In this document: piece after piece, positions 1 to 32,464 of the stretch | Layout of the letters: the number at the start of each line of letters is the position of its first letter | Position numbering within the stretch: position 1 is the first letter of the stretch | Virus record (IMG/VR): IMGVR_UViG_3300000101_000081 | Location: 107-32,570 of that record | Strand: one strand, 5' to 3' | DNA length: 32,464 bases | Origin: a virus | Notes under the pieces: model-generated | The model's input: only the letters and a program-made list of their open reading frames with translations | What the model was told of the DNA's origin: nothing | The model's database searches: none | Position numbers and translations under genes: made by a program

Positions 1-184
1 GCGGGCGTACCGCCGCCGTACTACATAATAATACCCACCGTGCGCGGATGTCCATATGGCGTGGATACGCGGTAGAAAGGATGTGGACCACTTAATAGAT
101 CGTAAACGACCTTAACCCATCGATTGTATATACTTATATCATTGATCGCCTCCCACATTAATTTAGTGATGATTTTATAAAGTT

Positions 185-224
185 ACCACCGGATGAGTAT
201 ATATTGATATAGGGTACCGGTGGT
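185..224. repeat. Inverted repeat, 8-bp stem
   Basis: ACCACCGG at 185-192 is the reverse complement of CCGGTGGT at 217-224, with a 24-base AT-rich loop. There is no following T-run, so it is not a typical terminator. Its role is unknown. Confidence 0.4.
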
Positions 225-494
225 TGAATGTAATCTTCACCGTTACATTCTTCACCGCGGCTGGAATAATAATTATCATATCATCTCCTTGGAAAACTTT
301 TGTAGACCAATTTCGTCATCATCAAGTCATATATGAGTACCACCTACGTACAATTACTTTACCATTCAATATTCCAGCCCAAACTATTTATAACCATGAA
401 TATAGAAGAAAATAGAGTAGATTTAACACCAGCAATATATGTAATCATTATGGTGGTGGTGTTTTCTCTAGCGATTTAATTACCCTATATGCAC

Positions 495-534
495 TTACAT
501 ATAATTGTTACCTCCTACGGTGGGTTATATGTAA
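495..534. repeat. Inverted repeat, 10-bp perfect stem
   Basis: TTACATATAA at 495-504 pairs perfectly with TTATATGTAA at 525-534 around a 20-base loop. A palindrome CCCATATGGG follows at 552-561, and CCCCATAT (551-558) can also pair with ATATGGGG (615-622). Together these suggest a structured or protein-bound region rather than coding sequence. Confidence 0.4.
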
Positions 535-672
535 ATCAATATAATACTTTCCCCATATGGGTAATCTCCTATGAATTTACGTCTCCCTAATTTCTTTTTT
601 CTAACAAATTTTCAATATGGGGCAAATATATACGTATCTAGGTTGGGTGTAGTGTAGAGAGGAAGGACTTGC

Positions 673-680
673 TATATTTA
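673..680 (+). promoter_or_regulatory. -7-like element upstream of the 712 gene
   Basis: TATATTTA followed by TG matches the -7 element seen at other gene starts in this window. The preceding bases (GGAAGGACTTGC) resemble those before the element in the 1672 and 2107 repeats. No TTG lies at the expected 20-base spacing, so the -33 part is missing or replaced. Confidence 0.35.
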
Positions 681-711
681 TGATAGAATTATAAACCTCA
701 TCAATTTTTAA

Positions 712-1635
712 ATGGCTATAGATAAATTATTAAATGTTTCTTTTCAAGAACTTTTCGATCCCGCTACTGTTACTGATAGAGTAAGAGTTAAATTTTCTGG
801 AAGTTGGGATATAGCGAATTTATCGACTACTTTAAAAAGTACAACTTTACAATATGTAAAACCTTCAGAAAGTACACTTCAATTAAATACTGAAAGTGGT
901 TCAGCTGACATGAATTCCGCTACTCTTACAGATAATGTTGGGAGGATGAGTAGAAGAGGATCTGTAATTGGTACTTTAAATACTAATGTTAATTTTAATT
1001 CTTTTAATTTTCCCTCTTCTTCTGCTTTTGGAGTTTATGATGGAGTTGGTGGTTTAGAAATAGCATTTTTTTCTGGATCTGTACAATATAATGATGCTGT
1101 AACAGGCTCAGCAGAAATTACATCTCCGGGTGTGAATAATTTTAATTTACTTGGTATTACTGCATCACAACCTAACACTATATTTGAATGGACTGCTTCT
1201 AATGGTACTGATGTTAACCAAATACAAATTTCTTATCTTCTTCCAATAACTGCTTCAATATTACCTGCAAATACAACATCTTCATTTTCTAATTTAAGTG
1301 GAGCAGGAGTTCCTATTCCATCTTTGTCAGCAGGAGTTTTATATAATTTTAAAATATTACAAACAAATAATTCAACACCTTCATATTTTACTGTAGAAAC
1401 TGTTAGAAATTCAAATGGTTACTATAATCCAGGAACTGTTGGAAATGCTATTGGAACCTACGATTTAACAGGTGGATCTGTTATTAGTTTAATAACTTCA
1501 TCTTATATATCTAGTGTTGTTATAGCTGGTTCTTCAAATTTAACTTCATCATATAAATTTACTCCTACAAATAATATTATAGCATCATCTTCATTATTAA
1601 GATCTACAGGAGATGTTAGTTTAGAAATATATTAG
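712..1635 (+). CDS. Putative virion structural protein, unknown
   Basis: A 307-residue protein rich in Ser, Thr, Asn and Gly, with low Cys and Lys, the composition of phage fibre and baseplate proteins. No catalytic motif, signal peptide or membrane segment is visible. The N-terminus (MAIDKLLNVSFQELFD) looks globular, and the remainder has the short beta-strand and SGS/ITSS patterns also seen in the tail proteins at 16283-28742. It stands alone, away from the tail block, with its own -7-like element 32 bases upstream. The ATG is preceded by an AT-rich leader without Shine-Dalgarno. The structural assignment is inferred from composition only. Confidence 0.6.
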   Translation: MAIDKLLNVSFQELFDPATVTDRVRVKFSGSWDIANLSTTLKSTTLQYVKPSESTLQLNTESGSADMNSATLTDNVGRMSRRGSVIGTLNTNVNFNSFNFPSSSAFGVYDGVGGLEIAFFSGSVQYNDAVTGSAEITSPGVNNFNLLGITASQPNTIFEWTASNGTDVNQIQISYLLPITASILPANTTSSFSNLSGAGVPIPSLSAGVLYNFKILQTNNSTPSYFTVETVRNSNGYYNPGTVGNAIGTYDLTGGSVISLITSSYISSVVIAGSSNLTSSYKFTPTNNIIASSSLLRSTGDVSLEIY

Positions 1636-1671
1636 TTAATTATAAAGGTTAGATAAGTTTAAAAACTTCTT

Positions 1672-1743
1672 AAAGTAATGCGCAGGAGGCTTGGATACCC
1701 GGAAGAGCTTTCGTATATTTACGGTATAAATGAGTGCAAAACG
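1672..1743 (+). repeat. 72-bp promoter repeat, copy 1
   Basis: This segment matches 2107-2178 at about 66 of 72 positions with no gaps. It contains a complete promoter-like pair and sits directly upstream of the 1770 gene. The conserved part spans the whole promoter and runs to TGCAAAACG, i.e. into the predicted 5' leader, so the leader may also be functional. Confidence 0.85.
1691..1721 (+). promoter_or_regulatory. Bacteroidota-type promoter, copy 1
   Basis: TTG (1691-1693), 20 bases, then TATATTTA (1714-1721). The Bacteroidota primary sigma consensus is TTTG, 19-21 bases, TAnnTTTG. The predicted start is near 1725, about 45 bases before the ATG at 1770. TATAAATG follows at 1725-1732. Confidence 0.7.
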
Positions 1744-1769
1744 CACACATACTAATAAAAATAAAGGTT

Positions 1770-2102
1770 ATGATTAACAAACAAAAAGTAGTAGAATTTA
1801 GAGATGAATTTCAAAAAGCAGTTGAACAACTAGAAAAAGATTTTGGGGTAGCTATTTCATTAGGTACAATTTCATTTAATGCTAATGAATTAAGATCTAA
1901 AATGACAGCTAGAGTAGGTAAAGCCCTTCCTAAATTATCAGCATCTGATTTTGCAGTTGGTGATGTAGTATTTATCAACCATAAAAAGATAGCTAATACT
2001 AGAACATTTGAAATCTTAAAAATTAATAATAAAAATATTAAAGTTAGAGATAGAGATAATAATTCATTACTTACTGTTTCACCTTCATTATTGAGTAAAT
2101 AA
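1770..2102 (+). CDS. Conserved small phage protein, unknown
   Basis: 110 residues from ATG 1770. A longer frame begins at GTG 1734, but that GTG lies inside the promoter repeat, and the ATG follows an A-rich leader like its neighbours. The N-terminal half (VVEFRDEFQKAVEQLEKDFG) is a charged helix. The C-terminal half (FAVGDVVFINHKKIANTRTFEILKINNKNIKVRD) looks like a small beta-barrel, possibly SH3-like. I recall proteins of this general pattern as conserved hypotheticals in tailed phages, but know of no function. It is transcribed from promoter copy 1, and the next promoter copy follows within a few bases of its stop. Confidence 0.8.
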   Translation: MINKQKVVEFRDEFQKAVEQLEKDFGVAISLGTISFNANELRSKMTARVGKALPKLSASDFAVGDVVFINHKKIANTRTFEILKINNKNIKVRDRDNNSLLTVSPSLLSK

Positions 2103-2106
2103 TTTA

Positions 2107-2178
2107 AAAGTAATGCGCAGGAAGCTTGGATACCCGAGAGAGCTTTCGTATATTTACGGTATAAATAGATGCAAAACG
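2107..2178 (+). repeat. 72-bp promoter repeat, copy 2
   Basis: Near-identical copy of 1672-1743. It begins four bases after the stop of the 1770 gene and ends 30 bases before the ATG at 2209. Differences sit in the spacer (GAGAG versus GGAAG), in one upstream base, and in the leader just after TATAAAT. Confidence 0.85.
2126..2156 (+). promoter_or_regulatory. Bacteroidota-type promoter, copy 2
   Basis: TTG (2126-2128), 20 bases, then TATATTTA (2149-2156), spacing identical to copy 1. It drives the 2209 gene with a leader of roughly 50 bases. A sequence identical to the T4 late promoter box, TATAAATA, lies at 2160-2167, so this site could be read twice, by host sigma and by a gp55-type sigma; the second reading is speculative. 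Confidence 0.7.
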
Positions 2179-2208
2179 AATAAAAACTAATTAAAAAAAA
2201 TAAAAGTT

Positions 2209-3027
2209 ATGATCAATATAGAAAATTTACAATCAGCAAAATTTATGAGTAAGGAAGAAATTAGTAAAGTAGCTCCTTCAGTATTTACAATGAATCCTTC
2301 AGATGAGGTATCAGATAAATATACTCATATTCCAACAGAAGAAGTTATTAATGATATGGAAGAATTAGGTTGGGGAGTTGTTGATGCAAAAGAAGTTAAA
2401 GCTAGAACTAAATCAACAAAAGGATTCCAAAAACACTTACTAGTATTTAGAAATAATGATATTGTTATTAATGGGGAAGATGGAGATACTGTTTTTCCAC
2501 AAATATTATTAACAAACTCTCATGATGGTAAAAATGCTTTTACATTTACAGCAGGACTATTTAGAATGATTTGTGAAAATGGTTTAGTTATTGCAGATAC
2601 AGAATTTGAAGATGTAAAAATGCGTCATATGGGTTATACATTTGAGGATCTACAGTCAATGATTAAAGAAATGGTAGAAAAATTACCATTAACTGTTGAA
2701 TCTATGAATAAGATGAAATCCGTTGAATTAGAAGGAGAACAAGTATTAGAATTAGCAAAATCATTACTTGATATTAGAGTTGAAGGAACAGATAATACAT
2801 TCAATGATGTTGCAATTACTAATGTATTAGAATCTCAACGTAATGAAGATAGAGGTAATGGATTATGGGAAGTATTTAATAGAGTACAAGAAAATATTAT
2901 TAATGGTAATTTTTATTACAATACTAAATCAGGAAAACAAAGACAAGCTCGTATAATTAAGAATTTCAAACAAGATATTAATTTAAATAGAAACATGTTT
3001 GCAAAAGCTTTAGAATTTGCTTGTTAA
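2209..3027 (+). CDS. DUF932-like phage protein
   Basis: A 272-residue protein resembling the DUF932 / phage-plasmid-like family. The family-like core is LLTNSHDGKNAFTFTAGLFR followed by MICENGLVIAD (about residues 101-131), where a substrate- or DNA-handling fold keeps its N-S/T-H-D-G and R-x-x-C-x-N-G patterns. The C-terminal part (LWEVFNRVQENIINGNF, then RIIKNFKQDINLNRNMFAKALEF) is also typical. Family members occur in phages and plasmids; the biochemical role is unknown and ssDNA- or recombination-related functions have been suggested. It has its own promoter copy and is followed by a strong terminator. Confidence 0.8.
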   Translation: MINIENLQSAKFMSKEEISKVAPSVFTMNPSDEVSDKYTHIPTEEVINDMEELGWGVVDAKEVKARTKSTKGFQKHLLVFRNNDIVINGEDGDTVFPQILLTNSHDGKNAFTFTAGLFRMICENGLVIADTEFEDVKMRHMGYTFEDLQSMIKEMVEKLPLTVESMNKMKSVELEGEQVLELAKSLLDIRVEGTDNTFNDVAITNVLESQRNEDRGNGLWEVFNRVQENIINGNFYYNTKSGKQRQARIIKNFKQDINLNRNMFAKALEFAC

Positions 3028-3041
3028 TAAATTAATATATG

Positions 3042-3076
3042 CGCATATAACCGCGTTTTTTTGCGGTTTTTATGCG
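3042..3076 (+). terminator. Intrinsic terminator after the 2209 gene
   Basis: A stem of AACCGC (3049-3054) and GCGGTT (3063-3068) with a T-rich loop, followed by a T-run to 3071. An outer stem CGCATA (3042-3047) with TATGCG (3071-3076) extends it. It begins 15 bases after the stop codon and separates the promoter-repeat genes from the glycan cassette. Confidence 0.85.
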
Positions 3077-3138
3077 TTGTATAATATATATAATATGAAT
3101 GTCACATAGTAATGCAAAATAAATAAAAAAACAAATAT

Positions 3139-4170
3139 ATGAGTTGGGAAAATCTATATCCAGAAGAAAATAATTTAGTTAAACTGTCCTTAGAGCATGG
3201 GGGTAGTATAAAACCTTTAATAATTCCAGGTAAATTTACAGGAGGAACGGGACTGTGTAATGCTACTATTTATAATGATGAAAATGAAGGATTATTAGTT
3301 AATATAAGGCATGTAGGATATGTTATGCACCATGTTGAATTTAACCAAAAATATTGGGGAATGTGGGGGTGTATGCAATACATGAATCCTGAAGAATTTG
3401 CATTTTTAGAAACAACTAATTATTTATGTCATTTAGATAATGATTTAAATATAAGTCGATCAAGTAAAATTGATACTACTAAACATGATAAACCTCCACT
3501 TTGGGATTTTATAGGACAAGAAGATGTGAGAATATTTAGATGGGACAATAAATTATATACTTGTGGTGTAAGGAGAGATATTGATAAAATTGGGACGGGA
3601 AGAATGGAAATGTGTGAAGTTATATTAGGTAATGAAGGATTTGTTGAAGTTACAAGAGATAGAATAGAAGTTCCTGAAAAGGATGGATATCTTGAAAAAA
3701 ATTGGATGCCTGTTTTAGATATGCCTTATCATTTTCTTAGACATGCTGATCCTGTAGAATTAGTTAAAGTTGATTGTAAAAATAAAAATTGTGAAGTAAT
3801 TGTAAAAAAAGATCCTAGTGAAAAAATTGCTAAAAAACTATCAGGTTGTGATTTAAGAGGAGGGTCACAAGTAATACCATTTGGGGAATATAGATTATGT
3901 ATTACTCATGAATGTTTTTTTCCATGGCATCCTGTTGGAAATGAAAAAGATGCTCATTATTATCATAGATTTGTTTTTTATGATAAAGATTGGAATATAG
4001 TTAAAATATCTAAACAATTTAAATTTATGGATGCTATGATAGAATTTAATTGTGGGTTAGCTGAAGTTGGTGATGATTTATTAATTACCTTTGGCTTTCA
4101 AGATAATGCTGCGTATGTACTTAAAATGCCTAAAATAATATTAGAAAAAATTGAATATGAGAAATTATAA
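3139..4170 (+). CDS. GH130-like beta-propeller protein
   Basis: A 343-residue protein whose pattern fits the five-bladed beta-propeller of GH130-type mannoside phosphorylases and related glycan-binding proteins. Seen: GQEDVRIFRWDNKLYTCGVRRD (split at residues 126-147), EKNWMPV (186-192), a DP pair (204-205), RGGSQVIPFGEYRLCITHECF (from residue 240) and a closing FNCGLAEVGDDLLITFGFQD. These correspond to the ED-x-R, K-N-W-x-P, D-P, G-G-S/T and final G-x-x-D landmarks of the fold. Enzyme activity is not assured. Its stop overlaps the next gene by 14 bases, so the two are probably translationally coupled. With the downstream TPR and glycosyltransferase genes it suggests glycan handling. Confidence 0.6.
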   Translation: MSWENLYPEENNLVKLSLEHGGSIKPLIIPGKFTGGTGLCNATIYNDENEGLLVNIRHVGYVMHHVEFNQKYWGMWGCMQYMNPEEFAFLETTNYLCHLDNDLNISRSSKIDTTKHDKPPLWDFIGQEDVRIFRWDNKLYTCGVRRDIDKIGTGRMEMCEVILGNEGFVEVTRDRIEVPEKDGYLEKNWMPVLDMPYHFLRHADPVELVKVDCKNKNCEVIVKKDPSEKIAKKLSGCDLRGGSQVIPFGEYRLCITHECFFPWHPVGNEKDAHYYHRFVFYDKDWNIVKISKQFKFMDAMIEFNCGLAEVGDDLLITFGFQDNAAYVLKMPKIILEKIEYEKL

Positions 4171-4768
4171 ATTAGAAAATAAATTAAATAAATATATCCT
4201 TAATCCTAGGAAAGATAGATGTAATTTTGAATTAGCAAATAGTTATTTTGATATAGAACAATACGCTTCAGCTATATCTTATTATTTAAGAAGTGCTGAA
4301 TTGTCTGAAAATGATGATTTAGTTTACGAAAGTTTATTATGTTCTTGGGATTGTATGGCTAAAGTAGGGGGTAGACCTGTATTTGAAAGAGGACAAATAC
4401 TTCAAGCAATATCACATTCTCCACATAGACCTGAAGCTTATAATGCTATGTGTTTATGGTTAGAATTTTGTGGACATAGAATTCCTTCTTCAGAAGAAAA
4501 ATATTTAACCATGTATTCATATGCTTGTATAGGAATTTCTAATATATTAAGTAATAAAGATTTTGAGTATTATAATAGGTATGATGGATATTTTGCATTT
4601 TTATATTATAAGGCTATTGCAGGGTGGTATATAGGAAAAACACAAGAAAGTAAGGAGTTATTTTTGGAATTAGCAAATAATCCTAATAACAATTTAAATG
4701 AAAGGTATAAAATATTAATAAAAGAAACCATTGAAAATATGGGGATTTCACATTTAGTCAAAGAATAA
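4157..4768 (+). CDS. TPR-repeat protein
   Basis: 203 residues from ATG 4157; a TTG two codons upstream is also possible. One clear tetratricopeptide-like unit is visible (FELANSYFDIEQYASAISYYLRSAEL), with further helical-hairpin patterns after it, including PHRPEAYNAMCLW and FLYYKAIAGWYIGKTQESKELFLELA. TPRs mediate protein-protein contacts, and TPR proteins of this type often sit beside or are fused to GT2 glycosyltransferases. Placed between the propeller protein and the glycosyltransferase, it may scaffold them (inference). No signal peptide or membrane segment. Confidence 0.7.
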   Translation: MRNYKLENKLNKYILNPRKDRCNFELANSYFDIEQYASAISYYLRSAELSENDDLVYESLLCSWDCMAKVGGRPVFERGQILQAISHSPHRPEAYNAMCLWLEFCGHRIPSSEEKYLTMYSYACIGISNILSNKDFEYYNRYDGYFAFLYYKAIAGWYIGKTQESKELFLELANNPNNNLNERYKILIKETIENMGISHLVKE

Positions 4769-4785
4769 AACTAAAGATAAAAGAG

Positions 4786-5583
4786 ATGGTAAAGAAGAAA
4801 AGTATACCTGTTATTGGGGTACCAGTAGTAAATGGAGTTCATTGGGTAAAAAGATTAATGTTATCAATTGATTATCCTGTGGATAATTTGTTTATAATTA
4901 ATAATAATGGAAGAGGAGAAATTGATGAAGAATTAGATAAATTAAAGAATATATCTAATAAATTTATTAAAAATATACATATAACACACTTACCTTCTAA
5001 TTTAGGAGTCCCAGCAGCTTGGAATTTGATTATTAAATCTTTTTTAATGGAACCCTATTGGATAATTTCTAACCATGATGTTGCTTTTTCACCGGGTTTA
5101 TTAAAAGAATTTTCAGATATGGCCCAAGATAAGGAGATAAGTATGATTCACCCTAGAGCTGGTGAAAATAATGTAGGTACATATGATTTATTTGCTATAA
5201 CTGAAATGGGGGTGAGAATTGTAGGATTATTTGATGAAAATTTATATCCTGCTTATGGAGAAGATACAGATTATATAATAAGAGTTTTAAATTTAGACCC
5301 AAAAAAATGTTTAGGATTTAATAATACTTATTTACATGGAGAAGAAATTGCTGATTGTGTTAATTATGAAAAAAATGGTCAACAAACATCTAAGGAAGAA
5401 CCTCAAATGAAAGAAAAATTAGATAGAGTTGATAAGAAAAATTATGAGTACTTAACTAAAAAGTGGGGAAAAAATTGGAGAGAATTATCTCCTTGTAAAC
5501 ATCCTTTTGATAATAAAGAATATTCTAATTCTTACACTTCATGGGATTTAGATTATATAAGAAATAAATATTTAGGATTTTAA
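4786..5583 (+). CDS. GT2-like (GT-A fold) glycosyltransferase
   Basis: 265 residues with a GT-A / family 2 layout. Seen: an N-terminal strand IPVIGVPVVNG, INNNGRG (residues 38-44), HLPSNLGVPAAWN (68-80), a metal/nucleotide-site NHD (96-98) where DxD usually lies, FDENLYPAYGEDTDY (149-163) with the probable catalytic-base ED-x-D, and LHGEE (183-187). Transfers a sugar from a nucleotide-sugar to an unknown acceptor, in the cytoplasm (no membrane segment). It lies 17 bases after the TPR gene, in one apparent operon. The acceptor could be a virion protein, phage DNA or a host polysaccharide; the sequence does not say which. Confidence 0.8.
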   Translation: MVKKKSIPVIGVPVVNGVHWVKRLMLSIDYPVDNLFIINNNGRGEIDEELDKLKNISNKFIKNIHITHLPSNLGVPAAWNLIIKSFLMEPYWIISNHDVAFSPGLLKEFSDMAQDKEISMIHPRAGENNVGTYDLFAITEMGVRIVGLFDENLYPAYGEDTDYIIRVLNLDPKKCLGFNNTYLHGEEIADCVNYEKNGQQTSKEEPQMKEKLDRVDKKNYEYLTKKWGKNWRELSPCKHPFDNKEYSNSYTSWDLDYIRNKYLGF

Positions 5584-5614
5584 AAAGTATAAAATTAATT
5601 TAATAAAAACAAAA

Positions 5615-6283
5615 ATGAAAAAAATTAAATTTAAAGACTCAGATAATAATTCCGATTGGGGAGTAATTACAACTAATAAATTTAAAGTAAATAAAAAAGC
5701 AAATAAAAGAGCATGGATAATTGATAATTTTTATGAAGATCCTGATGCTGTTAGGCAATATGCATTAGAACAAATGTATTGGGATAAGGGTCATGGGGGG
5801 GTTGGTTGGAGAACTAGAAAACAATTTGTATTTGATGGAGTTAAGGAAAAAATTGAAGAAACAATGGGTTGTAATATTACTAATTGGACTGATATTTATT
5901 CTATTTGTGGGGTATTCCAAAGTGGATTTTGTAGTGGAAATGTTCCACCTTTAGTTTACCATGCAGATTCTCAACAATGGGCTGCTATGATATTTCTTAC
6001 ACCAAATGCACCCTTTGAAACAGGTACTAAAGTTGTTGCAAATAAAAAATCTAAAATATACCACACATCTCAAAGTGATAATATATTTGATTATTTTCCC
6101 CAACAAGAAACTTTTGTAGATGGAACCTTATATGAGGATGTTGATACATTTGGAAATGTTTATAATAGGATGGTAATTTTTGATGGACAATCTATTCATA
6201 GTTCAATGGGGTACTTTGGTCATAGTATAGAAACCGGTAGATTATGGCAAATGTTCTTTTTTGATGCTGATTTGGCAAGATAA
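5615..6283 (+). CDS. 2OG-Fe(II) oxygenase-like protein
   Basis: A 222-residue protein with the landmarks of non-haem Fe(II)/2-oxoglutarate dioxygenases. There is an H-x-D pair (His116, Asp118, in VYHADSQQWAAMIFLTP), a distal His195 (VIFDGQSIHSS) and an Arg209 placed to bind 2-oxoglutarate (GRLWQMFFF). Family members hydroxylate protein side chains, nucleic acids or small molecules. It is the fourth gene of the glycan cassette, 31 bases after the glycosyltransferase. A hydroxylase next to a glycosyltransferase raises the possibility that it creates a hydroxyl acceptor for the sugar (inference). Confidence 0.75.
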   Translation: MKKIKFKDSDNNSDWGVITTNKFKVNKKANKRAWIIDNFYEDPDAVRQYALEQMYWDKGHGGVGWRTRKQFVFDGVKEKIEETMGCNITNWTDIYSICGVFQSGFCSGNVPPLVYHADSQQWAAMIFLTPNAPFETGTKVVANKKSKIYHTSQSDNIFDYFPQQETFVDGTLYEDVDTFGNVYNRMVIFDGQSIHSSMGYFGHSIETGRLWQMFFFDADLAR

Positions 6284-6301
6284 TAATTAATAAATAATAA
6301 A

Positions 6302-6502
6302 ATGGATAAATTTCAAAAAGAGTTTTTAGATAAAGTAGGCAGTGATGAAATAATAAAAATTGCTAATATCCTAGATAGAGTAGGTTCTCAAGGAAAAATA
6401 GTAGAAGTAGTTTATTATGCCTTAACAACAATGTCTAAATCAGATGGGAATATGTCTCCTCTTTTAGCATTACAAATTGCTGAGGAGGATTGGGATATAT
6501 AA
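6302..6502 (+). CDS. Small hypothetical protein
   Basis: 66 residues, acidic at the C-terminus (AEEDWDI), predicted mostly helical, no recognisable domain. The ATG follows an A/T-rich leader 18 bases after the oxygenase stop, so it probably ends the cassette transcript. The -33 element of the tmRNA promoter lies inside its last codons. Confidence 0.7.
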   Translation: MDKFQKEFLDKVGSDEIIKIANILDRVGSQGKIVEVVYYALTTMSKSDGNMSPLLALQIAEEDWDI

Positions 6503-6508
6503 TATTTA
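6477..6508 (+). promoter_or_regulatory. Promoter of the tmRNA
   Basis: TTG (6477-6479), 21 bases, then AATATTTA (6501-6508), overlapping the stop of the upstream gene. The predicted start, about 4 bases after the element, is near 6512, right at the beginning of the tmRNA acceptor piece. This agreement supports both calls. Confidence 0.55.
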
Positions 6509-6575
6509 TATTTGATCGTTTATAGTTATATTAGCTACTTTTTGGACGTGGGTTCGATTCCCACCATCTCCACTA

Positions 6576-6594
6576 AATATATACAATAAAATAC
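6576..6594 (+). other. tmRNA intervening segment
   Basis: The AT-rich stretch between the acceptor 3' end and the GGGGATG 5' half. In known permuted tmRNAs an intervening sequence at this place is cut out by processing enzymes to leave two RNA pieces. Exact ends are uncertain because CCA is not encoded. Confidence 0.6.
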
Positions 6595-6652
6595 GGGGAT
6601 GTACAGGTATTTGACATAAAGATAAGGGTATAATGAAGATCAACGCATAACT

Positions 6653-6688
6653 GGCGAACAAGTTGAACTAGCGATGGCTGCTTAATAA
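6653..6688 (+). other. tmRNA tag reading frame (GEQVELAMAA)
   Basis: GGC at 6653 through GCT GCT, then tandem TAA stops at 6683-6688. The encoded tag GEQVELAMAA begins with Gly-Glu and ends in A-M-A-A, as do Bacteroidota tags such as GENNYALAA and GEESYAMAA. The resume codon is inferred from that similarity. Confidence 0.8.
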
Positions 6689-6742
6689 AGCACCCTAGCT
6701 AAACGGCAAATAGGGCAAGTCGTTAAAGCCCGGTGGTGGTGG

Positions 6743-6756
6743 ATCCCTTTAGGGAT
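6743..6756 (+). terminator. Hairpin at the tmRNA 3' end
   Basis: ATCCC (6743-6747), loop TTTA, GGGAT (6752-6756); a run of six T follows at 6765-6770 after an 8-base gap. It may be the last helix of the coding piece or a weak terminator. It abuts the -33 element of the next promoter. Confidence 0.45.
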
Positions 6757-6759
6757 AAT

Positions 6760-6790
6760 TTGGATTTTTTATGTAAAATTATTATATTTA
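6760..6790 (+). promoter_or_regulatory. Bacteroidota-type promoter of the 6797 gene
   Basis: TTG (6760-6762), exactly 20 bases, TATATTTA (6783-6790). The ATG at 6797 is only seven bases after the element, so the mRNA would have almost no leader. Confidence 0.7.
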
Positions 6791-6796
6791 TACTAT

Positions 6797-7219
6797 ATGA
6801 TAAATTTAGATAATATTTTTCACTTATTTAGTTCTAATGATGATTTAGATGGAATTGATAATAGCAATATCCATATTGATTTTAAAAATACTCCCATTTA
6901 TTGGGTTGGAATGTATAAAAAATTAATATTAAATCATGTAAGTTTTAATAAAAAAATAATAAAATTCTTTCAAAAATCTAATAAAGATTTAGATTTAAAT
7001 GATGTAAAAGAAGCTGGGGAGTTTGTTACATATAATAAAGCATGGGCTTATATAAAAAAGATTGATTTATCAAAAGAAGAACATAAAAAAGGAATAAATA
7101 CTTATGCAGATGAATATTTAGATACATCCCTAAAATTAGGAATTAATTTTTTTATAGAAACCGAAGAATATGAAAAGTGTGCGCATCTTCAAAAAATCTT
7201 AAATTATTTTTCAAAATAA
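6797..7219 (+). CDS. Hypothetical protein
   Basis: 140 residues, acidic/lysine-rich, no recognisable catalytic motif. An IYWVGMYKKLILNH segment and a C-terminal helical end (LGINFFIETEEYEKCAHLQKILNYF) are visible; the latter loosely resembles the UvrB/UvrC-type helical hairpin (Y-E-x-C/A-A-x-L-x-x-I). It directly follows the tmRNA and has its own promoter, with a predicted near-leaderless transcript. Function unknown. Confidence 0.7.
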   Translation: MINLDNIFHLFSSNDDLDGIDNSNIHIDFKNTPIYWVGMYKKLILNHVSFNKKIIKFFQKSNKDLDLNDVKEAGEFVTYNKAWAYIKKIDLSKEEHKKGINTYADEYLDTSLKLGINFFIETEEYEKCAHLQKILNYFSK

Positions 7220-7220
7220 C

Positions 7221-7251
7221 TTGGATTCCCCAATAATTTTATATATCTTGG
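7221..7251 (+). promoter_or_regulatory. Bacteroidota-type promoter of the 7363 operon
   Basis: TTG (7221-7223), 20 bases, TATCTTGG (7244-7251), a near match to TAnnTTTG. The -33 context TTGGATTCCC resembles TTGGATACCC of the 72-bp repeats. The predicted start near 7255 leaves a leader of about 108 bases, which holds an inverted repeat. Confidence 0.5.
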
Positions 7252-7274
7252 ATATAAATTAATATTAGGTATTA

Positions 7275-7341
7275 AGGTACATATGTTAATATAAAGGATA
7301 AATAATAAAGAGATTAAAGATATAAAGTATAATATGTACCT
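7275..7341. repeat. Inverted repeat in the 7363 leader
   Basis: AGGTACATAT (7275-7284) is the reverse complement of ATATGTACCT (7332-7341), with 47 AT-rich bases between. In RNA it would form a long hairpin ending 22 bases before the ATG; in DNA it could be a pair of binding sites. No T-run follows. Confidence 0.45.
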
Positions 7342-7362
7342 ATACCCATAAATAAAACAATC

Positions 7363-7545
7363 ATGAGAAATAAAACAACATGCATAAGATTAATGGATAA
7401 ACTAGAGGGAAAATTGCAAACTCTAAAGTTTATTTTAAGTAGACCTAGCGCTAACATTCAAGAATTTAAAGATGTAATTAGTGAATGTAAAAATATAATT
7501 CAAGAGACAAAATCTTTTTTGGATCGTGAACAAGATACAATGTAA
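7363..7545 (+). CDS. Small helical hypothetical protein
   Basis: 60 residues, almost entirely predicted amphipathic helix with heptad-like spacing (LEGKLQTLKFILS, then IQEFKDVISECKNIIQETKSFL), so probably a coiled-coil hairpin. First gene of a run that continues with the HD hydrolase 14 bases downstream. Function unknown. Confidence 0.65.
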   Translation: MRNKTTCIRLMDKLEGKLQTLKFILSRPSANIQEFKDVISECKNIIQETKSFLDREQDTM

Positions 7546-7559
7546 TTAAAATAAAAGTT

Positions 7560-8327
7560 ATGAAATTAACAGCAGAAAAAATACAATCTAATTGGGTAGA
7601 TTTTATGAGTAATATTAATACTTATATTTCATCACCTCGTAAAGAACAATTAGCTAAATTTTATGAAACATATGCAGAACGCATTATGCTTATGCCAGCA
7701 GCCCATAAAAAAGAATACCATTCAGCATTTCCAGGTGGATATGTTGATCATGTTAATAGAGTAGTTCATGCTGCTTTATCAATATCAGATGTTTGGAAAT
7801 CTTTTGGATGCGATATGGATACATTTACAACTGAAGAATTAGTATTTTCAGCTATTAATCATGATTTAGGAAAAATGGGTGATGCTGATCATGAAGCATA
7901 TATTCCTCAAACTGATAAATGGAGAAAAGATAAATTAGGTGAGGATTATATGTTTAATAAAAAATTAGCATTTTCTGCAGTCCCAGATAGGGGATTATTT
8001 TTACTTCAAGATAATAATATTAAATATACATTTAATGAAATGTTAGCTATCCAAACACATGATGGTTTATACGACTCAGCAAATGATAAATATTTAAAAG
8101 GATGGATGCCAGAACAAAAACCACGTACATCTTTACCTTTTATATTACACCAAGCAGATATGATGGCTGCTAGAATTGAATTCGAAATAGAGTGGTTACC
8201 TAAATTTAAAAACCCTACCCCTCCAAAAAAAGATAATTTTTCAATAAAATCAAATAAATCAACTAAATCAAAGGCACTTGGTAATTTATCAAGTCCAGGA
8301 TTAAAAAATATGCTAAATAATTTATAA
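7560..8327 (+). CDS. HD-domain phosphohydrolase
   Basis: 255 residues with a complete HD-superfamily metal site: His64 (GGYVDHVNRVVHAA), the His-Asp doublet 101-102 (INHDLGKMGD), a further His167-Asp168 (IQTHDG) and Asp200 (LHQADMMAAR). HD enzymes hydrolyse phosphate esters, including nucleotides and cyclic or alarmone nucleotides; the substrate here cannot be read from sequence. The C-terminal about 40 residues are low-complexity, Lys/Ser/Pro-rich. It sits between the small helical gene and a membrane peptide, upstream of the sigma factor. Confidence 0.85.
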   Translation: MKLTAEKIQSNWVDFMSNINTYISSPRKEQLAKFYETYAERIMLMPAAHKKEYHSAFPGGYVDHVNRVVHAALSISDVWKSFGCDMDTFTTEELVFSAINHDLGKMGDADHEAYIPQTDKWRKDKLGEDYMFNKKLAFSAVPDRGLFLLQDNNIKYTFNEMLAIQTHDGLYDSANDKYLKGWMPEQKPRTSLPFILHQADMMAARIEFEIEWLPKFKNPTPPKKDNFSIKSNKSTKSKALGNLSSPGLKNMLNNL

Positions 8328-8328
8328 T

Positions 8329-8607
8329 ATGGAAATAATATTAATATCAATTTTATCAGCATTATCAATAGTATTAGGGTTTGCAGTTTTTAATCTAATG
8401 AAAAAAAACGAACAACAAGAAGATATTCTAGTTGAATATATGAAATATTTAAACAAAATATCAAAAGCAATAGAAGTATCAGATGCAAGATTAAAAAAAT
8501 TAGATGCTCAAGGAAGGTTTAAGAGTGATGATGAAATAGGTTTTTTCTTTAAAACAGTTATGACAATACAAGATTTACTAAATGGATTTAAAATTAAAGA
8601 CTTATAA
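8329..8607 (+). CDS. Small single-pass membrane protein
   Basis: 92 residues. Residues about 2-23 (EIILISILSALSIVLGFAVF) form one hydrophobic segment followed by a Lys-rich stretch, then a charged coiled-coil-like region (EEYMKYLNKISKAIEVSDARLKKLDA-like pattern) and a soluble C-terminus. An N-terminal anchor with a cytoplasmic tail is the likely topology. Starts one base after the HD gene stop, so probably coupled to it. Confidence 0.75.
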   Translation: MEIILISILSALSIVLGFAVFNLMKKNEQQEDILVEYMKYLNKISKAIEVSDARLKKLDAQGRFKSDDEIGFFFKTVMTIQDLLNGFKIKDL

Positions 8608-8616
8608 TTGTGATAA

Positions 8617-9426
8617 ATGGATAATATAATAAATGCCGCTAAGAAAAAAAGACAGAAAAGAAATTATTTTACTCAAGAAACAGAAGATGCTATTGTTCAG
8701 TATAATTTAAGTAAAGATAAAAAGTTTAAAAGTGATATATACTCTAAAGAAATACATTATCCTTTTTACAAATTAACTGAAAATATAATTCATACCTTTA
8801 AATTTTATTATACTGATGGGGTTGAAAATCTAGAAGATCTTCAACATGAAATTATGGTATTTCTTTTAGATAAAATTCATCTTTTTGATCCTTCAAAAGG
8901 TGCTAAAGCTTATTCTTATTTTGGTACTATTGTAAAAAGATGGTTAATAGTATATAATCAAAAAAATTATAAGAAAAAAATAGAATCTATTGATATAGGA
9001 GATATATCTAAACATCAAAATTTAGATATTGGAGATAATTCATTTTTTATATTAAATACTAAGTTAGAACAATCTTCACAAAAGTTTGTAGAATCAGACA
9101 GTAACTTTGGAGATGAACTATATACTCAAGGGTATAAAGAAGGAGATAGATTATCTATTTTTGTTGATTTATATGTAAAACATATGACTAAATATATTTT
9201 TAATTATTTTCCTAAAGAATATGATGCTCAAATAGCTGATTGCATTCTAGAATTATTTAGAAAAAGAGATGCTATTGATGTATTTAATAAAAAAGCACTT
9301 TATATCTACATAAGAGAAATGATTGATGTTAAAACTCCTAAAATAACTAAAATAGCTAATAAATTATATAAAGTATTTAAGGAAAAATATATAGTATATT
9401 CTGAAGCAGGATATTTTCCATCTTAA
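8617..9426 (+). CDS. 55: Late sigma factor, gp55-like
   Basis: 269 residues, longer than T4 gp55 (185). The central part (about 50-120) reads as sigma region 2: FYKLTENIIHTFKFYY, then ENLEDLQHEIMVFLLDKI, FDPSKGAKAYSYFGTIVKRWLIVYNQKNYKKK. The final YFGTIVKRWLI..NxxNYKKK stretch fits the region 2 core helix that contacts the -10 element. gp55 directs RNA polymerase to late promoters in T4-like phages. It is the last gene before the tail block, which has a different element-only promoter motif (9441). Confidence 0.75.
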   Translation: MDNIINAAKKKRQKRNYFTQETEDAIVQYNLSKDKKFKSDIYSKEIHYPFYKLTENIIHTFKFYYTDGVENLEDLQHEIMVFLLDKIHLFDPSKGAKAYSYFGTIVKRWLIVYNQKNYKKKIESIDIGDISKHQNLDIGDNSFFILNTKLEQSSQKFVESDSNFGDELYTQGYKEGDRLSIFVDLYVKHMTKYIFNYFPKEYDAQIADCILELFRKRDAIDVFNKKALYIYIREMIDVKTPKITKIANKLYKVFKEKYIVYSEAGYFPS

Positions 9427-9440
9427 AAATTTAATTTTCT

Positions 9441-9450
9441 AATATTTATA
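9441..9450 (+). promoter_or_regulatory. Candidate late promoter, element only
   Basis: AATATTTATA, followed by AT, 11 bases before ATG 9461, at the head of the tail block. No TTG at the -33 position. Lack of an upstream element resembles T4-type late promoters, which only need a -10 box. Confidence 0.4.
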
Positions 9451-9460
9451 ATCAAAAATT

Positions 9461-9814
9461 ATGGGACAATTAGATTCAATAGTATTTGGTGATAAAAAAT
9501 TTTCGGATATCTTACATGAAATATATGAAAATCAAACTACTAAAAAACAACAGATTACATCTTTAATAAGTGAATTAAAACCATTAATCCAGGAAATAGG
9601 TGATGCTACTTTAATAGTACCTTTAATAAAAGAATATTTAGAAATTGGAGTAAAAAACGATGAACAATTAATAAAAATGGCTACTATTATTCAAAGAGCA
9701 GTTAATAATACTAATGATGAAGGCGAATTTGGAATTTCAGAAGAAGAAAAAGCTGAATTAATGGCAGAAATGGATAAATTAGAGAGGATTAATAAAGAAA
9801 ATAAAAATGGCTAG
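9461..9814 (+). CDS. Small tail-block protein, unknown
   Basis: 117 residues, helical and acidic (FSDILHEIYENQTTKKQQITSLISELKPLIQEIG, then EEEKAELMAEMDKLERINKENKNG). Proteins like this are commonly encoded just before the gp5-like spike in T4-like marine phages, so a small baseplate or assembly role is likely. Overlaps the next gene by eight bases. Confidence 0.7.
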   Translation: MGQLDSIVFGDKKFSDILHEIYENQTTKKQQITSLISELKPLIQEIGDATLIVPLIKEYLEIGVKNDEQLIKMATIIQRAVNNTNDEGEFGISEEEKAELMAEMDKLERINKENKNG

Positions 9815-11051
9815 AACACCTACAGGGTTAAATTCTTTAAAACCTTTAAATTTACAATCTTCAAAAGGACCAGAAATAATACCTGTAAGAGTTAAATTTG
9901 TTTCTTTAAATGGAAAAGATTATCCCATTAATTGGAAAGAATATGGAGAATATAGTAGTATAGGTGGTATTTTATTTGAAGAACTATCCAACCCATCAGG
10001 AAAGTCTTTATCTACTTTAAGCTTTGCTAGTCCCCTATATTCTAATATAACATTTTTACCCTTAGTAAATGAAATAGTTTATATAATTTCATTACCTAAT
10101 GCCACTACCCAAACAAATCCTTCTACTGGTAAAGCATATTATTATTTTCAAAGTATTAATATATGGAATAGTATACACCATAATGCTTCTCCAAATTCTC
10201 TTGCTACTAAACCTACTCAGGATCAAAATTATTCCAAAACTGAAGCTGGGGTTGAAATATCATCAGATGCTAATACAGAAAATATTAATTTTGGTTTTAC
10301 TTTTAAAGAAAGAGCAGGAATAAGAAATTTACAACCTTTTGAAGGTGATGTTTTAATAGAAGGAAGATGGGGTAATACTATAAGGTTTGGAAGTACTGTT
10401 AATGATAGTACACCTCCTAATCCTTGGTCAGATAGTGGAGTTAATGGTGAACCTATTATTACTATAAAAAATGGTCAATCCGAAACCGAAAATGATTCTT
10501 GGATTCCTCAAGTAGAAAATATTAATACAGATAAATCTTCAATTTATTTAACATCTAATCAAAAAATACCAATAGGAGCAGCTAATACTGATTATAGTTC
10601 ATATACACCTGCATTTGGTGAAGTCCCTAGCTCACCTAGCTTATATAATGGTTCTCAAGTTATTATCAACTCAGGTCGTTTATTATTCAATTCTAAAAAT
10701 GATCACATTTTACTTAGTTCTGCAAGAACAATTTCATTTGGAGCACAAAAAGGCTTTAATTTTGATACTACTTCTAATTTTGTTGTTAAAGTAGGAACTA
10801 AAATAATGTTGGGGGATAAAGAAGAAAGCAATACTGAACCTTTAATATTAGGAGATAAATTTTTAGATGATTTTAAATCTTTATTAACTAACATGGTATC
10901 TTTAACTACAGCTTTAGGAACTGTAGGTACACCTGTACCTTATACTCCTAATATTGCTGTTGCTCAAACAGCAACTAAAGTAGGACTACAAGCACAAACT
11001 ATGTTAACTTCAATTGAAAGGTATAAATCAAAAACAACAAGAACTTTATAA
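9807..11051 (+). CDS. 5: gp5-like baseplate spike/hub protein
   Basis: 414 residues. An N-terminal part looks like an OB-like domain (VRVKFVSLNGKDY to FLPLVNEIVYIISLP), a middle part has FEGDVLIEGRWGNTIRFGST (about 178-200) typical of the gp5/spike family, and the C-terminal part has beta-helix-like repeats (SSIYLTSNQK, VIINSGRLLFNSKNDHILLSSARTISFG). No lysozyme domain is visible, unlike T4 gp5. It would form part of the membrane-piercing spike. Stop overlaps the next start by one base. Confidence 0.6.
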   Translation: MARTPTGLNSLKPLNLQSSKGPEIIPVRVKFVSLNGKDYPINWKEYGEYSSIGGILFEELSNPSGKSLSTLSFASPLYSNITFLPLVNEIVYIISLPNATTQTNPSTGKAYYYFQSINIWNSIHHNASPNSLATKPTQDQNYSKTEAGVEISSDANTENINFGFTFKERAGIRNLQPFEGDVLIEGRWGNTIRFGSTVNDSTPPNPWSDSGVNGEPIITIKNGQSETENDSWIPQVENINTDKSSIYLTSNQKIPIGAANTDYSSYTPAFGEVPSSPSLYNGSQVIINSGRLLFNSKNDHILLSSARTISFGAQKGFNFDTTSNFVVKVGTKIMLGDKEESNTEPLILGDKFLDDFKSLLTNMVSLTTALGTVGTPVPYTPNIAVAQTATKVGLQAQTMLTSIERYKSKTTRTL

Positions 11052-13006
11052 TGGCCTTAGCAGATTTTATATCAAAAATTGTAACTAGTATAACTAGAAC
11101 AACATTTCAATTTAATAAATCTTTAGATGTATTAATAGATAAATTTAAAGAAGGTTGCCCCACAACTCAAGAGTTAAGAATATTAATAGCTCAAAAAAAC
11201 GACATTAATGGAGCTTTAGAACAAATAGAACAAAAAATAGCTACTTTAAATAAAGTAGCAAAAGGTTCTGAAGTAGCAGCTGAAGCTTTAAATACTGGAA
11301 AAACTGTAATAAAACAACTACCAGCACCTTCAGCAGTTCCTCCTGGTGTAGGATTGCCTTTAAATATATTTAATAACTTTTCTGATGCTTTAGATAATTT
11401 AGGAACTTTAATAGATAAAGAAAAAGCATCCTTAGATACAATTCCCGAAGCTTTAAATATAATTGAAAAAGATGTTGGAACTGTATTTACAAAATTAAAA
11501 AAATTAGATGAAGTTTTAAATAAATGTTTAGAAGAAGATCCTAACATTACACAGGAAGATTTTGATGATATTGATGATTTAGTTGAAGAAGAAAACTTCA
11601 TTGAAGTATTAACAAATGCAGAATTAGAAAAAGCATTAAGTGAACCCCCTGGATTATTATATGGTGATTATTATTTAAGAAAACAGCTTATTTCTTCTGA
11701 ATTTTCTTTTAACAAAAAACAAATTACAGCACAAAATAAAGAATCAGTTCTAGATGGAGAATATTATAAAGAAGGGGTAGCAGTTGAAATGTTGTACGGT
11801 GATGAGTCTTTTTCTTCATCAAATTTAGTTTTAGTTAATGAAATGAAATGGTTAATTGATACTAAAGATTTAATCTTTCCACCACCTCCACCAGCTGAAG
11901 ATCCCTTAAAAGCTATATATAAAGCAGGACAAATTGTTGTATTAATGTCTATTTATGGGGCTAATGAAGAAGAAGCAAATGAATTATATGAAATGGCTTG
12001 GGAATTATCACAAAACAAGGGGCCAAATAAAGGGTATTACGATACATTAGTTAGGGAAGCATTTAATAATTCTAGAACTGTTTTAGAACAAGCCGTAGTT
12101 AATGAAGGGTATGAATGGAAAGAAGGAGATAGGGTATTAGACTCAACTATTAAAAAGTTATTTTTAGGAGGAGTTACAGATGAAATAAAAATTAAAGGAT
12201 ACATAAGCCAGTTAAGAAAAAAAGGTAGTGATTTAGAAAAGAAAGCTAATAATTTTGGTGGTGCTTTTAATCCTACAAAGAAAACTTGGGAAAATGATGG
12301 TGATAATTTATTTATTAATGCAACAAAATTATACCCATATTCTTTTAGGTTAAGTCAGACTGGTATAAGAAATAACGATAACTTAGGATCTTTTGAAAGT
12401 TTAAGACCTGAAATAACAAAAAGAAGACGTTTGATGCAAGCTATATTTGAAGAAGCTAATTACTTAAGCTCACAAAATCCAGAAATTTCATTTAATGATC
12501 CTTTATCAGAATATTTTCTTAGTAGAGAAATAGGATATAATATGCCTAATATTAGTGGATTTGCAATTACTGGGGATGGAACTTCACCTATTTCATTTGA
12601 GGAAGTTAAAATGTTATGGGAATGGGAAATTAATGAAATTTGGACTCTATGGTTTATTAGTAATTCAGTACCAGGTTCATACCCAGAGGAAGCAATATTT
12701 GATGGAAAACCAGTAATTAATTACGATCCAAATAACTCTGCCATGTCATATGATTGGGGTGTAAATGGAAACTTCCTTTCTTTTGTTAAAACTCAATTAT
12801 TTCTAAAATTAAGAGAAGCATTAGGAGTAGAGTGGTATAATGCAAATGCGCTTACAACATCAGAACTACCTTTTTGGTATCTTAAATTCCCTAATACTAG
12901 CCCTGGTTCAATAGATGATAAGGATCCAAATCAATTTATAGATCAAACGGACCCATGGTATTTTGAATTTGGTAAAAATAATTTACCCGCACCTACTGGG
13001 TCATAA
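11051..13006 (+). CDS. Large baseplate-associated structural protein, unknown
   Basis: 651 residues, no known domain recognised. The N-terminal third (LDVLIDKFKEGCPTTQELRILIAQKNDINGALEQIEQKIATLNK) is helical and coiled-coil-like. The rest is mixed and rich in aromatic/acidic residues (FPPPPPAEDPLKAIYKAG; PWYFEFGKNNLPAPTGS). Its place between the spike gene and gp25 suggests a baseplate component, by position only. The start overlaps the previous stop (TAATG), so translation is coupled. A promoter begins one base after its stop. Confidence 0.65.
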   Translation: MALADFISKIVTSITRTTFQFNKSLDVLIDKFKEGCPTTQELRILIAQKNDINGALEQIEQKIATLNKVAKGSEVAAEALNTGKTVIKQLPAPSAVPPGVGLPLNIFNNFSDALDNLGTLIDKEKASLDTIPEALNIIEKDVGTVFTKLKKLDEVLNKCLEEDPNITQEDFDDIDDLVEEENFIEVLTNAELEKALSEPPGLLYGDYYLRKQLISSEFSFNKKQITAQNKESVLDGEYYKEGVAVEMLYGDESFSSSNLVLVNEMKWLIDTKDLIFPPPPPAEDPLKAIYKAGQIVVLMSIYGANEEEANELYEMAWELSQNKGPNKGYYDTLVREAFNNSRTVLEQAVVNEGYEWKEGDRVLDSTIKKLFLGGVTDEIKIKGYISQLRKKGSDLEKKANNFGGAFNPTKKTWENDGDNLFINATKLYPYSFRLSQTGIRNNDNLGSFESLRPEITKRRRLMQAIFEEANYLSSQNPEISFNDPLSEYFLSREIGYNMPNISGFAITGDGTSPISFEEVKMLWEWEINEIWTLWFISNSVPGSYPEEAIFDGKPVINYDPNNSAMSYDWGVNGNFLSFVKTQLFLKLREALGVEWYNANALTTSELPFWYLKFPNTSPGSIDDKDPNQFIDQTDPWYFEFGKNNLPAPTGS

Positions 13007-13037
13007 TTGATATAAAAACATAAATTATTAATATTTA
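13007..13037 (+). promoter_or_regulatory. Promoter ahead of the 13052-gp25-gp6 genes
   Basis: TTG (13007-13009), 20 bases, AATATTTA (13030-13037), then TAAT. It begins immediately after the stop codon of the preceding gene and ends 14 bases before ATG 13052. Confidence 0.6.
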
Positions 13038-13051
13038 TAATAAAATTAAAG

Positions 13052-13405
13052 ATGAAATTAACAGAATTAAAAAAAGTACTAAAAGAAACTGTTAGAGAAG
13101 TAATACAAGAAGAATTAAAAGATATACTTTTAGAAGCTGTAAAAACACCAAAAGTAGTAACTCAAACCCCAGTAATGGAGTCTTATAATCCTTCTATAAC
13201 ATCTCCATCACCCACTACCCCTGTAATGTCTTCTCAAGAAAAAAGAGATGCTTATAAAAACATTTTAGGTGAAACAGCAGCAGGATTTAATACCAATAAT
13301 GCTCAAACTTTTAGACCTAACCCAGGAATGGATGTAGCTAATGGTACATTACCCGATGGAAATGTAGGTATGGATCAAATAATAAATTTAATGAATAGTA
13401 AATAA
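13052..13405 (+). CDS. Small structural protein upstream of gp25
   Basis: 117 residues. The N-terminus (MKLTELKKVLKETVREVIQE) is one charged amphipathic helix. The remainder is Pro/Thr/Asn-rich and probably disordered, with EKRDAYKNILGETAAGF as a short conserved-looking segment. Such N-terminal helices are frequent in small virion proteins of marine myoviruses. Function unknown. It overlaps gp25 by one base (TAATG). Confidence 0.65.
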   Translation: MKLTELKKVLKETVREVIQEELKDILLEAVKTPKVVTQTPVMESYNPSITSPSPTTPVMSSQEKRDAYKNILGETAAGFNTNNAQTFRPNPGMDVANGTLPDGNVGMDQIINLMNSK

Positions 13406-13812
13406 TGGCTCAAATTGTAAGTAATGTTTTTCCAACAGTTAGTAGTGGTAGTGCTGCCTTAGGCTTTAGTTTGCCCTTATCAGGAAGAGCTGTATTTAAC
13501 CCAACTTTTACAACCAAAGAAGTAATAAGAACTAATTTAATTAATTGGTTATTAACTAATAAAGGTGAAAGAGTTATGAGACCTCTTTTTGGTGCAAATT
13601 TAAGAGATTTTATAGGGGAAGGAATTAATGATGGAACTAATAGTGCTATAACAACAAGAATTAAAGATAATGTTACCTTACAATTCCCGGAAATAACTAT
13701 ACAAAATATAAATTTTGATAACCAACCAGATAGAAATACAATAAATTTATTTATAAATTATATAATTAGTAACATAGGAGTAGAAGATGAAATAAATATA
13801 GCAATACAATAA
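13405..13812 (+). CDS. 25: Baseplate wedge protein gp25
   Basis: 135 residues, the usual length for gp25/GPW family members. Seen: IRTNLINWLLTNKGERVMRP and LFGANLRDFIGE (residues 41-72), the family signature, then a helix and a final pair of strands (FPEITIQNINFD; INLFINYIISN). gp25 nucleates sheath assembly and holds the wedge core with gp6. Start and stop each overlap their neighbours by one base, so gp25 and gp6 are translated together. Confidence 0.93.
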   Translation: MAQIVSNVFPTVSSGSAALGFSLPLSGRAVFNPTFTTKEVIRTNLINWLLTNKGERVMRPLFGANLRDFIGEGINDGTNSAITTRIKDNVTLQFPEITIQNINFDNQPDRNTINLFINYIISNIGVEDEINIAIQ

Positions 13813-15674
13813 TGGCAAATTTAAATAGAAATATAGCATATACTGAAAGAGACTTTAATAGTTTTAGAAATTCTCTTATAAACTATTCACAAACATACTT
13901 TCCTAATACTTATAATGATTTTTCTTCTGATTCAACAGGAATGTTATTTATTGAAATGGCCTCTTATGTTGGGGATGTTTTATCATTTTATTTAGATAAC
14001 CAAATACAAGAAACTTTTATACAATATGCTAGACAAGAACAAAATTTATTTGATTTAGCTTATATGTTAGGTTCTAAACCTAAAGTTACAACTGCTGCAA
14101 CTGTAGATATTGCTATTTATCAATTATTACCTAATAAAATTGATATTAATGGAGCATCTGTACCTGATTTTGATTATGCTTTAATAATTCCAAGTGGTTT
14201 TCAATTAACTTCTAATGAAAATGCTAGTGTAAACTTTATAACAGAAGATGTCTGTGACTTCTCAGTTTCATCCTCTCAAGACCCAACAGATGTTTCTATT
14301 TATTCTTTATCAGCTAATACGCCCCAAAGGTTTTTATTGAAGAAAACAAGAAAGGCAATATCAGGAACTGTTAATTCAATACAAAGTATATTTAATGCTC
14401 CTTCTAAATATCCTACAGTAAATATAAATGCTTCTAGTATTATTAATGTATTAGATTGTTTTGATAGTGATGGGAACCAATGGCATGAGGTATTAAATTT
14501 AGCTCAAGATACTGTATTTACTACAAAAATAAACGCCTCATATACAGATCCAAATGCAATTCAAGATGACGCTCCTAATTTATTAAATTTAAAACAAGTT
14601 CAAAGAAGATTTACAACACGATTTTTAAATTCTACTACTCTTCAATTAGGTTTTGGAGCAGGAACTGTAAGTGATAATGATGAAGATTTAGTTCCAAACC
14701 CAGATAATGTAGGTACAGGATTAGCTTTTTCAAAAGATAAATTAACAGCAGCTTATTCTCCCTTAAATTTTATGTTTACTGATACTTATGGTATTGCTCC
14801 TGCTAATACAACTTTAACTATAAGATATTTAACAGGAGGAGGATTGTCTGCTAATGTTGACTCTGGAACATTAACTAATTTTAATAATACTGGGGTAGTA
14901 TTTAAAAATCCAAACCTTTCAAATACTCCACTAGCTAATATTATATTTGATTCCTTAGCAACAAATAATATATTAGCAGCTGATGGAGGACAAGGTGCAG
15001 ATACAGTTGAAGAAATTAGACAAAATGCTTTAGGTAATTTTCAAAACCAATTAAGAACAGTTACTCAGCAAGATTATTTAATTAGATCATTAAGTATGCC
15101 TTCAAATATAGGTACTATAGCAAAATCATATATTCAACCTACTAAAGTAGCAGAATATGGTATAGGTGAATTACCTACAATATTGGATATGTATGTTTTA
15201 TCTTATAATTCAAATAAAACATTAAGAACAGCTTCTTCAACTCTAAAACAAAACTTAAAGACTTATTTATCTGAATATAGAATGATAAATGATTCTATAA
15301 AAATTAAAGATGCTTATATTATTAATATAACTTGTGAATTTGATATAATAGTACTACCTAATTTTAATAATAATGAAGTAATTTTAAACTGTATAAATAC
15401 CTTAACAGAATATTTTAATATAGATAATTGGAATATTAATCAACCTATTTTATTAAAAAGTTTAAGTATATTAATTGATAAAGTAGAAGGGGTACAAACT
15501 GTAACTAATGTACTTATTAAAAATGTAGCAGGAACAAGTAAAGGATATAGTGATTATTCATATGATATAGCAGCAGCAACTAATAATGGTATTGTATACC
15601 CATCAGTTGACCCTATGATTTTTGAATTAAAATTTCCTTCATCTGATATTGTAGGAAGAGTAGTCCCACTATAA
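13812..15674 (+). CDS. 6: Baseplate wedge protein gp6
   Basis: 620 residues (T4 gp6 is 660). The N-terminus (NIAYTERDFNSFRNSLINYSQTYFPNTYNDF, SSDSTGMLFIEMASYVGDVLSFYLDNQIQETF) is the characteristic gp6 start, with a later GGQGADTVEEIRQNALGNFQNQLRTVTQQDY of the baseplate-J-like core. It forms the wedge ring that opens on contraction. Directly follows gp25 with a one-base overlap. Confidence 0.93.
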   Translation: MANLNRNIAYTERDFNSFRNSLINYSQTYFPNTYNDFSSDSTGMLFIEMASYVGDVLSFYLDNQIQETFIQYARQEQNLFDLAYMLGSKPKVTTAATVDIAIYQLLPNKIDINGASVPDFDYALIIPSGFQLTSNENASVNFITEDVCDFSVSSSQDPTDVSIYSLSANTPQRFLLKKTRKAISGTVNSIQSIFNAPSKYPTVNINASSIINVLDCFDSDGNQWHEVLNLAQDTVFTTKINASYTDPNAIQDDAPNLLNLKQVQRRFTTRFLNSTTLQLGFGAGTVSDNDEDLVPNPDNVGTGLAFSKDKLTAAYSPLNFMFTDTYGIAPANTTLTIRYLTGGGLSANVDSGTLTNFNNTGVVFKNPNLSNTPLANIIFDSLATNNILAADGGQGADTVEEIRQNALGNFQNQLRTVTQQDYLIRSLSMPSNIGTIAKSYIQPTKVAEYGIGELPTILDMYVLSYNSNKTLRTASSTLKQNLKTYLSEYRMINDSIKIKDAYIINITCEFDIIVLPNFNNNEVILNCINTLTEYFNIDNWNINQPILLKSLSILIDKVEGVQTVTNVLIKNVAGTSKGYSDYSYDIAAATNNGIVYPSVDPMIFELKFPSSDIVGRVVPL

Positions 15675-15684
15675 AAATAAAAAT

Positions 15685-16278
15685 ATGAAAAGTTTATTAG
15701 AAATATATAACAACCAAAAAGAATCACAACCTGTAGATGGTACTCCTATAGATGGAGGAATAACTAACAACCCATCATCTGGCTTTATTCAAAGATATAA
15801 TGCTGATAATGCATATTATACTACTAATGAAGGAGTAGTTAGAGCTAATATCTCAACTAACGATTTAGTTCAATCTACTAAAATATCAGCATTAGATGTT
15901 GAAGATGCTGCAGCTGGTGTAAAACAAGGGGGAAGTGGAGGACCTAATAGAACATCTGCAGCTAATGGGGAAAAGTCATCTTTTATAGATGGGGGAGATT
16001 ATAAAGTTTTAAGATACCCTACAAGAGCAAAATTTATAGATACTACTATAAATTCTGAAGATGGGGGAACATTAGAAACAATGACATTACAACAATATAC
16101 ACCTGATAGAACTTATTTAGAGGTATTATCAGATCCAAATTTAGATATTGAAAAAGTTGTTGGCATATCCACAGACCAACAACCGGCAGAAGGAGGCATA
16201 CCTGATAGTATAGATGAAAGTATTGTTCCTGAAAATGTTAAACCTAAACTTAATGATTTAAAAAACTTTAATATATAA
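15685..16278 (+). CDS. Structural protein, unknown
   Basis: 197 residues, hydrophilic and Gly/Asn/Asp-rich (DAAAGVKQGGSGGPNRTSAANGEKSSFIDGGDY). It has no recognised domain. Its position just after gp6, 10 bases downstream, suggests a small baseplate or tail component. Confidence 0.65.
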   Translation: MKSLLEIYNNQKESQPVDGTPIDGGITNNPSSGFIQRYNADNAYYTTNEGVVRANISTNDLVQSTKISALDVEDAAAGVKQGGSGGPNRTSAANGEKSSFIDGGDYKVLRYPTRAKFIDTTINSEDGGTLETMTLQQYTPDRTYLEVLSDPNLDIEKVVGISTDQQPAEGGIPDSIDESIVPENVKPKLNDLKNFNI

Positions 16279-16282
16279 TTAA

Positions 16283-17728
16283 ATGGCAATTTATAAATTA
16301 TTTCCAGAAAAAGACGCTACCTTATATACTCAAAATACTAATATGAATACAGGGTTAGATGAGATATTAGAAGCATCTACCTATTTATTAGATGATTCAG
16401 CACAAACTAGTAGATATTTAATAAAATTTTCACAAAATGAAATAAACAGTGCATATACTAGTTATATATCAGGATCAGGTATAAGTTATTTAACATTAGA
16501 TAATGCATTAGCATCTCCTATTACTGAAAATCCAACAGATTTAGTTAATAGAACTTATTTAAATGTACCTTTTACTAGTTCTACGGGAAATGGAGTTGGA
16601 GCATATGGAAATATAACAACAGCTGGAAATACTATATCAAGTATTATACTTACTAATAGAGGAAAAAATTACAAAGCAGGTGATATATTATTAACAACAA
16701 ATTTATCCCAATCTTTTTCAACTAATGGTAGAGTTTCCCAAACTACAGGCTCAATAACTTTAAGTAGTGTTGATTTTAAAAAAAGAAAATGGGGAGCTAA
16801 TTTAAAAAACTATGCTGCTGTAGTTACAAATTTAAATTCAACATCATATTTAAAGGTTTATCCTATTTCTCAAAGTTGGGATATGGGAACAGGAAGATTT
16901 GGAAATTCACCTGTTACACAAGATGGATGTAATTGGGGAGAAAGAAAAACAGGTATTAATTGGACTAATGGAACATTTAATATTAGAACTACTGGATCTT
17001 ATTCCCAAAATCAAGGAACATCAGTTGGAGGAGGAACATGGCATACTGGATCTTCTACTGCTAAAATAATAACTTCTTCTCAAACTTTTACTTATGCTGA
17101 TTCTATAGATTTAGATGTAGATGTAACTTTTGCTGTAGATGTTTGGTTTAGTCAATCTAATGAATTAGGTGGAGACATACCTAATGAAGGGTTTATAATA
17201 AAACAAACCTCATCAGTTGAATTAATTCCTTCACAATCACAAGCATCAACTTTTAAATTTTATTCTGTAGATACTAATACAATTTATCCACCAACATTAG
17301 AAATAAAATTTGATGACTTTTTCTATGGTACATCATCCCAAATGCAAACATTATACCAACCAGAAGCATTTATATCTTCATATAATAATGATGGAGTTTA
17401 TTATCCACAAAGTGTACAAAGGTTTAGAATAGCAGCAGTACCTCAATATCCTAAAAAAATATTCCAAACAGCTTCTGGTTATTTAACTAATTATTATTTA
17501 CCAAAACAAGCAGAATATGCTATAAAAGATTCGGAAACTAATGAATATGTAATAAATTTTGATAGTGAATATACTAAAGTAAGTGCAGATACAACTTCAA
17601 GTTATTTTGATATTTACATGGGAGGATTAGAACCAGAAAGATATTATACTGTTCTATTAAAAACTACTATTAATGGTACTACTAAGGTATTTGATGAAGA
17701 TATAATGTTTAAAGTAATAAATGGATAA
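16283..17728 (+). CDS. Structural protein with DNRLRE-like N-terminus
   Basis: 481 residues. The opening FPEKDATLYTQNTNMNTGLDEILEAS with SRYLIKFS reads like the start of a DNRLRE-type beta-sandwich (K/D-DATL-Y and R-x-L-I-x-F). The same fold pattern returns at SYLKVYPISQSWDMGTGRF and WHTGSST. Such domains occur in phage tail proteins and cell-surface proteins. Probably a baseplate or tail accessory; the exact role is unknown. The next gene starts inside its stop codon (TAATG). Confidence 0.6.
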   Translation: MAIYKLFPEKDATLYTQNTNMNTGLDEILEASTYLLDDSAQTSRYLIKFSQNEINSAYTSYISGSGISYLTLDNALASPITENPTDLVNRTYLNVPFTSSTGNGVGAYGNITTAGNTISSIILTNRGKNYKAGDILLTTNLSQSFSTNGRVSQTTGSITLSSVDFKKRKWGANLKNYAAVVTNLNSTSYLKVYPISQSWDMGTGRFGNSPVTQDGCNWGERKTGINWTNGTFNIRTTGSYSQNQGTSVGGGTWHTGSSTAKIITSSQTFTYADSIDLDVDVTFAVDVWFSQSNELGGDIPNEGFIIKQTSSVELIPSQSQASTFKFYSVDTNTIYPPTLEIKFDDFFYGTSSQMQTLYQPEAFISSYNNDGVYYPQSVQRFRIAAVPQYPKKIFQTASGYLTNYYLPKQAEYAIKDSETNEYVINFDSEYTKVSADTTSSYFDIYMGGLEPERYYTVLLKTTINGTTKVFDEDIMFKVING

Positions 17729-18153
17729 TGAAAAAAATAACATTAAAGGCCCAAAGATTTAATAGAGATAAATTTAATGAAACTATAGATACTAGTTTTT
17801 CTCAATTAGTAAATACCCCAAATCCTTCTTTTTTTGATGTAAACTTAGCTGAATTACCTGATTTTTGGTATCTTTATGAAAAATTCTTTTACATTATACC
17901 TAAGCTTGGAGTAACAGAATCTCATCAGTATCTTGCCAAAACTAGTGCTGAATACGCTGACTTTTCAACTATTAGTGATGAAATACAGGCTTTATTAGAT
18001 GAAATTGCTGAATTAAGAGCTGAAAATTTACAGTTAATTAAAGATGCTACTAATTTAGATAACGCAATTGATTCTAATGATGTGGGGTTTGATGGTAGAA
18101 GTCAAATAGCAAATACTCCATCAGTTAGTAATGATGTTTTCACAAGAGGATAA
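17728..18153 (+). CDS. Small tail protein with coiled coil
   Basis: 141 residues. A folded N-terminal part contains PDFWYLYEKFFYIIPKLG, followed by a strong coiled coil (ISDEIQALLDEIAELRAENLQLIKDATNLDNAI). Probably an oligomeric tail component or connector for the giant protein that begins 12 bases downstream; unknown. Confidence 0.65.
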   Translation: MKKITLKAQRFNRDKFNETIDTSFSQLVNTPNPSFFDVNLAELPDFWYLYEKFFYIIPKLGVTESHQYLAKTSAEYADFSTISDEIQALLDEIAELRAENLQLIKDATNLDNAIDSNDVGFDGRSQIANTPSVSNDVFTRG

Positions 18154-18165
18154 AAATAAATATAA

Positions 18166-21100
18166 ATGGCAATACCAATTTCTTCATCTTTAATACAATT
18201 AAATGCTGAAACTTTTTTTCAAGAAGGATTTGAATTGAGTTTAGATGCTATTGTTCCGTCAATAGAACTAACAGGATCCTTTACTGAATTTAAAAGTAAA
18301 ACTCAATTTTATATATATGATTATACTAAAACTATATTATATACAAATTTAGATTATACAAATAATGGATCATTTTTATTACCTGAATTAGGTACTTCAA
18401 CTTCACCAGCAACTGCTTCTGTTTATAATCAGTTTGAATTGTCTCCAAATGAAGATATTTACAATCAAGGGTATTCTAATGGTAAATTTTATGCTGTTTA
18501 TAATTTTATAGACTATGAATTAGGATCAGAACTTTTAAATTCTCAACCAACACCTGATAATAGTGATATAGAATTTGAAGATGTTATATCTTATAGGGGT
18601 CATCCTTATTTTATTAAAGAAATTTCTGGGGATAGAACAGAATTAAGAATTCAAAATAATTTTTTAACATCTCAACAGATAGAAACTTATTATAATAATT
18701 TTAAAAATAAATTAAGTGCTAGACAAAACGTTGATGAGTTTTATTTATCATTTACAGGTAATAGAAATTTTATAGGAATAAATAGTCAATTAGAAACTTC
18801 TTCTGAAACTACTACAACTTCAATATTAATTAAATTATATCAACCTCTCCCTACAGATTTTGAATTAGAAGAAGAACTTCAAATAATTACAAAAGTAGGA
18901 GAAACTCAAGTTTTTGAAGTAGAATTTAACCCTAATTTGGAGTTTATAGATAATTTACTTTCATTAAAAGGTCCTAATTATAATATAGATATTAAAGATA
19001 AAGTTAATAATTCTACTAATTTTAAATCTTTAAAAGATTTAGTTAATACAAATAGTTCTCAATCTTATTATCAATTTAACTCTTTACAAGATCAAAAAGG
19101 TGTATTTTTAACTAAAAATTGGGGAGATTGGAGTGAATTTGTAAAATTTTCATCTGCTGAACAAAGATTAAATAATTTTTATGATAAGATGGTTTTAATT
19201 GAAGATTATGAGGCAGAATTGTCAAATCTTGAAACTATAACAGGAGCATCAAATGCTACCTTAAATTATTCTTCTAGTTATAATTCTGTTAGCAATAATA
19301 TTAATAAAATTATTAGTAAATTTGATAGTTATGAATATTTTTTATATTACGTAACAGGATCTGAATCATGGCCTAAATATACATCAACATATCCTTACAC
19401 AAACTATTCTGTAACAAGTTCAGCAGTATTAAATTGGTTTGGAAGTACAGATGAAGATAATACTTATTTTAATACAGGAAAGAATCAAATATATTCAGCT
19501 TCTAGATATGATGAAAATAATCAAGATTATTTATATTATTTAATACCTCCATATATTACTGACAATAGTAGTAATAACCAATATGTTAAGTTTGTAAACA
19601 TGACAGGTCAAACTTTTGATGAAATGTATCTTTATACTGAAGCTGTTGAGCAAGTTAGAAATACAAATTCAGGCTTAACAGGATCAGTTTTACCTTTAGG
19701 TATGGCTGATGATGTAATAGAATCTTTAGGTTTTGAAACATATGGTAATGACTTTAATTCTATAGGATTTAATGTTAATGGGATAGGAGTATTTCCTGCA
19801 ACAGGATCAGGTTTAGAATATATTGATCGTTACATAGATATAGCTTCTGGCTCAGTTATAAATTATTATGATCAAGATCAATCTACTTTAGGATATGTTA
19901 TAGCATTATCAGATCCTTCTTTTCCTTACCCCTTAAATAATGCAGCTCAAGAAATTTATAAAAGAATTTTCCATAATATGGTTTCTTTAGTAAAAAGAAA
20001 AGGAACTGTTACGGGGTTAAGACAATTAATTAATATATGGGGAGTTCCTAATACAATGCTTCGTATAAGTGAATTTGGGGGTAAAAATAAGGATGATAAA
20101 AATGATTATGATCTATGGATGAATCGTTATAGTAATGCTTTAACTACTTATGATTATAAAAAAGGAGCATTATCACCTAGTGGATCAATAAGAATTCCAT
20201 GGACACCTTTAACAGGTAATTATTATGAAACAGCAGCTGTTCCTGATATAGCTGTTCCTGATTGCATTCAATTTAGATTTAAAGCAGCAGAACCTATAAC
20301 AGCAACATCTAATTTTTCTCAATCTTTATTAGTAAAAAATAGTAGTAATAGTGGTGGTTTCTCCGATTTTGGTATCACATTACACTACTCAGGATCACAA
20401 TCAGGATCATATTCGGGATCTGTTTTACCAACAACTAGCCAATATGGAAATTTATCTTTTAGAATATCTGCATCAGGTGCTGGTGGGTATAGAGAATCAA
20501 CTCCTATATCATTACCATTTTTTAATGATGATTGGTGGTCTGTACAACTACAAAGAAAAACTCACATATCAGCATCAAATCAAGATAATACAAATAATGA
20601 GTTTGAATTAAGAGTAGCAAATAACATATATGATGGTTATGATGGTAATCAAATAGGATTTCAAGGAGTATCAACAATTACAACCGTTGGAAATAATGGG
20701 GTTAATGAAGCCTGGAATAGATTTGCTAATGATGCAGCTCTTCCATCATCAAGAGGTATTATGCTAGGGGGATATATGTCTGCAACTGCTGACTATAATA
20801 AATTAATAGGACCAACATCAATTATAGTTGGTAGTACAGCTGGTATAGGTTTAGGTGATTCATTTTCAGGATCATTTCAAGAATTTAGATATTATAGAAG
20901 AGCATTATCATCATCTCAATTTAATGATTATGTAATGAATCCTGAATCCATTCAGGGTCATGAAGATTCAAATACTGGAGAGGGTAGTTCTTATGATTTA
21001 TTATCTTTTAGACTACCTTTAGGAAATGAATTAGAATATACTGATGTTACAGGTTCTGCAGGGGTTACTTTAGGTGCAGTTGAGGATGGAGGGGCTGTAG

Positions 21101-24100
21101 GTATTTTTAAATTTGGGGGAACACCTGATATAATTAGCTTTCCATCATTTGGGGGAAGTGCTTTAGGATCATTACATCCTTCTTTAGTTAATAAAAAAGG
21201 AACATTATATACTTCATCATTTCTTTACATGACTGGTTATAATACTGGAAGTGGTTATACTATTGTTTACGCAGGAAGTGATGGTACATATACAACATCA
21301 TTAACATCATCATACTTAGAACCTAATACCCAAATAAATTACATGGACCAGCCAGCAGCTGGTATTAGAAACAGAATTAAAAATAAAATTCAAGTAATTG
21401 ATGGTAATGAGTATGGTACTACACTATCTCCTTTTAGAAGTATACAACAAGAATTTGAACAAAGTGCTAGTTACACAGAAGATTTAAATTCATTAGAAGT
21501 TGGATTTTCATTCCAAAATGAAATAAATGATGATATAATTGCTACGTTTGGGCATGGGGTAGTTTCTGATGCAATAGCAGATCCAAGATTTATATCAGAA
21601 AGCTCAGATAGATATCCTGAATTAACTCGTATAGCAAATGATTACTTTAAAAAATATCAAGGTATTACTATCAATGATCCTAGATATACAGGATTACCTA
21701 CTATAATAGAAAAAGAATATGATTATAATAGATTAATTAAATTTTATGAAACCTCACTATTTAAGGCAATTAAAAATTATGTTCCTGCTCGTACTAGTTT
21801 AAGTACAGGAATTATCGTAAAACAACATCTATTAGAACGAAATAAAACTGATGCAGTGATTGGTATGCATACACAAACTCCTGTAGCTAAGACGCCTGAA
21901 ACCGGCTCTAATAGTTTTGGAGCTACTACTCAAACAGGATTTAATAGTATAATGTCGCAACAAAATCTTCTAATTACTTCAAGTATAGGAATGTATTCCT
22001 TAACAGGAAGTGCAGGAGGAAGTATTAATAAATATAATATTATAACTAATGAAGGAAGTTATTATTATAGTGACTCTTCTGATGTAATTACTGCTCCCCC
22101 AAATGTCTTTGTAAGTTTATTTCCTGATACTAATGTTACTACACAAAACGAAAATAGTATATTTCAAGCGGTTGATTTTAATGGAGATATATATTTAGAA
22201 TCTACAGTTGCTTTTAGATCTCAAATGAGATTTAATCCTTATCTTGCAGTTGCACCTGCTTCACCTGGAGTAGAATTTACAATACAAATAACTTCAAGTG
22301 AAAGAGGGGGAATATTTACTAATACTTTTCCACCACAAACTGCACAAAATCCCCCATCATTATTATCTGAAAACTACATAGATGTTTATCCTGATGAAAG
22401 ACTTTATGTTTACATTGCATGTGATGTTTTAGATACAGGTGGTAATAATATTTTAATAGATGGTTTTTCTTTTGAAATTGGAGAAGGAAATAATTTTGAC
22501 AAACCTGAACCAAAAGTCTCTCAACAAGTTAATTGGTATATAGATGATTTTACAGGCGAATATAAAGTAAAAGATACTCAAGAAGAATTTTATAATGGTG
22601 AGTATAGTGGTAGTAATGTACCAATGGTTCCTGCTCAATATAATCCTTATAGGATATTTGCTGATGGAAATGATCAAACACCAGACATATTTCCGTCACC
22701 ACCTTCTGTAAATTATTCTAATGGTGGTGGAGTAAATCTACCTGGGGGTGGAGGTTCAGGTAATTTTGCTAGCATAACTGCAGGAACTAACGCTATTAAT
22801 TTTGAAGTAGATAGTTCTTTAACTGCAGGTACCTATTATTATACAGGTTCTTTTCAAAATTTAGTTCCTGGTCAACTGTATAACTTTTCAGCAAATGTAA
22901 ATATTGTTGGTGCCTTAGGTTCGGGTACAGTTAATTTCGCTCCTGCTCTTACAATGATAGATTATGCTTTTTTTACTCCAAATTTTGCTTTTACAACCCT
23001 AGATGTAAATGGAGCAACAACAGCAACAAATACTGGTGTTGCGTCTGGTGCATTTAATTTTAATTTTATACCAACTAATATAGCAGCAGGTACTGTTTAT
23101 CAACCATCAGGAGAAGGTTTTGATAATGGGGGGTGGTTATTTTCAACAACTGGTGTTACTGGAACCTGCACAATTATAATTACAAATGTTATAATAACCC
23201 CTATAGGTGAATTAGGTCCTAAACATTTTTACGAAAGAGATGCTTTTACTATAGTACCATCAGCAAGTCAACTATTCCAAGCTTCTCCATATAATCCACT
23301 TCTTAATAATATAAGTGGTAGTAGAAAAAATTCTTTCTTATTTGATCAAGATTTTGATCCTGTATCACCTGGTTTTGAATTAAAAGAAGGAATCCCAAAT
23401 GATTATGCCTTAACTATTTCAGCTTCACAATTAGGGTGGGAAGGAACGGCTACCAATGAAAATTTATTAGAATACTCAGAGGTACCTGATAGTAATTATA
23501 CTACAAAAGCAATAATAAACCCAAGATATGTAGGATGTTTATTAGAAAGTGCAGACTATAATTTTTACACAGGAATACCTTCTGAAAGTTTAGCAATTGG
23601 AAGATCTACAGATACAGGAATTACAGGATTAGCAAATCCTCCATTTTTACTAACTCAAAATAAAGTTCAATATATAAATGGTGAAACTGGTAGTTGGACA
23701 GGAGACACTTCCTATGGTAAAAATGCAGTAATTAGTAGAAATCCAATTAATATTGCTCACTTTAAATCATCTTTAGAAAGTAAAGAATATTTTGGTACTA
23801 CTACTTTTAATATTGATCAATTAATTCAAATTCCTTTTGAAGAAATATTAAATGAACAATCCCCAATTATTACTTCATCTTTAATAAATGGTAGTAATGA
23901 AAATTTAATAGCAATGTCTTCTACTTTTATGCCTGGAAGAGAAGCAACAATTGTTTATAACCAAACAAATAAAACTTTTAATAATGTTGGTGGTACTATA
24001 CTTAATTATACAAATTTAGGAATTGGTTCTAATACTATATATGCTGGAGGAAGTAATTTTGAAATGTTTTCAACAAATGAATTAAAATTAGATATTTTAA

Positions 24101-25758
24101 CAACTATTCAATACTATGATTTACCTATTTGGTATAATTACGGTATAGCAACATCATCTCAAACAGCAGGTCAAGGGGGTGAAAATCCAAATATAGCGGC
24201 AACTCCTAATTCACAATCTCTTTTATTATCGGGATCTTATTATGGAGTAGGTTCGGGTCTTATTCCTTTTACAACTTCAGCTAGTTTCTTTACACCTTTT
24301 GAAAATAATTTATTTTCAATAACAGGAGGTAGTACTGATCCTTTTGAAAATACTTTTTATACTGGAGCAACAAATGGTGTAGTAATGGCTTATACAGGAA
24401 GTAGAAAAGATAAAAATAATAGAGACATTGGGGTTCTAAACTTAAAAGGACCTTTAGCTCCAACATACCCTGGAATGTTTTATACCCAAACTTCAGCTGG
24501 AAGTGATAGAATTCGTGGTGTAAGAGGAACAACACTTTCTGTGTTTAATTCTTGGAATAATTTGCTTAAATTAGGAGATATTAATCCTTTAATATCATCA
24601 TCTAATAACACAGCAACTCCCCAACCCCTAGAACAGCAAAGAGATATTGTTGCTCCTATATTACCTTGTTCTAAACCTATTATAGGAGCATATGGTTTAG
24701 AAATTGGACCTGGAAGTTTGCCTGTGTTAACACCAACAGAAGTAAATAATAATCAAAATTATTATAGGTTTAATAGATCAGGATCAATGGTTTTAGAATA
24801 TAGGGATTTTGAAGACCAAAAAATATTAATAGAACCAGGAGATGAAATTAGAGTATCATATGCCTATTATGTAAATGAAAATAACCAAGGTACTTTAAAT
24901 AAAACCTTCCAAGATTTTACAGTTTTAAGTTATGACCAATGTGCTCCTGCAATTTATACTCTTCCTATTAAAGCAGCTGATTTTGATGCCCAAACAGCTG
25001 TTTCATTTTCAGTAGCCGTTGTAGGAGCAAATACATCAGGAAATGTATTACCAAAAAGGCCATATTTATCTAATTTCCCTAAAAGTGGTTATTATAATTT
25101 TGGTTCTATGTTAAATAAATATAAGGTAGCAATGAATAATGGTGATATTTATTCTTTAGGTATTCATACTGGTGGGGGAACAATATATAATTCATCTGGG
25201 TCTATAACAGGGGTTAATTCATATAATGAAGTTAATGGTACAGGAATAATAGGAGTTACAATGTCTTTAAATGGAGATAATCATAGTCAGTATGTTGATG
25301 ATACTAATTTAGTCTTTGGAACAAATTATACTATGCAAGCTGGTGATACAACTTCACAAGCTACTGAAATGAAAAAAGTAGGTTTTGTTTCACCTGTTCT
25401 TGATATAAATGGGGTCAATCACAATACAAGTCAGGGATTACCAATAGACCCAGGATATCTTTTTGATAGAGTAGTAGTTACTCCAAACCCAAATGATTTA
25501 GATATTCCAATTCCATCAGGAAGAATATTTGCTATGACTTTAAGAAAAAGAGTTGAAGCGGATGATAGAGTTATATTAAATGTAAACCAACCATCAGGAT
25601 CAGCAGGTGCTTTAACGTTATCTGGTGATGGTTATTTAATACCAAATGATATAACTGAAATACAACAAAGAAATGTTCAAAAAATAATTAATAAATTAAA
25701 ATCTGAAAATGTATTTACACAAGACAGTCCTGACAATTTAGGAGGTTCGAGTGCTTAG
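18166..25758 (+). CDS. Giant tail protein with LamG-like domain
   Basis: 2530 residues, the largest gene here. An N-terminal region leads to VKRKGTVTGLRQLINIWGVPNTMLRISEFGG (about 608-641), a stretch I recall from large tail proteins of marine phages. A LamG/concanavalin-like jelly roll follows (about 700-932), ending in the typical EFRYYRRALSSSQFNDYVMNP. Another landmark is IKFYETSLFKAIKNYVPARTSLSTGIIVKQHLLERNK (about 1185-1228). The C-terminal half is Gly/Ser/Asn/Thr-rich beta structure. It may be a baseplate-attached fibre or adhesin; the LamG domain suggests binding of host glycans (inference). No signal peptide or membrane segment. No frameshift is seen. Confidence 0.8.
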   Translation: MAIPISSSLIQLNAETFFQEGFELSLDAIVPSIELTGSFTEFKSKTQFYIYDYTKTILYTNLDYTNNGSFLLPELGTSTSPATASVYNQFELSPNEDIYNQGYSNGKFYAVYNFIDYELGSELLNSQPTPDNSDIEFEDVISYRGHPYFIKEISGDRTELRIQNNFLTSQQIETYYNNFKNKLSARQNVDEFYLSFTGNRNFIGINSQLETSSETTTTSILIKLYQPLPTDFELEEELQIITKVGETQVFEVEFNPNLEFIDNLLSLKGPNYNIDIKDKVNNSTNFKSLKDLVNTNSSQSYYQFNSLQDQKGVFLTKNWGDWSEFVKFSSAEQRLNNFYDKMVLIEDYEAELSNLETITGASNATLNYSSSYNSVSNNINKIISKFDSYEYFLYYVTGSESWPKYTSTYPYTNYSVTSSAVLNWFGSTDEDNTYFNTGKNQIYSASRYDENNQDYLYYLIPPYITDNSSNNQYVKFVNMTGQTFDEMYLYTEAVEQVRNTNSGLTGSVLPLGMADDVIESLGFETYGNDFNSIGFNVNGIGVFPATGSGLEYIDRYIDIASGSVINYYDQDQSTLGYVIALSDPSFPYPLNNAAQEIYKRIFHNMVSLVKRKGTVTGLRQLINIWGVPNTMLRISEFGGKNKDDKNDYDLWMNRYSNALTTYDYKKGALSPSGSIRIPWTPLTGNYYETAAVPDIAVPDCIQFRFKAAEPITATSNFSQSLLVKNSSNSGGFSDFGITLHYSGSQSGSYSGSVLPTTSQYGNLSFRISASGAGGYRESTPISLPFFNDDWWSVQLQRKTHISASNQDNTNNEFELRVANNIYDGYDGNQIGFQGVSTITTVGNNGVNEAWNRFANDAALPSSRGIMLGGYMSATADYNKLIGPTSIIVGSTAGIGLGDSFSGSFQEFRYYRRALSSSQFNDYVMNPESIQGHEDSNTGEGSSYDLLSFRLPLGNELEYTDVTGSAGVTLGAVEDGGAVGIFKFGGTPDIISFPSFGGSALGSLHPSLVNKKGTLYTSSFLYMTGYNTGSGYTIVYAGSDGTYTTSLTSSYLEPNTQINYMDQPAAGIRNRIKNKIQVIDGNEYGTTLSPFRSIQQEFEQSASYTEDLNSLEVGFSFQNEINDDIIATFGHGVVSDAIADPRFISESSDRYPELTRIANDYFKKYQGITINDPRYTGLPTIIEKEYDYNRLIKFYETSLFKAIKNYVPARTSLSTGIIVKQHLLERNKTDAVIGMHTQTPVAKTPETGSNSFGATTQTGFNSIMSQQNLLITSSIGMYSLTGSAGGSINKYNIITNEGSYYYSDSSDVITAPPNVFVSLFPDTNVTTQNENSIFQAVDFNGDIYLESTVAFRSQMRFNPYLAVAPASPGVEFTIQITSSERGGIFTNTFPPQTAQNPPSLLSENYIDVYPDERLYVYIACDVLDTGGNNILIDGFSFEIGEGNNFDKPEPKVSQQVNWYIDDFTGEYKVKDTQEEFYNGEYSGSNVPMVPAQYNPYRIFADGNDQTPDIFPSPPSVNYSNGGGVNLPGGGGSGNFASITAGTNAINFEVDSSLTAGTYYYTGSFQNLVPGQLYNFSANVNIVGALGSGTVNFAPALTMIDYAFFTPNFAFTTLDVNGATTATNTGVASGAFNFNFIPTNIAAGTVYQPSGEGFDNGGWLFSTTGVTGTCTIIITNVIITPIGELGPKHFYERDAFTIVPSASQLFQASPYNPLLNNISGSRKNSFLFDQDFDPVSPGFELKEGIPNDYALTISASQLGWEGTATNENLLEYSEVPDSNYTTKAIINPRYVGCLLESADYNFYTGIPSESLAIGRSTDTGITGLANPPFLLTQNKVQYINGETGSWTGDTSYGKNAVISRNPINIAHFKSSLESKEYFGTTTFNIDQLIQIPFEEILNEQSPIITSSLINGSNENLIAMSSTFMPGREATIVYNQTNKTFNNVGGTILNYTNLGIGSNTIYAGGSNFEMFSTNELKLDILTTIQYYDLPIWYNYGIATSSQTAGQGGENPNIAATPNSQSLLLSGSYYGVGSGLIPFTTSASFFTPFENNLFSITGGSTDPFENTFYTGATNGVVMAYTGSRKDKNNRDIGVLNLKGPLAPTYPGMFYTQTSAGSDRIRGVRGTTLSVFNSWNNLLKLGDINPLISSSNNTATPQPLEQQRDIVAPILPCSKPIIGAYGLEIGPGSLPVLTPTEVNNNQNYYRFNRSGSMVLEYRDFEDQKILIEPGDEIRVSYAYYVNENNQGTLNKTFQDFTVLSYDQCAPAIYTLPIKAADFDAQTAVSFSVAVVGANTSGNVLPKRPYLSNFPKSGYYNFGSMLNKYKVAMNNGDIYSLGIHTGGGTIYNSSGSITGVNSYNEVNGTGIIGVTMSLNGDNHSQYVDDTNLVFGTNYTMQAGDTTSQATEMKKVGFVSPVLDINGVNHNTSQGLPIDPGYLFDRVVVTPNPNDLDIPIPSGRIFAMTLRKRVEADDRVILNVNQPSGSAGALTLSGDGYLIPNDITEIQQRNVQKIINKLKSENVFTQDSPDNLGGSSA

Positions 25759-25764
25759 TATAAT

Positions 25765-25795
25765 TTGGATTAGAAACAAAAAATACATATATTTA
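25765..25795 (+). promoter_or_regulatory. Bacteroidota-type promoter of the 25816 gene
   Basis: TTG (25765-25767, within TTTGGAT), 20 bases, TATATTTA (25788-25795), then TAATA. It lies directly after the giant gene stop, 20 bases before ATG 25816. Confidence 0.7.
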
Positions 25796-25815
25796 TAATA
25801 AAATACTAATAAAAA

Positions 25816-26466
25816 ATGGGATATTTAAATAATCAAGTAGTAACAGTAGATGCTATTTTAACAAAAAAAGGAAGAGAATTATTAGCTCAAGGTGGTAATG
25901 CTTTTAATGTAACACAATTTTCATTAGCAGATGATGAAGTAGATTATTCTTTATATAATCCAAATCATCCTTCAGGATCAGCTTATTATGGGGAAGCAAT
26001 TGAAAATATGCCTGTATTAGAGGCATTTCCTAATGAATTACAAACGATGAAGTATAAATTAGTTACTTTACCTCGTTCAACTGCAGTTATGCCTACTATT
26101 ATAGCACCATCAGTTATCCAATTAGTAACAGGAGAAACTTTAGCACCATCATTTACACCACAAACCCAAACATTTACAGGTGTAGAGTCAGAAGCAGATG
26201 GTTATACTGTAACTATGTCAAATATTACTTATGCTAACATTACAGGTGGAGGAGCTAATTCAAATGAAGTATTAAACCAACAAACAACTTTAGGTACTAA
26301 TGTTTCTAAAACAGTAACAGGAACTAACTTTACAATTACTGCTACCTCAATTAATATATTTGGTTCTTTAGATACATTATATGCAACTTTAACAGTTGTA
26401 GGTAGAAATACAGGAGCAAGATTACAGGTTCCATTTGAGTTAAGAAAATCAGCAGGAATGCAATAA
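25816..26466 (+). CDS. Tail structural protein, conserved in phages
   Basis: 216 residues. The N-terminal half (VVTVDAILTKKGRELLAQGG, FNVTQFSLADDEVDYSLYNPNHP, MKYKLVTLPRSTAV) is a strongly patterned domain I recall as a conserved virion protein in T4-like marine phages; the C-terminal half is Thr-rich, Ig-like beta structure. Role unknown, probably tail or baseplate decoration. It has its own promoter. Confidence 0.7.
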   Translation: MGYLNNQVVTVDAILTKKGRELLAQGGNAFNVTQFSLADDEVDYSLYNPNHPSGSAYYGEAIENMPVLEAFPNELQTMKYKLVTLPRSTAVMPTIIAPSVIQLVTGETLAPSFTPQTQTFTGVESEADGYTVTMSNITYANITGGGANSNEVLNQQTTLGTNVSKTVTGTNFTITATSINIFGSLDTLYATLTVVGRNTGARLQVPFELRKSAGMQ

Positions 26467-26487
26467 AAATTTAAAACAAAAAAAAAC

Positions 26488-27561
26488 ATGGCTAACGGAG
26501 CTTTTACAACATTTGGTGCAGGTGACATAATTAATAGTATAGATTCTACAACAGGAACTTTATGGAGTGGAAATGAACCTCGATTAACTGAAGCTTATAC
26601 TTCATCAGTACAAAACTCATCTAATTCAGGACAATACTATCTTCATGTTTACCAAACAGCATCTACAGAAACTACAGCAGCAGTTCAATTTGATATAGCT
26701 TATGGTGATGAAGTAGGTAGTGGTAGTTTACTTTATAATTCTTTAGTTCCTGGTAAATCACCTTCATCTACTATATTTGGTCAATATCAAAATATAGCTT
26801 TAGGGGATGATACAGAACCTTTTATATTTGGAAATTATTCATCCTCATATTTTTACGCTATATCACTTGAAAGAGCAAGATACAAAGAATCATTAGCATT
26901 AGGTACAATGGCTTTATCTTTATCAGGATCATCAGGTGGTGCTGGAGCAGGAGCAGGTGTAACATTAAGCTTAACAGATAATAGTAATATAAGTACTGGT
27001 AATGTTTTTGGAAATGCTGGAAGAGTTTACCAAGTAGTTTCAGGATCAGAAGGAACAGTTTATACAGGTTTAAATGCTAATGGTTATACACCAGCTTCAG
27101 GATCATATGGTTTATTTTTACCAGATGTAGGATTAATATTATTAAATGCAGCAGCATTAGATGGCGATCAACCTTTTGGAACTGATGGAGGTATTAGTTT
27201 AGGTACAGCACGAAACTCAAATCAAAATGATGCTAATATGTCTAAACTATATGGAGCTATATCTCAAAGTGTATTTGCTGGAAATACTTTTAGATTAAAT
27301 TCTCAAGAAACATTAGCATCTGATTTTTATTTTGTAAGAGCTCAAAATGCAGATTTTAATTATTCTTCAAATCCATCATTTGTTTCAGGTTCAACAGGAC
27401 AATTATTATGGCCTCAAATGCAAAATAATCCACAAACATTTATTACAAGTGTAGGTTTATATAATGATTCAAATGAATTGTGTGCTATAGCAAAATTAAG
27501 CAGACCCTTAGCTAAAGATTTTACAAAAGAACTACTTGTTAGAGTTAAATTAGATTACTAA
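26488..27561 (+). CDS. Structural protein, paralog A
   Basis: 357 residues, Ser/Gly/Ala-rich. The C-terminal about 70 residues (NADFNYSSNPSFVSGS, ITSVGLYNDSNELCAIAKLS) match those of the next gene. The middle has a glycine-rich stretch (SGSSGGAGAGAGV). Probably a tail or capsid-associated protein; no enzymatic motif. Separated by 21 bases from the previous gene. Confidence 0.7.
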   Translation: MANGAFTTFGAGDIINSIDSTTGTLWSGNEPRLTEAYTSSVQNSSNSGQYYLHVYQTASTETTAAVQFDIAYGDEVGSGSLLYNSLVPGKSPSSTIFGQYQNIALGDDTEPFIFGNYSSSYFYAISLERARYKESLALGTMALSLSGSSGGAGAGAGVTLSLTDNSNISTGNVFGNAGRVYQVVSGSEGTVYTGLNANGYTPASGSYGLFLPDVGLILLNAAALDGDQPFGTDGGISLGTARNSNQNDANMSKLYGAISQSVFAGNTFRLNSQETLASDFYFVRAQNADFNYSSNPSFVSGSTGQLLWPQMQNNPQTFITSVGLYNDSNELCAIAKLSRPLAKDFTKELLVRVKLDY

Positions 27562-27566
27562 AATGT

Positions 27567-28742
27567 ATGTCAGCGTACAAACAATTTACAACAAAAGACA
27601 TTGTAATAACCCCCTTTTCAGCTAATAAAGGATTTAGCTTTACAGGAAATGCTATGACGGCATCTAATGTAGGAATTGAAGTTTATTTTGGTACTCAACC
27701 CCCAGCTAATAAATTAATATTTGAAACTACACAAAATACTTTATATGGTTCAGCTTATGGATCTACTATTTCGGGTTCTCAAAATTTTACAGGATTTGTA
27801 AATAAATTGAATACTAATTCTGTTTATTCAAGTGTAATGCAACTTTATTATTCTAATTATTTTGGAAGTGAATCTGGTAGTTTAGTTGCTACTTCAAGTT
27901 TACTATATGGTTTATCTGGTCCTCAAAATAATACATTTGCTGGATATAACAATCTTAATTTAGGTATTGAAGGATCAAATAATATGCCTATTGGAGCAGC
28001 AAAAAGTCCTCAATATGATAATTATCTATCAAGTACTATTACTCAAACTAGAACAGCATTATTAGGAGAAGAGGTAACTGTAGCAGGTGCTTCTAATAAT
28101 AATTTTGTAACATTATTTTCAATCCCTTCAAAATTATGGGGTAGTAATATTGAACCCCAAAGTATAGGTATAGAATACATACCTAATGGAGGTCCAACAA
28201 CATATACAATCCATGATGATAAAGAAGGAAATATGCTTTATTCAGGAACGGGTGGTGCGGTAAATATTAAAAATGAATATTGTGGTAATGTAGCTTATGA
28301 ACATGGGAATATAGTTTTAACTCCTATAAGTAAATCTGCAGGTAATCCTTATTCTTCACTTGCTGTTGTTGCTGGAATAGGAAATTCAGTGTTAGGAGGA
28401 CAAAATGGTTTTTCTGGAGCTAACCAATTACAATATCTTACTGTAGGATTTTCATCATCAGTTACCTTATATGAACATCAATACAAATGTACTGTAAGAG
28501 AAAATGAATTTGGTTATTCATTAAACCCATCATTATTATCGGGTAGCCAAGCAAATGTTCCTTTAGGAACTAATAATGTTTATAAAGATTTTGCAACAGG
28601 ATCATATTTTAGTCCTTATATTACAACTGTAGGGTTATATGATAATGAACAAAATTTATTAGCTATTGGAAAATTATCGGTTCCTACTAAAGTTCCAATG
28701 AATTCTGACTTAGAAATTCAAGTATCATTTGACTCAATTTAA
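27567..28742 (+). CDS. Structural protein, paralog B
   Basis: 391 residues from ATG 27567. An overlapping ATG at 27563 opens a short frame and is rejected. The C-terminus (ENEFGYSLNPSLLSGS, ITTVGLYDNEQNLLAIGKLS) is clearly related to the upstream paralog, while the N-terminal regions differ (KGFSFTGNAM, NVGIEVYFGTQPPANKL). Only five bases separate the two genes, so they probably arose by duplication and share an assembly partner (inference). Confidence 0.7.
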   Translation: MSAYKQFTTKDIVITPFSANKGFSFTGNAMTASNVGIEVYFGTQPPANKLIFETTQNTLYGSAYGSTISGSQNFTGFVNKLNTNSVYSSVMQLYYSNYFGSESGSLVATSSLLYGLSGPQNNTFAGYNNLNLGIEGSNNMPIGAAKSPQYDNYLSSTITQTRTALLGEEVTVAGASNNNFVTLFSIPSKLWGSNIEPQSIGIEYIPNGGPTTYTIHDDKEGNMLYSGTGGAVNIKNEYCGNVAYEHGNIVLTPISKSAGNPYSSLAVVAGIGNSVLGGQNGFSGANQLQYLTVGFSSSVTLYEHQYKCTVRENEFGYSLNPSLLSGSQANVPLGTNNVYKDFATGSYFSPYITTVGLYDNEQNLLAIGKLSVPTKVPMNSDLEIQVSFDSI

Positions 28743-28760
28743 CCTTATTAATAACTTTAA

Positions 28761-29261
28761 ATGACAAATATGCCAACAGCCGCTACCTGGATATACCAGG
28801 GAAGGGTTATAACATCAATAAAAGATATGCCTAAAGGAACTTATGGGTTTATATATGAAGTTAAACATAAACCTACAGATACAAGATATATAGGTAAAAA
28901 AGTTTTATATTTTGAGAGAAATAAAAAACTAGGTAAAAAGGCTTTACAAGCTTTAAAAGAAGAAAGATCTAAACAAGGTCTTAAAGGACGCACTCCTTTA
29001 AAACAAAAAACTATAACAGAATCAGATTGGAAAGATTATTTTGGATCTCAAAAAGAAATAATTACATTATCCCAACAAGATAATGCAGGTGAAAATTGGG
29101 AAAAACGTATATTAGAATTTGTTCCTTCTAAAAAACTATTAACATACTATGAGACTAAACATTTATTTAAAAATGAAGTATTAGAAGATAAACATAGTAC
29201 TCATATTAATGATAATATATTAGGTAAATTTTTTTCACGTGACTTTGGAGATATAAAATAA
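28761..29261 (+). CDS. GIY-YIG nuclease-like protein
   Basis: 166 residues. GFIYEVKHKPTDTRYIGKKV (residues 29-48) has the GIY...YIG spacing and a Lys after it; ESDWKDYFGSQKEI (87-100) and TYYETKHLF (128-136) complete the pattern, with Glu131 as candidate metal ligand. Such small phage proteins cut DNA and may be free-standing homing-type or repair nucleases. The target is unknown. It lies between the tail block and the primase. Confidence 0.7.
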   Translation: MTNMPTAATWIYQGRVITSIKDMPKGTYGFIYEVKHKPTDTRYIGKKVLYFERNKKLGKKALQALKEERSKQGLKGRTPLKQKTITESDWKDYFGSQKEIITLSQQDNAGENWEKRILEFVPSKKLLTYYETKHLFKNEVLEDKHSTHINDNILGKFFSRDFGDIK

Positions 29262-29275
29262 TATTCGTACATTTC
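29245..29275 (+). promoter_or_regulatory. Bacteroidota-type promoter of the primase
   Basis: TTG (29245-29247), 20 bases, TACATTTC (29268-29275; TAnnTTT kept). It overlaps the nuclease gene end. The ATG at 29280 begins only five bases after the element, predicting a leaderless mRNA. Confidence 0.6.
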
Positions 29276-29279
29276 CTAT

Positions 29280-30212
29280 ATGATAAATGAACTACTAGTA
29301 AGCTTAGTAAGTAGAGTATTAGGAGATGGAAAAATGACTGCTCGGGGTAATAGAGCATTTCATTGTCCCTTATGTAATCATTCTAAACCTAAATTAGAAA
29401 TTAATTTTACAGATAATAAAAAAGGATATCATCCTTGGCATTGTTGGGTTTGTAATGAAAAAGGAAAATACTTAAATACTTTATTTAAAAAGGTAAAAGC
29501 ATTACCCGAACATTTTTCAGAATTAAAGTCATTAGTAAAGACGGGCTATCAAGTTAAAGATATAGAAGTAATTAAATACGATTTAAAACTACCAGATGAA
29601 TTTATCCCTATAATTAATAATAGTAAAAATATAATAGAAAGACAGGCATGGGTTTATTTAAAGAATAGAGGTATAACTATTAAAGATATTGAAAAATATA
29701 ATATAGGATATTGTGAATATGGTAGATATGCTAAAATGGTTATTATTCCTTCTTATGATAAAAATGGTAATTTAAATTATTTTACAGGAAGGTCATTTGA
29801 AAAAGATCCTTATATAAAATATAAAAACCCAGAAGCATCAAGAAATATAATACCAAATGAACATTTAATTAATTGGTCTTTACCCTTAGTTATATGTGAA
29901 GGTATGTTTGATGCTATTGCCATAAAACGCAATGCTATTCCTTTATTAGGTAAAAACATACAATCTGAATTAAGGAAAAAAATAGTTACATCAACAATTA
30001 AAAAAATATACATAGCATTAGATACAGACGCTATGAAACAAGCAATTAAATTTGCAGAAGAATTTATAAATGAAGGAAAAGAAGTTTATTTAATAGATCT
30101 TAAAGAAAAAGATCCTAGTGAAATGGGGTTTTATGATTTTACAACATTAATCCAAAATACATTCCCCTTAACCTCCTACCAATTAATGGAAAGGAAATTA
30201 CAATCAATATGA
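29280..30212 (+). CDS. DNA primase (zinc-finger plus Toprim)
   Basis: 310 residues. An N-terminal zinc finger uses Cys29-x2-Cys32 and Cys55-x2-Cys58 (HCPLCNHS, HPWHCWVCN). The Toprim part shows CEGMFDAIAI (Glu207) and ALDTD (Asp248, Asp250), with KDPSE (Asp278) following. This is a DnaG-type primase that makes RNA primers for lagging-strand synthesis, the role of gp61 in T4. No helicase domain is fused. It overlaps the downstream nuclease start by four bases. Confidence 0.88.
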   Translation: MINELLVSLVSRVLGDGKMTARGNRAFHCPLCNHSKPKLEINFTDNKKGYHPWHCWVCNEKGKYLNTLFKKVKALPEHFSELKSLVKTGYQVKDIEVIKYDLKLPDEFIPIINNSKNIIERQAWVYLKNRGITIKDIEKYNIGYCEYGRYAKMVIIPSYDKNGNLNYFTGRSFEKDPYIKYKNPEASRNIIPNEHLINWSLPLVICEGMFDAIAIKRNAIPLLGKNIQSELRKKIVTSTIKKIYIALDTDAMKQAIKFAEEFINEGKEVYLIDLKEKDPSEMGFYDFTTLIQNTFPLTSYQLMERKLQSI

Positions 30213-30997
30213 AAAAAAGAAATATAAAAAAGTCTTATAATAGAATTTTAGAAATTAGTGAAGATTCAAAACAAATCACACTCCCCGATGCAAGATATTA
30301 TCGTAGAAATGGTAAATATTATCCTTCAATAACGTATGTTTTAAGTTGTTATCCTAAAGGAAAACATTTTCAAGATTGGTTAAAGAAAGTAGGTTTTAGT
30401 GCTGATTGGATTGTTAAAAAAGCAGCTGAAGAAGGTACTCAAGTACACGAAATGATTGAAGATTATCTTAATGGTAAAGAATTAAATTTTTTATCTAATG
30501 GTATACCTGTATATAATCCTGATGTTTGGCAAATGTTTTTAAAATTTGTTGATTTTTGGGAAGAATATAATCCTACATTAGTTGAAGCAGAAGTACATTT
30601 ATTTTCAGATAAAATTAAAGTAGCAGGTACTTGTGATTTAGTATGTGAAATAGAAATAGATGGTAAAACAGAAATGTGGATTATTGATTTTAAAACATCA
30701 AATAACCTACAAATAACTCATGACTTACAAGGAGCTATTTATGCTCAATGTTATGAAGAATGTTATGGTAAAACTGTAGATAGAGTAGGAGTATTATGGT
30801 TAAAATCTAAATCTAGAGGTAAAGATAAAGAAGGTAAACGTTTAAAAGGTAAAGGTTGGGAAATGCATGAGTCAAAACGTACACAAGGTGAAAATATAGA
30901 TATTTTTAATACTGTTAAAAAATTATTTGATTTAGAATTTCCTAGACATTCTCCTACATTTACAGAATTTAAAACTACAGCTAAAAGAAAGTTATAA
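30209..30997 (+). CDS. PD-(D/E)XK exonuclease-like protein
   Basis: 262 residues. EEGTQVHEMIEDYLNG contains the N-terminal His80; Asp143 (AGTCDLVCE), Asp160 with Lys162 (IIDFKTS) form the nuclease core, and QGAIYAQCYEE (from Gln174) is the usual fifth motif of RecB/Cas4-type nucleases. Probably degrades or trims DNA in replication or recombination. The start overlaps the primase stop, so both are translated together. Confidence 0.85.
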   Translation: MKKRNIKKSYNRILEISEDSKQITLPDARYYRRNGKYYPSITYVLSCYPKGKHFQDWLKKVGFSADWIVKKAAEEGTQVHEMIEDYLNGKELNFLSNGIPVYNPDVWQMFLKFVDFWEEYNPTLVEAEVHLFSDKIKVAGTCDLVCEIEIDGKTEMWIIDFKTSNNLQITHDLQGAIYAQCYEECYGKTVDRVGVLWLKSKSRGKDKEGKRLKGKGWEMHESKRTQGENIDIFNTVKKLFDLEFPRHSPTFTEFKTTAKRKL

Positions 30998-31006
30998 TAT
31001 TTATAA
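30996..31006 (+). promoter_or_regulatory. Candidate late promoter, element only
   Basis: AATATTTATAA, 10 bases before ATG 31016. The same sequence as at 9441 and 13030, but with no TTG at the -33 position. Confidence 0.4.
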
Positions 31007-31015
31007 CAAAATACT

Positions 31016-31834
31016 ATGGACGACTTTAATTATAAAAAATATGTAGCAGAAGGTAGGCTATTAAAAGAGGCTACAGATGCGCCTAAAGCTATAATTTTAG
31101 CAGGAGCTCCTGGAGCTGGTAAAGGATATATATTAAAAGGTTTAGACTTAGGTGGTTTAAAAATAATGAATATTGATAATATTTTTGTTGATATGTTAAA
31201 ACAAGCTAATGTATCATTAGATTTAAAAAATGCTACACCTGAAGAAAGAAGTCAACAAGCTAAATCAATGGCTCAAGCTAATAAAAATTTTAAAGGTGAT
31301 ATAGCTGCTACTATTGAAGGTAAAGAATCATTTATATTAGATGGTACAGCAGCTTCATTTAATAATACTGTTAAATTAAAAAATGAATTAGAAGAAGCTG
31401 GATATGAAGTGTTTATGCTATATGTGTATACTGATTTACAACGTTCACTAAGCCAAAATCAAGATAGATACACAAAATCAGGAGGGGAAGATAGAAGTTT
31501 AGCTCCTGCAATTGTAATGCGTACTTGGAAAAGTGTAACAGATAATTTACCTAAATACGCTAATTTATTTGGAAATAATTTTGTAGCAGTAGCTAACACA
31601 TTAGATGATAGAATGCAAGATATAGATAAGATTATAAAAAAATACCTTGACCCATTTAAACCAGAAAATACAAAACCTAAAACCCCATCACAAATAGAAA
31701 AATCTAAAATTCAAAAAGCAGAATTAAATGCTGAAATTCAAGATATGTTAAGTGATGAATTTTTACAGGATGTAATTGAATACACTATGTCTAAAGAAGA
31801 AGCACAAATGAGATTAAAACAATTTTTAGCTTAA
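31016..31834 (+). CDS. P-loop kinase, zeta-toxin-like
   Basis: 272 residues. Walker A GAPGAGKG (residues 30-37), a following Asp54 in MNIDNIF, and ESFILDGT (Asp109) give the layout of a zeta-toxin/gluconate-kinase-like P-loop NTPase. LQRSLSQNQDRY could hold lid residues. The C-terminal about 50 residues are a charged helical extension. The substrate is unknown; in phages such enzymes are often polynucleotide or small-molecule kinases. It overlaps the next start by one base. Confidence 0.75.
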   Translation: MDDFNYKKYVAEGRLLKEATDAPKAIILAGAPGAGKGYILKGLDLGGLKIMNIDNIFVDMLKQANVSLDLKNATPEERSQQAKSMAQANKNFKGDIAATIEGKESFILDGTAASFNNTVKLKNELEEAGYEVFMLYVYTDLQRSLSQNQDRYTKSGGEDRSLAPAIVMRTWKSVTDNLPKYANLFGNNFVAVANTLDDRMQDIDKIIKKYLDPFKPENTKPKTPSQIEKSKIQKAELNAEIQDMLSDEFLQDVIEYTMSKEEAQMRLKQFLA

Positions 31835-32464
31835 TGAATAAATTAACAAAATCATTATTAGAAGGGTTATTGCCCGAAAATAAAAATAAAATAGTTGCTT
31901 TATATGGTGGGGGTTTTAAACCACCTATAGGGGGACATTTTGAAGTAGTAGATGAAGCTTTAAAACAATACCCTGAAATTGATGAATTAATAATATTAGT
32001 AGGTAGTGGTGAAAGAAATGGTATATCTCAAGCAGAAGCTATTTTAATTTGGGAAATATATCAGAATTATTTACCACCTAAAGTTAAAATACAACCTTCA
32101 AAAATGCCTATTGGTGATATTTATAGCTTTGCTAAAAATAATCCTCAAGATATTATCTACTGGATAATAGGTAAAAGAGAAGGAGCTGATGATGATGAAA
32201 GAGATATTATAGATAGAGCAAAAGCTTTAAAGAAAAATCCTGAAAAGTATAATAATTTAGATTTAAAAGTTGTTACTACACAAGATGAAGGTATGAGAGG
32301 TAGAAACGCTAGAGCAGCAGCTAAAAAAGGAAAAGCATATTTTACCCCATTTCTACCAAATATTTTATCAAAAGAAGATAAAGAAATGGTATTTAACATA
32401 GTTTCACCTGTATTAAATGAAAATGCTACATATTCTAGTGAAATAGATTATAAACAGATGATTC
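31834..32464 (+). CDS. Nucleotidyltransferase-like protein, partial
   Basis: Open to the window end (210 residues seen, from ATG 31834 overlapping the previous TAA). VALYGGGFKPPIGGHFEVVD (residues 21-40) matches the cytidylyl/NMN adenylyltransferase nucleotide-binding loop, with the first His of H-x-G-H replaced by Ile-Gly before G-H. IIYWIIGKRE and GMRGRNARAA fit the later motifs, the latter replacing the usual I-S-S-T-x-x-R. Probably transfers a nucleotide to a phosphate-containing substrate; the substrate is not readable. Paired with the upstream kinase. Confidence 0.75.
   Translation, partial: MNKLTKSLLEGLLPENKNKIVALYGGGFKPPIGGHFEVVDEALKQYPEIDELIILVGSGERNGISQAEAILIWEIYQNYLPPKVKIQPSKMPIGDIYSFAKNNPQDIIYWIIGKREGADDDERDIIDRAKALKKNPEKYNNLDLKVVTTQDEGMRGRNARAAAKKGKAYFTPFLPNILSKEDKEMVFNIVSPVLNENATYSSEIDYKQMI

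Follow-up and report, generated by a model that had tools for sequence, protein, structure and literature searches.

Permutation of the tmRNA gene is rare and has so far been tied to three bacterial lineages; the two-piece forms described come from alphaproteobacteria, some betaproteobacteria and cyanobacteria, and have fewer pseudoknots (PMC3968760, PMC11915505). A stretch of 32,464 nt from a virus contig of 32,570 bases, referred to here as the window, was predicted to carry such a gene, and this raises the questions of whether the gene is genuine, where its permutation came from and what it might do for a phage. The gene is complete and circularly permuted (two-piece), and spans about 6513–6735 on the plus strand. 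Sequence comparison makes it probable that this permuted tmRNA gene is functional and that it belongs to a large phage with a contractile tail, whose host is most likely a marine bacterium of the Bacteroidota.

Anatomy of the gene

The only RNA gene returned by ARAGORN in the window is a permuted tmRNA* at 6483–6776, with the tag GEQVELAMAA, which has a hydrophobic Ala-Ala end and is followed by two stop codons. An Rfam scan of the window likewise gave a single family above its cut-off, RF04321 (tmRNA_permuted, covering the alpha, beta and cyano permuted forms), at 6514–6685. This match is full-length and scores 65.6 bits against a cut-off of 47, and its E-value of 1.1e-10 for the whole window excludes chance as the source of the call. 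The original prediction of a phage gene of the permuted, two-piece type is therefore borne out by both programs. The encoded order is 3′ half upstream and 5′ half downstream and, as had been proposed, T-arm and acceptor strand precede a 5′ half starting GGGGATG, which leads into a tag frame and a pseudoknot (Table 1). The 7-bp acceptor pairing with a G–U wobble, also part of that proposal, is present, with the wobble as G3–U70.

The space between H2 and the resume codon is too small for PK1 and the pseudoknot count is reduced to one, downstream, making this a very small natural tmRNA. The gene does not encode a CCA tail and has ACTA instead. Minimum-energy folding of the tmRNA sequence on its own was unremarkable (z = -0.42), which is no surprise for an RNA of 29% GC that contains a pseudoknot. 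Two relatives, L027 and L032, have a stronger hairpin (GAGCAAC-UUCG-GUUGCUC-UUUUU) at the position of the terminator-like element.

Table 1. Features of the permuted tmRNA gene and its surroundings, in window coordinates
Feature	Position	Strand	Details
Promoter-like box ATATTTATA	6502–6510	+	Just 5′ of the tmRNA gene
Acceptor piece (3′ half)	6514–6573	+	H2 3′ strand, T-arm, acceptor 3′ strand, then AC; RF04321, covariation
Distal H2 strand GATC	6514–6517	+	Partner 6638–6641; 100% paired (n=45); two-sided changes at 3/4 pairs
Inner H2 strand GTTATATT	6525–6532	+	Partner 6627–6634; 99.4% of cells paired; two-sided changes at 3/8 pairs
3′ tRNA domain	6537–6573	+	ARAGORN
T-arm	6548–6564	+	UUCGA loop
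Acceptor 3′ strand CATCTCC	6565–6571	+	
Intervening segment, 21 nt	6574–6594	+	Removal on processing expected
Start of coding piece (5′ half)	6595–6641	+	D-arm-like segment with TTTGACA, H2 5′ strand
Acceptor 5′ strand GGGGATG	6595–6601	+	
5′ tRNA domain	6595–6622	+	ARAGORN
Resume hairpin UAACU-GGCGAACA-AGUUG	6648–6665	+	Conserved; resume codon GGC opens the loop
Resume codon GGC	6653	+	
Tag frame GEQVELAMAA + UAA UAA	6653–6688 (tag to 6682)	+	ARAGORN
Small stop-codon helix GCUU/AAGC, H5-like	6680–6691	+	One pair two-sided: C–G/U–A/G–C
Single H-type pseudoknot	6703–6731	+	ACGGC 6703–6707/GUCGU 6719–6723; GGGC 6713–6716/GCCC 6728–6731
Terminator-like hairpin ATCCCTTTAGGGAT and later T run	6743–6770	+	One found against 0.4 expected

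Conservation and covariation among relatives

Relatives were collected with two neighbouring genes and DNA patterns as queries, which gave at least 114 loci with the same gene type and at least 58 distinct sequences, all in the permuted order. Recurrence of the arrangement in related phages had been proposed as a check, and more than 50 distinct virus-contig sequences keep it. For most of the distinct types the contigs also encode relatives of the window's neighbouring genes, and the RF04321 cut-off is exceeded in 14/14 larger virus records. The sample understates the number of permuted tmRNAs of other kinds. Some permuted ARAGORN calls, for instance L362 (BRock), appear to be spurious and were left out.

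Pairing was scored in an alignment of 45 sequences (A1), over 39 pairs in seven helices. Paired states fill 99.8% of cells against 92.4% in shuffles, two-sided changes occur at 12 pairs against 7.0 in shuffles, and in a control in which the partners were slid pairing never rose above 48.5%. Compensatory changes are found in the acceptor stem, T-stem, H2, stop-codon helix and downstream pseudoknot; for the acceptor and T-stem the pairing is partly a selection effect, since ARAGORN and the parser search for it, whereas no such bias touches H2, the stop-codon helix or the pseudoknot. The acceptor G–U pair is kept in all 45 aligned sequences. The variable fifth acceptor pair is C–G in 23, U–A in 19 and G–C in 3 of them, and the foot of H2 varies in step (GATC/GATC, GACC/GGTC, GAAC/GTTC and others). 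In L166, which was excluded from A1, acceptor pairing persists through G–U.

RF04321 does not cover the downstream pseudoknot, which rests on covariation in the relatives. Its first stem is paired in 99.6% of the A1 cells. The second, scored by a strict search that replaced a looser automatic one, takes seven compensating forms in 44/58 relatives, namely GAAGC/GCUUC, GGGC/GCCC, GAGGU/ACCUC, GGGAC/GUCCC, GAGAC/GUCUC, AGGAU/AUCCU and GGGAU/AUCCC. The intervening segment, counted after its first three bases, measures 14–20 nt in 54/59 relatives and 66–88 nt in five. In L153, L155, L217, L218 and L240 the intervening segment is extended by about 50 nt and contains inverted repeats rich in A and T (ATTATATTC...GATATAAT).

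A decayed remnant or an assembly artefact would find some encouragement in one relative, L372, which near position 2431 retains the acceptor piece, tag and pseudoknot but has lost the stretch of the 5′ half that normally separates the acceptor strand from the resume region, namely the 5′ acceptor strand and the D-arm segment, a lesion that reflects either loss of function or misassembly. Nevertheless, numerous metagenome assemblies made independently of one another show the same order, and the helices covary, so that such an account is scarcely credible in general and, for the window copy, is already refuted by conservation. The gene is at the same time accessory or dispensable, as it is missing from the same place in the close relatives L011, L012, L014, L023, L026, L052 and L068.

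Origin of the permutation and the host

The original prediction knew of no described example of a permuted tmRNA in a phage with a Bacteroidota-type tag. This has to be revised in part, since phage permuted tmRNAs have been published and GenBank holds cases from bacteroidophages. A survey of 133 unique phage tmRNAs recorded 53 two-piece forms, 50 of these marine or aquatic, with the OM43 (Methylophilales) phage Melnitz given as an example (PMC9004378). The tmRNAs of Melnitz and Pelagibacter phages resemble the window gene in being phage-borne, permuted and marine (PMC9004378), but they are of alphaproteobacterial type and are associated with an early promoter as well as a glutamine riboswitch, whereas the window gene is of bacteroidotal type and its promoter-like box also stands before some tail and baseplate genes. 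In GenBank, annotated tmRNAs proved on inspection to be permuted in the Chryseobacterium phage MA9V-3 (PV245944; L402) and in the crAss-like phages cr10_1, cr50_1, cr60_1, cr114_1 and cr125_1 (L361, L403–L406), four of them exceeding the RF04321 cut-off; no paper describing permuted tmRNAs of bacteroidophages was found in a search that lay mostly outside the subscription journals. What looks new is the lineage, a family that stands apart from the alpha, beta and cyano forms and has kept bacteroidotal sequence.

The crAss-like (Crassvirales) tmRNAs share the permuted order and glycine resume codon, group with the window family, and in cr60_1, cr114_1 and cr125_1 have the same ACGGC/GUCGU pseudoknot. 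They differ in an intervening segment of about 100–260 nt, which in cr114_1 has a tRNA inside, in tags such as GNFYVTDYTRIAA and in coming from the gut rather than the sea. RAGATH RNAs and a hatchet ribozyme lie near these genes. The MA9V-3 gene is likewise permuted, and comes from a cultured phage with a Bacteroidota host; it differs in its 17-residue tag (GNVIDINKYVAKLEVAA), in TTTCGACAG and in other 3′ structures.

With the alpha, beta and cyano two-piece tmRNAs of RF04321 the window family shares the permuted order, G–U acceptor, T-arm, H2, short intervening segment and tag frame. It differs from them in grouping with standard Bacteroidota genes, in having UUUGACA rather than UUCGAC, and in its glycine resume codon set in a conserved hairpin, the lack of room for PK1 and the one downstream pseudoknot. 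Nearly all other permuted virus tmRNAs have TTCGAC and an alanine resume codon. Five standard Bacteroidota tmRNAs (L364–L368) have in common with the phage clade TTTTGACAG or TTTGACAG, the former or the latter also being present in the Cellulophaga phages Calle_1 and phi38:1, together with [A/T]TGGCGAA and the signatures UUUGACAG and ACUGGCGAA. The glycine resume codon, its AACTGGCGAA context and the resume context ACTGGCGAA are likewise found in both the window family and the standard genes, which differ in being unpermuted, in their full set of pseudoknots and in the tag GENNYALAA or GETNYALAA. The Bacteroidota-type tag of the original prediction accordingly stands as regards start and resume context, but the tag itself, GEQVELAMAA, departs from these canonical sequences. 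The two Cellulophaga phages (L400, L401) carry a tmRNA of standard form with a 22-residue tag, AQIEANMEAVNAILNLEVAVGV; that of Calle_1 is annotated at shifted coordinates and that of phi38:1 is unannotated.

In two trees the phage clade joins the standard Bacteroidota tmRNAs with support of 98/98 and 100/99, apart from 42–43 other permuted virus tmRNAs and E. coli; the crAss-like permuted genes fall with them, and in the second tree one Mycobacterium phage gene also lies inside the clade, on a long branch. These trees rest on 87–89 alignment columns, and AU tests of a single clade of all permuted genes gave p = 0.074 and 0.116, which does not reject it. A separate permutation in bacteroidophages is therefore favoured and not proven. 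We give about even chances to a fuller scenario of a fourth independent origin of permuted tmRNA, in which a bacteroidotal gene was permuted in phages (immuto-like marine myoviruses together with crAss-like phages of the gut) but stayed in one piece in the host lineage, with long-tag and tRNA-Ala forms following later.

Descent by transfer from an alpha, beta or cyano permuted lineage, as proposed for Melnitz, is compatible with those AU values and with a usable alignment of fewer than 90 columns. It appears unlikely given the position of the clade beside the standard Bacteroidota tmRNAs, its TTTGACA and glycine resume codon in a context like theirs, and a low-threshold Rfam scan that kept a truncated standard-model match as the best of its clan. 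Should bacteroidophages indeed have their own line, viruses would be where permutation originated or was maintained while their hosts used one-piece tmRNA, and phages may therefore serve both to store and to try out tmRNA architectures.

The host is likely to be a marine bacterium of the Bacteroidota. Among cultured phages the closest relative is Flavobacterium phage immuto, which has the same gene order and is 44.9% identical across 99% of the baseplate wedge protein and 46.4% across the primase; a scan covering 99% of the immuto genome found no tmRNA. A Shine–Dalgarno motif precedes only 1/28 ORFs in the window, and the 12 bases preceding the starts are 60% A. A tRNA-Ala in the relative L151 matches mostly Bacteroidota replicons, the best being Flammeovirga at 84%. 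The assignment is not certain, because another relative, phage Mel-JY01, was recorded from Microcystis, a cyanobacterium. As a control, one Bacteroidota genome, that of Bacteroides ihuae, gave no RF04321 match.

The same permuted tmRNA, with the tag GEQVEMAMAA, was observed at 4220–4511 of a contig binned as Candidatus Nitrosopelagicus (L360, CALBOT010000027.1). This is probably a misbinned phage contig, so that at least one phage tmRNA has been binned into an archaeal genome, and misbinning of phages may be a source of some reported archaeal tmRNAs. Among 398 genomes of that archaeal phylum only one, L360's own, exceeded the RF04321 cut-off, so that this case does not account for archaeal tmRNAs in general. 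One L360 protein was suspected of having a type IX secretion end, which would have marked the host, but NCBIfam and Pfam gave no support.

Expression, proposed role and tag variants

A TATTTAT motif lies just before H2 at a near-constant distance in 55/59 relatives, compared with 1.4% of background windows. Its form in the window, ATATTTATA, occurs there in seven copies, all at gene borders, two of which take in the final base or bases of a stop codon. Five copies lie 13–27 nt before an ORF start and one before the tmRNA, and the seventh, at 32117, is followed by no called ORF. The ORFs headed in this way include those of a small protein ahead of the baseplate genes and a protein behind the long tail gene. 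This pattern suggests that a phage-type promoter drives the tmRNA, perhaps alongside structural genes. A scan of the window for sigma-70 promoters gave no useful excess (14 against 9.8). The protein encoded at 8617–9426 contains sigma-70 region 2 (PF04542) and could be a candidate phage sigma factor for these boxes. One of the boxes stands in front of 31016–31834, which encodes a protein whose kinase domain resembles that of zeta toxins (Pfam PF06414, E = 3.5e-16).

The likely role of the RNA is ribosome rescue and tagging together with host SmpB; the host protein must serve, since 14 contigs of the phage group yielded no SmpB gene. From the anatomy we infer how the RNA would be transcribed, processed, charged and used for tagging, and what the phage would gain. 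The box, of a promoter class probably common to the tmRNA and some tail and baseplate genes, would start the transcript at the foot of H2; the acceptor stem would then fold around the short intervening segment, a loop which host tRNA-processing enzymes would excise, RNase P cutting at G1 before 3′ trimming and CCA addition. The two resulting RNAs, joined through acceptor stem and H2, would be charged by host alanyl-tRNA synthetase via G3–U70, enter stalled ribosomes with host SmpB and restart translation at GGC, so that A-GEQVELAMAA is added before the stop. In this way the phage would contribute a ribosome-rescue capacity and a degradation tag of its own. The main effect may lie in restoring ribosomes, in countering mRNA-cleaving host defences or in altering the fate of tagged proteins. 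The family ranges from marine phages to human-gut crAss-like phages, and a rescue role during infection is testable in the latter.

An RNA that merely occupied SmpB or ribosomes would instead act as a decoy that inhibits host trans-translation, as reported for a tagless tmRNA form of phage DS6A (PMC11915505), and phage tmRNAs are said, in work cited by that paper, to be capable of interfering with host tmRNA. The tag unlike that of the host and the structure cut down to one downstream pseudoknot without PK1 would suit such a competitor, but two-piece tmRNAs with few pseudoknots are active (PMC3968760), and tag frame, resume codon and stops are intact in 58/58 relatives, with TAA, TAG and TGA all serving as stop. 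A decoy would not need these features, and we regard it as improbable beside the rescue and tagging role.

Synonymous changes in the tag occur at codons 7, 9 and 10. Short tags of the relatives all end in AMAA, as opposed to ALAA in the host-type tag, and longer tags of 36–37 residues (for example GKQVNTTIASIFASLSAIRSLSQETIVAKEQVFAMAA), ending AMAA, LMAA or AMAV, are found in a subgroup of seven loci (L261, L262, L293, L351, L354, L372 and L384) and in the L047 group (L047–L050, L267, L305, L330 and L341); in L354, 35 residues are visible before the contig end intervenes. These endings and the long-tag subgroup lend some weight to the possibility, which we hold tentatively, that the phage tag steers rescued peptides from or to particular host proteases while ribosomes are freed, for example during mRNA cleavage by host toxins, although this extends the rescue and tagging role and implies no alternative anatomy.

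The long tags exceed the published range of 8–35 residues (PMC3968760), and the relatives thus supply a natural series from short to long tags. In most long-tag relatives the resume hairpin changes from AACU/AGUU to AACC/GGUU, a compensatory change. For most of them the tag given by ARAGORN is wrong: its calls of VKARWMVGIFFNLKVT for L047 and AKEQVFAMAA for L261 and L293 were rejected as mis-set, the true frames having 36 and 37 residues. The long tags keep frame and length only; no purifying selection at the protein level was shown for them, with non-synonymous changes at least as many as synonymous ones in every pair. Two relatives carry a tRNA within the intervening segment, a feature that had been called unique to one nominally archaeal gene (PMC11915505): L151 has tRNA-Ala(TGC) at 3674–3748 on the minus strand, and L384 a tRNA-Ala before position 4599.
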